Positions 1 to 64,000 of a stretch of 64,000 bases of DNA are shown here, one piece after another (position 1 is the stretch's first letter; every line of letters begins with the position of its first letter). The translations under genes were made by a program, and so were the position numbers. The notes below the pieces were generated by a model. That model was not told the origin of the DNA, did no database searches, and was given only the letters and a program-made list of their open reading frames with translations. Source of the stretch: Sphaerisporangium krabiense (lineage in GTDB: Bacteria; Actinomycetota; Actinomycetes; Streptosporangiales; Streptosporangiaceae); contig NZ_JACHBR010000002.1 of assembly GCF_014200435.1 (NCBI RefSeq), positions 424,501 through 488,500 on the forward strand. The letters run 5' to 3'.

Positions 1-38
1 GCCTAACGTCGCTACCTTGAATCTGTTAGCTTTGGTAC

Positions 39-740
39 ATGCCCACCGAGACCCTCAGCACCAGAGACCGAGTCCTGCGCGCGGCGGCCGACCTGCTGGC
101 GGAGGGCGGCCGGGACGCCGTCTCGACGCGCGCGGTCGGCGCCGCCGCCGGGGTGCAGGCCCCGACGCTGTACCGCCTGTTCGGCGACAAGGACGGCATG
201 CTGGCCGCCGTGGCCGCCTACGGTTTCGAGGAGTATCTGACGAGCAAGGCCCGCATGGGCCGCTCCGAGGACCCGGTGGCCGACCTGCGCCGCGGGTGGG
301 ACCTTCACGTCGACTTCGGCCTGTCCCGCCCGGCCTTCTACGTGCTGATGTACGGCGACGCCCACCCGGGCGTCTGCTCGCCCGCCGCGCGCCGGGCCGC
401 GTCCATGCTGGAGCAGATCATCACGCGCATCGCCGACGCCGGACGGCTGAAGACCAGCGTGGGCAGGGCGGCGGGCATGGTCCACGCCGCGGGCATCGGC
501 GTCACCCTGAGCCTCATCGCCACGGCCCCCGAGGAGCGGGACCCGGAGATGTCCACCGTGACCCGCGAGGCCGTCCTCGGCGCGATCGTCACCGGGGACG
601 AGGCGCCGGGCCCCGATCCGCACGCCGGCGTCGCGGGCCGCGCGATGGCGCTGCGCGCCGCGCTCTGCGGGCACGAGACCCCGCTCAGCCCCGCCGAACG
701 CGTCCTTCTCGCCGAATGGCTGGACCGCCTGGCCCGCTGA
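39..740 (+). CDS. TetR/AcrR family transcriptional regulator
   Basis: A 233-residue one-component DNA-binding repressor by family. The N-terminal helix-turn-helix lies at about residues 8-55 (TRAVGAAAGVQAPTLYRLF is the typical second and recognition helix), followed by a divergent helical ligand-binding half with no recognisable ligand class. The ATG is the first in frame. No Shine-Dalgarno sequence precedes it, so a leaderless or very short leader is possible. The next gene is convergent and only 6 bp away, so the pair is not an operon. The regulated gene would lie to the left, outside the window, or be the gene itself. The fold is confident; the target is unknown. Confidence 0.9.
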   Translation: MPTETLSTRDRVLRAAADLLAEGGRDAVSTRAVGAAAGVQAPTLYRLFGDKDGMLAAVAAYGFEEYLTSKARMGRSEDPVADLRRGWDLHVDFGLSRPAFYVLMYGDAHPGVCSPAARRAASMLEQIITRIADAGRLKTSVGRAAGMVHAAGIGVTLSLIATAPEERDPEMSTVTREAVLGAIVTGDEAPGPDPHAGVAGRAMALRAALCGHETPLSPAERVLLAEWLDRLAR

Positions 741-746
741 GCCCGG

Positions 747-1742
747 TCAGGAGCCGAGGAGGTGTACCAGGGCCGTCGCGCGGTCGGTGCGTTCGACGTG
801 GATCTCGCGGCCGGACCGTTGCCGGTGGATCAGGCCCGCCGTCTCCAGGCGGTCGCAGTGGTAGGTGACGGCGTTCGGGGCGTGCCGGGTGATCTCGGCG
901 AGCCTGCCCATGGTCAGCGGCCGCTCCAGGCTGGTCAGGATCGCCGCCCGCGCCTCGCCCATCAGCAGCACCAGCGCGTCGCCGTCGCGCCTCTCCCTGG
1001 GGGCCCGGGACGCCAGCGTTCCCGCCAGGGGGAGGGGGTAGCCGATCCACACCACCTCGGGGCCGTCCAGGTTGCTCACCATCGAGGTCGGCCCGGTGAT
1101 CATGGGCATGAGCACGAGCCTGCGCGACCCGATGTGGAAGCGCGCCGGCTCGGTGTCGGGGAAGCTGAAGGCGCCGTCCTGGAACATGCACCCCGCGTGC
1201 AGGTCGTTGAGCACCGCGTCCATGGACCCCCGGGCGGCGGCGATGGCGACCCGCTCGATCTCACGGTCCATCAGCGGCCGGGCGCGCGTCCACACGTCGC
1301 CCATGACCGACCAGACGCGCTCCAGCAGGCCGGCGTAGCCGTGCAGCCACGCCTTCGGGCGCTCGGCCGCGGCGCGCCAGTGCGGCGGGACGCGCCCGCC
1401 GGTGATCGCCGCGAGGTCGTCGAGCAGCGCCTGGCCGGGCAGGTCGCGCAGGATCTCGATCTGCGTCTCGATGGGGATGTCGCCGGTCGGCGTGCCGGGG
1501 AAGACGAGGTCGGGCACGACGCTGTAGCCGGGGGTCGCCAGCGAGCGCACGATCGGCCCGTCGCCCGGCACGGCGACCGAGCGGATCATGCGGCGCCATG
1601 ACTCGGGCGCTCCGCGCAGCCGCCCGCCGAGCGCGTCGGTGATCAGCGCCAGCATCGACACGCCGGGAGCCAGAGCCACCGCCACCGGCACGCTCTGGGG
1701 CCGCTCCACGCTCAGGGTGGTACGCACGCGCTCTCCAGTCAC
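747..1742 (-). CDS. ArsR-like winged-helix regulator with DUF5937-type N-terminus
   Basis: A 331-residue protein whose C-terminal 80 residues form an ArsR-type winged helix (helix region around TMGRLAEITRHAPNAVTYHC, then a basic wing). The long N-terminal part matches what is usually labelled DUF5937 in actinomycete ArsR relatives; it has no metal-binding Cys/His cluster, so metal sensing is unlikely. It starts at GTG with GAGGGG upstream. The reading is convergent with the TetR gene. A 7-bp inverted repeat sits about 60 bp upstream of its start and could be its operator. Regulator is confident; the signal is unknown. Confidence 0.75.
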   Translation of the reverse strand: MTGERVRTTLSVERPQSVPVAVALAPGVSMLALITDALGGRLRGAPESWRRMIRSVAVPGDGPIVRSLATPGYSVVPDLVFPGTPTGDIPIETQIEILRDLPGQALLDDLAAITGGRVPPHWRAAAERPKAWLHGYAGLLERVWSVMGDVWTRARPLMDREIERVAIAAARGSMDAVLNDLHAGCMFQDGAFSFPDTEPARFHIGSRRLVLMPMITGPTSMVSNLDGPEVVWIGYPLPLAGTLASRAPRERRDGDALVLLMGEARAAILTSLERPLTMGRLAEITRHAPNAVTYHCDRLETAGLIHRQRSGREIHVERTDRATALVHLLGS

Positions 1743-1801
1743 CCAGGATCCCCTCGTCTCCCTTTGAACCTAGCCATATATCGAACACTTTCGCAGCTCC
1801 C

Positions 1802-1823
1802 TCCGGACCACTCAATGTCCGGA
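1802..1823. promoter_or_regulatory. Inverted repeat TCCGGAC-N8-GTCCGGA, candidate operator
   Basis: Perfect 7-bp arms separated by 8 bp in the space between the ArsR-like gene and the small repeat-peptide ORF. Spacing and symmetry suit a winged-helix dimer. Assignment to the adjacent regulator rests on position only. Confidence 0.35.
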
Positions 1824-1964
1824 AATCTGACCCTGTCGTCAGCGTGACCGGCGTATCGCCCCCTGTCGCCGACTGTCAGCGCCGTGTGAGCGGGTTGTGA
1901 GGACGGGTCCCTAATTTCGACGTCGACCGCCCCGAAGGAGGGGCGCAGAACGAAGGGAGTCGCC

Positions 1965-2087
1965 ATGCGCACGACACGACGGACGGCCGGCGGTACGCCC
2001 GTTCCCGCCCTCGGACGCGCGGGCGTCCGGGTCACCCGCGCGGGCGTCCGGGTCACTCGCGCCGGCGTCCGGGTCACTCGCGCCTGA
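1965..2087 (+). CDS. Small basic peptide with three RAGVRVT heptad repeats
   Basis: A 40-codon ORF beginning ATG with AGGGAG five to six bases upstream. The product starts MRTTRRTAGG and its C-terminal half is three perfect tandem RAGVRVT units followed by RA. The heptad is encoded by a nearly identical 21-bp repeat. The peptide is strongly basic and lacks acidic residues, Cys, a signal peptide or a membrane helix. The stop codon is the first base triplet of an 11-bp-arm hairpin, which would terminate transcription right after it. I do not recognise a family. It may be a genuine microprotein, a leader peptide, or a chance ORF over a short tandem repeat; the good ribosome site and the terminator favour expression. 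Confidence 0.4.
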   Translation: MRTTRRTAGGTPVPALGRAGVRVTRAGVRVTRAGVRVTRA

Positions 2088-2130
2088 TCCGGCGCCCGGC
2101 GCGGGCCACAGGGGCGCCCGCGCCGGATCA
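2085..2130. terminator. Strong hairpin between repeat peptide and SARP gene
   Basis: Arms TGATCCGGCGC (2085-2095) and GCGCCGGATCA (2120-2130) are perfectly complementary over 11 bp, with further GC pairing inside the loop. It includes the stop codon of the small peptide and lies 3' of the SARP gene, so it can serve both strands. It has no T-tract, as is usual in actinomycetes. Confidence 0.6.
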
Positions 2131-2141
2131 GTAAGGGGGGT

Positions 2142-5066
2142 TCAGGCCCGGCGGGGATCGGAGGAGCGGGGGCCGGTCTTCGCCGGGCCGCCGGGCGGGC
2201 GGGCCGGGTGGTCGTCGCCGAGTTCGGCCACGATCGCCGCGGCCTCCCGCCGGCGGGCCCGCGCGCCGTCCCGGTCGCCGGAGGCCGCCAGCACGTCGCC
2301 GAGGCGGCTCAGCACGCCCGCCTCGCCCCGGCGGTCCTCGAAGTCCCGCATGATCTCCAGCGCCGCGTCGAACGCCGCGGCGGCCTCGGCCAGGCGGCCG
2401 AGCGCGGCGTGCGCCGTGCCCAGCGTGCGCAGCGCCTCGGCCCGGTGGTAGCGGTCGCCGAGCTCGGTGTAGATGGCGAGCGCCTCGAGGCTGCCGCGCG
2501 CCGCCTCCTCGTGGCGGCCGAGGCCGTTGTCGTTCTCGGCGATGTGGTTCAGCGTGCCGGCCTCCAGCCGCCGGTCGCCGCCGCCGCGCGCGATGGTCAG
2601 CGCCCGGTCGTGGCACTCCACCGCGCGGTCGTGACGCCCGAGCCGGAAGTACGCCCGGCCGAGGTGGGTGAGGGCCTCCCCTTCCAGGTCGCGGTCCCCG
2701 GTGCGCCGCGCGACCGCCAGCGCGTCGCCGTAGCGGGCGGCCGCCTCCTCCAGCCGCCCGAGCCGCGCGTAGGTCGCGGCCAGACCGGCCAGCGCCCAGC
2801 CCTCCTCGACGGCCGCGCCGCCGCGCCTGCACGCGCGCACCGCGGCCCGCCGCACGTCGAGCCACGCCGGTCCCGGCACGTGGAACTCGGCGAACGGCGC
2901 CATGGCGCGGCCGAGCCGCCAGGCGGCGTCGTGCCACTCGCGCGCCGCGGCGTGGCGGACCGCGGCGACCAGGTTGGGGAACTCCTCCTCGTACCATCCG
3001 ACGGCACGCTCGGCGTCGTCGAACTCCTGCGGGACCACGCCCGCCCCCTCCGGCTCCGGGGGCAGCTCCCGCCCGCCGGGGGGCAGATGGGCCGCCGCCT
3101 CGCGCGCCGTGCGGACGTACCACTCGACGACGCGGCGCAGGGGATCCGCACCGGACTGCGGATCGGCGTCCCCGGCGAGGCGCGCCTGCTCGGCCGCGTA
3201 GTCGCGCAGCAGGTCGTGGAAGTCGTACCGGCCGGGGGAGCGGGAGCGCAGCAGGTGGTCGGCGGTGAGCCGGTCCAGGAGCCGGGTGACGGCCGCGGCG
3301 TCCTCTCCCGCCAGCGCGGCCGCCGCGCCCACGCCGACCTCCGGGCCGGGGTGCAGGCCGAGCAGCCGGAACAGGCGCGCGGAGTCCGGGTCGAGCGCCC
3401 GGTAGGTCCACGAGAACACCGTGCGCAGGTCGGTGTCGTCGCCGTCGCCGGTGTCCAGCGCGGCCAGGCGGGTGCGCTCGTCCCGCAGGTCGGCGACGAG
3501 CCGCCGCAGCGGCGTCCCGGGGAAGCGGGCGGCGCGCTCGGCGAAGATGCGCAGCGCCAGGGGCAGCCGGGCGCAGCGCTCGACGATCTCGGCCACCGCG
3601 GCGGGGTCGGCGGCGACGCGCTCGGGGCCGAGCACCCCGGCGAGCAGCTCGACGGCCTCGGCCGCGGGCATCTGGTCGAGGATGACGCGCCGCGCGCCGT
3701 ACTGGACGATCAGGCCGCGGAGCTGGTTGCGGCTGGTCACGATCAGCACGCCGCCGGCGCCGGGGACGAGCGGGCGCACCTGCTCGCTGCCGCCCGCGTT
3801 GTCGAGCAGCACGAGCGTCCTGCGGCCCGCCAGCAGCGTCCGGTACAGCGCGGACCGCTCCTCCAGGCCGGCCGGGACGCGGTCGGGCGGGGTGCCGAGC
3901 GAGCGCAGCAGCGTCTCCAGCGCCGCCGCGGCCTGGACGGGCCTGCCCTGCCCGTACCCGTGCAGGTCCAGGTAGAGCTGCCCGTCGGGGAAGCGCTCGC
4001 GGGCCCGGTGCGCCCAGTGGACGGCGAGCGCGGTCTTGCCCGACCCCGCCGTACCCTGCAGCGAGACGATCGTGCCCGCCTGCGACGGGGAGGCGCCGGC
4101 GAGGACGCGGTCGAGCGCGGCCAGCTCGGCCTTGCGGCCGGCGAAGCCCGGGATGTCGGGGCGGAGCTGCCGGGGCACCTGCGCGGGGGGCTTGAGCGTC
4201 GCCCGTCCGGGCGCGGGGCCGAGGGAGGGGTCCTCGGTGAGGATCGACCGGTGCAGGTCGCGCAGGGCCGGGCCCGGGTCCACCCCGAGGTCCTCCGCCA
4301 GCACGGCGCCGACCTCCTGGTAGGCCCGCAGCGCCTCGGCCGGGCGCCCGCTGCGGTAGAGCGCCAGCATGAGCCGCTCCCAGAACGGCTCGCGCAGCGG
4401 GTGGGCGCGCGTCAGCTCGCGCAGCGGCGCGACCAGCTCGGCGTGGCCGCCGGTGCTCAGGCGGATGTCGGCCCACCGCTCCTGGGCGTGCAGCCACTCC
4501 TCGGTGAGCGGCGCCACCTCGTCGCCGTGCAGCGCGGCCGACTCGGCGTTGGAGAGCAGGGGACGCCGCCACAGTCCCATCGCCTCGGCGTAGGCGCGCG
4601 CGGCCCCCTCGAGGTCCCCGGCGGCGGCGGCCCGGCCCGCGTGGCCGGTCAGCGCGCGGAAGCGCAGCAGGTCCAGGACGCCCGGGCCGACGTCGGCGCG
4701 GTAGCCGTCGGGGACGGTGCGCACGACGTCGCGGATCTCGGGCAGCCGCCGCAGCCGGTTGACATAGGTGTGGACGGTGGCCCTGGCGCGGTCGTGGTCC
4801 TCGGGCTCCTCGTCCCACAGCCAGGCGACCAGCCGGCCCACGGGGACGGTCTCGCCGGGACGCAGCAGGAGCCCGGCCAGCGCGACGCGCAGCTTGTTGC
4901 CGGGCACCGGCACCTCGCGGGCGTCCCCTCCGGCGCCGGAGGTGACGGTCAGCGGCCCGAGCACCTGGAAACGCGCCAGGCCGTCGCCCGCGGCGTCCGC
5001 CGTCGAGTCCGCTGTGGCGTCCGCCGCCCGGTCCCGGGGGCTCCTGGCGCGCGCGGAGACGGTCAT
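2142..5066 (-). CDS. AfsR/SARP-family regulator with NB-ARC ATPase and TPR domains
   Basis: A 974-residue STAND-type activator. From N to C: an OmpR-like winged helix (about 30-115), a bacterial transcriptional activation domain (about 120-270), an NB-ARC module with P-loop GTAGSGKTA and LVLLDNA Walker B (about 300-560), and C-terminal TPR repeats (about 720-950). This is the AfsR layout; such proteins activate secondary-metabolite or developmental genes by binding direct heptamer repeats. The start is the ATG giving MTVSARARS. An upstream in-frame TTG at 5171 would add 35 residues but has no better ribosome site. It stands alone, with convergent or divergent neighbours, and could act in trans on the ram-like or terpene genes in the window; that link is inference. 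Confidence 0.9.
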   Translation of the reverse strand: MTVSARARSPRDRAADATADSTADAAGDGLARFQVLGPLTVTSGAGGDAREVPVPGNKLRVALAGLLLRPGETVPVGRLVAWLWDEEPEDHDRARATVHTYVNRLRRLPEIRDVVRTVPDGYRADVGPGVLDLLRFRALTGHAGRAAAAGDLEGAARAYAEAMGLWRRPLLSNAESAALHGDEVAPLTEEWLHAQERWADIRLSTGGHAELVAPLRELTRAHPLREPFWERLMLALYRSGRPAEALRAYQEVGAVLAEDLGVDPGPALRDLHRSILTEDPSLGPAPGRATLKPPAQVPRQLRPDIPGFAGRKAELAALDRVLAGASPSQAGTIVSLQGTAGSGKTALAVHWAHRARERFPDGQLYLDLHGYGQGRPVQAAAALETLLRSLGTPPDRVPAGLEERSALYRTLLAGRRTLVLLDNAGGSEQVRPLVPGAGGVLIVTSRNQLRGLIVQYGARRVILDQMPAAEAVELLAGVLGPERVAADPAAVAEIVERCARLPLALRIFAERAARFPGTPLRRLVADLRDERTRLAALDTGDGDDTDLRTVFSWTYRALDPDSARLFRLLGLHPGPEVGVGAAAALAGEDAAAVTRLLDRLTADHLLRSRSPGRYDFHDLLRDYAAEQARLAGDADPQSGADPLRRVVEWYVRTAREAAAHLPPGGRELPPEPEGAGVVPQEFDDAERAVGWYEEEFPNLVAAVRHAAAREWHDAAWRLGRAMAPFAEFHVPGPAWLDVRRAAVRACRRGGAAVEEGWALAGLAATYARLGRLEEAAARYGDALAVARRTGDRDLEGEALTHLGRAYFRLGRHDRAVECHDRALTIARGGGDRRLEAGTLNHIAENDNGLGRHEEAARGSLEALAIYTELGDRYHRAEALRTLGTAHAALGRLAEAAAAFDAALEIMRDFEDRRGEAGVLSRLGDVLAASGDRDGARARRREAAAIVAELGDDHPARPPGGPAKTGPRSSDPRRA

Positions 5067-5299
5067 CGGCCGTCCCACGGCGGGACGATCGCGGCCTGTG
5101 CCATCGGACCCCCCGATCTCATCCGGACGTTCGGCGCGGGACCGGAACCCTCCGCGGAACCTCGCCGGCAATCGCTCATGCTAGCGATCGCGGGCAATGA
5201 GTCCGGACATATCCGTATTTCTGGGCCAGACTCCTCTCGGCCGCCCCTGTCACACCGAGAAGAGCCCGGCCCGGATCGCGCCGGTCACCGCCGTTCGGC

Positions 5300-5345
5300 A
5301 CGGATCGGCACCGCGTGGATCGGCGCCGCGTGGATCGGCACGGAT
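5300..5345. repeat. Short direct repeats of GGATCGGC(A/G)C
   Basis: Three near-identical units of about 15 bp (GGATCGGCACCGCGT-like), plus a partial copy, lie just 3' of the VOC gene in the space upstream of the SARP gene. AfsR-type activators bind direct repeats, so they may matter, but the spacing was not matched to a known site. They could also be simple slippage. Confidence 0.3.
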
Positions 5346-6265
5346 CAGCCGGGAATCCGCCCGAGATAGAACCGGACGCCCTGGTCGTCGGCGCACTCGG
5401 CGGTGATGCCGTACGGCTGCCGCTCGGGGTCGGTGCTGGTCCCGCCGGCGGCCCTCACCCGGGCGACGGCCGCGTCGATGTCGTCGACCGCGTACATCGG
5501 CACGACGGCGGCACGGTCCCGGCCGCCCCACAGGCCGGTCATCGGGCGCACCTCCGCGTCTCCGGCGCGCACCCGCCATCCGTGCTCCACGTTGCCGGGG
5601 GCGAACTTCCAGCCGAGGACGCTTCCGTAGAACGCGCGGGCGCGGTCGACGTCGCGCACCTCGATGGTCAGGTAGACGACCTCGCCCTGCGCCGTGGAAC
5701 CGGTCTCGGCGCTCGCGCCGGGCAGCTCGTAGAGGCTGAACTCCAGCCCCTGGTCGTCCACGCAGGCCGACACGAGGCCGTACGGCTCCTGGACCGGCTC
5801 CTCGGCGCGCCCGCCGGCCGCGCGGACGCGCTCGGCGGCCGCCCGCACGTCGTCCACGAGGTGACAGGCCCACAGCGTGCGCGCCCCCTCCTGGCTCCAT
5901 ATGCCGTGCGGAAGGGTGAGCCCTTCGACCAGACGGCCGCGGGGATCGCCGCCCGGCTCGTACCGCCAGCCGAGCACGGCCTGGTAGAAGGCGGCGGCCC
6001 GGCCGGCGTCCGGCACCCGCAGCGACACGAATCCGACGTCGCCCTGCCGCAGCGCGGTGGGGGTCGCGGTGGAGGTCGAGGTGGAAGTCGAGGTGGACGG
6101 CATGATGGTCCCTCTCCTGTCGTGGGTTCTCTGGGTCCGCTCCCGGGGACGGAGCAGCTCCCGCTCCAGGCGGGCGCGCAGCCGCGCCGCGAAGGCGGGA
6201 TCGGGGTCGGCGGCCGTCGCCGGCCGCAGGAGGGCCTCGAACGGGTCAGACAACGGATCAGACAT
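5345..6265 (-). CDS. Two-domain VOC (glyoxalase/bleomycin-resistance fold) protein
   Basis: A 306-residue protein with two tandem VOC modules (about 75-180 and 195-305), each opening with the beta strand seen in FVSLRVPDAGRAAAFYQAVL and YLTIEVRDVDRARAFYGSVL. The N-terminal 50 residues (DPDPAFAARLRARLEREL) are a short helical segment often found ahead of actinobacterial VOC proteins next to sigma factors. A T/S repeat (TSTSTSTSTAT) links it to the first VOC. The start overlaps the sigma-factor stop by 8 bp with GGAGGG ideally placed, supporting translational coupling. A second in-frame ATG at 6103 also has an excellent AGGAGAGGG site and would give a 252-residue VOC-only form. The substrate cannot be read from sequence. 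Confidence 0.8.
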   Translation of the reverse strand: MSDPLSDPFEALLRPATAADPDPAFAARLRARLERELLRPRERTQRTHDRRGTIMPSTSTSTSTSTATPTALRQGDVGFVSLRVPDAGRAAAFYQAVLGWRYEPGGDPRGRLVEGLTLPHGIWSQEGARTLWACHLVDDVRAAAERVRAAGGRAEEPVQEPYGLVSACVDDQGLEFSLYELPGASAETGSTAQGEVVYLTIEVRDVDRARAFYGSVLGWKFAPGNVEHGWRVRAGDAEVRPMTGLWGGRDRAAVVPMYAVDDIDAAVARVRAAGGTSTDPERQPYGITAECADDQGVRFYLGRIPG

Positions 6266-6785
6266 CGCGGCCCTCCGATCTCTCGTAGTTCTCTCGGAAC
6301 GCCTTCCTGGCCCGCACGAGCAGCGCCTCGGTCGCGTGCACGGTCCTGCCGAGCAGCCGCGCGACCTCGGGTACGGGCAGCCCGTCGAGATAGCGCAGCA
6401 CCAGCGCGCCGCGGTGGTGCGGGCCGAGCCCGGCCAGCACCTCCTGCGCGATCATGGCGTCCAGCCGCTCGTCCCACGGGTCCTCGGGCTCGACGGGGAG
6501 CCCGTGGACGATCCGCAGGCCGCGCTGCTCGCGCTCGGCCCGCCTCCAGTGGTCGACGAGCTTGTGCCGCGCCACGCCGACCAGCCAGGCGACGCCGACC
6601 TCGGGGGGCGGCCGCCTGCGCACCGCCTCGACGGCGGCGAGGAACGTCTCCGCCGTCAAATCCTCTGCCAGGGCCCGCTGCCCGCAGCGGGACAGCAGGT
6701 AGCCGTAGACCTGGGGCAGCGCCGCGTCGTACAACGCGAGCAGCGCCGCCCCCGGGTCCGGTTCCACTCCCGCCGGTAGGTTCAC
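6258..6785 (-). CDS. ECF-type RNA polymerase sigma factor
   Basis: A 175-residue sigma-70 family protein with region 2 at about residues 20-85 (LAEDLTAETFLAAVEAV is the region 2.2 core-binding helix) and region 4 at about 110-160 (helix-turn-helix VPEVARLLGRTVHATEALL). Regions 1 and 3 are absent, as expected for an extracytoplasmic-function sigma. No zinc-finger anti-sigma follows. The translationally coupled next gene is the VOC protein, whose short N-terminal helix may take a regulatory role. A third gene (DUF4383) is upstream on the same strand with 64 bp between. The cognate signal is unknown. Confidence 0.9.
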   Translation of the reverse strand: MNLPAGVEPDPGAALLALYDAALPQVYGYLLSRCGQRALAEDLTAETFLAAVEAVRRRPPPEVGVAWLVGVARHKLVDHWRRAEREQRGLRIVHGLPVEPEDPWDERLDAMIAQEVLAGLGPHHRGALVLRYLDGLPVPEVARLLGRTVHATEALLVRARKAFRENYERSEGRDV

Positions 6786-6849
6786 ATCCCCTTCATCGCC
6801 CGGGAGCCCTCCGCTCCGACGGGTGGAACGGAAAAATCTCCTCCCGGGG

Positions 6850-7308
6850 CTAGACCGAGAAGGTCCGGCGGGAGGAGGGGGTGCGGCGCGAGAGCGTCGC
6901 GCCGAGGGCGATCATGATGATGCCGAGGAAGAAGTGCAGCCAGTTGACGGCCGTGTTGACCGGGATGGCGTTGACCGGGCTGTTCTGGTCGATGACCAGC
7001 CCGTAGATCCACCAGAGCAGGGCCAGGACGCCGCCCCACACCAGGTAGGCGCGGGCTCCCGCCCAGGTCCGCGCGAGGCTGACGCCCACGATGCCGAACA
7101 GCAGATGGATGAAGTTGTGCAGGACCGAGACCTGGAACACGCCGAACAGGAAAGCGGTGGATCGGTACCCGGCCCAGCCCATGGACCCGTAGTCGGTGGT
7201 GATCCCGGGGATGAACCCGAGGATCCCCAACGCCAGGAAGACAAGCCCGATGACGAACGCGGCCATCTGCAACGGCGTCCTCGTCATCTCACGCGTGCGC
7301 GCTCCCAT
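6850..7308 (-). CDS. DUF4383 integral membrane protein
   Basis: A 152-residue protein with four hydrophobic helices and the DUF4383 pattern: conserved SVLHNFIHLLFGIVGV in the middle and NWLHFFLGIIMI near the C-terminus, each with His residues facing the helix core. The family is common in actinobacteria and has no established function. The start is the ATG after GGAGGAGGGATC; an in-frame GTG at 7323 lies inside that ribosome-binding sequence and is not used as the start. It lies 64 bp upstream of the sigma-factor gene on the same strand, so co-transcription is possible. Confidence 0.85.
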   Translation of the reverse strand: MGARTREMTRTPLQMAAFVIGLVFLALGILGFIPGITTDYGSMGWAGYRSTAFLFGVFQVSVLHNFIHLLFGIVGVSLARTWAGARAYLVWGGVLALLWWIYGLVIDQNSPVNAIPVNTAVNWLHFFLGIIMIALGATLSRRTPSSRRTFSV

Positions 7309-7419
7309 GATCCCTCCTCCCACGGCCGCTCCGTCGCGCCGTGGTCGTCTGTGGTCCGCGTGTCTCGTGGCCGGTCGCGAACCGCGTGCAGGGCAAGCGC
7401 CGCCCGGCCGCCGCGGAGG

Positions 7420-7974
7420 TCACGTGCGGGTGCGGACGGTGTGCATCCGGATCGTCGCGGGCAGCCGCTCCATCTCCAGGGACCGCCGCAGCCGTCCGAC
7501 CGCCCCGCTGATCCCCTGCCGCGCGGCGGCGGGGTCGGCGCGGTCGGGGATCACGACGGCGAGCGCCAGGCGCGGGTCGTCCGCGGACCCCGACAACGAC
7601 GCGCGCACCCGTTCCCCCGGAAGGCTCTCGATCAGGTCGTCCTCCAGCGCCCCGGCGGCGGCTCTCGCCGACAGGCGCGTGGCGCCGTGGGCCGGGTCGG
7701 GTTCCAGGTCGAGCGTGCGCAGCGTGCCGGTGCGCCCCTGCGCCAGCAGCCAGCGCAGCGCCGGCAGGGCGACGATGAGCGAGATCACGATGACCACGGG
7801 CCAGACCCACGGCCGGCCCGCGGGAAAGGCGGCGACCTCGGGCGGGATCAGCGGCGCGCTCGGCGGCCCGAGCAGCCCCAGCGCGCGCACGAGGCACACG
7901 ACGCCGGCGCCGGCGAGCAGCAGCCCCACGAGCACCAGGCCGACGCGGTTGGCGGCGGCGGGCGGTTGTCTCAC
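7420..7974 (-). CDS. AmaP-like alkaline-shock membrane anchor
   Basis: A 184-residue protein with two N-terminal transmembrane helices (about 10-33 and 55-77) followed by a soluble domain. AmaP in Gram-positives tethers the abundant Asp23/Gls24 proteins to the membrane. The last gene of the operon; it starts 4 bp after the stop of the DUF6286 gene. Sequence similarity is moderate, so the call leans on topology and on the neighbouring Asp23, DUF2273 and DUF6286 genes, which form the standard actinobacterial set. Confidence 0.75.
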   Translation of the reverse strand: MRQPPAAANRVGLVLVGLLLAGAGVVCLVRALGLLGPPSAPLIPPEVAAFPAGRPWVWPVVIVISLIVALPALRWLLAQGRTGTLRTLDLEPDPAHGATRLSARAAAGALEDDLIESLPGERVRASLSGSADDPRLALAVVIPDRADPAAARQGISGAVGRLRRSLEMERLPATIRMHTVRTRT

Positions 7975-7978
7975 CTGG

Positions 7979-8710
7979 TCACCCCTCTTTCCGTGTGACG
8001 TCGACGTGGACCCGCAGGGGGCGCAGCGGCCTGAGCTCCTCGAGCCTGTCCTCGACGGCCTCGGCGACCTCGCCGGGCAGGGCGCCCGGGTCGCGCAGCG
8101 GCGTCGTGGCGTTCACCCGCACCCCGTGGCGGCCCACCCGCACGCGGGCGTGCGAGACGCCGTCGACGCCCTCGGCGACCGTGGCGAGGTGGCGGCGCAG
8201 CCCTCCCCGGGTGATGCCGGTGACCGTCATCGCGTCGTCGGGCGCGAGCGGCACGACGCGCACCCGGCCGGGGACGAACGCCAGCCCCAGCAGGAACAGC
8301 CCGAGCGCGACCGCGCCGCTCGCCGCCGCCAGGTGCCCGGGGTCGTCCACGGGACCGGCGGCGAAGTCGGTGAACCAGGACCACGGCGGCATCCGCATGT
8401 CCGTGCCCGTCGCGGCCGAGACGGCGCCGGCCAGCGTGAGGAGCGCGGCCAGGGTGAGCAGCAGGGCGGTGACGGTGGCGGAGATCCCCCGCCGGGGACG
8501 GAACGCCCGTGCCGCCGCGCGCCGGGCGACGCCGTGCCGCACGGGCGGGCGCTCCTCGGCCGGGCCTTCCGGCGGCTCGGAATACCGGTCGGGTTCGGAG
8601 GCGGTGGGCTTGCCGGGCGAGGTCTCCTGGCCGGTCCAGGAGTCTTCGGGCCGGTCGGGCGGGCTCCCGTGGCCGGGCCAGGGGGCCGTGGGGTCGCCGG
8701 GCGTGGTCAC
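7979..8710 (-). CDS. DUF6286 membrane protein of the Gls24 operon
   Basis: A 243-residue protein: a Pro/Gly-rich cytoplasmic N-terminus (1-80), two transmembrane helices (about 88-110 and 140-160), and a C-terminal alpha/beta domain containing the repeated pattern VSHARVRVGRHGVRVNATT, seen in DUF6286. Function is not established; the family is nearly always found beside Asp23 and AmaP genes, so a role in the membrane-bound Asp23 assembly is a reasonable inference. Its start overlaps the preceding Asp23 stop by 4 bp. Confidence 0.75.
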   Translation of the reverse strand: MTTPGDPTAPWPGHGSPPDRPEDSWTGQETSPGKPTASEPDRYSEPPEGPAEERPPVRHGVARRAAARAFRPRRGISATVTALLLTLAALLTLAGAVSAATGTDMRMPPWSWFTDFAAGPVDDPGHLAAASGAVALGLFLLGLAFVPGRVRVVPLAPDDAMTVTGITRGGLRRHLATVAEGVDGVSHARVRVGRHGVRVNATTPLRDPGALPGEVAEAVEDRLEELRPLRPLRVHVDVTRKEG

Positions 8711-9099
8711 CGCACGCGCCTTTCCCCTGGCCCCGGACCGATCAGCCGGGTGACCTCGATGTCCACCTGCCTGGCCTCCAGGCCGGTCAGCTCGCGGACC
8801 CGGGCCATGACGTTGTCGCGCACCCGCCGCGCCAGGTCGCGCACCGGCGCGGGGTAGGTCGCCGACATCGCCACCTTCACGATCGCCACCTGGCCCTCCG
8901 CGTGCGCGGTGACCCGCGGCGCGACGTCGCGGGCGTCCCGGCCGAGGGGCACGCCGAGCACGCGCGGCGCGAGGCCGCCCGCGTCCTCCACCTCGGCGAC
9001 CGCGTGCGCGACGACGCGCTCGAGCACGCGGTCGGCGATGTCGGTGCGTCCCCGCGACTCCGGCGCGGACAGGCCGCCGTACGGGGCCGTGGTGCTCAT
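8707..9099 (-). CDS. Asp23/Gls24 family envelope stress protein (third paralogue)
   Basis: A 130-residue Asp23-fold protein. The core (RTDIADRVLERVVAHAVAE, then VAPRVTAHAEGQVAIVKV, then a C-terminal helix and LEARQVDIEVTRL) follows the family order helix-strand-helix-strand. The ATG was chosen because it overlaps the DUF2273 stop by 4 bp; the longer open frame upstream is a shadow. Asp23 proteins form filamentous layers at the membrane and are induced by cell-envelope or alkaline stress in Firmicutes. Confidence 0.85.
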   Translation of the reverse strand: MSTTAPYGGLSAPESRGRTDIADRVLERVVAHAVAEVEDAGGLAPRVLGVPLGRDARDVAPRVTAHAEGQVAIVKVAMSATYPAPVRDLARRVRDNVMARVRELTGLEARQVDIEVTRLIGPGPGERRVR

Positions 9100-9284
9100 G
9101 TGCGCCTCCGGCCGCGCAGGCCGCTCACCTCGAGATCGCCGCTCAGCATGCGGCCGACCACGTAGCCCGCCACGCCGAGGACGAGCACGATGACGAACGC
9201 CGCCCAGCCTCCCACGATCGCGGCGAACCCCAAGGCGGTGCCGAACAGCAGGCCGATCGCCGGCCACCAGCGGGTTTCATCCAT
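9096..9284 (-). CDS. DUF2273 small membrane protein
   Basis: A 62-residue peptide with two closely spaced hydrophobic helices (WPAIGLLFGTALGFAAIVGG and FVIVLVLGVAGYVVG) and a basic tail RGRRRT. DUF2273 proteins are constant companions of Asp23/Gls24 genes and are thought to help anchor them. It overlaps both neighbours (8 bp upstream, 4 bp downstream), showing it is a real coupled gene despite its size. Confidence 0.85.
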   Translation of the reverse strand: MDETRWWPAIGLLFGTALGFAAIVGGWAAFVIVLVLGVAGYVVGRMLSGDLEVSGLRGRRRT

Positions 9285-9621
9285 TTCCGTCACCTTCCCC
9301 CGTCGATCTCGACGGCGCGTCCTCATCCCCCGCGGCGTCCCCGGGGGTGGCGATGTCGTTCACGCGCACGTCCACCGGGACCCCCGGCACCAGCGGTCCG
9401 ACGGCCGCGCGCACCTCGTCCGCGATCTCCGGTATCGGCCTGCCGTACCGCGCGACGACGGTGATCTCGACCCCGGTGTCGCGCACCGCGACCCCGGCGG
9501 GCCCGCGGCCGAGGTGGAGGCCCCCGGCCAGCGAGGCGATGCCGGGACAGCCGGTCACCGCCTGGGCGATCCGGTCCTCCAGCCGCTCAGGAGCGCCGGC
9601 CCGGCCGGTCGTGGACGTCAT
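9277..9621 (-). CDS. Asp23/Gls24-like protein (second paralogue, divergent)
   Basis: A 114-residue, more divergent Asp23-like protein: RLEDRIAQAVTGCPGIASL at the N-terminus, VEITVVARYGRPIPEIADEV in the centre and VPVDVRVNDIATPG after it, matching the order of the first paralogue. The acidic C-terminus (DEDAPSRSTGEGDG) is unique to this copy. The ATG overlaps the previous stop by 4 bp. Confidence 0.75.
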   Translation of the reverse strand: MTSTTGRAGAPERLEDRIAQAVTGCPGIASLAGGLHLGRGPAGVAVRDTGVEITVVARYGRPIPEIADEVRAAVGPLVPGVPVDVRVNDIATPGDAAGDEDAPSRSTGEGDGNG

Positions 9622-10070
9622 CGGACCCGGGCCTCCTGCGGCTCCTCGGACTCCTCGCCGGGCAGGTGCAGATCCTGGACGGCGATGTTGACCTCGGTGA
9701 CCTCCAGCCCGCACAGCTTCTGGATCGCCTCGATGACGTTGCGGCGGGTTCCGGTGGCGATGTCCGGGATCGGGACCCCGTACTCGGCGATGATGTCGAG
9801 GTCGACCGCCGCCTGACGCTCGCCCACCTCGACGGTCACTCCTTGCGTGCTCCCGGGGGCGCCGGTGAGGCGCTCCCGTACGGCGCCGATGGCCCGGGTC
9901 ATCCCCGCGCCCATCGCGTACACGCCGGAGATCTCTCGGGCGGCCATCGCCGCGATCTTGGCGACCACCGTCTCGGCGATCGTGGTCCTGCCGCGCTCGC
10001 TCGCCAGCTCCGCGGAGCCACGGCTCGACCCCGTGGTCGTCGTGGTGGTCTCGCTCCTTTGTGCGCTCAC
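9618..10070 (-). CDS. Asp23/Gls24 family envelope stress protein (first paralogue)
   Basis: A 150-residue, canonical member and the first gene of the operon. Key stretches are TTIAETVVAKIAAMAAREIS, GVTVEVGERQAAVDLDIIA and a C-terminal VTEVNIAVQDLHLP. It starts at GTG with GGAGGA eight bases upstream. Six genes follow each other with overlaps or gaps of 4 bp or less (Asp23, Asp23, DUF2273, Asp23, DUF6286, AmaP), so this start and its upstream space carry the control for the whole operon. Confidence 0.9.
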   Translation of the reverse strand: MSAQRSETTTTTTGSSRGSAELASERGRTTIAETVVAKIAAMAAREISGVYAMGAGMTRAIGAVRERLTGAPGSTQGVTVEVGERQAAVDLDIIAEYGVPIPDIATGTRRNVIEAIQKLCGLEVTEVNIAVQDLHLPGEESEEPQEARVR

Positions 10071-10165
10071 CTCGTCGTCCTCCGTTCCAGCAGGTCGCCC
10101 TGCGTCGGCGAATAGGAAGGCACAACCGGCGTGATGAGGAGATACCCCCGCGAAGGGTAATTTAA

Positions 10166-10180
10166 GGGCATTTTATGCCC
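10166..10180. terminator. GGGCAT-TTT-ATGCCC hairpin between ram-like and Gls24 operons
   Basis: A perfect 6-bp stem with a 3-base loop in the 143-bp gap after the last ABC exporter gene and before the first Asp23 gene. On the coding strand it is followed by TTAAATTA, an unusually AT-rich patch. It may end the ram-like transcript or act as an operator for the Gls24 promoter; the two cannot be told apart here. Confidence 0.4.
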
Positions 10181-10213
10181 CAATGTCGGTTTTCCCGGGT
10201 GGTGTGCGGCCGG

Positions 10214-12022
10214 TCAGGCCCCGGAGGCCACCGGGTCCTCCCACCGGCCCATCAGGTCCCGGTACAGCGGCGAGGCCGCGATCATCTCCTCGTGCGTGCC
10301 CACCTGGGCGCGGACGCCGTCCATCACCAGCACCCGCCGGGCCCGCAGCGCCGAGGTGAGCCGGTGCGCGATGACGATCAGCGTCCCCTCGCGCGCGGCG
10401 AACGCCTCCTCCGCCCGCGCCTCCGCGGCCGGATCCAGGTGGCAGGTGGCCTCGTCCAGCAGGATCAGCCGCGCCGGCGACAGGTAGGCGCGGGTCAGCG
10501 CGATGAGCTGCCGCTCGCCCGAGGACAGCTCGGAGGGGTCCACCAGCGCCTCGTACCCGCCGATCCGCGCGGCCAGCTCCGCCATGCCCACCGCGTCCAC
10601 CGCCTTGTCCAGCTCCGACGGCGAACGCCCCGGCGCCAGGTACGTCAGGTTCTCGCCCAGCGTGCCGCGGAAGACGTACGCCTCCTGCGGGATCAGCACC
10701 CGCGCCGCGCTCAGGGCGGGGCCGGACAGGCTCGCCACGGGGACGCCGCCGATCAGCACCTGCCCCTCACCGGGCCGCAGCAGGCCGGCCGCCAGGGCCG
10801 CGACCGTGGACTTGCCGATGCCGCTCGGGCCCACCACCGCCAGATGATCCCCCTCGCGCACGACGAGGCTCAGGTCCGACACCACCGGCTCCGCCGCGGG
10901 GCCGTAGGCGAACGTCACCCGGCGCAGCCGCAGCAGCGCGCCCCGGGGCGGCGTGCCCGGCCCGTCCGCGGCGAGCGCCTGCCGCGGCGCGGGCCCCATG
11001 GACAGGATGCGTTCCAGCGCCACCACCAGCCGCACCCCGTTCACCCCGACGCCCTGCACCAGGCCGCCGAGCGCGGGGGTCAGCGACTGGGCCACGTACG
11101 TCAGCGTGCCGAGGATGACCCCGGCGGTCGCGCCGTCGCGCACGAGGGCCGGGGTGGCGACCAGGACCATCAGGATGGGCAGCCACCCGCCGACGGCCAG
11201 TGAGAGCATGCGCGCGGCGGTGAGCCGGGAGAGCGCCTTGGCCACCTCCGCCTGCCGCGTCACGTCCCGTCCGACCGCGGCGGCGACCCGGTCCTCCGCG
11301 CCGCAGGCCGTGACGTCGCGCAGCGCGTCCACCATCGCCGCCACCGAGGACGCGGTGCCCTCCTCGGCCAGGATCAGCCGCCGCTGCAGCCGCGCCATGG
11401 CGGGAAGCGACGCGGAGAACAACGCGAGCCCCGCGGCCAGCGGCAGCAGCACCAGCGGCAGCACCGCGTCCATCAGCGTGAGGACCCCCACCAGCACGCC
11501 CGTCACCGAGAACAGGAAGGACCTGCTCACCGCGATCACCGCGGCGAAGGAGTCGCGGGCGAGCTCGACCTGGCGGCCGAGCCGGGCCAGCGCGGCGCTG
11601 TCCGGGCGCATGCCCGAGGCGGCGGTGCGGTACAGCGTGCCCGCCACGACCCGCCGCAGCAGCGTGTCGCGGAACGGCTCGACGATCGCGGCGATGGCCA
11701 GCAGCACCTGGCGGGCGCCGAGCGCGGCGGCCAGCCACGCGACCGCCATCAGGCCCAGCCACGCCAGGCCCGTCGCCGGGCGGCCCGCCGCGAAACCGTC
11801 GTCCAGCGCGTGCGCGAGGGCCTGGCCGGAGAGGAACGCGGGCGCGGCCTCGGCGAGCGACCAGGCGAACAACCGCACCAGGACCCCGGGCCGCCGCCGC
11901 GCCGCCCGCCACAGCAACTCGCGCGCCTCGGCTCGCGTGGCCTGCCGCGCCGCCTCCGCCCGCGCGCCGCCCCGCCGTCCCGCGCGCGCGCCGTCTCGCC
12001 GTCCCGTCCAGCGGAGGGTCAT
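10214..12022 (-). CDS. ABC half-exporter, RamB-like
   Basis: A 602-residue fused membrane-ATPase protein. Six transmembrane segments occupy about 40-320, followed by an ATPase with Walker A VVGPSGIGKSTVAAL, signature LSSGERQLIALTRAYL and Walker B LILLDEATCHLD. In ram/amf loci the two half-transporters are thought to export the modified lanthipeptide as a heterodimer. The start ATG overlaps the stop of the partner gene (ATGA), so the two are translationally coupled. The signature serine-serine (LSSGE) departs from LSGGQ in one position but is common in exporters. Confidence 0.88.
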   Translation of the reverse strand: MTLRWTGRRDGARAGRRGGARAEAARQATRAEARELLWRAARRRPGVLVRLFAWSLAEAAPAFLSGQALAHALDDGFAAGRPATGLAWLGLMAVAWLAAALGARQVLLAIAAIVEPFRDTLLRRVVAGTLYRTAASGMRPDSAALARLGRQVELARDSFAAVIAVSRSFLFSVTGVLVGVLTLMDAVLPLVLLPLAAGLALFSASLPAMARLQRRLILAEEGTASSVAAMVDALRDVTACGAEDRVAAAVGRDVTRQAEVAKALSRLTAARMLSLAVGGWLPILMVLVATPALVRDGATAGVILGTLTYVAQSLTPALGGLVQGVGVNGVRLVVALERILSMGPAPRQALAADGPGTPPRGALLRLRRVTFAYGPAAEPVVSDLSLVVREGDHLAVVGPSGIGKSTVAALAAGLLRPGEGQVLIGGVPVASLSGPALSAARVLIPQEAYVFRGTLGENLTYLAPGRSPSELDKAVDAVGMAELAARIGGYEALVDPSELSSGERQLIALTRAYLSPARLILLDEATCHLDPAAEARAEEAFAAREGTLIVIAHRLTSALRARRVLVMDGVRAQVGTHEEMIAASPLYRDLMGRWEDPVASGA

Positions 12023-14037
12023 CGCGGCTCCGCCACCGGGGAAGGCGTCGCGGAAGGTGCCGGCGGAGGTGCTGGGGAGGGTGCCGGTGACGCCGTCGGG
12101 GAGGAGGCCGGCGGCGTCACCGGCGGGGAATGCCGCGGTGCCACGGAGTCGTGTGGCGACCGCGGTGTGGATTCGGGCCCGTCTCCGCCACGGCCCGGGA
12201 TCGCCGCCTCGTCCGCCGCCTCGTCCGCCGCCTCGTCCGTCACCTGGCCCGCCGCCTGGCCGGTCACCTGGAACACGGCGCGGTAAAGCGGGTCGCGCCA
12301 CAGCATCTCGTGCGTGCCGCGCCCGCGGATCCGTCCGTCCTCCAGCCAGACCACCAGGTCCGCGCGGGCGGCCGTGGCGGCGCGGTGGGCGACGATCAGC
12401 CGGGTGCGGTCGCGCAGCTCCTCGGTCAGCGCCCGCGCGACCTGGTACTCGGTCACGGTGTCCAGGCTGGAGGTGGCGTCGTCCAGGATCAGCAGCCGCC
12501 CGTCGTGGGCGAACGCGCGGGCGAGCCCCACCCGCTGGCGCTCGCCGCCCGACATGGGCGCCTCCTCGACCGGCGTGTCGTAGGCGCGGGGGAGCCTGCG
12601 GATGAACGCGTCCGCCGCGGCGGCCTTGCCGGCGGCCCTGACCGCCTCGTCGGACCCGCCGGGCGCGATGGCCTCGCGCAGGGTGTGGCCGAACAGCACG
12701 GGGCGCTCGAACGCGTAGCCGGCCGCCCCGCGCAGCGCGGCGCGGGAGAGCCGGGGGAGCGGGACCCCGTCGAGCAGAACCTCGCCGCTGCCGGGGTCGA
12801 GCAGGCGCCCGGCGACGGCCGCCAGCGCGGACTTCCCGCTGCCCGACCTGCCCACCACCGCCAGCGCGGCCCCTCCGGGCACGGTGAGGTCGATGTCGCG
12901 CAGCACCGGCCGCCCGTCGGCGTACGCGCTGACGCCGCGCAGTTCCAGGCGCCCGCGTTCGGCCCCCGCGCCGGGCGGCTCCTCGTTCCCGTAGGTGGGG
13001 GCGGGCAGGTCGAGGACCTGGCGCACGCGCCGCGCGGCCGAGCGGGCGCGGGCGAGCCGGTTCAGATAGCCGAGCGCCGAGCCGATGCCCGCGCCGAGCA
13101 CCGCGTACCGGGCCGCCGCGAACAGCTCGCCCGCGGTCAGCGCCCCGGCCGCCAGGCGCAGGCCGCCGACGCCGATCACGGCGGTCTCCAGCAGGGGCAC
13201 GACGATGGCGGCCTGCACGCCCGCGCGGGCGTTCACGCGCCACACGGCCATGCCGAACGCGCGCAGGCGGGTCAGCGGCGCGAGGACGCGGCGCACCTCC
13301 TGCTCCTCGGTCCCGGCGGCGGCGATGGTGCGCGCGCCCGCCAGCGCGTCGATGAGCCGGGAGGCGATGTCGCTCTGGGCCTCCTGGTAGCCGGAGGAGA
13401 CGGCGGTGGTCTCGCGCAGGAAGGCGCGCAGGACGAGCAGGATCACGGCGAGGCCCGCGGCGAACGCCACCGCGAGCCAGGGGTCGATGAGCGCCAGCGC
13501 GACCAGCGATCCGGCGGCCGGCACGAGCAGGGAGACGGCCGTGATCAGGGCCTCGGGCGCGGCGCCGACCTCCTCGGCGTTGGTCCCCGCGCGGGTGACC
13601 AGGTCGCCGGCGGGGTGACGGCGGGACATCGCGGGCCCGACGGCGAGGATGTGCCGGACCACGCGCTCGCGCAGCAGCCGCGCGGCCTGCGCGCCGCCGG
13701 ATCCCGAGGCGAGCACCGCCACCGCGTCGCAGGCCACGACCGTGGCGACGAGGGAGGCGCACAGCACGAGAACGCCGGCGGGGTCGCCGGCGGGGGAGAC
13801 GAGGACGTCGACGGCCCGGCCGAGCGCGCCGGGGAGCATCAGCTCGACCACGGCGCCGGCCAGCGCGGTCACGGCGTAGACGTAGGGCCAGGCGCCGCTG
13901 CGGCGCACCATCTCCAGCAGCAGCCTGTCGGCGCCGCGGTCCGGGTTCCCGGCCCCCGTCACGGGAGCCGCTTCGGTGGCGGCGGTGTGTTCCCGGGTGC
14001 CGGTCGTCCGGTGGCCCGCCGCCGGGGTCTCCGACAT
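12019..14037 (-). CDS. ABC half-exporter, RamA-like, with Pro-rich C-terminal tail
   Basis: A 672-residue partner exporter. The membrane domain spans about 45-330; the ATPase has Walker A VVGRSGSGKSALA near residue 395, signature MSGGERQRVGLARAF and Walker B LLILDDATSSLD. Unlike its partner it carries a C-terminal extension of about 60 residues rich in Pro, Ala, Ser and Thr (PAPSPAPPPAPSATPSP), encoded by a locally repetitive stretch. The tail is not part of the ABC fold and its role is unknown. It lies 102 bp downstream of the second precursor gene and probably shares its transcript. Confidence 0.88.
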   Translation of the reverse strand: MSETPAAGHRTTGTREHTAATEAAPVTGAGNPDRGADRLLLEMVRRSGAWPYVYAVTALAGAVVELMLPGALGRAVDVLVSPAGDPAGVLVLCASLVATVVACDAVAVLASGSGGAQAARLLRERVVRHILAVGPAMSRRHPAGDLVTRAGTNAEEVGAAPEALITAVSLLVPAAGSLVALALIDPWLAVAFAAGLAVILLVLRAFLRETTAVSSGYQEAQSDIASRLIDALAGARTIAAAGTEEQEVRRVLAPLTRLRAFGMAVWRVNARAGVQAAIVVPLLETAVIGVGGLRLAAGALTAGELFAAARYAVLGAGIGSALGYLNRLARARSAARRVRQVLDLPAPTYGNEEPPGAGAERGRLELRGVSAYADGRPVLRDIDLTVPGGAALAVVGRSGSGKSALAAVAGRLLDPGSGEVLLDGVPLPRLSRAALRGAAGYAFERPVLFGHTLREAIAPGGSDEAVRAAGKAAAADAFIRRLPRAYDTPVEEAPMSGGERQRVGLARAFAHDGRLLILDDATSSLDTVTEYQVARALTEELRDRTRLIVAHRAATAARADLVVWLEDGRIRGRGTHEMLWRDPLYRAVFQVTGQAAGQVTDEAADEAADEAAIPGRGGDGPESTPRSPHDSVAPRHSPPVTPPASSPTASPAPSPAPPPAPSATPSPVAEPR

Positions 14038-14139
14038 GGCAAAGGTTTCCCTTCCGATGGTTCCGGGAATGGACCAGCCTGGAGCGGCCGGGTCAGGGCC
14101 GCCCCAGGCGAGAGGTCACTCGCTGCAGTTACCGCGGAG

Positions 14140-14271
14140 TCAGTTGCCGCAGAGGATGCTGAGGCTGCTGTTCTCGTGCGGGGTGCAACCGACCAGGCTC
14201 AGGCTGCTGCCCTCGCCGCCGTGGCCGCCGCCGCCGGGAAGCTCCATGTCCTGCAGGTCGAGAAGCGCCAT
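14140..14271 (-). CDS. SapB/AmfS-like class III lanthipeptide precursor, copy 2
   Basis: A 43-residue precursor. The leader MALLDLQDMELPGGGGHGGE carries the LLDLQxM motif recognised by RamC/AmfT-type synthetases; the core follows as GSSLSLVGCTPHENSSLSIL then CGN. Ring motif one is Ser-x2-Ser-x3-Cys (labionin/lanthionine spacing as in SapB and AmfS); motif two is Ser-x2-Ser-x2-Cys, one residue shorter than in those peptides. It differs from copy 1 at only two residues (Glu for Gly at 20, Val for Leu at 27). The ribosome site (AGAAAGGG) is weaker than that of copy 1. It is too short for most gene callers. Confidence 0.9.
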   Translation of the reverse strand: MALLDLQDMELPGGGGHGGEGSSLSLVGCTPHENSSLSILCGN

Positions 14272-14332
14272 GGGGATCACGCCCTTTCTTTTCGCCGGAT
14301 TTCGGGGTACCGCTGGGAACTTCTGAGAGATG

Positions 14333-14464
14333 TCAGTTGCCGCAGAGGATGCTGAGGCTGCTGTTCTCGTGCGGGGTGCAACCCAGGAGGCTCAGGCTGC
14401 TGCCGCCACCGCCGTGGCCGCCGCCGCCGGGGAGCTCCATGTCCTGAAGGTCCAGAAGCGCCAT
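14333..14464 (-). CDS. SapB/AmfS-like class III lanthipeptide precursor, copy 1
   Basis: A 43-residue precursor directly behind the synthetase gene (6 bp gap) with a near-perfect AAAGGAGGTGA ribosome site. It reads MALLDLQDMELPGGGGHGGG then GSSLSLLGCTPHENSSLSIL then CGN. The LLDLQ leader motif and two SSLS-x-Cys blocks are those of RamS/AmfS. The Gly-rich linker GGGGHGGGG between leader and core replaces the acidic hinge of RamS and AmfS. By homology the product is dehydrated at Ser and cyclised to lanthionine or labionin rings, giving a surface-active peptide that helps aerial hyphae emerge. Strong translation here suggests this is the major copy. Confidence 0.93.
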   Translation of the reverse strand: MALLDLQDMELPGGGGHGGGGSSLSLLGCTPHENSSLSILCGN

Positions 14465-14470
14465 GTCGTG

Positions 14471-17149
14471 TCACCTCCTTTCGCTCTCGGGGGGAACCGC
14501 CGTCCCGGCGGGGGTGCCGGGCGGGGAGATGAAGGGCAGGGTCACCGGCTGGTCGTGCAGCACGGCGCCCAGCGCGAGGACCACACCGGCGGTGCCGCTG
14601 CCGAGGTCCATCGAGAGCCGGAGCAACTGGTTGCCCGGGAAGGCCAGCCCGCCGCCGTAGGGCATCGCGTGCCAGGCCAGCCGCGTCACCTGGTCGGCCA
14701 CCTCGGGGGAGTGGCGGCCGACGTCCGGGCGCAGGCCCATGGCCAGCGCGGTGATCATGCCGGCGCGTCCGTTGAACAGGTTTGACTGGACGTAGTACCG
14801 GAGCGTCGCGACCGGCCCGATGTCGTGCAGGGCCTGCCGGAAGTCCGCGTTCTCGCGCCGTTCGAGGTAGTGGCGCAGGACCAGCCCGATGCCGGCCGAG
14901 CCCTCGTCCAGGTAGGGGTTGGTGCGCCAGCCCTGCTGGACCTGGAGCTGCCCGTCGTCGCGGTGGACGCACCGGCGCAGGTCCTGCCGCAGGGCCACCT
15001 CCGCGTGGTCGAGCAGCGCGGTGTCGCCCGTGGCGTCGTAGGCCCGCAGGAACAGCAGCGCCGGGCCCGCGGACCCGCGCATCAGCCCCGCGTGCGGGTG
15101 GGCGCCGCCGCTGATCTCGGGAACGCTCTCGACCGTGCCGAGCCGGTCGGCGACCAGGTCGACGATCCTGCCCGCGCCGTCCAGGATCTCGCGGTCCCCG
15201 GTGGCGCTCCCGAAGTGCAGGAGGTTCAGCCCGATTCCCGCCAGCCCCGAGTACAGGCTCTGGCCGAGCCGGTCCCACTTCTCGCGCAGGCACAGGGAGA
15301 CGAGCTCCAGGGCGTCCTCGCGGCGGCCGATCGCGTCGAAGGCGTACGCGACGCCGTGCAGGCCGTCCCAGAAGCCGAGGCCGGTGCCGTGCTCGGGGGC
15401 GAAGGCCCGCTCGCGCAGCCAGCCCTCGTACTCAGGGAAGCGCCCCGCCCCGGTCACGGCCAGGGCGTACAGGACGCCGGCCGCTCCGCTGGCCAGGTTG
15501 AGCCCGCCGCCCGGCAGGAACTGCGTCGAGTCGCCGGGGAACAGGCGGTCCTGGCGCTGGGGGGTCGCGGAGGCGAGGATCGCCCGGCGCGCGGCGTCCC
15601 TGAGCGAGGTCCAGGAGGCCCGGCCCGGCAGCGGCAGCTCGCGCATCGCCCGCGTGTCGGGCCGCTGCGCGACCGTGCTCGCCGTGGTTCCCGGGGCCTC
15701 CGGTGCGCTCGCCGCGGGTGTCGCCGGCTCGGCGCTCCGCTCCGGGCCGAGGATGGTCTCGACCGCCTCGTCGATGAACGCGCGCGGCACCGGGAAGGTC
15801 TCGCGCACCAGTTCGGCGAGGTGGACCACCTTGGCCCGGTGCAAGGGGATCAGCACCGTGGACATCGTGGCGAACAGGCTCAGGCGCATGCAGGCGAGCG
15901 AGTACTTGTCGGCCTCCATGCCGAGCCGGTCGGGCGGAGGGCAGAAGCCGGGGTTGGCGAGCGTCGGCCGGGTGTTGTCCTCCACCAGGCTGGCCACCTC
16001 GAAGTCGATCAGCACGGCCCTGTCGCCGTCGACCAGGACGTTGAAGGGGTGCAGGTCGCCGAACACGACCCCGCGCTCGTGCAGGGAGGCGATGGCGCGC
16101 TCCACCTGGCCGAGCATCCGCAGCGCCCATTCGGTGAACTCGGCGGCGTCCTCGGGGGTCATGGCCGCGCGGATCAGCGGGTGGCGCCGTACCGACTCCT
16201 GGCTGAGCGTGGGCCCGTCCACGAACTCCTGGACCAGGAAGTGGTGGTCGCCGACGGTGAAGTAGTCGCGCATGGCCGGCACGGAGTCCAGCCCGTCGAG
16301 CCGGCGCAGCATGTCCGCCTCGTGCCGGAGGCGCGCCACGGCGTCGCGGCCGACCGCGTCGAGCCCGGCGTGCGGCCTGGCCTCCTTGAGCACGACCGTC
16401 TCGCCGGTGCGGGTGTCGGTCGCCTTGTAGACGCCGCCGCCGTTGGAGAAGTGCAGCACGCTCTCGATCGAGTACGGCAGGTCGGCCATGGTCACCGCGT
16501 TGCGGGCGGCGAGGTGGGGCTCGAGGAACGCGGGCAGGGTGACCCACGGCGGGGGGGAGAAGGAGGGGCCGCGGCGGTCGGGCACGAGGACGCCGTCGGG
16601 GTCCTCGATCGCCAGCACGCGGTCCAGGTTGGCGTTGAGGCAGAACCGCTCGGCGAAGCCGCCGTAGCGGACGAACAGGGGGCCCTCGCCGATGCGCAGG
16701 TCGCTCAGGATGTAGGGGCCCGTCACGCCGCGCAGGAGCTCGTCGAGTTCCTTGATCACCAGTTCGAGGTCGGCCTCGTCCACGGGGTAGATCGTGACCA
16801 GCTTGCCGCTGCTGCCCCGGTCGGCGTACTTGGAGCTCTGCATCATCGCGACCCGCGGCCCGCGCAGGAACTTGAAGCTGATGCGCCGGCCGACGCAGTA
16901 GTCCCAGACGATGTCCAGCGTCTTCTCGGCGTCGGCCAGGCAGGAGGAGATGTGGATCTTCCAGCCCTGCGACGGCAACGTCCTGTCCGCCGGCCCGTAG
17001 TGCAGCCAGGTGTCCGTGGCGCGGTGCTCCCACCCGGAAGGTACGGCCCGACCGGCAATGGGGAAATCCGGATACTTGGCCCGCTGGTTGTCAAGGGTGT
17101 CGTAAAACAACGGATCCGCTTGGCAATAGACCTCGTACCGGGTGGTCAC
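14471..17149 (-). CDS. Class III lanthipeptide synthetase LanKC (RamC/AmfT-like)
   Basis: An 892-residue trifunctional enzyme. The N-terminal lyase region (about 1-225) begins RYEVYCQADPLFYD, as in RamC. A Ser/Thr-kinase-like domain follows (about 225-490) with Gly loop NGGGVYKAT, lysine in VVLKEARPH near 255, catalytic GDLHPFN near 365 and metal-binding IDFE near 383; it phosphorylates core Ser residues. The C-terminal cyclase-like domain (about 520-880) keeps the Gly-rich repeats (GLAGIGLNLL, GSAGIGLVL, GTAGVVLALG) but lacks the Cys/His zinc ligands of class I and II cyclases, which is characteristic of class III. It starts at GTG with GAGAGGGG upstream. It heads an operon with both precursors and both exporters; no ramR-like response regulator is adjacent. 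Confidence 0.95.
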   Translation of the reverse strand: MTTRYEVYCQADPLFYDTLDNQRAKYPDFPIAGRAVPSGWEHRATDTWLHYGPADRTLPSQGWKIHISSCLADAEKTLDIVWDYCVGRRISFKFLRGPRVAMMQSSKYADRGSSGKLVTIYPVDEADLELVIKELDELLRGVTGPYILSDLRIGEGPLFVRYGGFAERFCLNANLDRVLAIEDPDGVLVPDRRGPSFSPPPWVTLPAFLEPHLAARNAVTMADLPYSIESVLHFSNGGGVYKATDTRTGETVVLKEARPHAGLDAVGRDAVARLRHEADMLRRLDGLDSVPAMRDYFTVGDHHFLVQEFVDGPTLSQESVRRHPLIRAAMTPEDAAEFTEWALRMLGQVERAIASLHERGVVFGDLHPFNVLVDGDRAVLIDFEVASLVEDNTRPTLANPGFCPPPDRLGMEADKYSLACMRLSLFATMSTVLIPLHRAKVVHLAELVRETFPVPRAFIDEAVETILGPERSAEPATPAASAPEAPGTTASTVAQRPDTRAMRELPLPGRASWTSLRDAARRAILASATPQRQDRLFPGDSTQFLPGGGLNLASGAAGVLYALAVTGAGRFPEYEGWLRERAFAPEHGTGLGFWDGLHGVAYAFDAIGRREDALELVSLCLREKWDRLGQSLYSGLAGIGLNLLHFGSATGDREILDGAGRIVDLVADRLGTVESVPEISGGAHPHAGLMRGSAGPALLFLRAYDATGDTALLDHAEVALRQDLRRCVHRDDGQLQVQQGWRTNPYLDEGSAGIGLVLRHYLERRENADFRQALHDIGPVATLRYYVQSNLFNGRAGMITALAMGLRPDVGRHSPEVADQVTRLAWHAMPYGGGLAFPGNQLLRLSMDLGSGTAGVVLALGAVLHDQPVTLPFISPPGTPAGTAVPPESERR

Positions 17150-17246
17150 GTCTCACGCCCCTCTCTCTGCTCGATCGCTGGGATGAGAATTACGGATAAC
17201 CCCAGCCATGGCTAGTGACGGTACCCATAGGTGGCATATGCGGGTG

Positions 17247-17279
17247 TCACTATTGCATTAGTGATGACTGTCATAGTCA
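17247..17279. promoter_or_regulatory. Two adjacent inverted repeats upstream of the LanKC operon
   Basis: TCACTA-TTGCAT-TAGTGA (17247-17264) abuts TGACT-GTCAT-AGTCA (17265-17279); both have perfect arms. They lie about 100-130 bp upstream of the LanKC start, the right distance for an activator site. A third, looser inverted repeat, GAACTT-N15-AAGTTC, is at 17303-17329. Which regulator binds is unknown; no RamR-type gene is in the window. Confidence 0.5.
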
Positions 17280-17527
17280 GCCGCAATGACCTGTAGTTTT
17301 ACGAACTTCCGGACTCGTCGGGAAAGTTCAAGAAGATTTGTGGCTTGACCTGGTTTAAAGGTGAAAGATGACCTTGACCAGGGGAGACGTGAACCTGAAC
17401 TTCTTTCGTCTTCGTCAAGTCAGGCGGCAGGTCATGGCGAACCCCGTTCGGGCTTGAGTGCCGGCTGCTCCCGGGCCTCGGCGTTAGCGGGCGGCGAACG
17501 TCTCGGCGAACCGAAGAATATTCGCAC

Positions 17528-17551
17528 GTTTAACTGTGTTTGTGGGGGTAT
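17528..17551 (+). promoter_or_regulatory. Sigma-B-type stress promoter of the DUF2795 gene
   Basis: GTTT (17528-17531), a 14-bp spacer, then GGGTAT (17546-17551). This matches the Streptomyces sigma-B consensus GTTT-N14-16-GGGTAT exactly. It would give a leader of about 105 nt before the DUF2795 start. Confidence 0.7.
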
Positions 17552-17664
17552 AGGGAGGGGTTCGGCCGCGCGGCAAAGACTCGCGCATCCCGCGCCTTGG
17601 AGGTGGAATCGGCGGTTTTCCAGGGCCTGGGCCAGGAGAGGAACCCTGCGAAAAGGGGGAGATC

Positions 17665-17853
17665 ATGACCCAGGCAGATTTCATCCACGTTCAGAAGTAC
17701 TTGTCGGGAGTGGACTATCCCGCGTCGAAGGACACCCTGCTCGAACACGCCAAGGCGCACGGCGCGGACCAGGACGCGCTGAAGGCCCTGGAGCGGCTGC
17801 CCGAGCGCGACTACGAGGGCCCGAGCGGCGTCAGCAAGGAACTCGCGAAGTAG
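17665..17853 (+). CDS. DUF2795 domain protein
   Basis: A 62-residue protein, MTQADFIHVQKYLSGVDYPA at the N-terminus, with the DUF2795 pattern of helix, DYPASKDTLLEHAKAHGAD, and LERLPERDYEGPS. The family is a small helical domain widespread in actinobacteria and of unknown function; members often appear in stress regulons. A strong AAAAGGGGGAG ribosome site precedes the ATG. The sigma-B-type promoter just upstream points to general or osmotic stress control. Confidence 0.9.
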   Translation: MTQADFIHVQKYLSGVDYPASKDTLLEHAKAHGADQDALKALERLPERDYEGPSGVSKELAK

Positions 17854-17858
17854 ACCCA

Positions 17859-17910
17859 GCGGCGGGCTCGGACGCACGGGCGGTGCGGCTCCGGCGCCCG
17901 GGCCCGCCGC
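17859..17910. terminator. Long-loop GC hairpin after the DUF2795 gene
   Basis: GCGGCGGGC (17859-17867) pairs with GCCCGCCGC (17902-17910) just beyond the DUF2795 stop and before the convergent hydrolase stop. The 34-base loop makes it only a moderate terminator candidate. Confidence 0.35.
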
Positions 17911-17931
17911 ATCTGACCCCCCACCGGGGCG

Positions 17932-18900
17932 CTATCGCCGCAGGGCGGCCCGGTAGACGTCCTTGGCGAGGGCGGTGAGGCGGGTCGCGGAGGACCGGTA
18001 GCCCGCGCCGGCCGGCTGGAGCGTGAGCACGGCGATGATCAGGCGGTCGCCCTCGCCGACGAGGCCGGTCGTGTGCAGCACGGGACGGCTGAGATTCACC
18101 GGCGGGCGCGGGCCGCCCGCCGCGGCGGCTCCCGTGCTCGCGGGCGCGAGGGCCGCCCGGTCCGCCGTCGCGGACCCGCCCGTCGTGGCGGTCCCGGCGG
18201 AGGGGCGCGTGCGCGAGCACGGCACGGCCGGGCGCGAGCCGTAGCCCGACCAGCCCTGCTTGACCGCCCACGGCCGGGGGACCGCGCCCGGGATGCCGAA
18301 GTACTGGTCGAAGTCGTCGGCCGCGCAGCGGGAGGCGTTGCGCAGGTGACCCAGGATCACGTCCCTGACCTTCGGCTTCGCCCGCTCCAGCAGGTAGCGG
18401 TAGGTGGTGACGACGTCCGCGGCGCTGAGCGCCGTGTAGCCCCAGAAGCCGGGCCTGTTCGCCGGCGGCGGGCCGGTGTCGGCCAGGCCGAGCCGGCGCG
18501 TCATCCGGCCGATGATCGCCCCTTGGCCGCCGCGCCGCCAGAACGCGGTGGCGGCGTCGTCGTCGCTGGCGCGCAGCATGCGCCGCAGCAGGTCCGCGTC
18601 CGCGCGCGGCACCGGGGTCGTGCGCGACTCCAGGTAGTCGAGCGCGATGAGGATCTTCACGACCGACGCCGACCGGAACCGCACGTGCGGCTTGTGCGCC
18701 AGCGTCGTCCTGCCCGTGACGCGGTCGAACACCACGTAGCTCGCGGCCGTCCCCGCCGGGATCCTCGGCGTCCCGGCCGCGCCCACGGCGCCGGAGGCGG
18801 GCGCGGCGGCCTGGGGGAGGAGCGGGAGGGTGAGCGTGAGGGCGAGCACCACGGCGAGGGCGCGTGACGCGCGCGGCGCCGGGGAGGTGAAGGACGACAC
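17932..18900 (-). CDS. Secreted serine hydrolase of the class A beta-lactamase fold
   Basis: A 322-residue protein with an N-terminal signal peptide (hydrophobic [19 protein letters not shown], then a probable Ala-x-Ala cut near residue 32). The catalytic SxxK motif is SASVVK near residue 78; SDDDA fits the SxN position with Asp for Asn, and VKQGWSG fits the KTG box. The altered second motif argues against a true beta-lactamase and for a carboxypeptidase or other hydrolase. A low-complexity Ala/Thr/Gly stretch ([10 protein letters not shown]) interrupts the domain near residues 235-260. It starts at GTG, divergent from polyphosphate glucokinase. Confidence 0.75.
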
Positions 18901-19012
18901 CCGTCATCCCTACCAGATCGGTACGGCACAGGCGCGTGCGATCCGGGGAAGAGATGGTAGTTCTGCCTCGTACGTGGCAGACGACGGGGGAGAGCGGACA
19001 GGTGGGAGCGAC

Positions 19013-19771
<759 letters not shown>

Positions 19772-19901
19772 CGAAGGGCCCGCCGCGTGCCGCCGTGACC
19801 GGAGCATGACCGGAGAAGGTCACGGGATCGGTGCATCGGGGCGGGTCCCGGTGTTTGCCCGTGTCTGTGAGGGCACCTTTAACACGTGGAAAGGAGGAAG
19901 C

Positions 19902-20333
19902 GTGAAGGTGACCATCGCATTGCGCTTGCCGCGCGACGCGGCGAGCGTGTCCGTCACCCGGCAGATCCTCGGCGCCGAGCTGGAGGTGCTCGGGGTCGAA
20001 CGCCATATCCGGGAGGATGTCCAGCTCATGCTCACCGAGGCGTGCTCGAACGTCATCCGGCACGCCAACGCGGGGGACGAGTACACCGTGAGCGTGGAAG
20101 TGATGGACGACAAATGCCTGATAACCGTGACCGACACCGGCACCGGCTTCGACCCTGATCAGGTCAGCCCGGGCAGGCCGCTCGCCGAGCACGGCCGGGG
20201 GCTCCAGATCATGCGCGCGCTCGCCGACGACGTCCGGTTCATGAACCGGCCGCGGCACGGCGCGATCGTCTGCCTCGAGAAGACCCTGCGGTTCGTCGCC
20301 GACGCCCCCGGCCGCCTGCTCAGCGCCCACTGA
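19902..20333 (+). CDS. RsbW-like anti-sigma factor / serine kinase (HATPase fold)
   Basis: A 143-residue GHKL ATPase. N box LTEACSNVIRHA, G1 box DTGTGFDP and G2 box EHGRGLQIMRALADDV are intact. Small stand-alone proteins of this type bind sigma-B-like factors and phosphorylate anti-anti-sigma proteins. The GTG start follows AAGGAGGAAGC, an ideal ribosome site. No sigma or STAS gene is adjacent, so it is an orphan; the sigma-B-type promoter 2.4 kb away hints at, but does not prove, a shared circuit. Confidence 0.88.
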   Translation: MKVTIALRLPRDAASVSVTRQILGAELEVLGVERHIREDVQLMLTEACSNVIRHANAGDEYTVSVEVMDDKCLITVTDTGTGFDPDQVSPGRPLAEHGRGLQIMRALADDVRFMNRPRHGAIVCLEKTLRFVADAPGRLLSAH

Positions 20334-20411
20334 TCGGCGCGGCCGCCGCCGCCGGGCGCCCCCGCCGGCCCCGGCGCGGATCGCGCGGGCGCCGGTCGCG
20401 CGCCCCCGGCG

Positions 20412-20450
20412 TCCCGGGTCACGCCTAAACCGTTGGCGCGGGACCCGGGA
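20412..20450. terminator. GC hairpin before hrpA
   Basis: TCCCGGGTC (20412-20420) and GACCCGGGA (20442-20450) are perfect 9-bp arms with extra GCC/GGC pairing inside. It sits between the RsbW-like gene and hrpA on the same strand and may separate their transcripts. Confidence 0.4.
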
Positions 20451-20506
20451 GGGTTGCTTATCCTTTCCGGTGGCGGCCATCTGACGGGACGGCCGGGAAA
20501 GCGACC

Positions 20507-23500
20507 ATGGGATCTTCTTCGGTGACATCGCCCTTGACCGGCCTGCGCGAACGCCTGCCCGCGCTCATGCTGCGCGACGAGCTGAGGCTTCGCCGCCGCA
20601 TCGACGGCGCACGCAAGGTGCGCGATCACAAGGCGCTACGGGCCATCGCCGACCAGGTGGCGGGCCAGATCGAGGCGGCCGAGGCCAGGGTCGGGGCGCG
20701 GCGGGCCCTGGTGCCCGCCCTGACCTATCCCGAGGCCCTGCCGGTCAGCATGCGCAAGGACGAGATCCTCGCGGCCGTGCGCGACCATCAGGTGGTCATC
20801 GTCGCGGGCGAGACCGGGTCCGGCAAGACCACCCAGATCCCCAAGATCTGCCTCGAACTCGGCCGGGGCGTCAAGGGCCAGATCGGGCACACCCAGCCGC
20901 GCAGGATCGCCGCCCGCACCGTCGCCGAGCGCATCGCGGAGGAGCTCGACATCCCCCTCGGCGGCGCCGTCGGCTACAAGGTGCGCTTCACCGACCACTC
21001 CGGCGACGACACCCTCGTCAAGCTGATGACCGACGGCATCCTGCTGGCCGAGATGCAGCGCGACCGCCTGCTGTCCCGCTACGACACGCTGATCATCGAC
21101 GAGGCGCACGAGCGCAGCCTCAACATCGACTTCATCCTCGGCTACCTCAAACAGCTCCTGCCCCGCCGCCCCGACCTCAAGGTGATCATCACCTCGGCCA
21201 CGATCGACCCCGAGCGCTTCTCGCGCCACTTCGGCGACGCCCCCGTCATCGAGGTCTCCGGCCGCACCTACCCCGTCGAGGTCCGCTACCGCCCGATCAC
21301 CGAGGACCAGGAGGACCAGGCGCAGGCCATCGTCGACGCGGTGGACGAGCTCTGCGCCGAGGGTCCCGGCGACATCCTGGTGTTCCTCAGCGGCGAGCGC
21401 GAGATCCGGGACACCGCCGAGGCGCTGAAGGGCCGCGACGAAGAGGTGCTCCCGCTGTACGCGCGGCTGTCGGCGGGGGAGCAGCACCGGGTCTTCCAGG
21501 CGCACCGCGGACGCAGGATCGTCCTGTCCACCAACGTCGCCGAGACCTCCCTCACCGTCCCGGGCATCAAGTACGTCATCGACCCCGGCTTCGCCCGCGT
21601 CTCCCGCTACAGCCACCGGCTGAAGGTCCAGCGCCTGCCCATCGAGCCGATCTCGCAGGCGTCGGCGAACCAGCGCAAGGGCCGCTGCGGCCGCACCTCC
21701 GACGGCGTGTGCATCCGCCTCTACGCCGAGGAGGACTTCCTCGGCCGGCCGGAGTTCACCGACCCCGAGATCCTGCGCACCAACCTCGCCTCGGTCATCC
21801 TCCAGATGACCACGCTCGGCCTCGGCGACATCGCGGCCTTCCCGTTCGTGGAGCCGCCCGACCAGCGGCAGGTCAAGGACGGCGTCAACCTGCTGCACGA
21901 GCTCGGCGCCTTCGACGACGACCGCAAGCTGACGCCCATCGGCGGCAAGCTCGCCCAGCTCCCCGTCGACCCCCGCCTCGCCCGCATGGTGCTCGCCGCC
22001 CACGACAACGGCTGCGCCGAGGAGGTCATGGTCATCGCCGCGGCCCTGTCCATCCAGGACCCCCGCGAGCGGCCCGCCGACAAGCAGGCCCAGGCCGACC
22101 AGAAGCACGCCCGCTTCGCCGACAAGGAATCGGACTTCCTCACCTTCCTGAAGCTCTGGGACCATCTGCGCGAGCAGCAGAAGGAGCTGTCCTCCAGCCA
22201 GTTCCGGCGCATGTGCAAGGCCGACTTCCTCAACTACCTGCGCGTGCGCGAATGGCAGGACCTCTACAGCCAGGTCCGGCAGGTCGCCACCGGCATGGGC
22301 ATCACGCTCAACTCCGTCCGCGCCGAGCCGTACGCCGTGCACGTCTCGCTGCTGGCGGGCATGCTCTCCCACATCGGCGTCATGGACGTCGACAAGGACG
22401 CCGACAAGAACGCGCCCGGAGGGCGCCGCCGCGCCATGCGCGAGTACCTGGGCGCCCGGGGCGCGAAGTTCGCGATCTTCCCCGGCTCCGCGCTGTTCCG
22501 CAAGCAGCCCCGCTGGGTCATGGCCGGCGAGCTCGTCGAGACCTCGCGGCTGTGGGCGCGCGTGGTCGCGAAGATCGAGCCGCAGTGGGTCGAGCCCCTC
22601 GCCGGCCACCTGGTCAAGCGCACCTACAGCGAGCCGCACTGGGAGAAGAGCCAGGGCGCCGTCATGGCGTACGAGAAGGTCACGCTGTACGGGGTGCCGA
22701 TCGTCGTGGACCGCAAGGTCACCTACGGCCGGGTCGACCCCGAGCTGTCCCGCGACCTGTTCATCCGCCACGCCCTGGTCGAGGGCGACTGGGACACCCA
22801 CCACCGCTTCCTGAAGGACAACCGCCGCCTGCTGTCGGAGGTCGAGGAGCTGGAGGCCCGCGCGCGGCGGCGCGACATCATGGTCGACGACGAGACGCTG
22901 TTCGACTTCTACGACAAGCGCCTCCCGGACGACATCGTCTCCGCGAGCCACTTCGACACCTGGTGGAAGCGCGAGCGGCAGTCCAGGCCCGAGCTGCTCA
23001 CCTTCACCTCCGACATGCTGATCAACGCGGGCGCCGACGCCGGCGACCTGCAACAGGCCTATCCCGACGCCTGGCGGCACCTCGGCCAGCGCATGCGGCT
23101 CACCTACCAGTTCGAGCCCGGCGCCGACGCCGACGGCGTGACCGTGCACGTCCCCCTGCAGGTCCTCAACCAGTTCGAGGGCGACGGCTTCGACTGGCAG
23201 GTGCCGGGCATGCGCGAGGAGCTCGTCACCGAGATGATCCGCTCGCTGCCCAAGCCGCTGCGCCGCAACTTCGTCCCCGCGCCGAACTACGCCAAGGCCG
23301 TGCTCGAACACGTCACGCCCGGCAAGGAGCCGGTGGCCGAGGTCGTGTCCCGCGAGCTGTCCCGGCTCACCGGCGTCCAGGTGCCCGCCGACGCGTTCGA
23401 CCCCGCCCGCCTGCCCGACCACCTGCGCGTCACCTACCGGGTGGTGGACGAGCGCAAGCGCACCGTGGGCGAGGACAAGGACCTGGCCGCGCTCAAGAGC

Positions 23501-24400
23501 CGCCTCGCCCCCAAGGTGCGCGCCACGCTCTCCCGCGCCGGGGAGGAGCTGGAGCGCACCGGCCTGCGCGCGTGGACGTTCGGCGAGCTGCCCAAGCTCT
23601 TCGAGCAGGGCCGCGTGAAGGGCTACCCCGCGCTGGTGGACGAGGGCGGCACGGTGGGGGTGCGGGTCTTCCAGACCGAGGCCGAGCAACGCGACGCCAT
23701 GGGGCCGGGCATGCGCCGGCTCGTCATGCTGAACGTCACCTCGCCCGCCAAGGGCATCCTGCGCGGCCTGACCACCCAGCAGAAGCTGGCCCTCAGCCAC
23801 AGCCCGCACCGCGACGCCGCCGACCTGTTCGAGGACTGCGTCACCTGCGCGGCCGACAAGCTCATCGCCGACGCGGGCGGCCCCGCCTGGAACCCCGGCG
23901 ACTTCCGCCGCGTCCACGACCACGTGCGCGCCGAGCTGTACGACACCACCGCCGAGGTCGTCACCCGCGTCGAACGCATCCTGGTCATCTGGCACGGCGT
24001 GCGGAACACGCTCGCCGCGATGAAGAGCCCGGCGGACGCGCTGGAGGAGATCGACGAGCACCTCGGCGAGCTGGTCTTCCCCGGCTTCGTCACCGCGACC
24101 GGCCTCCGCCGCCTCCCCGACCTGCAACGTTATCTGCGCGCGGTGGAACGCCGCCTGGAGAAGCTCCCCGACGACCCCTACCGCGACCACGAGCGCATGC
24201 TGAAGCTGGACGAGATGCGCCTGGCGTACGACGACCTGCTCGGCCGCCTGCCCCCGGCCCGGCGCTCGGAGGACGCGGTGGTGGAGATCCGCTGGATGCT
24301 GGAGGAGCTGAGGGTCAGCTACTTCGCCCAGACCCTGGGCACGCCGTACCCGATCAGCGACAAGCGCATCACCAAGGCCATGGACCGCCTCACGGCCTGA
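20507..24400 (+). CDS. hrpA: ATP-dependent RNA helicase HrpA
   Basis: A 1297-residue DEAH-box helicase of the long bacterial HrpA type. Walker A GETGSGKTTQIPK is near residue 103, the DEAH motif IIDEAHERSLN near 200, the SAT motif ITSATIDPERFS near 228, and the Q-R-GRCGR motif VI near 395. Winged-helix, ratchet and OB-fold regions follow, then the DUF3418 C-terminal extension typical of HrpA (about 720-1297). HrpA unwinds RNA and has been linked to mRNA processing and rescue of collided ribosomes. It overlaps the convergent SEFIR-CHAT gene by 11 bp at the 3' ends. Confidence 0.96.
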   Translation: MGSSSVTSPLTGLRERLPALMLRDELRLRRRIDGARKVRDHKALRAIADQVAGQIEAAEARVGARRALVPALTYPEALPVSMRKDEILAAVRDHQVVIVAGETGSGKTTQIPKICLELGRGVKGQIGHTQPRRIAARTVAERIAEELDIPLGGAVGYKVRFTDHSGDDTLVKLMTDGILLAEMQRDRLLSRYDTLIIDEAHERSLNIDFILGYLKQLLPRRPDLKVIITSATIDPERFSRHFGDAPVIEVSGRTYPVEVRYRPITEDQEDQAQAIVDAVDELCAEGPGDILVFLSGEREIRDTAEALKGRDEEVLPLYARLSAGEQHRVFQAHRGRRIVLSTNVAETSLTVPGIKYVIDPGFARVSRYSHRLKVQRLPIEPISQASANQRKGRCGRTSDGVCIRLYAEEDFLGRPEFTDPEILRTNLASVILQMTTLGLGDIAAFPFVEPPDQRQVKDGVNLLHELGAFDDDRKLTPIGGKLAQLPVDPRLARMVLAAHDNGCAEEVMVIAAALSIQDPRERPADKQAQADQKHARFADKESDFLTFLKLWDHLREQQKELSSSQFRRMCKADFLNYLRVREWQDLYSQVRQVATGMGITLNSVRAEPYAVHVSLLAGMLSHIGVMDVDKDADKNAPGGRRRAMREYLGARGAKFAIFPGSALFRKQPRWVMAGELVETSRLWARVVAKIEPQWVEPLAGHLVKRTYSEPHWEKSQGAVMAYEKVTLYGVPIVVDRKVTYGRVDPELSRDLFIRHALVEGDWDTHHRFLKDNRRLLSEVEELEARARRRDIMVDDETLFDFYDKRLPDDIVSASHFDTWWKRERQSRPELLTFTSDMLINAGADAGDLQQAYPDAWRHLGQRMRLTYQFEPGADADGVTVHVPLQVLNQFEGDGFDWQVPGMREELVTEMIRSLPKPLRRNFVPAPNYAKAVLEHVTPGKEPVAEVVSRELSRLTGVQVPADAFDPARLPDHLRVTYRVVDERKRTVGEDKDLAALKSRLAPKVRATLSRAGEELERTGLRAWTFGELPKLFEQGRVKGYPALVDEGGTVGVRVFQTEAEQRDAMGPGMRRLVMLNVTSPAKGILRGLTTQQKLALSHSPHRDAADLFEDCVTCAADKLIADAGGPAWNPGDFRRVHDHVRAELYDTTAEVVTRVERILVIWHGVRNTLAAMKSPADALEEIDEHLGELVFPGFVTATGLRRLPDLQRYLRAVERRLEKLPDDPYRDHERMLKLDEMRLAYDDLLGRLPPARRSEDAVVEIRWMLEELRVSYFAQTLGTPYPISDKRITKAMDRLTA

Positions 24401-25973
24401 ACGGCGTCGCGTCTCCCAGGTCCACCAGGGGGAGGTCCTCGCCGGCGGACAGCAGGGCCGCCACGGCGTACTGCGGGGGCAGCCGGTCGCCGGGGTCGGC
24501 CTGGCCGCGGTGGATCCGTCCCTGCTCCAGATGGCGGCGGGCCTCGGCGAGGGCCGCCGAGGGTCCGGCCTCGGCGCCGGTGGCCAGCGTCGCGTAGAAC
24601 CGCTTGGCCAGCGCGGTGGCGTAGAAGTCGGTGACCGGCGCCCGTACGGCGAGCACCCGGCCGCCGCCGTGCCGGGCCAGTGCGGCGGCCAGGGTGGCGC
24701 CGTCCTCTCCGGCGGACAGGACGACGAACGGCGAGCGGCCGTCCCCGTCGCGCAGGACCGCGGCGAGCTCGCCCGCGGGCACCGTGACCGGGTTCCCGTC
24801 CTCGTCCTCCAGCTCGACCGAGGACGACGTCCCGGGAGCGGACAGGTGCACGACGTGGTAGCCGCCGTCGCGCAGCGCCCCGGCGATCCGGCCCGGCGTG
24901 GCGGCCTCCAGGACGCGCGCCTCGCCGGCGCCGGAGGCGCCCAGGTCCGCGACCGCGTCCAGGACCACCCGCGTGGCCCGTGCGCGATTCTCGCCCGCCG
25001 CCGCCACGAGGATCTTCAGCGGTCCGGGAAGAGGCGGGGGCGGCGCCGTCCGCCGCCCGGCGCCGGGGGCGCGCCGCCGCACATGGACGCCGGGGAGGGT
25101 GGCGAGCACGGCCCCGCCCGGCAGCCGCAGCGCCTCGTACGGCGGCCACGCCGCCGCGTCGCCGTGCTCGACCACGACGTCGACGACCGTACCGAAGCGG
25201 GAGTCGTGCAGCAGCCTGGTCAGGTGGCGGGCCGTGTCGTCGGTCAGCAGGGCCTGGCAGAGCCGGTGCCCCGCCTCGATGAGCCGCTCCTCGGCGACGG
25301 GCGGGGGAGCGGCCAGGGCGCGGCTCAGGACGCCGGGTTCGAAGGGCAGGGGCGCGTCCTGCCGTCCCAGCAGCGACCCGGCGAGCGTCACCTCGCAGGA
25401 GATCCGCCCGTCGTCCACCGTGACGGCGAGCACCAGGTCGTGGCTCAGCGGCGACCGAGAGCGTCCCCCGCCCGGCGGGGAGACGAGGGCGCGCAGCAGC
25501 CCGTCCGCTCCCCGGGCGGTGAGGTCGGTCACCTGGTGGCGCGCCGCGGAGCCGAGGAACTCCGGGATCTCGGCGGCGGAGTGTCCGGGGAGCAGCACGG
25601 GCAGGTATTTCCCCGCCGCCCCGGGGTCCCGGCGGAACGCGTCGCGGATGTGCCGCGCCTCCCATTCGGCCGCGCCGGATTCATCCGCTTCGGCGGCTTC
25701 ATCGCTTCGCTGGACTTCGTCAAGTTCGACGAGTCCGTCCGCCCGTTCTTTATATGTCTTCGAGGCGACGACGAGTACGAAATCCGATTCCCCGATCCGT
25801 TCCTCCGCCCAGGCGCGCCGGTCGCCGGCGTGCCCGGCCGGGGGCAGGCCGAGGCGGGCGTCCACGCCGTGTGTGCGCAGGAAGACCCACAGATCGCGCA
25901 CGGTGTCCAGATGCGCGGCGGAATCGTGCGCGTACGAAATGAACACCCGCGGAGCGGTGCTTCGGTCCATCAT
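24390..25973 (-). CDS. SEFIR/TIR-domain protein fused to a degenerate CHAT domain
   Basis: A 527-residue protein. Residues about 8-160 form a SEFIR/TIR-like domain opening RVFISYAHDSAAHLDTVRDL and containing SDFVLVVASKTYKERADG. The C-terminal half (about 320-500) is a CHAT caspase-like domain. The CHAT framework is clear (VELEDEDGNPVTVPAGEL, then RVLAVRAPVTDFYATALA), but the expected catalytic GHG after HLS is APG, and the expected S-C after VVLS is A-G. Both His and Cys are therefore missing and proteolysis is unlikely. TIR/SEFIR domains often act as NADases or signalling adaptors in anti-phage systems. It starts at tandem ATGs behind GGGGAGGCG and is a single-gene unit. The defence role is inference. 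Confidence 0.8.
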   Translation of the reverse strand: MMDRSTAPRVFISYAHDSAAHLDTVRDLWVFLRTHGVDARLGLPPAGHAGDRRAWAEERIGESDFVLVVASKTYKERADGLVELDEVQRSDEAAEADESGAAEWEARHIRDAFRRDPGAAGKYLPVLLPGHSAAEIPEFLGSAARHQVTDLTARGADGLLRALVSPPGGGRSRSPLSHDLVLAVTVDDGRISCEVTLAGSLLGRQDAPLPFEPGVLSRALAAPPPVAEERLIEAGHRLCQALLTDDTARHLTRLLHDSRFGTVVDVVVEHGDAAAWPPYEALRLPGGAVLATLPGVHVRRRAPGAGRRTAPPPPLPGPLKILVAAAGENRARATRVVLDAVADLGASGAGEARVLEAATPGRIAGALRDGGYHVVHLSAPGTSSSVELEDEDGNPVTVPAGELAAVLRDGDGRSPFVVLSAGEDGATLAAALARHGGGRVLAVRAPVTDFYATALAKRFYATLATGAEAGPSAALAEARRHLEQGRIHRGQADPGDRLPPQYAVAALLSAGEDLPLVDLGDATPFRP

Positions 25974-26040
25974 CGCCTCCCCTGTCCGCCGAGTATCCTA
26001 ATCCGCCCCAAGACGGGCCCCGGCCGTCCTTTCAATACCG

Positions 26041-26109
26041 AAGCCGGCGGACGTGTATACGGATAGCGGTTAATCGCCCGCGCTGTTTTCCGTATTCAGC
26101 GGGAATACG
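26041..26109. promoter_or_regulatory. AT-richer divergent region with inverted repeat
   Basis: Between the SEFIR-CHAT gene and the HAD gene. CGTATTC-AGCGG-GAATACG (26091-26109) has perfect 7-bp arms, and a related GTATACGG half-site lies at 26055. The composition is clearly lower in GC than the flanks. Likely promoter or operator for one or both divergent genes. Confidence 0.4.
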
Positions 26110-26217
26110 CCCGTGAACCGCCCAGGGCGGAGCGGGGGGCGGACCCGGTCCGCCGGGCGCGGGGGCGCGGCGGCGTGGGAGGTAGGGTTCGTCACGCGCG
26201 AACGAGAGGGGTGCGGG

Positions 26218-26877
26218 GTGGCACTGGCGGTGGTGTTCGACGTCGGCGAGACGCTCATCGACGAGACGCGGATCTGGTCGCGGTGGGCGGACCGCCTGGG
26301 GGTGCCGCGTTTCGTCCTCATGGGGGTGCTCGGCGGCATGGCGGCGCTCGACCGCTCGCACCGCGAGGCGTTCCACATCGTGCGGCCGGGCATCGACCTG
26401 GACGCCGAGATCGCGGCCTGGCGGCGTGACGACCCCGGCGGCCTGCGCGAGAACTTCGACGCCGGCGACCTGTACCCCGACGTGCGGCCCGGCCTGACGG
26501 CGCTGCGCGAGGCGGGCCACCAGGTGATCGTGGCCGGGAACCAGCCGCCGCAGGCCTACGGCGCGCTCGTGGCGATGGACCTGCCCGTGGACGGCGTCCA
26601 CACCTCGGCCGGGTGGGGGGTCAGCAAGCCCGACCCGGCGTTCTTCGCCAAGGTCGCCGCGGTCGCCGGCCGCGACCCCGGCGACATCCTGTACGTGGGG
26701 GACCGGCTGGACAACGACGTGCTCCCGGCCGCGGCCGCGGGCATGCGCACGGCGCTGCTGCGCCGGGGCCCGTGGGGCTACCTGCACGCCGAGCGCCCCG
26801 AGGCCCGCCGGGCGGACCTGATCGTCGACGGCATCCCCGAACTGGCCGCGCTCCTCGCCGAAGGCCGCGTGGGCTGA
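26218..26877 (+). CDS. HAD-superfamily hydrolase
   Basis: A 219-residue phosphatase-like protein. Motif I is VVFDVGETL (nucleophile Asp, with Gly at the usual second Asp position, as in several dehalogenase-type HADs), motif II is VIVAGNQP (Asn in place of Ser/Thr), the motif III lysine is in SKPDPAFF, and motif IV is ILYVGDRLDNDV. A helical cap lies between motifs I and II. The GTG start was chosen for GAGAGGGG upstream; the frame runs further 5' without support. The substrate is unknown. Confidence 0.85.
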   Translation: MALAVVFDVGETLIDETRIWSRWADRLGVPRFVLMGVLGGMAALDRSHREAFHIVRPGIDLDAEIAAWRRDDPGGLRENFDAGDLYPDVRPGLTALREAGHQVIVAGNQPPQAYGALVAMDLPVDGVHTSAGWGVSKPDPAFFAKVAAVAGRDPGDILYVGDRLDNDVLPAAAAGMRTALLRRGPWGYLHAERPEARRADLIVDGIPELAALLAEGRVG

Positions 26878-26930
26878 GGCGAGCCGCCCGGCGAGGCCGG
26901 CACCGTGTCACCGTCCTCGCCGGGCTCGCC
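26878..26930. terminator. Strong hairpin between HAD and CvnA-like genes
   Basis: The left arm (26878-26896) pairs with the right arm (26915-26930) over 16 bp with a 3-base bulge: GGCGAGCC(gcc)CGGCGAGG against CCTCGCCGGGCTCGCC. It begins right after the HAD stop and ends at the stop of the opposite gene, so it likely works for both. Confidence 0.6.
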
Positions 26931-26932
26931 CG

Positions 26933-28963
26933 TCACCGGGCGGGTTCCGGCCGCGGTCCCCGCGGGTCGCCCGTCACGTCCACGGGCGCGTCCCGGCCGG
27001 CCGGGATGACCAGCGTGTGCGGCAGCAGCACGACGGCCGTGGTGCCGCCGTAGGGCGAGCGGCGCAGGGCCACCTTGATGTCGTGCCGGGCCGCCAGCCG
27101 GCTGACCACGAACAGGCCGAGCCGGTCGCTGTCGGCGAGGTCGAACTCCGGCGGGTCCGCGAGGCGGCGGTTGATCTCGTCGCGGTCCTCGGCCGCCATC
27201 CCGAGGCCGCGGTCCTCGATCTCGACGGCGAACCCGTGGCCGACCTGGTCGCCCCTGATGTGCACCCGGGTGCTGGGCGGCGAGAAGACGGTGGCGTTCT
27301 CCACCAGCTCGGCGAGCAGGTGGATCACGTCGGCCACGGCCGTGCCGGCCAGCGACGCGTCCGGCATGGGCAGGACGGTGACGCGCGTGTAGTCCTCGAC
27401 CTCGGCCACCGAGCCGCGCACCACGTCGTGCACCGGCACCGGCTTGCGCCAGGCGCGCCCGGCCGGGGCGCCGGACAGGATGATCAGGCCCTCGGCCTGG
27501 CGGCGCATGCGCGTGGTGAGGTGGTCCAGCCGGAACAGGTCCGCCAGGGCGTCGGGGGCGCTGGTCTTGCGCTGCATCGTGTCCAGGTGGCTGAGCTGCC
27601 GGTGCAGCAGCGACTGGTTGCGCCGCGCCAGGTTGCGGAACACCAGGCTGACGCCCTTGCGCAGGTCGGCCTGCCCGACCGCCGCCTCGACGGCCGTGCG
27701 CCGCACGGTCGAGAACGCCCGGGCGACGTCGCGCACCTCCAGGGTGGTGCCGGTGACGGGGATGGGCGGCGCGTCGGTGCCGACGTCGACCGGCGCGCCG
27801 GCGCGCAGCTTGGCGACGACGGCGGGAAGCCGGACGTCGGCCAGGTCCAGGGCCGCGGAGCGCAGGTCGGTCAGCTCGTGGGAGAGCCCGCGCCCGAGGC
27901 GGGCCGACAGCACGACGGCGAGGAGGATGGCCAGCAGTCCCGCGCCGCCGGCGATGACGATCCGGGCGATGATGCCCGCGGCGACGCCGTCGGCGCGCCC
28001 GGTGAGCAGCGTCGTGCGCTCGGCGTCGAGGCGGTCCATGCGCGTGCCGAGCCCCCCGGCCAGGCCCTGCCACGCCGAGGCCCGCGCGAGCGCGCCGCGC
28101 CGGGCGGCGACCTCGTTCTCGATGGCGATGAGCCGCTTGTAGTCGGCCGAGGCGAGCAGCGTGTCGTAGGGAGCGCGCACCTCGGGGTCCAGCGCCTGCA
28201 CGCCCCGGTCCAGCAGCAGCGCGCGCCCGGCGACGATCTGGGCGAACTCACGCTGCTCGTCGAGGCCGAGCGTGCCGCGCAGCAGCGCGCCCGACAGCAG
28301 GGCGTCCTCCTGGGCGAGCATCTCCCGCGACCTGGCGATGGTCTGCAGGCCGGTGGACTGCCGGTACAGGGCGGGGTCGGGCACGGTGACGAGCCGGTCG
28401 GCCATCCGATAGAGCGCGTCCTGGATCTCGGTGTACCGCTGCACGGCCGTCAGGCGGTCGACGGCCCGCGCGTCGACCTCCTCCCGGACGCCGCCGAGGC
28501 GCTCCAGTTGCCGCTCCAGGTCGTCGAGGCCCTCGGCCACGTCGGCCCCGATGACCGTCCCCGCCTCCTCCGAGGCCGTGCGCTCGTGGAGCCGCGCCAC
28601 CGCGGCGTCGGTCTCCTGGCGGGCGGTCACGAGGTCGCCCGCGTCGGGCGTGGTCCCGCTCAGCACCAGGGCGGACAGGTGGCGCTCGCGCCGCACGTGG
28701 TCGGCGACGGCCGACGCCGGGGTCGCGACCTGCTCGTACTGCGTGACCGCCGTGCGCAGGGCGAACAGGTCGCCGACCAAGTGCCCGGTGAAGAAGCTCC
28801 ACAGCACGATGAGCGCCACGATCGGCAGGCTCAGCAGCGAGTAGAGCTTGAAGCGGAGCGTGCGCTCCCGCCCGGACGGCTCACCGGCGCCGGCCGCGGC
28901 GCGGACGAGCGCGCGCGGCGGCCCGCCGAGCCGGTTGACGATCGCCGTGAGGCTGACGCCCAC
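26933..28963 (-). CDS. CvnA-like sensor histidine kinase with nitrate/nitrite-sensing (NIT) domain
   Basis: A 676-residue membrane sensor. TM1 is at about 43-63 (LYSLLSLPIVALIVLWSFF), then an all-helical extracytoplasmic NIT-type domain, TM2 near 330-352, a HAMP-like linker, a dimerisation region LVFRNLARRNQSLLHRQL and a HATPase (N box LLAELVENATVFSPP, G1 EDRGLGM, G2 DRLGLFVVSRLAARH). This is the layout of conservon CvnA proteins, in which the usual phospho-acceptor His box is altered. The normal conservon partners (roadblock protein, DUF742 protein, small GTPase) are absent nearby, so this is an orphan. It starts 32 bp after the EcfT stop and may be read through from the ECF operon. Confidence 0.85.
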   Translation of the reverse strand: MGVSLTAIVNRLGGPPRALVRAAAGAGEPSGRERTLRFKLYSLLSLPIVALIVLWSFFTGHLVGDLFALRTAVTQYEQVATPASAVADHVRRERHLSALVLSGTTPDAGDLVTARQETDAAVARLHERTASEEAGTVIGADVAEGLDDLERQLERLGGVREEVDARAVDRLTAVQRYTEIQDALYRMADRLVTVPDPALYRQSTGLQTIARSREMLAQEDALLSGALLRGTLGLDEQREFAQIVAGRALLLDRGVQALDPEVRAPYDTLLASADYKRLIAIENEVAARRGALARASAWQGLAGGLGTRMDRLDAERTTLLTGRADGVAAGIIARIVIAGGAGLLAILLAVVLSARLGRGLSHELTDLRSAALDLADVRLPAVVAKLRAGAPVDVGTDAPPIPVTGTTLEVRDVARAFSTVRRTAVEAAVGQADLRKGVSLVFRNLARRNQSLLHRQLSHLDTMQRKTSAPDALADLFRLDHLTTRMRRQAEGLIILSGAPAGRAWRKPVPVHDVVRGSVAEVEDYTRVTVLPMPDASLAGTAVADVIHLLAELVENATVFSPPSTRVHIRGDQVGHGFAVEIEDRGLGMAAEDRDEINRRLADPPEFDLADSDRLGLFVVSRLAARHDIKVALRRSPYGGTTAVVLLPHTLVIPAGRDAPVDVTGDPRGPRPEPAR

Positions 28964-28995
28964 GAATTACCTCCAGTCGCAGTGGTGGACCACCG

Positions 28996-29811
28996 TCACG
29001 GCACCCATACCGTCCCGGTCAGCCCGAGGAGCTTGGCGGCCGTGGCCACGGCCGCCATCGCGGCGAAGCCGCCGAGCAGGAGCAGGTCCGCCCGGTCGAA
29101 GGACAGCTCGCGCGTCCACGTGCGGTGCCTGCCGCCGAAGCCGCGCAGGTCCATGGCGTTGACGGTGTCCTCGGCGTCGATCAGGGCGTTCACCGTCACC
29201 GGCACCACGACGGGCTTCAGCGTCAGCAGGCGCCTGACCGGGTTGCGGCTGCGGCTGTGCTCGTATCCTCGCAGCCGCTGGGCGTCCACGGTCTCGTTCA
29301 GGTTCGCCCAGGTGGAGGGCAGGAAGCGGAAGGTGAGGTCCACTCCGTACGCCAGGCGCTGGGACAGGCCGAGCCGCGCGAACGCCACGCCGAGGTCGCT
29401 CGGGGCGATGGTGAACGCCACGGGGAACCCGACCAGCGCCAGCGAGACGTAGCGCACCAGCAGCGTGGCGGCGTACGACAGCGTGGTCCAGCTCACCTCG
29501 GCGCCGGTGCCCGGGATCGTGACCAGCACCCCCTCGCCGGCGCGTGTGTCGGCCGCGGTGAACACGCTGTTGGCGGCGACGAGCAGCGTGGTGAACGCCA
29601 GCATGAACGCCCAGTTGGCCCGCACGCCGCGCCACGGGATGCCCGCGGCGCGGTAGTACAGCAGGGCGACGACCGTGCAGGCGAGGACCGCGCGCAGGTC
29701 GTCGATCCCCGCCACGGCCACCAGGTGGAGCACGGGCACCAGCAGCAGCACCCGCGGGTCGCGGCGGCCGAGGAAGGAGTCCGCGCCCAGGTGGCGCGGC
29801 GTGACGTCCAT
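28996..29811 (-). CDS. ECF transporter transmembrane component EcfT (CbiQ family)
   Basis: A 271-residue membrane protein with five or six helices and the two Ala-x-x-x-Arg-Gly coupling motifs that contact the ATPases (DAQRLRGYEHS and NAMDLRGFGGRHR). It forms the shared scaffold of an energy-coupling-factor importer with the S component and double ATPase encoded just upstream. The gene starts 4 bp after the S-component stop. Confidence 0.9.
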   Translation of the reverse strand: MDVTPRHLGADSFLGRRDPRVLLLVPVLHLVAVAGIDDLRAVLACTVVALLYYRAAGIPWRGVRANWAFMLAFTTLLVAANSVFTAADTRAGEGVLVTIPGTGAEVSWTTLSYAATLLVRYVSLALVGFPVAFTIAPSDLGVAFARLGLSQRLAYGVDLTFRFLPSTWANLNETVDAQRLRGYEHSRSRNPVRRLLTLKPVVVPVTVNALIDAEDTVNAMDLRGFGGRHRTWTRELSFDRADLLLLGGFAAMAAVATAAKLLGLTGTVWVP

Positions 29812-29815
29812 CGGT

Positions 29816-30379
29816 TCACCGGCCGGCGCGCTTGGACAGCGGCTCCCAGAGCGCGTCGAGGGCCGGAGTGAGGATGACGACGGCGATGGCGTTGGCCAGC
29901 AGCGCGGGCCCGTAGTTGAGGGTCAGGAAGGTGGTGACGTCGATGCCCTGCACCCACATGTCGGTGGCGACGAAGAGCAGCCCCGCGGCGGTGGCGACCA
30001 GGGCGCCGACGGCCGTCACGACCAGGCGCGGCGCCTCGCCGGTGATCGGCGGCAGCACCGCGAAGATCAGCCCGGCGAGGGCGCCCACCAGCCCGTTGGC
30101 GACGCTCCAGTTCCAGTACGCGAGCCCGGCGCCCTGGGCGAGATCGATGAGGAGGTTGCCGACCAGTCCGGTGAAGGCGCCGGCGATGACGCCGAAGCGC
30201 TTGCCGAAGAAGGGGACCAGCGCGAACGCGGGACGGACGGTGACGTTCTGGGTGCCGGGGATAAGGAAGCTGAACAGGCCGAGCGCGGCGTAGAGCGCCG
30301 CGCCGACCGCGCCGTAGACGACGGTCCGGGATGAGACATCCAGTAACGGCCGTCGCCAGGGCGCCGCGTCTGCGCTCAT
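29816..30379 (-). CDS. ECF transporter S component, UPF0397-like
   Basis: A 187-residue membrane protein with five to six helices. The segment NVTVRPAFALVPFFGKRFGV followed by AGAFTGLVGNLLIDL resembles UPF0397-family S components, which are usually encoded with a two-domain ECF ATPase, as here. S components bind a vitamin or other micronutrient with high affinity; the ligand of this group is not settled and no biosynthetic gene nearby identifies it. It overlaps the ATPase stop by 4 bp. Confidence 0.82.
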   Translation of the reverse strand: MSADAAPWRRPLLDVSSRTVVYGAVGAALYAALGLFSFLIPGTQNVTVRPAFALVPFFGKRFGVIAGAFTGLVGNLLIDLAQGAGLAYWNWSVANGLVGALAGLIFAVLPPITGEAPRLVVTAVGALVATAAGLLFVATDMWVQGIDVTTFLTLNYGPALLANAIAVVILTPALDALWEPLSKRAGR

Positions 30380-32085
30380 GAGGGGGTGGGTCCTTCCTGG
30401 TGGAACGGGGTCGAGCCGGAGGGATGGGCCGAGAGCGATATGTGGCGTGCCAGATCGAAGGGGTGGGGGATCGGGGCGGCGCCGGACGCGGGGAGTCCGG
30501 AAAGATGTTCGCGGAGCGCGCGGACCAGGCCGGTGGCGCGCAGTCCCGCCCCGGCCCAGACGTCCTCGGCGCGGGCCAGGTCGGCGGGGGAGGCGTCGGC
30601 GACCACGCGCCCGTCGTCCACGACGACGACGCGGTCGGCGTAGGTGAGGGCGAGGTCCACGTCGTGGGTGATGAAGTAGACGCTCTCCACGCCGCCGGCC
30701 GCGAGGGCGTGGCCCATGAACGCGGTGGTGGTGTGGAGGTCCTGTCCCGCGGTGGGCTCGTCCAGGATGAGCGTGCGGGGGCGCATGGCTAGGGCCAGGG
30801 CGACGGTGAGACGGCGCTGCTGCCCGAACGACAGCGTCCGCGGCGGGCGGTCCATGATGCCGGCCTCGCCGTCGAGCAGCGTCGCCCGCAGGACCTCCGC
30901 CGCGTCCTCGGCGATCTCCTCGGGGCGCCTGCCGAGGTTGCGCGGCCCGAAGGCCAGCTCGCGGCCGACGGTGGCGCTGAACAGCGCCTGCCCGGGGTTC
31001 TGGAACACGTAGCCGAAGGTCGTGGCCAGGCTGATGATCGAGCGCTCGGCCACCGGGGAGCCGTCCACCAGCACCTCGCCGCGGGAGGCGGTGACGAGCA
31101 TGACGGCGGCGCGCAACAGGGTGGACTTGCCGGCCCCGTTCGGGCCGAGGACCGCGATCCGCTGGCGGGCGCCGAGCGCGAGGTCGACCCCGGTGAGCAC
31201 GGCGCGCGGGCCGTACGCCAGCGTGACTCCGCGGTATTCGAGGCGCGGCACCGGCGGGCCGGTGTCCGGCCGGGGCGGCGGGGGCACGGCGGGCAGTTCG
31301 GCGGCGCGGGCGACCAGGGTGGGGAACGGCAGCTTGACGTGCCCGGCGGGGGCGACGCGCAGGAACCCCTCCACGGGGCCGAGGTAGCGGGTGGCGCCGT
31401 CCTCCAGGTAGAGCACCTCGCCGGGGCCGAACTCCAGGATCTCCTCGACCCGGTGCTCGACGACCACGGCCGCGCCGCCCTCGTCGACGAACCTCCTGAT
31501 CTCGCGCATCAGGCGCAGGCCGGCCGCGGGGTCGAGGTTGGCCAGCGGCTCGTCCACGACCACCACCTTGGGGTCCATGGCGAGCACGCCCGCGAAGGCG
31601 ACCAGCTGGAGCTCGCCGCCGCTCAGCTCGGAGGTGGCCCGCTCCAGCAGGTGGCCGACGCCGACGCGGCCGGCGATGGCGGCGATCCTGCGGTGGATCT
31701 CCTCGCGCGGCAGGCCCAGGTTCTCCGGGCCGAAGGCGATCTCAGCGGCGACGGTGGTGCCGACGACCTGGCGGCGCGGGTCCTGGAGCATCGTGCCGAC
31801 GACGGTGGACAGCTCGCGCACCGTCATGCCGGCGACGGGACGGCCGCCGACGCGCACCTCGCCGGTGACCTCGGCCCGGTAGGCGTGCGGGATCAGGCCG
31901 TTGAGCAGGCGCAGCAGCGTGCTCTTGCCGCATCCGGACGGGCCGCTGACCAGCGTGAGGTCCCCGGGGCGCACGGTCAGCGAGACCGGGCCGAGCGCGG
32001 GGCGGCGGGCGGGGTCGGGGGACCCGGGGGACCCGGTGGACAGGTAGTGGACGCGCGCGTCATGGACCTCGATGAGCGCGGTCAT
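30376..32085 (-). CDS. ECF transporter fused double ATPase (EcfA1-EcfA2)
   Basis: A 569-residue protein with two complete ABC ATPase halves. Half one has Walker A SGPSGCGKSTLLRLLNG, signature LSGGELQLVAFA and Walker B VVVDEPLANLD; half two has LGPNGAGKSTLL, LSFGQQRRLTVALAL and LILDEPTAGQD. The two motors of an ECF importer are thus on one chain. The ATG giving MTALIEVHD has GGAAGGCG in front; an in-frame GTG at 32112 is upstream of that site and less likely. First gene of a three-gene operon. Confidence 0.92.
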   Translation of the reverse strand: MTALIEVHDARVHYLSTGSPGSPDPARRPALGPVSLTVRPGDLTLVSGPSGCGKSTLLRLLNGLIPHAYRAEVTGEVRVGGRPVAGMTVRELSTVVGTMLQDPRRQVVGTTVAAEIAFGPENLGLPREEIHRRIAAIAGRVGVGHLLERATSELSGGELQLVAFAGVLAMDPKVVVVDEPLANLDPAAGLRLMREIRRFVDEGGAAVVVEHRVEEILEFGPGEVLYLEDGATRYLGPVEGFLRVAPAGHVKLPFPTLVARAAELPAVPPPPRPDTGPPVPRLEYRGVTLAYGPRAVLTGVDLALGARQRIAVLGPNGAGKSTLLRAAVMLVTASRGEVLVDGSPVAERSIISLATTFGYVFQNPGQALFSATVGRELAFGPRNLGRRPEEIAEDAAEVLRATLLDGEAGIMDRPPRTLSFGQQRRLTVALALAMRPRTLILDEPTAGQDLHTTTAFMGHALAAGGVESVYFITHDVDLALTYADRVVVVDDGRVVADASPADLARAEDVWAGAGLRATGLVRALREHLSGLPASGAAPIPHPFDLARHISLSAHPSGSTPFHQEGPTPS

Positions 32086-32272
32086 GACGGGTCGCCTTCC
32101 GATCTGCTCCACTGCGGTGGTCGGCCGCCGGGCCGAAACACAATGTCCACAGAGATTAAAGGGGACAGTGTGTTGTCAGCGCAATTGCTGTGAAACGAGC
32201 CCATTAGGCGTGCTGACCGAATTGTACGCTTTCGGCTACCTCAATTACGGACGCGTGAATTGAAGGCGTGCG

Positions 32273-32309
32273 CCGGGTTGCGGCAAGGTGATCACTTGCC
32301 GCGACCCGG
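32273..32309 (-). terminator. 15-bp stem terminator after the unknown membrane-protein gene
   Basis: CCGGGTTGCGGCAAG (32273-32287) pairs with CTTGCCGCGACCCGG (32295-32309) with one G-T-type mismatch and a 7-base loop. It begins 11 bp after the stop of the leftward gene and separates it from the ECF operon. Confidence 0.7.
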
Positions 32310-32319
32310 CGGCCGGGGG

Positions 32320-33225
32320 TCAGGTGCGGCTGGGAGTGCGCGGGCGGTCCGCGGCGGGCAGGCAGAGGCCGCCGGCGCGCCGGGCCTCCGCCAGGGTCGC
32401 GCGGAAGAGGCGCTCCACCTCGTGGGCCTGCGCGGTGAGGCGGCCGGTGTGGGGGACGGCCAGGTGGTCCTCCTCGGTCTCGGCCAGCAGGCGCTCGTAG
32501 TCGGGGGTGCGCTCCCGCAGCACCCCGAGCTGCCGGTGCGCGTGGAACACCGCGTCCGCCCTGCGCACCCCGGCCGCGTACTCCTCCAGGGCGGCCACCC
32601 GCGCCCCGAGCGAGCGGTGCGCCCGCTCCAGCGCCTCGGCGTAGGGGCCGAAGACGGCGGCCACGTCGTCGGGCACGTCGCGGGGCACGATCCGGTGGTG
32701 CTCCGCACGGGTGCGGGTGAGGTCGGCCAGCCGTACGGCGAGCCGCCAGACCTCGGCCGGGAGGGTCGCGGCGTTGTCGATGGCGTCGAGCATCCCGGCG
32801 TGGTGCACCCGCGACCGCAGCACCTCCTCGGCCGCCCGCTGCGCCCTGGCCAGCATCTCCCGGGACTCGGCGTCCAGGTCGCCGGGGAGGACGAACCGGT
32901 CGGCGTGCGCCGCGGCCACGCGCAGCCGCCGCCGTGCCTCGCGGCGCGCGGGGTCGCCCGCCAGCGCGTGGACGCCGGACAGCCCCGCGATGACGGCGCC
33001 GAGCGCGGCCATGCCCCACGGCCCGGCCAGCGCGAGGGTCGCCAGGAGGAACAGGGCCACGACCGCGACCGCGGAGGGGCGGGGGCCCGCGCGCGGGGGG
33101 ACGGCCCCGGCGCGCACGGCCGTGAGCGCGGCGGGGCCGGAGCGCAGCGTCTCGGCGACCCCCGGCGGCAGCGCCGGGTCGAGGACGAGCCGGGGGAACT
33201 CGCGCGGCGGCGTGCGTGCGTCCAC
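32320..33225 (-). CDS. Hypothetical protein with a two-helix membrane hairpin and long helical C-terminus
   Basis: A 301-residue protein of unknown family. A Pro/Arg-rich N-terminus is followed by a hydrophobic hairpin (AVVALFLLATLALAGPWGMA and the next ALGAVIAGLSGVHAL) at about residues 52-88. The remaining 210 residues are charged and mostly helical (RRRLRVAAAHADRFVLPGDL onward), probably cytoplasmic. The GTG was chosen because CAGGAGGTT lies directly ahead; a longer frame to 33291 lacks a ribosome site. No catalytic motif is visible. Confidence 0.65.
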   Translation of the reverse strand: MDARTPPREFPRLVLDPALPPGVAETLRSGPAALTAVRAGAVPPRAGPRPSAVAVVALFLLATLALAGPWGMAALGAVIAGLSGVHALAGDPARREARRRLRVAAAHADRFVLPGDLDAESREMLARAQRAAEEVLRSRVHHAGMLDAIDNAATLPAEVWRLAVRLADLTRTRAEHHRIVPRDVPDDVAAVFGPYAEALERAHRSLGARVAALEEYAAGVRRADAVFHAHRQLGVLRERTPDYERLLAETEEDHLAVPHTGRLTAQAHEVERLFRATLAEARRAGGLCLPAADRPRTPSRT

Positions 33226-33362
33226 ATGAACCTCCTGGGGAAGGCGGCCGGCGGCGAGCCCGCACGGCCTCCACTCCGGGGCGAGGTCCATGAGGGCTCA
33301 CCCTTTTACACCATGTGGTGCTTTTCGCCGGGATGGCAGCCGTCACGTGATGGACATGTCTT

Positions 33363-33391
33363 TTGACACTTTGCCGTGCGCGGTGTTCTCC
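33363..33391 (+). promoter_or_regulatory. Possible promoter of the tyrosine phosphatase gene
   Basis: A perfect TTGACA at 33363-33368 in the AT-richer gap upstream of the phosphatase. With a 17-bp spacer the -10 position reads TTCTCC, which is poor, so only the -35 is convincing. A near-palindrome CACCATGTGGTG lies about 45 bp upstream of it. Confidence 0.3.
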
Positions 33392-33425
33392 GTGCGGACA
33401 TAGGGCCCAGATAGGCTGGTAGGTG

Positions 33426-34250
33426 ATGAGCGAAGTAACGAGGTGGATAGCCCTTGACGGAGCCGTCAACGTGCGGGACCTCGGCGGTCTCCCCACGATG
33501 GACGGCCGGACGACGCGGTTCGGGCGGGTGCTCCGCTCGGACAACCTGCAGGACCTCACCGACGCCGACGTGCGCAGGCTCGTCGGCGAGATCAAGCTGC
33601 GCGACGTGATCGACCTGCGCTCCAACAACGAGGTCGCCCTCGAGGGCCCGGGCCCGCTGACCCGCGTGCCGGGGGTCGGCATCCATCACCTGACCCTCTT
33701 CGCCGAGGGCGGCCTGTACACCGACGTCGAGGCCGACACCGGCGTCCCGGCGCCCGCCGGCCGCCGCATCGACGCCGACCGGGTGCTGCCCTGGCAGGGC
33801 CGCCACGAGGAGGGCACGCGCGAGAGCAGGGTGATCGGCTTCTACCAGGGCTACCTGCGCGACCGGCCCGACGCGGTCGTCGCCGCCCTGCGGGTGCTCT
33901 CGCGGGGGGACGGCGCGGCGCTCGTGCACTGCGCGGCGGGCAAGGACAGGACCGGGGTCGTCTGCGCGCTCGCCCTGTCGGTCGCCGGGGTCACCCGCGA
34001 GGCCATCGTCGCCGACTACGCCCAGACCGGCGACCGCATGGAGCGGATCCTCGCCCGGCTGCGGTCCACCGCGACCTACCGCGACGACCTGGACAACCGG
34101 CCCGCCGACAGCCACATGCCGCGCCGGGAGCACATGGAGCACTTCCTGGGCCTGCTCGACCAGCGATACGACGGGCCGCTCGGCTGGCTGGAGCGCAACG
34201 GCTGGACCTCCGGCGACGCCGGCGCCCTGCGCGCGCGGCTGCTCGGCTGA
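33426..34250 (+). CDS. Tyrosine/serine protein phosphatase (PTP-like, IphP type)
   Basis: A 274-residue enzyme of the PF13350 group. The N-terminal VNVRDLGGLPTMDGR and the phosphate-binding loop HCAAGKDRTG (catalytic Cys and Arg both present, near residue 182) are diagnostic. Family members remove phosphate from tyrosine, serine or phosphoinositides. An alternative GTG start three bases upstream changes one residue only. The gene stands alone, convergent with the oxidoreductase 4 bp away. Confidence 0.92.
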   Translation: MSEVTRWIALDGAVNVRDLGGLPTMDGRTTRFGRVLRSDNLQDLTDADVRRLVGEIKLRDVIDLRSNNEVALEGPGPLTRVPGVGIHHLTLFAEGGLYTDVEADTGVPAPAGRRIDADRVLPWQGRHEEGTRESRVIGFYQGYLRDRPDAVVAALRVLSRGDGAALVHCAAGKDRTGVVCALALSVAGVTREAIVADYAQTGDRMERILARLRSTATYRDDLDNRPADSHMPRREHMEHFLGLLDQRYDGPLGWLERNGWTSGDAGALRARLLG

Positions 34251-34254
34251 GCCC

Positions 34255-35295
34255 TCAGAACGCCCGCGCGTCCAGCGCGACCGCGCGGCCCTCGGCCGCG
34301 GACGTGCGGGCCGCGTGCAGCACCGCCAGGGCCTCCGCCACCTCGGACGGATCGACGGGCGGCGGCGCGCCGTCGCGCAGGCAGGCCACCACCCCGGCGT
34401 AGAACTCCTGGTAGGCGCCCGGCACGGTCGCGACGGGCCGGGCGTCGCCGTCCGTCCCGAGCGTGCCCCACCGCTCCGGAGGCTCGGCGCCCCAGCCGGG
34501 CACGCCCGGGCGCTCGCCCGCGCGCAGCCGCTCCTCCTGCACGTCCAGCCCCCACTTGACGTAGGCGGCGCGCGAGCCGAGCACTCGCAGGCGTGGTCCC
34601 GGCCGTGCGGCCACCGAGCTCATCCACAGATGGGAGCGCGCGCCGCCCGCGTGGGTCAGCGCGACGAACGCGTCGTCGTCCGCGCCCACCCCCGGCCGCC
34701 GCACGTCGGTCTCGGCGTACACCGAGGCCACCGGGCCGAGATAGCGCAGCGCCTGGTCGACCAGATGGCTGCCCAGGTCGTACAGCAGCCCGCCCAGCTC
34801 CTCGGGCCCGCCGTTCTCGCGCCACCCTCCCTTGGGCACCGGACGCCAGCGCTCGAACCGGGACTCGAAGCGGTGGACCTCGCCGAGGTCGAGCGTGCGC
34901 AGCGTCAGGAAGTCGCCGTCCCAGCGGCGGTTCTGGAAGACCGTCAGCATCAGGCCGCGCTCGCGCGCCAGGCCGATCAGCTCCACGGCCTCGGCGGCGG
35001 TGCCGGCGAGCGGTTTGTCCACCACCACGGGCAGCCCCGCCGACAGCGCGGCGCGGGCCAGCGGGACGTGCGTGCGGTTCGGCGAGGCGATCACGATCAC
35101 GTCGAGGCCGAGCGCCAGGAGCTCGTCGGCGGAGGGGACGACCCGGGCGCCGGGGTGGTCGCGGGCGACGCGGGCCGCGCGGCCGGGATCCCGGGTGACG
35201 ACGGCGGCGAGCCGCAGGCCGGGCGTCGCCGCGATGAGCGGGGCGTGGAAGAACTCTCCGGCCGTGCCGTACCCGGCCAGGCCGGCACTGATCAT
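34255..35295 (-). CDS. Gfo/Idh/MocA-family oxidoreductase
   Basis: A 346-residue NAD(P)-dependent dehydrogenase. A Rossmann fold opens AGLAGYGTAGEFFHAPLI, the active-site lysine is in VVVDKPLAGTAAEAVE (near residue 95), and the C-terminal substrate domain carries GGLLYDLGSHLVDQALRYLG, where the GxHxxD-type triad sits. This resembles scyllo-inositol or sugar dehydrogenases such as YvaA/IolW, but the substrate is not identifiable. The ATG overlaps the PAC2 stop by 4 bp. Confidence 0.9.
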   Translation of the reverse strand: MISAGLAGYGTAGEFFHAPLIAATPGLRLAAVVTRDPGRAARVARDHPGARVVPSADELLALGLDVIVIASPNRTHVPLARAALSAGLPVVVDKPLAGTAAEAVELIGLARERGLMLTVFQNRRWDGDFLTLRTLDLGEVHRFESRFERWRPVPKGGWRENGGPEELGGLLYDLGSHLVDQALRYLGPVASVYAETDVRRPGVGADDDAFVALTHAGGARSHLWMSSVAARPGPRLRVLGSRAAYVKWGLDVQEERLRAGERPGVPGWGAEPPERWGTLGTDGDARPVATVPGAYQEFYAGVVACLRDGAPPPVDPSEVAEALAVLHAARTSAAEGRAVALDARAF

Positions 35296-36197
35296 GAGTC
35301 GGACTCGTCGCGCTCGGCGAGGAAACGCTCGAACTGCGCGGCGAGCTCGTCTCCCGTGGGCATCGGCGTCGTCTCGGCCATGAGGTTCTCGCGCTCGGCC
35401 CCGGCGGTGAACGCGTCGTACTGCTGTTCCAGGCCCTGGATCGCCGTGGACAGCTCGGCGGAGGCGACGATCTGCTCCTCGATCTCGGCCGTGGTCTTCT
35501 CGGCGGCGTCCCGCAGGCCGTCCAGCGGGAACACCAGCCCCGTGCTGCGGGTCACCGCCTCCAGCGCGGTCACCGCCGCCCGGGGGTACTCGGCCTGGGC
35601 CAGGTAGTGCGGGACGTGGACGGCGTACCCGAGGGCGGCGTGGCCGCGGGCGCCGAGCCGCAGCTCCAGCAGCGCGGCGGCGCTGCCCGGCACCTGGATC
35701 TTGCCGAACGGGCTGCCCGGGCCGCTCACCAGCTCCGGGCGCGTGCCGTGGGCGGTCACGCCGAGCGGGCGGGTGTGCGGCGCGGCCATGGGGATGCCGT
35801 GCATGGTGACCAGCCTGCCGATGTTGAGCCGGGTGGCCAGGGCGCCGACCGCCTCGGTGAACAGCTCCCACTCGCGGTCGGGCTCCGGGCCGCTCATCAG
35901 CAGGAAGGGCGTGCCCGCCGCGTCGTGGGCGAGGTGGACGGCGAGCTCAGGAGTCTCGCAGTCGACCCAGCGGTCGGTGTCGAAGGTCATCAGGGGACGC
36001 CGCGAGCGGTAGTCGAGGAGGCGGTCCACGTCGAACGTCGCCACGACCCGGTGCTCAAGCTCGGCGAGCAGGTGGCCGATGGCGAGCCGCCCGGCGCCTC
36101 CGGCGTCGACGAAGCCCTCGAAGTGGTAGAGCAGCACCGGATCGGTCAGCTCGGGCAGGTCGCCGCTGAGCCGGTAGAGATCCGTCGGGTCGAACAC
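35292..36197 (-). CDS. PAC2 family protein
   Basis: A 301-residue actinobacterial PAC2-domain protein (VLLYHFEGFVDAGGAGRLAI near the start; VTMHGIPMAAPHTRP in the middle). The fold is shared with eukaryotic proteasome-assembly chaperone 2; actinobacteria have proteasomes, but a link of this family to them is not proven. The C-terminal 70 residues are acidic and helical. It starts at GTG and is coupled to the oxidoreductase gene. Confidence 0.88.
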   Translation of the reverse strand: MFDPTDLYRLSGDLPELTDPVLLYHFEGFVDAGGAGRLAIGHLLAELEHRVVATFDVDRLLDYRSRRPLMTFDTDRWVDCETPELAVHLAHDAAGTPFLLMSGPEPDREWELFTEAVGALATRLNIGRLVTMHGIPMAAPHTRPLGVTAHGTRPELVSGPGSPFGKIQVPGSAAALLELRLGARGHAALGYAVHVPHYLAQAEYPRAAVTALEAVTRSTGLVFPLDGLRDAAEKTTAEIEEQIVASAELSTAIQGLEQQYDAFTAGAERENLMAETTPMPTGDELAAQFERFLAERDESDS

Positions 36198-36325
36198 CTT
36201 GGGTCCCAGCCTTTCTATCGTCTCTCAAGAGAGAACCTATGGGATGTGGCGAGGATTCCGCCGGGCGAGTGGCCCGCTACCCACCGTCGGGCCGCGCGCA
36301 CGCGGCGGTACCGGGGGGATGCACA

Positions 36326-36757
36326 ATGGATCTCGTGCCAGAGAACCCAGCGGGCCGGGGGGACGCGGGGCCGGGCGAGGACGTCGAGGAGCTCGCCACC
36401 CGCCTGTTCCAGATGGCCAGGTCCGGTCAGACCGATCGCCTGTGCGCCTACGTCGACGCCGGCGTCCCGGCGAACCTGCACAACGACAAGGGCGACACCC
36501 TGCTCATGCTCGCCGCCTACCACGGCCACGCCGGCACGGTGCGGGCCCTCCTCGACCGCGGGGCCGACCCCTCGCGCGCCAACGACCGCGGGCAGACCCC
36601 GCTCGCGGGCGCGGTGTTCAAGCAACTGCCCGACGTGGTGCGCGCCCTGCTGGACGCCGGCGCCGACCCCGGGCAGGGCACTCCGTCGGCCGTCGAGACC
36701 GCGCGCATGTTCGGCCAGGAGGAGTTCCTGGCGTGGTTCACGGACGACCGCCGATAG
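36326..36757 (+). CDS. Ankyrin repeat protein
   Basis: A 143-residue soluble protein. Three ankyrin units are visible: KGDTLLMLAAYHGHAGTVRA, then RGQTPLAGAVFKQLPDVVRA, and a shorter third SAVETARMFGQEEFLAWF. The residues upstream of the chosen ATG do not match the family, and a G-rich GGGGGG ribosome-like run precedes it. Small ankyrin proteins usually bind a partner protein; none is indicated by the neighbours. Confidence 0.88.
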   Translation: MDLVPENPAGRGDAGPGEDVEELATRLFQMARSGQTDRLCAYVDAGVPANLHNDKGDTLLMLAAYHGHAGTVRALLDRGADPSRANDRGQTPLAGAVFKQLPDVVRALLDAGADPGQGTPSAVETARMFGQEEFLAWFTDDRR

Positions 36758-36817
36758 TGCCGGACATAAATGAGTTGCGATGTGGTTACGGGCAGTCTTT
36801 GTTGCCATGATGTGGGA

Positions 36818-37810
36818 ATGGCTGATTTAGCGGCATCACAGCTTGTTCTGCCAGATTTGTCGTGCCCGTTTCCCAGCCTGATCAGCCCTTACGCCGCTCA
36901 GGTCGACCGGGAGACGCTCTCCTGGCTGCGCGCCTGCCGCATGATCGACGACCCCGCCGAGCTGGAGCGCTACCGCGAGGCCGCCTACGGCTACCTCGGC
37001 GCCCGCGCCTACCCCTACGCGTCCTACGAGATGCTCCGGCTGGTCACCGACTGGTGCGTCTGGCTCTTCGCGTTCGACGACGCCTTCTGCGAGTCCGACC
37101 GGCGGTCCGCCGAGATCGCCAGGGCGCTGCCGCAGCTGCTGATCGTCCTGGACGACCTCGACGCGGGCATCCCGGTGGAGAACCCGTTCGCGCGGGGCAT
37201 GCGCGACGTCATGCGCCGGGTCGCCGCCGCCGGGAACGCCGACCAGCTCGACGGCTGGCGCGCGCTCACCAAGGACTACCTGTTCGCCCAGGTCTGGGAG
37301 GCCGCCAACCGCGAGGACGCCGTCGTCCCCCACTACAACGACTACGTCTTCATGCGGCGCAGGACGGGCGCCATGCCGACGGTCTTCTCGCTGATCGAGC
37401 TCGCCACCGGGCAGGCGCTGACCCCCGAGGAACGGCGCGCGCCCGGCGTGCGTGCCATCACCGAGTGCGCCAACGACGTCGTCGTCTGGGACAACGACCT
37501 GCTCTCCTACGCCAAGGAGCGCGAGGGGGTCAACGCGGGCAACAACCTGGTCAGCGTGCTGGTCCGGCACGGCGACCGGACCACCCAGGAGGCCATGGAC
37601 CACATCGGCCGGCTGCGCGACCGGGCCGTGGCCCGGATGCTCGCGCTGCGCGCGGAGATCGCCGCGTGGGGCTCGGAGGCGGTGATGGCCTACGTGCGCG
37701 GGCTGGAGCACTGGGTCAGCGGCAGCGTGGCCTACTCCCTCACCAGCACCCGGTACACCCGCGCCTGGAAGGGCACCACCGCCGCCGTCGCCTGGCGGGA
37801 CCGCAACTGA
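36818..37810 (+). CDS. Class I terpene synthase (probable sesquiterpene cyclase)
   Basis: A 330-residue cyclase. The Asp-rich motif is FDDAFCESD near residue 82 (DDxxxE-type), the NSE triad is NDLLSYAKE near 225, a pyrophosphate-sensor Arg lies in RRRTGAMPT, and the C-terminal Arg-Tyr pair is in TSTRYTRAW. All metal-binding residues are present, so it should be active on a prenyl diphosphate, most likely farnesyl. No prenyltransferase, methyltransferase or P450 is next to it. The ATG giving MADLAASQL is preferred; an upstream ATG at 36770 would add 16 residues unlike the family. Confidence 0.92.
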   Translation: MADLAASQLVLPDLSCPFPSLISPYAAQVDRETLSWLRACRMIDDPAELERYREAAYGYLGARAYPYASYEMLRLVTDWCVWLFAFDDAFCESDRRSAEIARALPQLLIVLDDLDAGIPVENPFARGMRDVMRRVAAAGNADQLDGWRALTKDYLFAQVWEAANREDAVVPHYNDYVFMRRRTGAMPTVFSLIELATGQALTPEERRAPGVRAITECANDVVVWDNDLLSYAKEREGVNAGNNLVSVLVRHGDRTTQEAMDHIGRLRDRAVARMLALRAEIAAWGSEAVMAYVRGLEHWVSGSVAYSLTSTRYTRAWKGTTAAVAWRDRN

Positions 37811-37820
37811 GCGCCGAGGA

Positions 37821-37844
37821 GCCGCCGGGGCCTCACCCGGCGGC
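37821..37844. terminator. Bidirectional hairpin between terpene synthase and STAND gene
   Basis: GCCGCCGGG (37821-37829) and CCCGGCGGC (37836-37844) form a perfect 9-bp stem with a 6-base loop in the 22-bp convergent gap. It overlaps the stop of the leftward gene. Confidence 0.6.
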
Positions 37845-39935
37845 GTCGATCTCGCCCATGGCGTAGCCGACGGCCTCCTCGAACTCCATGCGCGTGCCCT
37901 GCAGGTAGGCCTCCTGGTACGCCTCCTCGCCGAGCAGGCGCTTGCACTCCTTGACGCACTGCTCGTGCTCGGTGCCGAAGAACGGCGAGCCGAACAAGGG
38001 GAGGCCGAAGAGCTGCCAGTTGACCTGGGCGGCGCCGAGGATGCGCGCCGCCCGCGCCGCGTCCCCCTGGTCCAGGGCGAGCTGCGACAGCGTCTCCATC
38101 GCCACCACGGCCCCGAGCACGTCGTGGAAGTGGCGCTTGATGCGCAGGGCCTCCTGGGCGCTGAACACCGCGTCCGCGGTCCTGCCCGTCATGCGCTCGA
38201 TCGCCGAGGTCGCCCACACGGCGTAGGAGCGCAGCCACAGCTCGCCGCGCTCGGCGCAGAGGTGGCGGCAGTCGCGCAGCAGCGACTCGGCCTCCTCCAG
38301 CTCGTCCTGCTGGGTGAGCACGACCGCCAGCTCGACGATCGCCGGCAGCAGGCCGGGGTTCAGCTCGCGCCCGCTGCGGTGGAACTCGATCGCCACGCCG
38401 AGCAGCGCGGTCGCCTTGTGCAGGTCGCCCTGCAGCCAGGCGGCGGTGCCCTGCATCTTGGTCGCCAGGATCACCGCGATCGAGTCGCCGACCCGGACGG
38501 CGTCGTTCGCGCACTGCTCCGCGGCCTCCAGCGCGCCGCCGGTGTCGCCCTGGGCGCTGCGGACGTACGACAGCACCCACAGCGCCTTGCAGCGCTGCCT
38601 GCTCGGGTCGGGCGAGGCCCGCAGCGCCCGCTCCAGGTACAGCCGGCCCTCGCGGGCGAACCCGCAGGCCACCCACATGAACCACAGCGAGGACAGCAGC
38701 GTGAGCCCGGTGCGGGCCTCCTGGGGGTCGCGCAGGCAGAAGTCCAGCGCGGCGCGGATGTTGTCGTGCTCCTGGCGCATGCGCCCGAACCAGTACACCT
38801 GCCGCGGCCCCGACCAGGCCATCTCGCCCTGCTCGGCGAGCGCCAGGTAGTAGTCGCGGTGCCGGCGGCGCAGGTCCTCGGTCTCGCCGAGCTTGTCCAG
38901 CCACTCGAGGCCGTACTGGCGCAGGGTGTCCAGCAGGCGGTAGCGGGAGCCCGAGCGCTCGGCGACGCTCAGCAGGATGGACTTCTCCACCAGCCCGGAG
39001 ATCAGGTCCATGATGATCCCCTCGGGCAGGGTGTCGCCGGAGCAGACCTGAGAGGCGGCCTCCAGCTCGAAGTCGCCGGAGAAGATGGAAAGGCGCGCCC
39101 ACAGCAGCCGCTCGGCCGGCTCGCACAGCTCGTGGCTCCAGCCGATCGCCGCGCGCAGCGTCTGGTGGCGCGGCAGCGCGGTGCGGCTGGCCCCCGCGAG
39201 CAGGCTGAAGCGGTCGGTCAGCAGCGCGAGGATCTGCTCCACCGACAGCGCGCGCAGCCGCACGGCGGCGAGCTCAAGCGCCAGCGGGATGCCGTCCAGC
39301 CGCCTGCACAGCTCGGAGACGGCCAGGATGTTGTTCTCGTCGACGGCGAAGCCCGAGACCACGGCCGCGGCGCGCTCGGAGAAGAGCAGGACCGCCTCGT
39401 TGACGTACGGGCTCTCGGCGCCGTCGTCGCCGGGCACGGCCAGCGGCGGGACCGGGACGGACTGCTCGCCCGGCACGCCGAGCGACTGCCTGCTGGTGGC
39501 GAGCACCCGCACGCCCGGGGCCGCGCGCAGGATCCGCTCGATGAGCTCGGCGGCCGCGGTCAGGACGTGCTCGCAGGAGTCGATGACGAGCAGCAGCTCA
39601 CGGTCGCCCAGCCACTCGGCCAGCGTGTCCGCCTCCGGGCGCGCCGACTGGTCGGCGATGCCGAGGGCCGCGTTGACCGCGTGCGCGACCATGAACGGGT
39701 CCTGCAGGCGGGACAGGTCGGCGTACCAGACGCCGTCGGGGAAGTGCCCGGCGACCTGGTGGGCCGCGCGCAGCGCCGTGCGCGACTTGCCCACGCCGCC
39801 GATGCCCGTCACGGTCACGAGCCGGTGGTCGCGGAGACGTTGCCCGAGGGTGGCGAGCAGGCGGTCCCTGCCCACGAAGCTGGTGAGCTCCGCGGGGAGG
39901 TTTCCGTCTCTTCGCCATGAACTCGGCGATGTCAT
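37833..39935 (-). CDS. STAND ATPase (NB-ARC plus TPR), AfsR/LuxR-like without an HTH
   Basis: A 700-residue signal-transduction ATPase. NB-ARC begins at about residue 18 with SFVGRDRLLATLGQRL; P-loop GIGGVGKSRTAL is near 45, Walker B LLLVIDSCEHVL near 122, and GLPLALELAA-type motif IPLALELAA near 210. TPR-like helices fill the C-terminal 350 residues. The same core is normally fused to a LuxR-type HTH (C-terminal) or a SARP domain (N-terminal), but neither is present: the chain ends EAVGYAMGEIDAAG. It must act through a partner or another route. It starts at ATG behind GAGGCGG. Confidence 0.85.
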   Translation of the reverse strand: MTSPSSWRRDGNLPAELTSFVGRDRLLATLGQRLRDHRLVTVTGIGGVGKSRTALRAAHQVAGHFPDGVWYADLSRLQDPFMVAHAVNAALGIADQSARPEADTLAEWLGDRELLLVIDSCEHVLTAAAELIERILRAAPGVRVLATSRQSLGVPGEQSVPVPPLAVPGDDGAESPYVNEAVLLFSERAAAVVSGFAVDENNILAVSELCRRLDGIPLALELAAVRLRALSVEQILALLTDRFSLLAGASRTALPRHQTLRAAIGWSHELCEPAERLLWARLSIFSGDFELEAASQVCSGDTLPEGIIMDLISGLVEKSILLSVAERSGSRYRLLDTLRQYGLEWLDKLGETEDLRRRHRDYYLALAEQGEMAWSGPRQVYWFGRMRQEHDNIRAALDFCLRDPQEARTGLTLLSSLWFMWVACGFAREGRLYLERALRASPDPSRQRCKALWVLSYVRSAQGDTGGALEAAEQCANDAVRVGDSIAVILATKMQGTAAWLQGDLHKATALLGVAIEFHRSGRELNPGLLPAIVELAVVLTQQDELEEAESLLRDCRHLCAERGELWLRSYAVWATSAIERMTGRTADAVFSAQEALRIKRHFHDVLGAVVAMETLSQLALDQGDAARAARILGAAQVNWQLFGLPLFGSPFFGTEHEQCVKECKRLLGEEAYQEAYLQGTRMEFEEAVGYAMGEIDAAG

Positions 39936-40145
39936 GGCCGCCTCACGTGGGGGTCGATCCGGCGTGCGTCCTGCCCGCATCGTACCCGCGCGGGCCGGAG
40001 GGCGTCCCCGTGCTCGAGACGCCCCGCGGGTGCGTGCCGGTGCTCGGCACGGCCCGGAACCAGTTATTAGGGGTATGGCGGGAAACGAGGGAGTCTTGGC
40101 CGACCAGGCGATCGTGACGGTCCCCGGGCGCGTAGCATTGTCCCC

Positions 40146-40313
40146 GTGACTGTGCATGAGCCGGATGACCTGCGTCCGGTGGACCTCTCCGACGAGGGGC
40201 CGCCGGTGCTGCCCGACCAGACGAGCGACGAGAGTGACTCCGCCTGGGGCGAGTGGCGATCGTCCGACGACGTGTCCCGGTTGCTGGAGGAGCGCCCGCC
40301 GCACTGGGACTGA
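40146..40313 (+). CDS. Small acidic conserved actinobacterial protein
   Basis: A 55-residue protein starting at GTG. It is strongly acidic (DLSDEGPPVLPDQTSDESDS) and ends with the hallmark RLLEERPPHWD, a C-terminus I recognise from an uncharacterised family of small actinobacterial proteins. No Shine-Dalgarno is present, but TAGCAT lies 7 bp before the GTG, which fits a leaderless transcript. A strong terminator follows within 50 bp, so it forms its own transcription unit. Function unknown. Confidence 0.7.
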   Translation: MTVHEPDDLRPVDLSDEGPPVLPDQTSDESDSAWGEWRSSDDVSRLLEERPPHWD

Positions 40314-40361
40314 CGCCCGTCGTCCGGCCCGTGCGGACACCTCCGCCGGGCCTGAAGCATG

Positions 40362-40404
40362 GAAGCCACGGCCCCGGAGATCTTCTCTCCGGGGCCGTGG
40401 CTTC
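40362..40404. terminator. 19-bp perfect-stem bidirectional terminator
   Basis: GAAGCCACGGCCCCGGAGA (40362-40380), a TCTTC loop, and the exact complement TCTCCGGGGCCGTGGCTTC (40386-40404). It lies between two convergent genes and is the strongest terminator in the window. Confidence 0.9.
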
Positions 40405-40439
40405 TCGCATGTCCGTCCGCGTGTCCGGGGCCGTGACGC

Positions 40440-41801
40440 TCAGGCGTGGTGCGCCGCGCCCGCGCCGTTCAGGCTGAGGACCGGCTCCTCGCTCGCGGGC
40501 CGGTCATCGCTCATGGGCCGGTCGTCGCTCAGGAACTGCTCGTCGCCCATGGGCCTGTCCTCGGCGTCGGAGCCGTCCGGCACCACGATGGCGGGGAACG
40601 TCCCGGTGTCGATGATGCCGTGCTCGTTGTAGGCGGCCTCGATCAGCGCGTGTGCCCGGGGCTCCAGCTTCCACAGCGCCCGGTACTCGCGGGCAGCGGC
40701 CAGCGAGACGCCCGTCTCCCTGGCGATGTCGGCCGCGCGCGGCACGAACCTGCGCTCGATCTGCTTGTCCCAGTACTGGCGCGCCGCGCGCATCAGGGCC
40801 GCGCGCTGGGCCGTGTCGACCACCTGGGGCGCCGGCTCCACCGTCACGGCGGCGTCCTCGTCGTCGTCCACGTCGGCGATGTAGGTGACCGGGCGGCCGC
40901 TCGCCACCGGAAGGGCCTGCGGGGCGGGCTGCTCCTGCTCCGGCTCCCAGGGCACCGGCGGACGCAGGTCGATCAGGGCGCTCGTGTTGTACAGCGCGCC
41001 GATCTGCGACAGCAGGGCCTCCTGACGCTCGGCGTCGACCGCGAGGCCGGTGTGCTCGACGGCCTGGTCCATCATGCGGTCCAGCTTGGCGAGCGCGGCG
41101 CGCATCTTGCGGTCGGAGGCGCCCGCCTCGCGCAGCGCGCGGGCGCGCTTGGCGGCCAGGGCCACGCGGGTCAGCCTGCGGTGCGCATCGACCTCGGTCA
41201 CGGTGCGGTCGCTGACCTCGGCGAGGCCCATCCGGACCATCGCGCGCTCCGGGGTGAACCGCCACTTGATGCGGGAACGCCCGGTGATGCGGTGCCGCTC
41301 GATGGCCATGCCGCGCTCCCACAGCCACGCGGCCACCAGGGGGGCGGCGAGCCGGAAGATGGCCTCGGCGAGGCTGCGGGCGTCCAGGCTGGACAGCACC
41401 GCCGACAGGCCGGTCAGCACCCACACGGCCATGCCGTCGATGCCGGCCGAGAAGTTCTCGCGCATGTTGCGGCGGGCGCGCACGGCGCTGGTGATCACCG
41501 CGACCTCGATGAACGCGAAGAGCAGCAGGCGCAGCGGCCCGTCGAACCCGAGCACGTCACCGGAGAACCGCCACATGCCCTGGGCGGACACGCCGGTCGC
41601 GATGCTGGCGGCGACGATGGTCAGGATGTCCTCTGCCGGACGGTTCGCTGCGAACTTCTGATAGCCGCGGGACGCCGCGCGGTAGGCGGCGCGCAGGGCG
41701 AGGTACGCGAGGACGAGGGCGACCAGAGTGGACACGCAGATGATGGCCGCTCCGAGCGGATTGTCCGCCGCGTACGTGGTCAATTGATCGATGGGGGGCA
41801 T
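40440..41801 (-). CDS. DUF2637 membrane protein with regulatory-like C-terminus
   Basis: A 453-residue protein. The N-terminal half has four hydrophobic helices (first AAIICVSTLVALVLAYLALR) in the DUF2637 pattern, a family found in actinomycete chromosomes, plasmids and integrative elements near transfer or spread genes. The C-terminal half is soluble: a basic helical linker, then an Ala/Arg-rich segment RFVPRAADIARETGVSLAAA that looks like a helix-turn-helix, and an acidic tail with the repeat DDRPMSDDRPAS. No integrase, replication or transfer gene is nearby, so mobility is not supported. Confidence 0.78.
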   Translation of the reverse strand: MPPIDQLTTYAADNPLGAAIICVSTLVALVLAYLALRAAYRAASRGYQKFAANRPAEDILTIVAASIATGVSAQGMWRFSGDVLGFDGPLRLLLFAFIEVAVITSAVRARRNMRENFSAGIDGMAVWVLTGLSAVLSSLDARSLAEAIFRLAAPLVAAWLWERGMAIERHRITGRSRIKWRFTPERAMVRMGLAEVSDRTVTEVDAHRRLTRVALAAKRARALREAGASDRKMRAALAKLDRMMDQAVEHTGLAVDAERQEALLSQIGALYNTSALIDLRPPVPWEPEQEQPAPQALPVASGRPVTYIADVDDDEDAAVTVEPAPQVVDTAQRAALMRAARQYWDKQIERRFVPRAADIARETGVSLAAAREYRALWKLEPRAHALIEAAYNEHGIIDTGTFPAIVVPDGSDAEDRPMGDEQFLSDDRPMSDDRPASEEPVLSLNGAGAAHHA

Positions 41802-41944
41802 CAGTCACTGTCCGTCATTCTCGATGTCCGACAGGATTACCGGAAGGATCATTTCAGACCCGCGGCGCTGATGTTCCCTCAAACCCCTTATGTCGCACAG
41901 AAAGTCGACCACATCTGGGATCCCGGACACACCAGGGGTGCCGC

Positions 41945-41965
41945 GCCGCCCCGCCGGGGGGCGGC
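41945..41965 (-). terminator. Hairpin after the ABC permease gene
   Basis: GCCGCCCC (41945-41952) and GGGGCGGC (41958-41965) form a perfect 8-bp stem with a 5-base loop, 7 bp beyond the stop of the leftward permease. Confidence 0.5.
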
Positions 41966-41971
41966 GGGACG

Positions 41972-42862
41972 CTACGAGACGACGTCCTTGCGGCGGAACC
42001 GGCGGAAGGCCAAGGCGACGAGGACGGCCGCGTAGGTCACCGAGAGCGATGCCCCCTTGGTCATGCCGCTCCAGTCCAGCTCCGGTGCCAGCGCGTCCAG
42101 CCAGGCGGTGTTCCAGAACGTCGGCAGGAACTCGCGTACCACGCCCAGCGCCTCCACCGCCTGCAGGATGTTGCTCACGATGACCAGCCCCACCGCGCCC
42201 CCGACCGCGCCCAGCGGCGAGTCCGTGCTCACCGAGAGCAGGAACGCCAGGGCCGCCACGACGAGCTGGCTCACCAGGGCGTAGCCCACCACGATCCCGA
42301 AGCGCGGCAGCACCGTGGCGGCCGCGATGGTCTCGCCCGTGCCGGGCAGGCGGATGTCGTTCCACCCGAACGCCACCGTGCCCGCCAGCAGGGCCATCAA
42401 CGGCAGCGCCACCACAGCCGTCGCCGAGTACGCCAGCGCCACCACGAGCTTCTGCCGCAGCAGCCGGTCCCGAGGCACCGGCGCGGCCAGCAGGTAGCGC
42501 AGCGACGACCAGCTCGCCTCGCTCGCCACCGTGTCCCCGCAGAACAGGGCCACGGCCACCACCAGCAGCAGCGTCGCCGACACCGACAGCACGAACGCGG
42601 CGAAGTTCAGCCCGCCCTGGGTGGCCAGGTCCGACAGCCGCAGGGTGCTCTGCTGCGCGGGCGCGGGACCGAGGGCGAACGCCGCCACGAGGATCCACGG
42701 CAACGCCAGCAGCAGCCCGAACATCACCAGCGTCCGCCGCCGCCGGAACTGCCGCACGAACTCCACCCGCAACGGCAACGTGCCCCGCACGGCTCCGGTG
42801 ACCCGCCCTGCGCCGTTCCCGGCCGCCGTTTCCCTCGCGCCAGTCCGCGCCGGTCCGCTCAT
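41972..42862 (-). CDS. ABC-2-type transporter permease
   Basis: A 296-residue permease with six hydrophobic helices (LVMFGLLLALPWILVAAFAL first). The conserved pattern of ABC-2 exporters, CGDTVASEASWSSLRYLLAA, is present between helices two and three. It pairs with the ATPase half of the hydrolase fusion encoded upstream, whose stop it overlaps by 4 bp. The substrate is unknown. Confidence 0.88.
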   Translation of the reverse strand: MSGPARTGARETAAGNGAGRVTGAVRGTLPLRVEFVRQFRRRRTLVMFGLLLALPWILVAAFALGPAPAQQSTLRLSDLATQGGLNFAAFVLSVSATLLLVVAVALFCGDTVASEASWSSLRYLLAAPVPRDRLLRQKLVVALAYSATAVVALPLMALLAGTVAFGWNDIRLPGTGETIAAATVLPRFGIVVGYALVSQLVVAALAFLLSVSTDSPLGAVGGAVGLVIVSNILQAVEALGVVREFLPTFWNTAWLDALAPELDWSGMTKGASLSVTYAAVLVALAFRRFRRKDVVS

Positions 42863-45468
42863 GCCCTGCCTCCGCCGTCTCCGATCAGGTCGAGGAACAC
42901 GTCCTCCAGACGCCCCGGCGCGCCGCCCGCGGGCGCGTTCCCGAGCAGGTCGCCCACCGGGCCCGCCGTGACCAGCCGGCCCCGGTGCATGACCACCACG
43001 TGGTCGCAGGTCTGCTCCACCTCGGCGAGCAGGTGGCTCGACACGATCACCGTCCGGCCGTGCCGCGCGTACCGGATCAGCACCCGGCGCATCTCGGCGA
43101 TCTGCGGAGGATCGAGGCCGTTGGTCGGCTCGTCCAGCACCAGCAGGTCGGGCAGACCGAGCATGGCCTGCGCGATGGCCAGCCGCTGCCGCATGCCCTG
43201 CGAGTACGTGCGCACCGCGCGGTCCAGCGCCGCGCCCAGCCCGGCGATCTCCAGCGCCTCCGCGGCGTGGGCCTCCTCGGCCGGACGGCCGGTGGCCCGC
43301 CAGTACAGGTCGATGTTCTCCCTGCCGGTCAGGTGCGGCAGGAAACCCGGGCCCTCCACGAACGCGCCGACGCGGCCCAGCACGGGCGCGCCCGGCGTCA
43401 CGCGGTGCCCGAACACGCGGATCTCGCCCGCGTCCGGGTGGATCAGCCCGAGCGTCATGCGCATCGTGGTCGTCTTGCCCGCGCCGTTCGGCCCGAGCAG
43501 GCCGAGCACCTGGCCGCGCTCCACGCGGAACGACAGGCCGTCCACGGCGAGCTCGCCGTCGCGGTACTTCTTGGTCAGCCCGGTGATGCGCAGCGGCACG
43601 TTCGCGAGCGACGGGTCCGGGGCGTCCGCGCGCCGGCCGCGTCCGGCCAGCCCCAGCGCGACCGCGACGGCCAGCGCCGCCAGGGGCAGCGCCCAGGTCC
43701 ACCAGGACGGGCCGGTCGCGGCCGTCCGCAGCGCCGGGTCGGTGGGGACGGTGAGCGACGGCGCGGCGGCCACGCGGAACACCGCGGGGGAGGTGCCCGA
43801 GGCGTACCCCATGTCGGTGGTGCCGACCACGACCCGCAGCCGGTGCCCGGCGTCGAACCGGTGGTCGATCGCCGGGAGCGTCACCGTCACCGGCGTGCCC
43901 GCGGGCGTGGCGGTGACCCGGAACGGCGCCACCAGCCCCTGCGGCAGCGCCGGGCGCTGGCCGCCGACGTCGTAGACCTTGGCGAACAGCGTGACCTCGC
44001 CCGTCCCGTACACCGTGAGGCCCGCCGTGGGGGATCCGGTGACCTGCAGCGGCGCGGCCAGCGGCGCCGACTCGAACGCGGCGGCCTGGCCCGGCATGTC
44101 CAGGGCCAGGCCCGCCGCCTGCGAGCCGCCGAGGTTGCCGAGCAGGCCGCCGATGCCCGGCACGCTGGAGATCGCGGCGGGCGAGCCGCCCGGCGGGACG
44201 GCCACCGGCTGCGCGGGCCCGGAGAGCGGGACGGACGTGCGCGAGGCGCCCGAGACGCCCGGATAGCGGCCCGCGACGGCGTGGACGAGCACGGGGCGCC
44301 GCGTGCCCGGGTCGCGCCCGCCGTCCCGGGTGACGGTGAACGCCTCCCCGGCCCCGGCGGCGTCCTTCTTCAGCCAGCGGTCGAACCAGCCGATCGTGCG
44401 GTCGGCCACCCAGTCAGCCTCGCCGTCCCCGCCGTCGTGCCCGCCGTCGAACCAGGCGACCTCCACGGGCGCGCCGGTCGCGGCGATGGCCCTGGCGTTG
44501 GCGTCGGCGTGCCCGAGCGGGAACAGCGAGTCCCGCTTGCCCTGGATGAGCAGGCTCGGCACCCGGATCCTGCCCGGCACCGAGACGGGGCTGGACCGGC
44601 GCAGCGTGGCCACGGCGCCGGCGGTCGCCCGGCCCGTCGTCGCCACCTCCGCGTACATGGCACAGATCTCCGGGAGGAACCGCCCGCATTGCACGTCCGG
44701 CGTCCCCCCGGCCGGACCTCCGGACCCACCCCGGCCCCCGGAGGTCCCCGAGCCGCCCGACGTCCCGGAGCCGCCGGCCGCGCCGCCCCCGAGCGCCGCG
44801 GCCAGGCCGCCGCCCGGCGCGAGCGGCGAGTCGGCGCCCCTGCTGAAGAACAGCCCGGCCCACATGCGCTTGAACACCCCGTGCAGCGGCCCGGCCCCCG
44901 TGGCGTCGGGGAACAGCGCGTCGGCCAGGTCGTACCAGGTGATCTGCGGGACGATCGCGTCGATCCTGGCGTCGTAGGCGGCGGCCATCAGCGTGATCGC
45001 CCCGCCGTAGGAGCCGCCCGCCGCCCCGAGACGCGGGTCGCCCGGCCCGTCGAGCACCACCTCGGGCCGTTTCGCCAGCCAGTCGACGAGCTGCCGGACG
45101 TCCTTGACCTCGTAGTCCGGCGAGTTCAGCGCGATCTGCCCGCCGGAGGCGCCGAACCCGCGCGCCGACCAGGTCAGCACGGCGTAGCCGCGCCGCGCCA
45201 GCAGCTCGGCCTCGGCGCGCACGCTCGCCTTGCTGCCGCCGAACCCGTGGGCCAGCAGCACGGCGGGCCCCTTCTTCCCGCCCGCGGGCGGGAAGAAGGT
45301 GGTGTCGAGCGTGACCCGCTGGTCGTCGCGCGGGCCGTCCACGACCGGGATCGTCTGGTCGATCGCCCGCACCGGCGGCGACGACGGCCACAGGACCCAG
45401 ATCGCCGCGCCCGCCACCAGTACGGCCGCCACGATCAGCGCGACCGGCCGCCTCCCCCCAAGCTTCAT
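42859..45468 (-). CDS. Fusion: exported alpha/beta hydrolase (CocE/S15-like) plus ABC transporter ATPase
   Basis: An 869-residue two-part protein. It starts with a membrane anchor (PVALIVAAVLVAGAAIWVLW), then an S15/CocE-like alpha/beta hydrolase (about 40-390) with nucleophile elbow GGSYGGAI, and a C-terminal jelly-roll-like region (about 400-570). A second hydrophobic helix (WWTWALPLAALAVAVALGLA) near 590 leads into a complete ABC ATPase: Walker A LLGPNGAGKTTTM, signature YSQGMRQRLAIAQAM, Walker B LLVLDEPTNGLDP. With two membrane spans the hydrolase would be outside and the ATPase inside. A Gly/Ser/Thr linker (SGTSGGSGTSGGRGGSGG) sits in the hydrolase cap. The permease partner follows in the same operon. 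Confidence 0.88.
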   Translation of the reverse strand: MKLGGRRPVALIVAAVLVAGAAIWVLWPSSPPVRAIDQTIPVVDGPRDDQRVTLDTTFFPPAGGKKGPAVLLAHGFGGSKASVRAEAELLARRGYAVLTWSARGFGASGGQIALNSPDYEVKDVRQLVDWLAKRPEVVLDGPGDPRLGAAGGSYGGAITLMAAAYDARIDAIVPQITWYDLADALFPDATGAGPLHGVFKRMWAGLFFSRGADSPLAPGGGLAAALGGGAAGGSGTSGGSGTSGGRGGSGGPAGGTPDVQCGRFLPEICAMYAEVATTGRATAGAVATLRRSSPVSVPGRIRVPSLLIQGKRDSLFPLGHADANARAIAATGAPVEVAWFDGGHDGGDGEADWVADRTIGWFDRWLKKDAAGAGEAFTVTRDGGRDPGTRRPVLVHAVAGRYPGVSGASRTSVPLSGPAQPVAVPPGGSPAAISSVPGIGGLLGNLGGSQAAGLALDMPGQAAAFESAPLAAPLQVTGSPTAGLTVYGTGEVTLFAKVYDVGGQRPALPQGLVAPFRVTATPAGTPVTVTLPAIDHRFDAGHRLRVVVGTTDMGYASGTSPAVFRVAAAPSLTVPTDPALRTAATGPSWWTWALPLAALAVAVALGLAGRGRRADAPDPSLANVPLRITGLTKKYRDGELAVDGLSFRVERGQVLGLLGPNGAGKTTTMRMTLGLIHPDAGEIRVFGHRVTPGAPVLGRVGAFVEGPGFLPHLTGRENIDLYWRATGRPAEEAHAAEALEIAGLGAALDRAVRTYSQGMRQRLAIAQAMLGLPDLLVLDEPTNGLDPPQIAEMRRVLIRYARHGRTVIVSSHLLAEVEQTCDHVVVMHRGRLVTAGPVGDLLGNAPAGGAPGRLEDVFLDLIGDGGGRA

Positions 45469-45583
45469 GCCGTGAGCCTACTGATCGGCGCTGAGAGCCC
45501 GCTGAGACGCGGCTTCCAGGTGGGGTGTTCTCCGGGTAATCCCCGATTGCGGTACATGTCGAGGACCGGCATCATTTCTTCGC

Positions 45584-46738
45584 GTGAAGCACGGCGCGGG
45601 CATCAAGGACAGAGCCACCCAGGTGATCGAGTGGGCTCTGCCCTACTGGACGCGGGGCCCCGCGGGCAGGCAGACGCCCCCGGACCTCCTGCGCGTCCTC
45701 TATTTCTCATGGATCGTTGCATTCGTCCTGAAAGTGCTTGGCGCGTCATGGGACGTCTCCTGGCACTTCAAGTGGCTGCGCGACGACTTCGCCCCGCCGC
45801 ACCTGATCAACAGCGTGGGCACCGCCATCGTCGTCGCCCTGACGATCATCCACGGGTACACCGGCTACGGCGTGGACCGCGCGGCGCAGCGCCTGATCCA
45901 GTGGGGCACCGGCATCTTCCTGATCGCGATCCCGATCGACCTGATCAACCACCGGGTCAACGGCATCGACATCACCTCCTGGAGTCCCTCCCACGTCCTG
46001 CTCTACGTCGGCACCGCCTTCATGATCGCCGGCGTGATCCGCGGCTGGCACGTCTCCGCGCCGCCCGGACGCCTGCGCACGCTCGTGCTCGGCGGCCTGT
46101 TCGTGTTCTTGCTGGAGAACGTGCTGTTCCCCAGCGAGCACCAGGAGTACGGCGTGCTCAGCCTCGCCGCCTGGGACCGGGGCGTGCACTACGCCGAGCC
46201 GATCCTGCTCAACTTCGCCGCCGACCAGATGGGCCGCTCCGTCGACCGCGGGATGGTCGAGAAGTTCACGCTCCCCGTCCCCGACTGGGTGTACCCCATG
46301 TGGTTCGGCGTCGCCGCGGTCCTCGTCCTCGTCGTGGCCCGCATGCTGGTCGGCCGCCGCTGGACCGCCACCGCCGTGGCCGGCGTGTACGTCGCCTTCC
46401 GCACGATCCTGTGGCCCCTGCTGTACGCCATGAACTTCCCGCCGTCGGCCGTGCCGTTCTTCCTGCTCGCCGTCGCGGTCTGCGTGGACGTGGCGTTCAT
46501 GCTCAAGATCCCCCTGGTCCGCGCGGTGGGCGGGGCCGTCCTGGTCACCGCCGCCGTCTACGGCGGGCTCATGGCCCAGGACGCCGTGCTCGACGCGCCG
46601 CCGTTCCCGCTCGCCTCCGCCCCGGTCAGCGCCGTCCTGCTCGCGGGCGCCTGGCTCGGCGTCGAGTGGTACGCCCGCCGGCGCACCCGCGGCCCCGAAC
46701 CGGTCCTCCCGCCGGTCGGCGCCCCCGCCACCCCCTAG
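45584..46738 (+). CDS. Polytopic membrane protein of unknown function
   Basis: A 384-residue protein with nine or ten hydrophobic helices. Conserved-looking His-containing motifs occur at helix ends: SWDVSWHFKWLRDDF, LTIIHGYTGYGVD, SWSPSHVLLYVGTAFM and FPSEHQEYG. Such paired His/Asp positions suggest a metal- or heme-linked membrane enzyme, but no family is recognised. It starts at GTG and is divergent from the hydrolase fusion and convergent with copDC, whose copper link may or may not be relevant. Confidence 0.7.
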   Translation: MKHGAGIKDRATQVIEWALPYWTRGPAGRQTPPDLLRVLYFSWIVAFVLKVLGASWDVSWHFKWLRDDFAPPHLINSVGTAIVVALTIIHGYTGYGVDRAAQRLIQWGTGIFLIAIPIDLINHRVNGIDITSWSPSHVLLYVGTAFMIAGVIRGWHVSAPPGRLRTLVLGGLFVFLLENVLFPSEHQEYGVLSLAAWDRGVHYAEPILLNFAADQMGRSVDRGMVEKFTLPVPDWVYPMWFGVAAVLVLVVARMLVGRRWTATAVAGVYVAFRTILWPLLYAMNFPPSAVPFFLLAVAVCVDVAFMLKIPLVRAVGGAVLVTAAVYGGLMAQDAVLDAPPFPLASAPVSAVLLAGAWLGVEWYARRRTRGPEPVLPPVGAPATP

Positions 46739-46746
46739 CCCCGTCG

Positions 46747-46772
46747 CCGCGCCCCGGTGACACGGGGCGCGG
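46747..46772. terminator. Bidirectional hairpin between the membrane protein and copD
   Basis: CCGCGCCCCG (46747-46756) and CGGGGCGCGG (46763-46772), a perfect 10-bp stem with a GTGACA loop in a 55-bp convergent gap. Confidence 0.75.
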
Positions 46773-46793
46773 CTCACACCGTGGGCGCACGGG

Positions 46794-47975
46794 TCAGGCC
46801 ACGGGCGCGCGGGTCAGGGCGACCGCCACGCCGTACGCCAGGCCCATCACGGTGATCTCCAGCACGGCCCACGCCGCGAACGCCGTCGCCCGGCGCTCGG
46901 CGACCGCCGGCAGGAGACGCCAGCGGATGCGGGCCCCGAGCACCGCGATGACGCACGCGAAGACGGTCTTGGCGACCACCAGCCACCCGTAGTGGGTGGT
47001 CACCAGCGACCAGGGCAGGCTCGTCGTCGGCGACAGGGCCAGCTCGACCAGCCCGTTGAACAGCCCCGACAGGCCCACCACCAGCAGCGCGACCGTCGCC
47101 AGCCGCGAGAACCTCGGCAGCGCGCGCGCCAGCAGGTCGCGGTCGCGGGCCAGCAGCACGGCGAGCGTCACCAGCCCGCCCGTCCACAGCGCGGCGCCGG
47201 CGACGTGCAGTTCCATCGAGACCATGCTGAGGTCGTGCCAGTACCAGTTGGACGCGTGTCCGCTGACCGGCAGCGGCAGCAGCCCGAACAACGCGATCGC
47301 CACCCGCAGCTCGGCGGGCACCTTCTCACCGAAGCGCACCGCCAGCAGGGCGAAGAAGGTATAGATCAGCGCGATGGCGGCGCTGATCACCAGCCCCTGG
47401 CCCGCCCCGATGCGGGCGACGTAGGTGGCCGGATCGGGCGCCTGGCCGGGGGTGACCTCGGCCGCACTGAGGATCATGGTGGTCAGCGCCGCCAGCGCCC
47501 AGCCGAACGCCGTCATCACCGCCCAGCTCCGCGCCCGGCCCAGCACGGCCTCGGCGCGCCCCGGCTCGTCGAACCCGACCAGCCGCGGCAGCAGGCTCAA
47601 CCCCACCGTCGCCAGCGCGCACAAGTCCATGACGAGCCGCGCCACCGGCAGCCCGTACTCGACGAACGGCCCCGGCGCGGCGATCCCCGGCACCCCCGCC
47701 TCCGCCGTCCACCACGCCGCGACGAGCACGGCCACCAGCCCGGCCCCGGCGATCGCACGGACAGGCCCCCACCGGACCTCCACCGGTGCGGGAGGAACGG
47801 TGACAGGGCTGTCGTCGGCGGCGGGCCCGGCGTCGTGCGTGGCGGTCACCGAAGAGGGGCCTTGGGCGGCGGCGGTCGCGGGAGAGGGGTCTCGCATGGC
47901 GGCGGACGCGGGAGAGTGGTCCTGCATGGCGCCGGTCGCGGGGGAAGGGTCCTGGGCGGCGCCGGTCGTGCTCAT
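46794..47975 (-). CDS. copD: CopD-family copper membrane protein with N-terminal repeats
   Basis: A 393-residue protein with eight or nine transmembrane helices. The CopD signature MELHVAGAALWTGGLVTL and the nearby SGHASNWYWHDLSM, with likely copper-binding His, are present. Its first 60 residues are an unusual cytoplasmic stretch of four imperfect decapeptides (AAQDPSPATG, AMQDHSPASA, AMRDPSPATA, AAQGPSSVTA) encoded by a 30-bp DNA repeat. The ATG overlaps the CopC stop by 4 bp. CopC-CopD pairs move copper across the membrane, often to cuproenzymes. Confidence 0.88.
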   Translation of the reverse strand: MSTTGAAQDPSPATGAMQDHSPASAAMRDPSPATAAAQGPSSVTATHDAGPAADDSPVTVPPAPVEVRWGPVRAIAGAGLVAVLVAAWWTAEAGVPGIAAPGPFVEYGLPVARLVMDLCALATVGLSLLPRLVGFDEPGRAEAVLGRARSWAVMTAFGWALAALTTMILSAAEVTPGQAPDPATYVARIGAGQGLVISAAIALIYTFFALLAVRFGEKVPAELRVAIALFGLLPLPVSGHASNWYWHDLSMVSMELHVAGAALWTGGLVTLAVLLARDRDLLARALPRFSRLATVALLVVGLSGLFNGLVELALSPTTSLPWSLVTTHYGWLVVAKTVFACVIAVLGARIRWRLLPAVAERRATAFAAWAVLEITVMGLAYGVAVALTRAPVA

Positions 47976-48532
47976 GCGCCTTCGCCCTTCGCCGCGCGGC
48001 TCTGCCGGGCGACGACGCGGATGCCGAGCCCGGACACCAGCAGCGCGGCCGCCAGCAGCCCCCACACCCAGCCGCCGTTGCTCGGCGGCGGCACGCTGCC
48101 GGCCGCGACCGTGCCCGCGGGAGGCGTCTCGGGCGCGGCAGGCGACTGCGGGGCCGCCGGCGCCGCGCTCGCGGCCCCCGTGACGGTGAAGCCGATCTTC
48201 CCGGTCACCGGGTGGCCGTCGTTGGACAGGATCTGGTAGCCGATGACGTAGTCGCCGGGCGCGGCCGAGGCCGGGAGGGCCGCGATCACGTCGTTGTCCG
48301 CGACCCGCACCGTGAGCTTGGCGACGGCGCCGCCCGGGCCGGTCAGCGCCATCTGGGCGAAGTCCGCCCGCACGGACTGGTCGAAGGTCAGCGTGGCGTA
48401 GCCGGGCATGGCGGAGAACCGGGCGCCGTCCTTGGGGTCACTGCCGGTCAGCGCGTTATGGGCCGAGGCGGGCGCCACACCCAGCGCCAGTGCGGCACAG
48501 ACCGCGAACAGCACCGTAAGGAATCGCCTCAC
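47972..48532 (-). CDS. copC: CopC-domain copper-binding protein
   Basis: A 186-residue exported protein. A signal peptide (FLTVLFAVCAALALGVAPAS, cut at ASA-H) leaves His as the first mature residue, the Cu(II) ligand of CopC; a second ligand pair is in NDGHPVTG. The beta-sandwich spans about 30-125, followed by a Pro/Ala linker and a single C-terminal membrane helix (VWGLLAAALLVSGLGI). The GTG start has GGAAAGG upstream; the longer frame to 48907 is unsupported. Confidence 0.92.
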   Translation of the reverse strand: MRRFLTVLFAVCAALALGVAPASAHNALTGSDPKDGARFSAMPGYATLTFDQSVRADFAQMALTGPGGAVAKLTVRVADNDVIAALPASAAPGDYVIGYQILSNDGHPVTGKIGFTVTGAASAAPAAPQSPAAPETPPAGTVAAGSVPPPSNGGWVWGLLAAALLVSGLGIRVVARQSRAAKGEGA

Positions 48533-48876
48533 GCGAGATGACCTTTCCTGGACGTTTCCGAACGCTGCCATGGTGCCATCTCCCCACGCCACCCGCGGAA
48601 CCACATCCACGGCGGCCCGGCGACGTACCGATGAGAACGAAAGGTCCAGGGCCGTTCTCGTCACCACGGATAGGCTCCTCGTCTCCTTGCGTGGAAGCCG
48701 TAGATCTGTCGTACCGGCCTGCCGGAGTGATCCGCGAGGGACGTATCGCCGTCCGAGACCACGCGCCGCCGACACGGAAGGCGGAAACCCGGCGCGATCA
48801 ACGCGGAGCGGGTCTTTCTCGTGGGAGGCGGGAGGACTACCATCCCAGCACCCCCCATCGCTTGGAGCAACGTCTC

Positions 48877-50163
48877 GTGAGCACGCCGCCTCCGCTCGAG
48901 CAGCCATATGACGTCCCTCTCGCCCTCGCCGAACCGGTCACCCGTGTGGGGCCGCGCTGGGTCGGGCTCATCTCGCTGGCCAACCTCGGGTTGTGGATGG
49001 CCTACTTCGGGCCGTTGCAGGTGCTGCTGCCGCAGCAGGCCGCCGATGTCGCGCCGGGCGGTAAGGAGACCGCCCTCGCCTGGGTGACGGGCGTGGGCGC
49101 CGCCGTCGCGATGATCGCCAACCCGGTGGCCGGGGCGCTGTCGGACCGGACGACGGGGCGCTTCGGCCGGCGCCACCCCTGGACGCTGCTCGGCGCCGTG
49201 GCCGGAGGGCTCGCGCTCGTCTTCCTGGCCTTCCAGGGCACGGTCGCGGGCGTCGTGATCGGATGGTGCCTGGCCCAGGCGGGGCTGAACGCGATGCAGG
49301 CCGCGCTGACGGCGGGGGTGCCCGATCATGTGCCGGTGCGCCAGCGCGGCGCGGTGTCCGGGTGGATCGGCATCCCGCAGACGCTGGGGGTGGTGCTCGC
49401 CGTCGTCCTGGTGACGATCGTCGTCACGACCACTAAGTCCGGATATCTCCTGATCGGCGGGCTCGTGCCGCTGTGCGCGCTCCCGTTCGTCCTCGCCACC
49501 CCGGACGCCCCGCTGCCGGGAGAGCGGCGCCCGCCCTTCAGCCTGGCGGGCTTCCTGCGCGGCTTCTGGATCAGCCCGCGCGCCCATCCCGACTTCGCCT
49601 GGGCCTGGCTGACCCGTTTCCTCATGCAGCTCGGCAACGCCATGGTCCTGCTTTACCTGCTGTACTTCCTCACCGACGCCGTCCACTACGAGCGCGTCTT
49701 CCCCGGGGGCAAGGCCGAGGACGGCCTGCTCGTGCTCATCCTGATCTACACCGCGACCGTCGTGCTCACCACGGTGGCCAGTGGCGCGATCTCCGACCGC
49801 CTCGGCCGCCGCAGGACCCTGGTGACCGTCTCCGGCGCCATCAGCGCCGTCCCCGCCGTGCTCCTGGCGTTCTGGCCGCAGTGGACGGTCGTCACGGTGG
49901 CCGCGGCGATCCTCGGCATAGGCTTCGGCATCTACCTCGCGGTCGACAACGCCCTGATCACCCAGGTACTCCCCGCGGCGGCGGGCCGCGCCAAGGACCT
50001 CGGCGTCATCAACATCGCCAACTCGGGCCCCCAGGTGCTCGCCCCGGTGATCGCCGGCCCCATCGTCGCGAGCCTCGGCGGCTACCCGATCCTCTACCTC
50101 ACCGCAGGCGCCCTGACCCTCCTCGGCGCGGCTTTGGTCTGGAAGATCCGCTCCGTCCCCTGA
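48877..50163 (+). CDS. MFS transporter (sugar/cation symporter-like)
   Basis: A 428-residue carrier with 12 transmembrane helices. The MFS loop 2-3 motif is GALSDRTTGRFGRRHPW and the equivalent second-half loop is GAISDRLGRRRTL. The D-R-x-x-x-R-x-G-R-R form and overall pattern resemble GPH/SLC45-like sugar carriers. The GTG start gives a short soluble N-terminus; the frame runs 5' for 113 more codons without family support. The gene is alone and the substrate is unknown. Confidence 0.87.
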   Translation: MSTPPPLEQPYDVPLALAEPVTRVGPRWVGLISLANLGLWMAYFGPLQVLLPQQAADVAPGGKETALAWVTGVGAAVAMIANPVAGALSDRTTGRFGRRHPWTLLGAVAGGLALVFLAFQGTVAGVVIGWCLAQAGLNAMQAALTAGVPDHVPVRQRGAVSGWIGIPQTLGVVLAVVLVTIVVTTTKSGYLLIGGLVPLCALPFVLATPDAPLPGERRPPFSLAGFLRGFWISPRAHPDFAWAWLTRFLMQLGNAMVLLYLLYFLTDAVHYERVFPGGKAEDGLLVLILIYTATVVLTTVASGAISDRLGRRRTLVTVSGAISAVPAVLLAFWPQWTVVTVAAAILGIGFGIYLAVDNALITQVLPAAAGRAKDLGVINIANSGPQVLAPVIAGPIVASLGGYPILYLTAGALTLLGAALVWKIRSVP

Positions 50164-50355
50164 CCGCCGGCCTTTGCCCGGGCAAGCCTTGGCGGTCACG
50201 GCCCGCGATGAATCGGCCGGTCGCTTTGGTGGCTTGCGGCATGCCCGCCCGCTAGGGAAGGATCATCCCCTACGTCCCCGGGCGATGGAGCATGCCGTCG
50301 GTCGACGGGCCGGACAAACTTCGCATTCTAAGAAAAACGGAATATGGAGGCTGCT

Positions 50356-51729
50356 ATGCAGCCGCAGGAGACTATCGAGCGGTTCGGCTACCGCCAGGAA
50401 TTGCAGCGGGGCATCGGCCTTGCCGATCTGGTGTTCTACGGCCTGGTCTTTATGGTACCGATCTCGCCGTTCGCGATCTTCGGTGATGTTTACCGCGTGT
50501 CGAACGGCATGCCGGCGCTGGCGTACCTGATCGGGATGATCGCGCTGCTCTTCACCGCGAGCTCCTACGCGCAGATGGTGAAGGCGTTCCCGCTGTCCGG
50601 ATCGGTGTACAACTACGCGGGACGCGGTATTGCGCGCCCGGTTGGTTTCATGACCGGCTGGGCGATTCTGCTCGACTACCTCCTCGCTCCCACGCTGCTC
50701 TATCTGCTGGCGTCGATCGCCATGAACGCCGCTGTGCCCGCGGTGCCGGTCTGGGCGTGGCTGATCGTTTTCGTGATCGTCAACACGGTGATCAACCTGC
50801 GCGGTATCAAGGTGACGCTGTCGCTCACCAAGGTCATGATCGTCGCGGAGCTGATCGTCCTGGCGCTGTTCCTCGCGGCCGGCGTGTGGGCGCTCATGCA
50901 GGGCAAGGGGCAGGGCTTCAGCTTCGCGCCGCTGTTCAGCGCGGACACGATCTCCTGGCCCGTGGTGTTCGGCGCGGCCTCCTTCGCGGTGCTGTCCTTC
51001 CTCGGCTTCGACGGCGTCAGCATGCTGGTCGAGGAGTCCAAGGGCGGCTCGGCCCAGGTCGGCAAGGCGATGAAGGTCGCCCTGATCCTGGCCGGGGTGC
51101 TGTTCATCGTGCAGGTGTGGGTCGCCGCCCTGCTCGTGCAGAACCCGGCGGCGCTGCTGGCCGAAGGAGACCACAGCACCGCCTTCTACGACGTCGCCGC
51201 CGTCGCCGGCGGCAGTTGGCTGCAGCACACGACGTCGATCGCGACCGCGATCTCCTGGGGGCTGGCCGACACCTTGGTCGCGCAGGTCGCGGTGTCACGC
51301 CTGCTCTTCGCGATGGCACGCGACCGGCAGCTTCCGGCCTTCCTGGCGAGGGTGTCGGTCAAGCACTCGGTGCCGGTCAACGCGACCCTTCTCGTCGCCG
51401 CCCTGTCCGTCGTGCTCGGACTGTGGATGTCCGTCCGCGATGACGGTGTGAGCCTGCTCGTCAGCATGATCAACATGGGGGCGCTGGTCGCCTTCATCGT
51501 CCTGCACGTGTCCGTCGTCGTCCACTACGTGCTCCGGCAGCGATCGACCGATCTCTTGTCCCACCTGATCGTGCCTTTGGTCGGCACGGTGATCCTCGTC
51601 TTCGTCGTGATCAACGCGAACGTCATGGCGCAGCGGCTCGGGCTGATCTGGCTGGCCGTCGGCGCACTGATCATGATCGCGGTGTACGTCAGGGGCCGCC
51701 GACCCGACCTGTCCGGCTTCACCCAGTAA
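50356..51729 (+). CDS. APC-superfamily amino acid permease
   Basis: A 457-residue transporter with 12 helices. The first helix carries VFMVPISPFAIFGD in place of the usual Gly-rich GxG loop, and the amphipathic region FDGVSMLVEESKGG matches the conserved APC motif after helix 6. The start with GGAGG seven bases upstream is used; an ATG 12 bp earlier lies upstream of that site. Codon use is somewhat less GC-biased than in neighbouring genes. It is followed after 14 bp by the GPP34 gene and probably co-transcribed. Confidence 0.88.
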   Translation: MQPQETIERFGYRQELQRGIGLADLVFYGLVFMVPISPFAIFGDVYRVSNGMPALAYLIGMIALLFTASSYAQMVKAFPLSGSVYNYAGRGIARPVGFMTGWAILLDYLLAPTLLYLLASIAMNAAVPAVPVWAWLIVFVIVNTVINLRGIKVTLSLTKVMIVAELIVLALFLAAGVWALMQGKGQGFSFAPLFSADTISWPVVFGAASFAVLSFLGFDGVSMLVEESKGGSAQVGKAMKVALILAGVLFIVQVWVAALLVQNPAALLAEGDHSTAFYDVAAVAGGSWLQHTTSIATAISWGLADTLVAQVAVSRLLFAMARDRQLPAFLARVSVKHSVPVNATLLVAALSVVLGLWMSVRDDGVSLLVSMINMGALVAFIVLHVSVVVHYVLRQRSTDLLSHLIVPLVGTVILVFVVINANVMAQRLGLIWLAVGALIMIAVYVRGRRPDLSGFTQ

Positions 51730-51743
51730 GGGAGCACCCCGAC

Positions 51744-52388
51744 GTGTTGAACCGGCCGTCGCTCCATCAGGAGCTGTACCTCATCGCTCACGACGACGAT
51801 GGCAAGCCGCTGATCCAACCGCCGTCCCTGCGTCTCGGACTGGCCGGTGCGGTACTGCTCGACCTCACCCTGAGCGGCCGTGTCAACGTCACCCAGGGCC
51901 GGCTCGCCGTCTACGATCGCACCCCGATAGGCGACATGGTCGCCGACAGCCTCATCCCCGCGATCCTGAGCGACCGGGCCAACCGCGACCTCAAGCTCTG
52001 GATCAAGCAGATCGCCGAGGACGTCTACGACCGCACCTGCGGAAGCCTGGTCGCCGCCGGCGTCCTCACCAAGGTGACCAGGCGCCGCCTGGGCGTGCTC
52101 TCCCAGGTCCGTTACCAGCCCGTCGACACCACCCCGGCCGTACGCGCGCGCGCCGGGGTGCGCGAGGCCACCACCGGAGCCCGGGGAGCCCCCGACGCCC
52201 ACTACGCGGCGCTGTGCGGACTGGTCGGCGTGCTGCGCCTGGAGTCGACGCTCTACATCAATCAGCCGTCGAGCCGTCTCGTCGGCCGCCTGCGCACCAT
52301 CGCGGGTGAGCACTCCGGGCCGGTCCTGGAGATCGCCCAAACCGTCGACACCCTCATCGGCGAGACCGCCGTCGCGGCCTACCGCTGA
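51744..52388 (+). CDS. GPP34 (GOLPH3-like) family protein
   Basis: A 214-residue protein of the GOLPH3/GPP34 family (LGLAGAVLLDLTLSGRVNV near the start, CGSLVAAGVLTKVTRRRLG in the middle, and LCGLVGVLRLESTLY later). Eukaryotic members bind phosphatidylinositol-4-phosphate; the bacterial role is unknown. Actinomycetes carry many copies, often next to regulators or transporters. It starts at GTG with AAGGGAGC upstream and follows the APC permease. Confidence 0.9.
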   Translation: MLNRPSLHQELYLIAHDDDGKPLIQPPSLRLGLAGAVLLDLTLSGRVNVTQGRLAVYDRTPIGDMVADSLIPAILSDRANRDLKLWIKQIAEDVYDRTCGSLVAAGVLTKVTRRRLGVLSQVRYQPVDTTPAVRARAGVREATTGARGAPDAHYAALCGLVGVLRLESTLYINQPSSRLVGRLRTIAGEHSGPVLEIAQTVDTLIGETAVAAYR

Positions 52389-52470
52389 GCCCGGAGCCGC
52401 GTCGATTCCCACGCCGCCGGAATAAGGGTCACCATGCGTATCATCATGACCGCAGTGCGTGACATCGTTT

Positions 52471-52502
52471 AACCTTTACCTGTGATGGTTAGAGTAAAGG
52501 TT
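52471..52502. promoter_or_regulatory. Palindromic operator of the VapBC-type pair
   Basis: AACCTTTAC (52471-52479) and GTAAAGGTT (52494-52502) are perfect 9-bp inverted arms 14 bp apart, ending one base before the antitoxin ATG. A TTTAAC/TAGAGT promoter (52468 and 52490, 16-bp spacer) is overlapped by both arms, so binding would block transcription. This is the expected autoregulation site. Confidence 0.75.
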
Positions 52503-52754
52503 ATGGAGCACCGCGAAAGGACACGGGCCAGGCGCGCGGGGCCCGCGCGTATCTCCACTAAGAACCAGGTGACCCTGCCGGCCGCCGTGCTGCGCAAGCT
52601 CGGGCTGGGGCCCGGTGACCAGATCGACATCACCGAGGAGGGGGGCGACATCGTCATCCGGCGGCATCGCAGCCGTTTCACGGGCGTCGTCGGCACCGTT
52701 CCGGGTTTCGCCGAAGCCGTGGACGTCGAGGCGAGCCGCGAAAGCTGGGACTGA
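52503..52754 (+). CDS. vapB: AbrB/MazE-fold antitoxin (VapB-like)
   Basis: An 83-residue protein. The swapped-hairpin AbrB domain is at about 16-62 (ISTKNQVTLPAAVLRKLGL then PGDQIDITEEGGDIVIRRH), followed by a toxin-binding tail. The ATG just after the operator is chosen; an in-frame GTG at 52482 would place the operator inside the gene. Four bases separate its stop from the toxin start. Antitoxins of this type neutralise PIN-domain RNases and repress their own operon. Confidence 0.9.
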   Translation: MEHRERTRARRAGPARISTKNQVTLPAAVLRKLGLGPGDQIDITEEGGDIVIRRHRSRFTGVVGTVPGFAEAVDVEASRESWD

Positions 52755-52758
52755 CGGC

Positions 52759-53169
52759 GTGCCCACGGTGATGCTGGACACGAACATCGTCGCCGGTCTC
52801 CTCGATCCCGGCGACGCGCTCCACGAGGGCGCCCTGGACGCGGTTCGCCGCTGGGAGGGGCAGGCGGCGAGCTTCGCCGTTTCCGTGATCACCTGGACTG
52901 AGCTCCGGGTCGGGGCCCTCCGCAGGGGGCCCGTGGCCGAGAAGGCGCTCGCGGAGTTCCGGTCCGCGGCCATCGATCGGATCGTCGCGGTGGACGAGGC
53001 GACGGCCGAGAGCGCGGCTCTGCTCAGAGCGCGAGACCTGACGCTGCGGATGCCCGACGCCCTCATCATCGCGACCGCGCGGGAGGCCGGGGCCGAAACC
53101 TTGCTCAGCGGTGACCAGAAGTTCCTCGGCGCCGCGCCCGATCTCGTGGAGCTCGTTCGCGCGTGCTGA
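52759..53169 (+). CDS. vapC: PIN-domain ribonuclease toxin (VapC-like)
   Basis: A 136-residue PIN toxin with the four acidic residues that bind Mg in place: Asp in VMLDTNIVAG, Glu in ITWTELRVG, Asp in RMPDALIIATA and Asp in LLSGDQKF. It starts at GTG directly after the antitoxin. VapC toxins cut tRNA or rRNA when the antitoxin is degraded; the target cannot be predicted. Confidence 0.92.
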   Translation: MPTVMLDTNIVAGLLDPGDALHEGALDAVRRWEGQAASFAVSVITWTELRVGALRRGPVAEKALAEFRSAAIDRIVAVDEATAESAALLRARDLTLRMPDALIIATAREAGAETLLSGDQKFLGAAPDLVELVRAC

Positions 53170-53223
53170 TCTGGACGGCGGCCCGGGCTCACGCGCGACC
53201 GAGCCGTGCGGGCGGTGGTGTTG

Positions 53224-54594
53224 TCAGGTGAGGGTGCGGTTCTTCATCAGGTGAAGGGTGTGGACGCGGAGGACGAAGCGGGCGCCCTTGGGGGAGTCCT
53301 CGATGGTGAGGGTGCCGCCGTGGCGTTCGGCTATTTCGCGGGCGATGGCGAGGCCGAGGCCGGTGCCGTGTTTGTCGCGTTCGCGGCTGGCGGCCAAGCG
53401 GGTGAAGCGCTGGAAGACGAGTTCGCGGTGCTCGGGGCGGATGCCCTCGCCGTCGTCGACGACCTCCATCACCGCGTCCTCGCCTTCCCGTCGTAGCGCC
53501 ACGGTGATGGTGGAGGCGGCGTGCCGTTCGCCGTTGTCCAGCAGGTTGGTGAGCAGCCGGGCGAGTTGCAGCCGGTCGCCGCCGACCACCACGCCGGGCT
53601 GCAGGTCCAGCACGAGCCCCTTGCCGCGCGCCCGGCGCCCGGTCTCGGTGCGCACCAGCTCGGCGAGGTCGATGTGGTCGCGGCTGACCCGCCCGCCGGC
53701 GTCCAGGCGGGCGATGTCCAGCAGGTCGGTGACGATGGCCTGCACCCGGTCCAGGCTGGCCATCACCGCTTCGGCGATCTTGAGCCACTCGGCGTCCTCC
53801 GGGTGCGCCAGGGCGTCCTCGACCTGGGCACGCATGGCGGTGATGGGGCTGCGCAGGTCGTGGGAGGCGTCGAAGGCGAACCGGCGCTGCCGCTCGGCGG
53901 CCTCCTGGAGCCGGTCCAGCGTCTGGTTCACGGTCTCGGCGAGGCAGCGGATCTCGTCGCGGTGCGGCGGCAGGGGCACGCGGCGGCTGAGGTCGGAGGC
54001 GGTGATCTCGGCCAGCTCGGCGCGCACCCGGTCGACGGGGACCAGGGTCCTGCTGACCATGCGGTGCGTGCCGAACCCCGTGACGGCGACCAGGGCCATC
54101 GACCCGGCGGCGAGCAGCGCGAACAGCCCGGGATCGACGTACCAGGGCGGCGTGCGGCCGGCGGCGTAGACCAGCCAGTCGCCCTGGCCGTCGTTGGCGT
54201 GCCGGGCCACGACCACGTGCACGCACTCGCCCGGGAAGCCCGGCGCCGAGCAGACCGCCCTGGCGAGGTGCGCGAGATGGTCGGGCGGGACGAAGCGCGC
54301 CATCAAGGGCTTGCCGATCAGGTTGGGCGAGGCGGCGGCGATCCGGCCCTTGCCGTCGACCACCTGGATGCCGTCGGCCGCCCGGTCGGCGATGACCGGG
54401 GGCAGGTGCCCGCGGTTGATGAGCTGCGCCACGCGCAGGTGGACCAGCGTGATCTGGTGGAGCCGGTACTGGTGGACGGCGTACCGCGTGCCGACCAGGA
54501 CGAGCGCGCACATGCCCGCGCACGCCAGCGCCATCACGGTGCTCGCGACGGCCGTGAACCGAGTCCGCACGGACCGTTCGCGCCAGAAGACCAC
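53224..54594 (-). CDS. Orphan two-component sensor histidine kinase
   Basis: A 456-residue membrane kinase. TM1 is at 14-35, an extracellular sensor domain follows, TM2 is at about 155-175, and HAMP precedes a dimerisation box FDASHDLRSPITAMR (phospho-acceptor His). N box LLTNLLDNGERHAAS (note Gly at the usual Ala position), G1 VDDGEGI and G2 KHGTGLGLAIAREIAER are present. No response regulator is adjacent. It lies 81 bp behind the Dpp operon on the same strand and may be read from it. It starts at GTG. Confidence 0.9.
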   Translation of the reverse strand: MVFWRERSVRTRFTAVASTVMALACAGMCALVLVGTRYAVHQYRLHQITLVHLRVAQLINRGHLPPVIADRAADGIQVVDGKGRIAAASPNLIGKPLMARFVPPDHLAHLARAVCSAPGFPGECVHVVVARHANDGQGDWLVYAAGRTPPWYVDPGLFALLAAGSMALVAVTGFGTHRMVSRTLVPVDRVRAELAEITASDLSRRVPLPPHRDEIRCLAETVNQTLDRLQEAAERQRRFAFDASHDLRSPITAMRAQVEDALAHPEDAEWLKIAEAVMASLDRVQAIVTDLLDIARLDAGGRVSRDHIDLAELVRTETGRRARGKGLVLDLQPGVVVGGDRLQLARLLTNLLDNGERHAASTITVALRREGEDAVMEVVDDGEGIRPEHRELVFQRFTRLAASRERDKHGTGLGLAIAREIAERHGGTLTIEDSPKGARFVLRVHTLHLMKNRTLT

Positions 54595-54675
54595 CGCGCC
54601 CCCCTGTCCGCCTCGTGATCACACTAAATGTGGATCGTTCGAGGTCAGGGCCGCTACGAGGCAAGGGGCGCGAAA

Positions 54676-55650
54676 CTATGGGTCAAGGACGAGAAGCGCG
54701 CCGGGCGCTCGGGTCATGGCGCGGGCCCCGGTCTCTGTGCATTCCACTACATCTCCCACCCGCGCTCCGTAAAGGTCGGGCACGTGGATCCCGGGTTCGA
54801 CGAGCACCGTCATGCCCGGGGCCAGGACGGTGCGGTCGTCCGCGGTGAGACCGAGGCCCTCGGCGGGCTCCACGCCGACCCCGTGGCCGAGCCCGGGGGA
54901 GACGTAGGCGCCGTACCCGCTCTCGTCGAGCACGGCCTCGGCCGCCGCGTGGACGTCGGCGGCCGTCACGCCGGGCCGCACGGCGTCGGCGGCGGCGTCG
55001 CGCGCGGCGAGCAGCACCGCGTGCACCGCGTCGAAGTCCTCGGGCGGCTCTGCCACGACGAACGCGCGGCTCGCGTGGGCGTGGTAGCCCTCGTGCCGGG
55101 CGGTCACCCGGATCGTGACCGCGTCCCCGGGGTTGATCACCCGCTCGCCCGGCAGGTGGCGCGGGCGCGCGGTGTTCTCGCCCGCGGCCACGACGACCGA
55201 CACCAGCCCGGACGCGCCCGACTCCGCGGCCAGCCGCGCCGCCATGGCCCGCTCGGTGCCGCCGAACCACCGCAGGCGAGGCGCCGTCGTGAGCACCAGG
55301 TCGGCCACGGCGGCGGCCTTCCCGATCGCGGCGAGCTCCTCCGGCCGCTTGACGGCCCGCAGCGGCGCGAGCACGGCGGAGGCGAGCACGAGGTCGGCGG
55401 TCAGGCCGAGCGCGAACAGCTCGCGCACCCGCATCTCGGGGTCCACGGCGACCCGCGACGCCGCGCGGGGGATCAGCGCCGCCGCGCGCGCCGCGTCGGG
55501 CGCGAACCCGGGCGGACGGCCGGGGGCGAGGACGAGGAAGCCCGAGGCGTCGTGCCCGGCCACGTACCGCAGGTCGGGGGAGGGCCGCAGGACCAGCGCG
55601 TCCAGTCCCGCCTCCGCCATCCCCGCGAGGGCCCCGGCCTCACCTCTCAC
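54676..55650 (-). CDS. M24-fold peptidase-like protein lacking metal ligands
   Basis: A 324-residue pita-bread-fold protein, last gene of the Dpp operon (GTGA overlap with dppF). The fold is clear (PGDAVTIRVTARHEGYHAHA, SPGLGHGVGVEPAEGLGL, LVEPGIHVPDLYGARVGDVV). In active Xaa-Pro peptidases the first stretch carries two Asp ligands and the last an Arg-Ile-Glu-Asp ligand. Here these positions read Arg, His and Gly, while the His of GHGVG and Glu of VEPG remain. Three of five ligands are missing, so dinuclear-metal hydrolysis is unlikely. It could be a metal-free hydrolase of the creatinase type or a binding protein. The N-terminal creatinase-like domain is short. Confidence 0.8.
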   Translation of the reverse strand: MRGEAGALAGMAEAGLDALVLRPSPDLRYVAGHDASGFLVLAPGRPPGFAPDAARAAALIPRAASRVAVDPEMRVRELFALGLTADLVLASAVLAPLRAVKRPEELAAIGKAAAVADLVLTTAPRLRWFGGTERAMAARLAAESGASGLVSVVVAAGENTARPRHLPGERVINPGDAVTIRVTARHEGYHAHASRAFVVAEPPEDFDAVHAVLLAARDAAADAVRPGVTAADVHAAAEAVLDESGYGAYVSPGLGHGVGVEPAEGLGLTADDRTVLAPGMTVLVEPGIHVPDLYGARVGDVVECTETGARAMTRAPGALLVLDP

Positions 55651-56555
55651 GGGTACAGCCAGCAGGACACCGGTCCGGGAGCGGGCTCCTTCTCCGCGCA
55701 CACGTCCATCGCCATCGGGCAGCGCGGGTGGAAGCGGCAGCCCGGCGGAGGGTCGGCGGGGTCGGGGACGTCCCCGGCCAGTTCCTGCGGCAGCCTGCCC
55801 AGCCCGTCGGCCTCCGGCACGGCCCGCAGCAGCGCCTGGGTGTACGGATGGCGCGGGGCGGCCCAGACCTCGGCCGTCGGGCCGGTCTCCACGATCTTCC
55901 CGAGGTACATGACCGCGATGCGGTCGGCGATCAGCCGCACGACGGACAGGTCGTGGCTGATGAACAGCAGCCCGGCCCCGGACTCCACGGCGAGGTTGCG
56001 CATCAGCGTCGCGACCTGCGCCTGCGCGGAGGCGTCCAGCGCCGAGATGGGCTCGTCCCCGATGAGCAGCGAGGGCCGCGCGGCGAGGGCGCGGGCGATG
56101 GCGATGCGCTGCCGTTGACCGCCGGAGAACTCGTGCGGGTAGCGCGAGGCCATCGCGCCGGGCAGGCCGACCCGCTCCAGCATTCCCGCGGGCGTGGTGC
56201 CGCGGTCGCCCGCGGTCTCCAGGCCGTCGGCGATCTGCGCGCCGACCCGCCGCCGGGGGTTGAGGGACGCGTACGGGTCCTGGAACACCATCTGGATCTT
56301 GGTGAGGGCCTTGTCCCTGCGGCGCAGGCCGAGGCGGCTCACCGGCCCGCCCTCGAACCTGATCGCGCCCCCGCCGGCGGGGACGAGCCCGCACACGGCC
56401 CTGGCCAGCGTGGACTTGCCGCACCCGGACTCGCCGACCAGCCCGACGACCTCGCCGGCCGCGACGCTGAGGCTCGCGCCCGCGACGGCCCGCACGGCGG
56501 GGCGGCCCGGGGTGCGGTGGTCGACGACCAGGTCCTCCACGGTGAGCAGGCTCAC
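55647..56555 (-). CDS. dppF: Dipeptide ABC transporter ATPase, DppF-like
   Basis: A 302-residue ATPase: Walker A GLVGESGCGKSTLARA, signature FSGGQRQRIAIARAL, Walker B LLIGDEPISALDAS, and the oligopeptide-specific C-terminal extension with Cys residues (CRFHPRCPMAMDVC), which in this family can hold an iron-sulphur cluster. Start at GTG overlapping the preceding stop. Confidence 0.92.
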   Translation of the reverse strand: MSLLTVEDLVVDHRTPGRPAVRAVAGASLSVAAGEVVGLVGESGCGKSTLARAVCGLVPAGGGAIRFEGGPVSRLGLRRRDKALTKIQMVFQDPYASLNPRRRVGAQIADGLETAGDRGTTPAGMLERVGLPGAMASRYPHEFSGGQRQRIAIARALAARPSLLIGDEPISALDASAQAQVATLMRNLAVESGAGLLFISHDLSVVRLIADRIAVMYLGKIVETGPTAEVWAAPRHPYTQALLRAVPEADGLGRLPQELAGDVPDPADPPPGCRFHPRCPMAMDVCAEKEPAPGPVSCWLYP

Positions 56556-57337
56556 TGGCCCTCCCTCGGCAGCGCGTCCAGCAGGGCGCGGGTGTAGGGG
56601 TGTTCCGGCTCGCGCAGCACCCGGCCGCGCGGGCCGGTCTCCACGACGAGGCCGTCCTTCATGACGCTGACGTCGTCGGCCACCGCGGACATGACCCCGA
56701 GGTCGTGGGTGACCAGCAGCACGGCGAGCCCCAGGTCGTCGCACAGGCCGCGCAGCAGCCGCAGGATGCCGGCCTGGACGGTGACGTCGAGCGCGGTGGT
56801 CGGCTCGTCGGCGATGAGGATCTTCGGCCCGCAGGCGAGCGCGACGGCGATGGCGACGCGCTGGCGCATGCCGCCGGAGAACTGGTGCGGGTAGCGGTCC
56901 ACGGCCGCCGCGGGCCCGGGGATGCGCACCTGGCCGAGCAGGTCCACGGCCCGCGCCCGCGCCTCGGCCTTGCCGATGCCGAGGTGGTGGCGCATGTGCT
57001 CGGTGAGCTGGCGTCCGATCGACAGCATGGGGTGCAGGCTGGTCGCGGGGTCCTGGAAGACCATGGCGATCTCGCGGCCCCGCACGGCGTTCAGCTCCCG
57101 CGGGCGCAGCCCGAGCAGATCGCGGCCCTCCAGGAGGATCCGCCCGGAGGCGCGCGCGCCGTGCGGGAGCAGCCCAAGGGCGGCGAGGCCGGTCATGGTC
57201 TTGCCGGACCCGCTCTCGCCGGCCAGCCCGTGCACACGACCGGGGGCCAGGGCCAGATCCACGCCGCGCAGGATCTCGTGCGGGCCGATGCCCACCGTCA
57301 GGCCCTCGACGCGCAGGACGTCGCCGGAAAGGCTCAC
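56552..57337 (-). CDS. dppD: Dipeptide ABC transporter ATPase, DppD-like
   Basis: A 261-residue ATPase: Walker [17 protein letters not shown], signature [15 protein letters not shown], Walker [15 protein letters not shown]. It lacks the C-terminal Cys-rich extension of its partner and is about 60 residues shorter than typical DppD. Starts at GTG overlapping the permease stop by 4 bp. Confidence 0.92.
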
Positions 57338-58185
57338 AGGGCACGCTCCTTGATGGCGCGGGCGGTGCGGGGGTCCAGGGCGTCGCGCAGGGTGTCGCCG
57401 AGGAAGTTGAAGGCCAGCACCACGGTGAGGATGGCGAGTCCGGGGAAGGTGGCCACCCACCAGCTGTCGAAGACCTCCACGCCCGAGGCGACCATCGCCC
57501 CCCACTCGGGGGAGGGCGGCTTGGCGCCGAGGCCGAGGAACGACAGTCCGGACAGCAGCAGCAGGGCCGTGCCGATGTCGAGGGTGGCCAGCACCAGGAT
57601 GGGGCCGGTGACGTTGGGCAGGACGTCCACGCGCAGCGAGCGCCAGGCCGAGAAGCCGAGCAGGCGACCGCTGAGCACGAACTCGCGTTCGCGCATGCCG
57701 AGGACCAGGCCGCGGGTGACGCGGGCGTAGGCGGGCCAGGCGACGACCAGGACGGCGAGCACGGCGTTGGTGAGGCTGGCGCCGAGCGCGGCGGCGACGA
57801 CCATGGCGAGGATGACGGTGGGGAACGCGAAGACGAGGTCGGCGAGCCGCATGATCGCCTCGCCCACCCATCTGCCGAAGTATCCGGCGCAGGCGCCGAG
57901 GACGCCGCCGATCAGCAGCGACAGCGCCACCAGCAGCAGCGTCAGCGGGATCGACACCCGTGCCCCGTACATCACCCGCGACAGGATGTCGCGCCCGAGC
58001 TGGTCGGTGCCGAACCAGTGTCCCGGCCCGGGAGAGGCGAGCCGGGGCAGATCCTGCGCCAGCGGGTCGTGCGGCGCGAGCAGGGGAGCGGCGACGGCGA
58101 TCACCAGCCAGGCGGCGGCCACCACACAGCCGGTCACGGCGAGCGGCCGGCGCCACGCCTCGGGCAGCCGGGAGAGGATTCTCAT
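57334..58185 (-). CDS. dppC: Dipeptide ABC transporter permease, DppC-like
   Basis: A 283-residue permease with five or six helices and the EAA-type coupling loop (AAALGASLTNAVLAVLVVAW then RVTRGLVLGMREREFV). The N-terminal helix and the short HDPLAQDL periplasmic motif are typical of DppC/OppC. It starts 28 bp after dppB. Confidence 0.93.
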   Translation of the reverse strand: MRILSRLPEAWRRPLAVTGCVVAAAWLVIAVAAPLLAPHDPLAQDLPRLASPGPGHWFGTDQLGRDILSRVMYGARVSIPLTLLLVALSLLIGGVLGACAGYFGRWVGEAIMRLADLVFAFPTVILAMVVAAALGASLTNAVLAVLVVAWPAYARVTRGLVLGMREREFVLSGRLLGFSAWRSLRVDVLPNVTGPILVLATLDIGTALLLLSGLSFLGLGAKPPSPEWGAMVASGVEVFDSWWVATFPGLAILTVVLAFNFLGDTLRDALDPRTARAIKERAL

Positions 58186-58213
58186 CGCAGCCCCACGGCC
58201 GGACGCGGATGTG

Positions 58214-59311
58214 TCACGACAGTCTCACTCTCGGGTCGATGACCCCGTACAGCACGTCCACCACCAGGTTGATCACGACGTACACGCAGCCCACCACCAG
58301 GCCGACGCCCATCACGGCGGGCAGATCCAGCGTGGTGGCGCTCTTGTAGGCGTACTGGCCGATGCCGGGCCGCGCGAACACCGACTCCACCAGCACCGTG
58401 CCCGACAGCAGGCTGCCGAAGGCCAGGCCCGCCACCGTGATGATCGGCACCAGCGCCGAGCGCAGCACGTACCGGAAGAGGATCACCCGTCCCGGCAGGC
58501 CCTTGGCCCGGGCGGCGCGCACGTAGTCCTGCCCGAGCACCTCCAGCACGGCCGAGCGGGTGAACCGGGTCAGCAGGCCGATGGTGTACGCGGCGAGCAC
58601 CAGCGCCGGCGTGATGAGGTGGCCGGCCGCGGAGGCGAACACGTCCCACTGGCCCGCGAGCGCGGCGTCCACGGTGAACAGGCCGGTCACGGCGGGCGGC
58701 GCGCTCATGTCGGGGTTGATGCGCCCGCTGCCCGGCGTGATCTGCAGGCGGAAGAAGAACACGTAGAACGCCACCAGGGCCAGCCAGAACGTCGGCACCG
58801 AGATGCCGATCAGGCTGAGCACGCGCAGCGCCTGGTCGGAGGGCCGGTCGCGGCGCAGCGCGGCGACGACGCCGAACGCCACGCCGACGACCAGCGAGAC
58901 CAGGATGGCGCTGCCGGCCAGTTCGATCGTGGACGGCACGAACTCGGCCAGGTCGGTGAGCACGGGGCGGTGGCTCTGCTGGCTGACGCCGAGGTCGCCT
59001 TGCAGCAGCCCGCCCAGGTAGGTCAGGTACTGCTGGGGCAGCGGCTTGTCCAAGCCGTGGTCGGCACGCCACTGGGCGACGAGCGCCGGGTCCCCGAGCG
59101 CGTTCTGGCCGAGGTTGGCCGTGACCGGGTCGCCGGGCACCAGGTTGGTGAGGACGAACGTGACCAGCGTGATCCCGAACGCCAGCAGCACCGCGATCGC
59201 GAGGCGGCGCAGCAGGAAGCGGGCCAGGGGGTGGCGCGATCGGCCCGGACGGGCGGCGCGACCCGGCGCGCCGCCCGTCCTGACCTCACTTGGCGCCGAG
59301 GGCTGCGACAT
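58214..59311 (-). CDS. dppB: Dipeptide ABC transporter permease, DppB-like
   Basis: A 365-residue permease with six helices. The family motif TFVLTNLVPGDPVTANLG follows helix 1, and the coupling loop is GQDYVRAARAKGLPGRVILF. The N-terminus is longer than usual (35 basic and Gly-rich residues). Its ATG lies 26 bp inside the 3' end of dppA, so its translation should depend on dppA. Confidence 0.93.
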   Translation of the reverse strand: MSQPSAPSEVRTGGAPGRAARPGRSRHPLARFLLRRLAIAVLLAFGITLVTFVLTNLVPGDPVTANLGQNALGDPALVAQWRADHGLDKPLPQQYLTYLGGLLQGDLGVSQQSHRPVLTDLAEFVPSTIELAGSAILVSLVVGVAFGVVAALRRDRPSDQALRVLSLIGISVPTFWLALVAFYVFFFRLQITPGSGRINPDMSAPPAVTGLFTVDAALAGQWDVFASAAGHLITPALVLAAYTIGLLTRFTRSAVLEVLGQDYVRAARAKGLPGRVILFRYVLRSALVPIITVAGLAFGSLLSGTVLVESVFARPGIGQYAYKSATTLDLPAVMGVGLVVGCVYVVINLVVDVLYGVIDPRVRLS

Positions 59312-60905
59312 CGACCGTCCACACGGGGTGGAACGCCAGCCCCGTGACGGAGGCGGCCGTCACGATGTTCTGGCTCGGCTGGATGAGCGGGACGAACGGG
59401 CCGGTGGCGTTGAGCTTGGTCTGGATGTCGGTGTAGAGCTGCTTGCGCGCGTCGTCGCCGATGGTGACGGCGGCCTTGTCGCCGAGCTCCTCCAGGGCCT
59501 TGTCGGCGCCCTTCTTCCAGCCGGAGCGCAGGCCGACGGTGTTGCCGGGCAGGAAGACCAGGTAGTCGGTCGGGTCGGGGTAATCGGGGCCCCAGTACCA
59601 CAGGCCCAGCTCCTCCTTGCCCTTGCGGTAGTTCTCCAGCGCGGTCGCCACCGGGGCGGGGGCCAGGTCGACGGTGATGCCGACCTCCTTGAGGTTGGCC
59701 TGGATCCGCTCGGCGAACGGCTGGAACGACAGGCCCTGCAGGGTCAGGTCGCTCGGATACTCCAGCTTGAGCGTGGGGTTGCCGACCCCGCTGGCGGCGA
59801 CGGCGGCCTTGGCGGCCTCCACGTCCCGCTTGACGGCCTGGTCGGGCGGCAGCGCGCCGAGCAGCATCGTCGGGATCACGCCCGGCGCCTGCACCGAGCC
59901 CTCGCCGGCCAGCTCCAGCAGGCCCTGGTAGTCGATGCCCTTGCGGACCGCCTCGACGATCTTGGGGTTGCTCGACGTCCTGCTGACGGCCGTGTCCTGG
60001 TTGGCGAGCAGGAACACCATGTTGGCCGAGGCCGTCTTGGTGGTCTGCTGGCTCCCGCTCACGGTCTTGATCTGGTCGCCGGACAGGTCCAGCGCCACCT
60101 GGCTGTCGCCGCGCTGGACGTTCAGCTTCTGCGTGGCCGACTCGACGTTGCGCAGCACGACCTTGCCGTAGGTGGGCTTCTTCTGGCCCCAGTACTTCGG
60201 GTTGGCCTTGAGCACGACCTGCGACTGGGCGTTGAACGACTCCAGCGTGTAGGGCCCGGACCCGGCGGAGGCGCCGTTCAGGTACTGCTCGGCCTTGTCC
60301 GAGGTGTCCTCGGCGCCGCCGTTGGCCTTGACGGTCTTGGAGTTCAGGATGCCGAGCGCGGGGTTCGGCAGGATGAACGGCAGCGCGGGCTTGGGCGTCT
60401 CGGACGTCAGCGTGACCGTCGTGTCGTCGGTCTTGGCCACCTTGACGCCGTCGAGCAGGAAGGACGGGTTGCCCTTCAGGTCGCGCACGCGGTTCAGGGA
60501 GAACACGACGTCGTCGGCCGTGACGGGCGAACCGTCCGAGAACGTGGCGCCCTGGCGCAGCTTCAGCGTGAGGGTCTTGCCGTCGGAGGACTGCTCGTAG
60601 GACTCGGCCAGCGAGGGGACGGGCTTGGTGACGTCCGACCCCTCGAAGGTGAGCAGGGTGTCGTAGAGGGCCTTGCCGATGATCAGGCCGGTGGGCTCGT
60701 AGTTGCGGCCGGGGTCCGCGGTCTTGAGGGTGAAGGACGCGTCCATCACCAGGGTCTTGCTCGCGGTCCCGCCCGCGCTCTGCGCGGGCGTGGTGGACGT
60801 GCCGCCACCGGAGCAGGCGGCGAGGGAGAGGGCGCCCGCGAGCAGGACCGGCAGCAGAGCCGCCTTCGCCTGCCGTGCCGGACGGCGCCGCATACGGGTC
60901 GCCAT
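59286..60905 (-). CDS. dppA: Dipeptide/oligopeptide ABC substrate-binding lipoprotein, DppA-like
   Basis: A 539-residue SBP family 5 lipoprotein. A basic n-region, hydrophobic LLPVLLAGALSLAAC and the lipobox LAAC mark Cys near residue 30. The family pattern LAESYEQSSDGKTLTLKLRQ then FSDGSPVTADDVVFSLNRV is at about residues 85-130. The ATG with GGAGGAAACAGT is used; the longer frame is an artefact. First gene of an operon dppA-B-C-D-F plus the M24-like gene, divergent from an Lrp regulator that is the obvious candidate controller. Confidence 0.94.
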   Translation of the reverse strand: MATRMRRRPARQAKAALLPVLLAGALSLAACSGGGTSTTPAQSAGGTASKTLVMDASFTLKTADPGRNYEPTGLIIGKALYDTLLTFEGSDVTKPVPSLAESYEQSSDGKTLTLKLRQGATFSDGSPVTADDVVFSLNRVRDLKGNPSFLLDGVKVAKTDDTTVTLTSETPKPALPFILPNPALGILNSKTVKANGGAEDTSDKAEQYLNGASAGSGPYTLESFNAQSQVVLKANPKYWGQKKPTYGKVVLRNVESATQKLNVQRGDSQVALDLSGDQIKTVSGSQQTTKTASANMVFLLANQDTAVSRTSSNPKIVEAVRKGIDYQGLLELAGEGSVQAPGVIPTMLLGALPPDQAVKRDVEAAKAAVAASGVGNPTLKLEYPSDLTLQGLSFQPFAERIQANLKEVGITVDLAPAPVATALENYRKGKEELGLWYWGPDYPDPTDYLVFLPGNTVGLRSGWKKGADKALEELGDKAAVTIGDDARKQLYTDIQTKLNATGPFVPLIQPSQNIVTAASVTGLAFHPVWTVDVAALGAK

Positions 60906-60943
60906 ACTGTTTCCTCCGGAAATGGTGCTCTGTAGACGATTGG

Positions 60944-60970
60944 TAGCGTGTCGTCCAGGATTGTCCGCTA
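60944..60970. promoter_or_regulatory. Divergent dpp/lrp control region
   Basis: A 120-bp gap between dppA and the Lrp gene. TAGCG (60944-60948) and CGCTA (60966-60970) form a wide inverted repeat around the centre, a spacing compatible with an Lrp octamer site. The arms are short, so confidence is low. Confidence 0.3.
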
Positions 60971-61025
60971 GAACGTCCAGCTCATGGCAAGAAGGCAAGA
61001 CGAATATGACGCCGAGGAACCACCG

Positions 61026-61670
61026 ATGACCGATATGTCAGGCTCGCCATCGCCCGGGACCCAGGTCCCTGGACGGATCGGCATCGGGCTGCAGCTCGAC
61101 GCGACCCACATGAAGATCCTCGAGGTCCTGCGCGAGAACGGCCGCATCTCGGTCGCCGCCCTCGCCGAACGGGTCGGCATCTCCCGCGCCAGCGCCTACA
61201 CCCGGTTCGAGGCGCTGCGCGCCGACGGCGTCATCAAGAGGTTCACCGCCGAGGTCGACCACCTCCGGACCGGCCTCGGCATCACCGCGCTGGTCTTCGT
61301 GACCGTGCGCCAGCAGATGTGGAAGCAGTTCCGCGCCCAGCTGGCCCAGATGCCCGAGGTCGAGTACTGCGCGATCACCACCGGGCAGCACGACGCGATG
61401 ATCCAGGTCAGGATGGCCGACGTCGCCGCCGTCCACGCGCTGGTCACCGAGCGGCTGGCGAGCATCCCCGCCGTTAAGGCCACCGAGACCGTGTTCATCC
61501 TCGACGAGGTGCTGCGCCGGCCGTACGTGCTGCCCTCCGACCGGCGTCAGGGACGGCCGCAGCACCGCGCCGCCCCCGCCGAGTCCCCGCCCCCCTCCGG
61601 CGTGCCGCTCGGCAGGATGCGCTTCACCAGCGCCGCCGAGGGCCGCGCCGCCATGCACAAGGAGCCCTGA
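61026..61670 (+). CDS. Lrp/AsnC family transcriptional regulator
   Basis: A 214-residue regulator. An N-terminal helix-turn-helix (LDATHMKILEVLRENGRISV then ALAERVGISRASAYTRFEAL) at about 20-70 is followed by a RAM ligand-binding domain (TALVFVTVRQQMWKQF onward) at about 90-165. The C-terminal 50 residues (Pro-rich, PAESPPPSGVPLG) are an extension beyond the family. The ATG with GAGGA ahead is used. Lrp proteins sense amino acids; with a Dpp operon opposite and racemase genes downstream, an amino-acid signal is likely. Confidence 0.9.
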   Translation: MTDMSGSPSPGTQVPGRIGIGLQLDATHMKILEVLRENGRISVAALAERVGISRASAYTRFEALRADGVIKRFTAEVDHLRTGLGITALVFVTVRQQMWKQFRAQLAQMPEVEYCAITTGQHDAMIQVRMADVAAVHALVTERLASIPAVKATETVFILDEVLRRPYVLPSDRRQGRPQHRAAPAESPPPSGVPLGRMRFTSAAEGRAAMHKEP

Positions 61671-61680
61671 CCCCGGGAGG

Positions 61681-62031
61681 TCAGACCTCCTCGCACACGC
61701 TGACCTGCGGCGTGTCGTCCCCGTCGAAGACGAACTCCTCCACCAGGCGCAGGCGGCCGTCCGGAAGCGTCTCGATGCGGCTGGAGCTGCGCCCCCCTGC
61801 CCGGCCGCCCGCCTTCAGCGCGTGCACGTACGACAGCTCGACGCGGTCGTCGTCCCGGGTGCCGACGAAGCGGCCCTGGATCACCGTGTCGCCGTCGTAG
61901 CTGCCCCAGATCAGGCCGTCGGCCTCCTCGTAGGTGAACCGCGTCGGCGCCTCGGCGTTCACCTCGCTCGCCGTGGAGCTCACCATGATGAAACGCCGGC
62001 CGTTGAGAAGGTTCGCATTCGTGTCGCTCAC
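61681..62031 (-). CDS. Small actinobacterial protein often mislabelled N-acetylglutamate synthase
   Basis: A 116-residue protein of a family with repeated WGSYDGDTVIQGRFVGT-type strands and a C-terminal LPDGRLRLVEEFVF. Database entries sometimes call it N-acetylglutamate synthase, but it lacks the GNAT acetyl-CoA loop, so the name should not be used as function. The GTG giving VSDTNANLLNGRRF is preferred as start, since NxNGRRF is the conserved N-terminus. It is convergent with the Lrp gene. Confidence 0.7.
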   Translation of the reverse strand: MSDTNANLLNGRRFIMVSSTASEVNAEAPTRFTYEEADGLIWGSYDGDTVIQGRFVGTRDDDRVELSYVHALKAGGRAGGRSSSRIETLPDGRLRLVEEFVFDGDDTPQVSVCEEV

Positions 62032-62142
62032 GTCACCGCATCGTGCCCTTCCTCGCGGACGGCGCAACCCGGGCTGGACGTTTCGCTCACGGTTCCGGCG
62101 ACGACGGGGTCATCCGTCTCGCCGAGGGCCCACGGCGGCGCC

Positions 62143-63249
62143 TCAGGCGGGGATCCACTCGGTGGACGTCGTCACCTCCCGCAGGACGCCGGGGAGCGGC
62201 GCCACGCCGAGGCCCGGGCCCGCGGGGACGGGCAGGTGGCCGTCCTCCAGGACGAACGGCTCGGTGACGTCGGTGGCGAAGTAGCGGCCGGAGGCCGAGG
62301 TGTCGCCCGGCAGCGCGAAGCCCGGCAGCGCGGCCAGCGCGACGTTGGCGGCCCGGCCGATCCCCGTCTCCAGCATGCCGCCGCACCAGACCGCGATCCC
62401 GTGCGCCCGGCACACGTCGTGGACGCGCCGCGCCTCGATGTACCCGCCGACGCGGCCGGGCTTGATGTTGACGATCGAGCACGCCCCGAGCGAGATCGCC
62501 GCCGCGGCGTGCCCGGCCGAGACGATGGACTCGTCCAGGCACAGCGGGGTGCTCAGCCGGCGGGCGAGCGCGGCGTGCTGGACCAGGTCCTCCTCGCCGA
62601 GGGGCTGCTCGATCAGCAGCAGGCCGAACTCGTCGAGCCTCGCCAGGTGCGGGGCGTCCGACAGCGTGTAGGCCGCGTTCGCGTCCACCTGCAGCAGCAG
62701 GTCGTCCCCGAACCGCTCCCGCACCGCGCGCACCGGGACGAGGTCCCAGCCCGGTTCGATCTTGAGCTTGACCCGGACGTACCCCGCCTCCAGATAGGCG
62801 GAGACCGCGTCCAGCAGCCGCGGCACCGAGTCCATGATGCCGACCGACACCCCGCACGGCACCCGGTCGCGGGCCGCGCCGAGGAAGCCCGCGAAGGAGC
62901 GGCCCGCCGCGCGCAGCTCGGCGTCGAGCACGGCGCACTCCAGCGCGGTCTTGGCCATGCGGTGCCCCTTGAACGGCGCGAGCGCGCGTTCGACCCCGTA
63001 GGCGTCCACATCCCGCAGGGCCGTCAGCGCCGGCACCAGGAAGCGGCGCAGCACGTCGGCGGCGCCGTCGGCGTACTCGGAGGAGTAGAGCGGCTCGGAC
63101 ATCGCCACGCACTCGCCCCACCCCTCCGACTCCGGCGTGACGACCCTGACCAGCAGCACGTCCCGCGCGGTCTCGGTGCCGAAGGACGTGCGGAACGGCG
63201 CGACCAGCGGCATCGCGATCCTGCGCAGCTCGACCCCGGTGATCTTCAT
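62143..63249 (-). CDS. menC: N-acylamino acid racemase / o-succinylbenzoate synthase (MenC, enolase superfamily)
   Basis: A 368-residue enzyme. Catalytic lysines K163 (in VKLKIEPGWD) and K263 (in NIKPGRVGGY) and metal ligands D189, E214 and D239 are all present, at the same numbering as the Amycolatopsis N-acylamino acid racemase. Other hallmarks are PLYSSEYADGA, FKGHRMAKTALE and GGMLETGIGRAANVALA. These proteins have both menaquinone-pathway synthase activity and N-succinylamino-acid racemase activity. With a GNAT gene directly upstream and a peptide importer nearby, the racemase role is favoured over menaquinone synthesis. Confidence 0.93.
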   Translation of the reverse strand: MKITGVELRRIAMPLVAPFRTSFGTETARDVLLVRVVTPESEGWGECVAMSEPLYSSEYADGAADVLRRFLVPALTALRDVDAYGVERALAPFKGHRMAKTALECAVLDAELRAAGRSFAGFLGAARDRVPCGVSVGIMDSVPRLLDAVSAYLEAGYVRVKLKIEPGWDLVPVRAVRERFGDDLLLQVDANAAYTLSDAPHLARLDEFGLLLIEQPLGEEDLVQHAALARRLSTPLCLDESIVSAGHAAAAISLGACSIVNIKPGRVGGYIEARRVHDVCRAHGIAVWCGGMLETGIGRAANVALAALPGFALPGDTSASGRYFATDVTEPFVLEDGHLPVPAGPGLGVAPLPGVLREVTTSTEWIPA

Positions 63250-63277
63250 GATCGCGTCCCGTCCACCCCGTGTCCTC

Positions 63278-64000
63278 TCATGACCGTTCCACGACGTACG
63301 CGCCCGCCGCGGTGAAGCCGGTGATCCCGGCCCCCTCGTCCAGCAGCGCGCCCAGCGTCTCGCGCACCGCCCGCCGCCACGCCGCCGCCACGGCCGGGTG
63401 CTCCCGGCGCAGCGTCTCGGCGTCCCGAGGCGTCCCGACCAGCAGCACCCGGCCGTCCATGGTCCCGCGGACCGGACGGCCGTCCCGCTCGGCCAGCGCC
63501 GTCACGGCGTCCCGGGGCGGCACGGCCGGCCCCGGGCCCGCTTCCGAGCCCGGCGCGGCGACGCGCCACACCGCCAGCAGACGGTCGGACTCGTCCCCGG
63601 CGTTCACCGCGTCCTCCATGCGGCCGTAGAACGACGGCAGGTACCGTTCGGGCCGCGCGCCCAGCTTGGCGATGTTGAAGTGGGCGTTGCGGCGCACCAG
63701 AGGATCGTACGTCCAGACGATCTTCTCCAGGCCACGCGCCAGGGCCCACGCCCGCTGGTGGAGCTTGAGCGCCGGCCCGACGCCCCGGCCCACCACGGCG
63801 CCGGTGACGTGGGAGTGCAGCCCCGTCCCCGGCGGCCCCGACAGGAACCCGACGCTCGCGCCCATCAGCCGCTCGCCCGCGTACGCCCCGGCCACGTAGT
63901 TGCCGCTGTGCGCGAACGCGGCCATCAGCTCCACCGTGATCGGCACGCCCGAGGGCGGCGCCTTCCATATGGCGTCGAACAAGGCCGCGACCTGCTCGAA
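63278..64000 (-). CDS. GNAT family N-acyltransferase, 5' end cut by the window
   Basis: At least 240 residues. Coding continues to the last base (FEQVAALFDAIWKAPP), so the true start is outside. The acyl-CoA loop is present as GAVVGRGVGPALKLHQRAWA and is followed by VWTYDPLVRRNAHFNIAKLG. In known systems a GNAT enzyme of this type succinylates D-amino acids so the racemase can convert them to the L form. The racemase gene follows 28 bp downstream on the same strand, so they are likely one operon. A deacylase, the third enzyme, was not found in the window. Confidence 0.85.
   Translation of the reverse strand, partial: FEQVAALFDAIWKAPPSGVPITVELMAAFAHSGNYVAGAYAGERLMGASVGFLSGPPGTGLHSHVTGAVVGRGVGPALKLHQRAWALARGLEKIVWTYDPLVRRNAHFNIAKLGARPERYLPSFYGRMEDAVNAGDESDRLLAVWRVAAPGSEAGPGPAVPPRDAVTALAERDGRPVRGTMDGRVLLVGTPRDAETLRREHPAVAAAWRRAVRETLGALLDEGAGITGFTAAGAYVVERS

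Follow-up and report, generated by a model that had tools for sequence, protein, structure and literature searches.

In the closest described systems, ramC, ramS and the transporter genes lie side by side (PMC4255298, in excerpt), and recent evidence presents SapB-like peptides as surface-active morphogens (PMC13380574, in excerpt). Class III precursors share the core motif S-x2-S-x(2-5)-C (PMC8960859, in excerpt; PMC11251773). Structural work on ThurKC describes binding of the leader helix and a three-domain action of LanKC, and a DFE kinase motif has been linked to the Lab-forming class III enzymes (PMC10604976, in excerpt). In several class III systems the leader is removed by unclustered proteases (PMC8960859, in excerpt), and a Zn-dependent bifunctional protease is described as an alternative (PMC12328550, in excerpt). 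According to the excerpt of PMC4255298, most amf-like clusters of Streptomyces are under bldA control.

The window, the whole 64,000-nucleotide stretch of Sphaerisporangium krabiense DNA that was analysed, has the same layout of LanKC, precursor and two transporters, in the minus-strand order LanKC, A1, A2, ABC1, ABC2 (Table 1). As the initial annotation had noted, A1 (MALLDLQDMELPGGGGHGGGGSSLSLLGCTPHENSSLSILCGN) and A2 (MALLDLQDMELPGGGGHGGEGSSLSLVGCTPHENSSLSILCGN) translate into 43-residue precursors that mismatch at residues 20 (G/E) and 27 (L/V) only; both have the LLDLQ leader, a first motif S22-x2-S25-x3-C29 and a second motif S35-x2-S38-x2-C41. Their assignment to the SapB/AmfS kind is borne out by the leader, the LanKC, the ABC pair and the profile search, in which both exceed the cut-off of 25 bits for NF033212 (SapB_AmfS_lanti). 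We put a probability of roughly 75% on a class III lanthipeptide operon of this kind, with a surface-active morphogen as product, a contracted second Lan or Lab ring and tandem genes that serve dosage, a reading in which we infer ring chemistry, cleavage site, export and function. The general pattern S-x2-S-x(2-5)-C fits both motifs of both precursors. The excerpt of PMC13380574 names a tandem SXXSXXXC pattern for morphogens; motif 1 has this form but motif 2 reads SXXSXXC, and we count this against our reading.

Table 1. Positions within the window of the operon, its precursor parts and the neighbouring genes named in the text.
Feature	Position	Strand	Evidence
lanA1, precursor peptide 1, 43 aa	14333..14464	-	NF033212, 51.5 bits
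lanA2, precursor peptide 2, 43 aa	14140..14271	-	NF033212, 51.2 bits
A1 second motif SSLSILC (S-x2-S-x2-C)	14342..14362	-	translation
A2 second motif SSLSILC	14149..14169	-	translation
A1 first motif SSLSLLGC (S-x2-S-x3-C)	14378..14401	-	translation
A2 first motif SSLSLVGC	14185..14208	-	translation
A1 inter-ring loop TPHEN	14363..14377	-	PHEN common to precursors read in six genera
A1 Gly/His-rich hinge GGGGHGGGG, leader/core junction	14402..14428	-	translation
AAGGAGGTGA, likely A1 ribosome-binding site, overlapping the LanKC stop codon	14471..14480	-	
AAAGGGCGTGA, likely weaker ribosome-binding site of A2	14277..14287	-	
LanKC, class III lanthionine synthetase, 892 aa: RamC_N, DFE-motif kinase, LanC-like domain	14471..17149	-	NF038151
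ABC transporter 1, membrane and ATPase domains	12019..14037	-	Pfam scan: no peptidase domain
ABC transporter 2, ATG overlapping the transporter 1 stop	10214..12022	-	
Asp23-family gene	9618..10172	-	
Asp23-family gene	8707..9267	-	
Glyoxalase-type protein	5345..6265	-	
SARP/AfsR-like regulator	2142..5171	-	

Chance open reading frames are ruled out for A1 and A2 by HMM scores, operon position and conservation: both reach 51 bits with NF033212, their genes follow immediately after that of a class III LanKC, and the model finds a match in 9 of 11 Sphaerisporangium genomes and in none of 14 control genomes. The synthetase reaches 1078 bits with the class III model NF038151 (cut-off 575), is composed of RamC_N, Pkinase and LANC_like domains, has LanKC relatives of solved structure and carries the DFE kinase motif at residue 382. 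The motif of LanC is CHG, and our LanKC has F-N in the place of its C-H. Among named genomes, LanKC matches four loci, all in Sphaerisporangium (72-80% identity); tblastn against plasmids returned 100 records, every one below 60% identity. A second LanKC-like synthetase is found elsewhere in the genome (G000:C1:3441202-3443775, 495 bits, below the class III cut-off) and has a counterpart in the near relative G008.

The neighbouring open reading frames that were scanned contain no match to a LuxR-type regulator (ramR/amfR). The missing ramR counts against our preferred reading, but in the excerpt of PMC4255298 ramR is confined to streptomycetes. The five operon genes are without a TTA codon, and bldA control of the operon is rejected on this ground. 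Promoter and terminator scans yielded no more than shuffled sequences. The operon is flanked on one side by Asp23-type genes and a DUF6286 gene, and on the other by DUF2795 and a weak beta-lactamase-type match. The two Asp23-family genes lie, with the DUF6286 gene, downstream of the transporters, and at least six further Sphaerisporangium genomes contain matches to the Asp23 open reading frames. Two more genes near the operon encode a SARP/AfsR-like regulator, which does not reach the AfsR cut-off, and a glyoxalase-type protein that weakly matches the AfsK-binding protein KbpA, again below cut-off.

Wherever the precursors of the nine matching Sphaerisporangium genomes are readable, they repeat the motif pattern of A1 and A2. 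LanKC exceeds the NF038151 cut-off in 10 of the 11 genomes, with a model that includes the kinase domain, gives matches in 12 of 14 controls and is above cut-off in one of them. In G007 the LanKC match stops 126 bases from the contig start and precursors may be cut off, and in G009 no LanKC is above cut-off. NF033212 finds a match in 195 of 341 genomes of the family at E 0.01 (191 above cut-off) and in 51 of 394 genomes of a class-wide sample at E 0.001 (48 above cut-off). Precursors were read at fetched loci only, that is, at the best-scoring among the matches listed and at stretches picked by hand; we kept those with an ATG, an LLDLQ-type leader and an S/T-x2-S/T motif, the others dropping out, which gives 125 genomes, and one genome may fall in more than one motif class. 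Both motifs have the x3 spacing in 83 genomes (104 distinct sequences), the second motif is x2 in 27 genomes (42 sequences), and the first is x2 and the second x3 in 15 genomes (18 sequences). Rarer classes have one motif (3 genomes), x3/x5 spacing (2) or three motifs (2).

The search in related genomes that the initial annotation had proposed found the short second motif together with PHENSSLS in 26 of the 125 genomes read, as 41 distinct sequences from six genera (g1, 9 genomes; g30, 8; g47, 5; g52, 2; g11, 1; g50, 1). The remaining genome with a short second motif, G210, is the sole one of the 27 to lack HENSSLS (STLSAVC), and the precursors read in the six genera include no other motif class. 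The short second motif is thus a trait common to related genera, not an oddity of one strain. A sequencing slip or strain peculiarity in the second motif is ruled out by the identical motif in 26 genomes. The second motif had been described as one residue shorter than in SapB and AmfS, which holds, both motifs being x3 in the SapB-type and AmfS-type precursors of other genomes (L130, L136, L138). Calling the ring unusual holds in part: it differs from SapB and AmfS, but x2 is within the known class III range (PMC8960859, in excerpt; PMC11251773) and occurs in 26 genomes of the six genera.

Several other arrangements were seen among the loci. The first motif is the short one in L101, L109, L113, L119, L121 and L125 (g3, g55), for example SSLSLLC-H-SSHSITICL. 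L162 and L166 (g35) have a row of five different class III-like precursors, one with three motifs. In L164 and L165 (g55) there are precursor pairs, which we take to be labyrinthopeptin-like, and in each pair the second motif of one member is S-x2-S-x5-C. Finally, the odd precursors of L118, L126, L169 and L174 have a Gly run between a short, hydrophilic SxxSx(1-2)C block and a C-terminal SxLSLL-C block.

The 41 sequences give the core consensus S-x-[LVI]-S-L-[LVI]-[GA]-C-[TV]-P-H-E-N-S-S-L-S-[ILV]-[LIV]-C-G, in which the HENSSLS stretch is constant by construction, as the sequences were selected by it. Of the 42 distinct sequences whose second motif is short, 41 contain PHENSSLS-x2-C, a fact independent of this selection. 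The codons of the constant part are also nearly uniform (44 genes); this is expected at high G+C and is not used as proof of selection at the protein level. LanKC identity to the window drops to 64% across the clade, so the core is better kept than the enzyme. The hinge, counted from residue 12 up to the Ser that opens the core, is 7 to 14 residues long, with a Gly fraction of at least 0.6 in 40 of the 41 sequences and His in 34. Among 49 PSNLS-type sequences, selected by PSN, the loop likewise has five residues but varies in sequence, and Gly makes up at least half of the hinge in 39 of them. The Gly-rich hinge noted in the initial annotation is present, but it is common in the family and GGGGHGG is not a local replacement of an acidic hinge.

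The LanKC tree comprises 41 rows, one for the window and 40 for selected loci; G210 and the short-motif types found in g5, g51 and g85 are outside it. One branch (98/97; 96% of 200 bootstrap trees) sets apart all 17 rows with a short second motif, and a different one (100/99) all five rows whose first motif is short. Since the tree has a midpoint root, the claim is limited to at least two changes of ring spacing, affecting different rings, along the LanKC tree of these sequences. As each kind of change is represented by a single transition, enzyme changes cannot be tied to ring size.

That motif 2 escapes Lab cyclisation, and ends as a single Lan or as a linear Dha-rich tail with a free Cys, we consider improbable. 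Topology does vary in this group, Lan being reported in SapB and AmfS and Lab in rochsin A and durhapeptin (PMC13380574, in excerpt). S-x2-S-x2-C nevertheless stands in motif 2 of every precursor read in the six genera, which is hardly a product of decay, although reading required at least one S/T-x2-S/T motif and motif-free precursors would escape. Lanthionine plus Dha and labionin are equal in mass, so water-loss counts alone cannot settle the ring topology. For a four-fold dehydrated core, the predicted [M+H]+ is 2160.02 (A1) or 2146.01 (A2) if cleavage is assumed before S22, and 2217.04 or 2203.03 if it is assumed before G21. A plain surfactant would hardly seem to require so strictly kept a PHEN loop, which counts against one. 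In one Streptosporangiaceae clade, the shortened second ring may have co-evolved with the invariant P-H-E-N loop to form a structured head dedicated to a particular task, such as metal binding by His32, its crosslink to dehydrated Ser35/36, or receptor recognition. We regard this as unlikely; if true, the peptide would be recognised as a signal instead of acting as a plain surfactant.

We also consider it unlikely that the product is an antibiotic or some other class III peptide without a morphogen role, whether labyrinthopeptin-like or noursin-like. The very strict core conservation would suit this and class III activities are varied (PMC10206099, in excerpt), but SapB/AmfS gives the best family match, and the score with the other class III precursor model stays at 25 bits (cut-off 30). 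The leader and the hydrophobic ring residues also resemble the morphogen group, and none of the five operon genes encodes a tailoring enzyme. The CTP after the first ring was considered as a nisin-like lipid II motif and rejected, the Cys of the SxxxCTP(G/S)C form (PMC7268733) being absent.

The initial annotation had left open a two-component or a dosage function for the tandem pair. Tandem precursor copies are a common feature of the family. We compared 44 copies from 22 sources, all selected by HENSSLS. In the eight multi-copy Sphaerisporangium genomes, GGAGGTGA precedes copy 1 in all eight, and AAAGGGCGT stands at copy 2 in seven, the exception being G006. With these copy-specific upstream sequences kept, the duplication of the precursor gene looks old. 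The 20-residue cores are identical between copies in four of the eight genomes (G001, G002, G003, G006) and differ by one or two Leu/Val/Ile swaps in the other four (the window, G008, G005, G004); A1 and A2 share 19 of 20 core residues, and two of the three copies in G004 are identical. A two-component system, in which A1 and A2 differ on purpose (L27/V27, G20/E20) and act jointly, could draw on the L/V pair, which is common to the window and G008 and of which both members also occur in G005 and G004. In g30, moreover, seven of eight genomes (G075, G076, G077, G080, G082, G083, G088) contain both core subtypes, SI[IV]CG and SLICG, which follow the same order in G076, G077, G082 and G083. We nevertheless judge such a system very unlikely for A1 and A2, given the identical cores in half of the multi-copy Sphaerisporangium genomes, the single copy read in the five g47 genomes and in G078 (g30), the conservative nature of the differences and the reversed order in G075 and G088; residue 20 would probably lie within the removed part. 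Judging from these sequences, dosage, with homogenised or strongly constrained cores, fits better. The two subtypes speak against pure dosage in g30, where a division of labour between them is possible. At the g30 loci L065, L066, L052 and L069, the subtypes GC..SIICG and AC..SLICG are present in the same genome, possibly a real two-peptide case.

In our preferred reading, the morphogen operon, LanKC would bind the LLDLQ leader, phosphorylate and eliminate the motif serines and close a single Lan or Lab unit in each motif, with that of the second motif (S35/S38/C41) shorter by one residue. The ABC pair would export the product, and an unclustered protease would trim the leader at the flexible Gly-rich hinge. 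The Zn-dependent bifunctional leader protease belongs to the M1 family. Two M1 peptidase genes are present in the genome, which is only compatible with a hidden leader removal, M1 matches also being found in 8 of 14 control genomes. Once outside the cell, the amphipathic peptide would serve aerial growth or sporangia as a surface-active morphogen, a role suggested by family membership, and the tandem genes would supply a dosage of essentially one product.

We found no description of a CTPHEN-type precursor in the open-licence literature searched, from which absence from print does not follow. The LanKC enzymes of the clade lend themselves to the question of how ring size is set by a class III cyclase, and the clade also bears on whether SapB-like peptides outside Streptomyces are surfactants or specific signals.

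Among known class III systems, noursin is also a LanKC product with His in its core, but it has one Cys, a Lab3-Lab7-Lab15 arrangement with an 8/11 His crosslink, an LELQEL leader and a LanKC of a separate subgroup (PMC10206099, in excerpt). Noursin-like (histidinobutyrine) peptides are marked by a Thr and a His at a distance of three residues and by a LanKC from the Hbt subgroup; here T30 and H32 are two apart, and V replaces T in one of 41 relatives. Durhapeptin and rochsin A are morphogenetic class III peptides with two Lab units reported, durhapeptin with two SXXSXXXC motifs, and partial TFA hydrolysis followed by MS/MS has been applied to a durhapeptin variant (PMC13380574, in excerpt). 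The PSNLS-type precursors of the same family (g2, g18, g58 and others) often share the Gly/His-rich hinge and the tandem copies, and have a five-residue loop, but their second motif is x3 (for example SNLSLLLCH) and their loop is variable and ends in P. AmfS of Streptomyces griseus has a MALLDLQ leader and an SSLS second motif (AmfS-type sequence L138), but with x3 spacing (SSLSVVLC), and a single copy was read in L138. SapB, the ramS product of Streptomyces coelicolor, shares a DLQ-type leader, two Ser-x2-Ser motifs and a LanKC with two transporter genes (PMC4255298, in excerpt); it differs in its x3 second motif, its acidic hinge residues and a nearby ramR. The loop between the rings has two residues in both, GD in SapB and EY in AmfS, whereas A1 and A2 have the five residues TPHEN.
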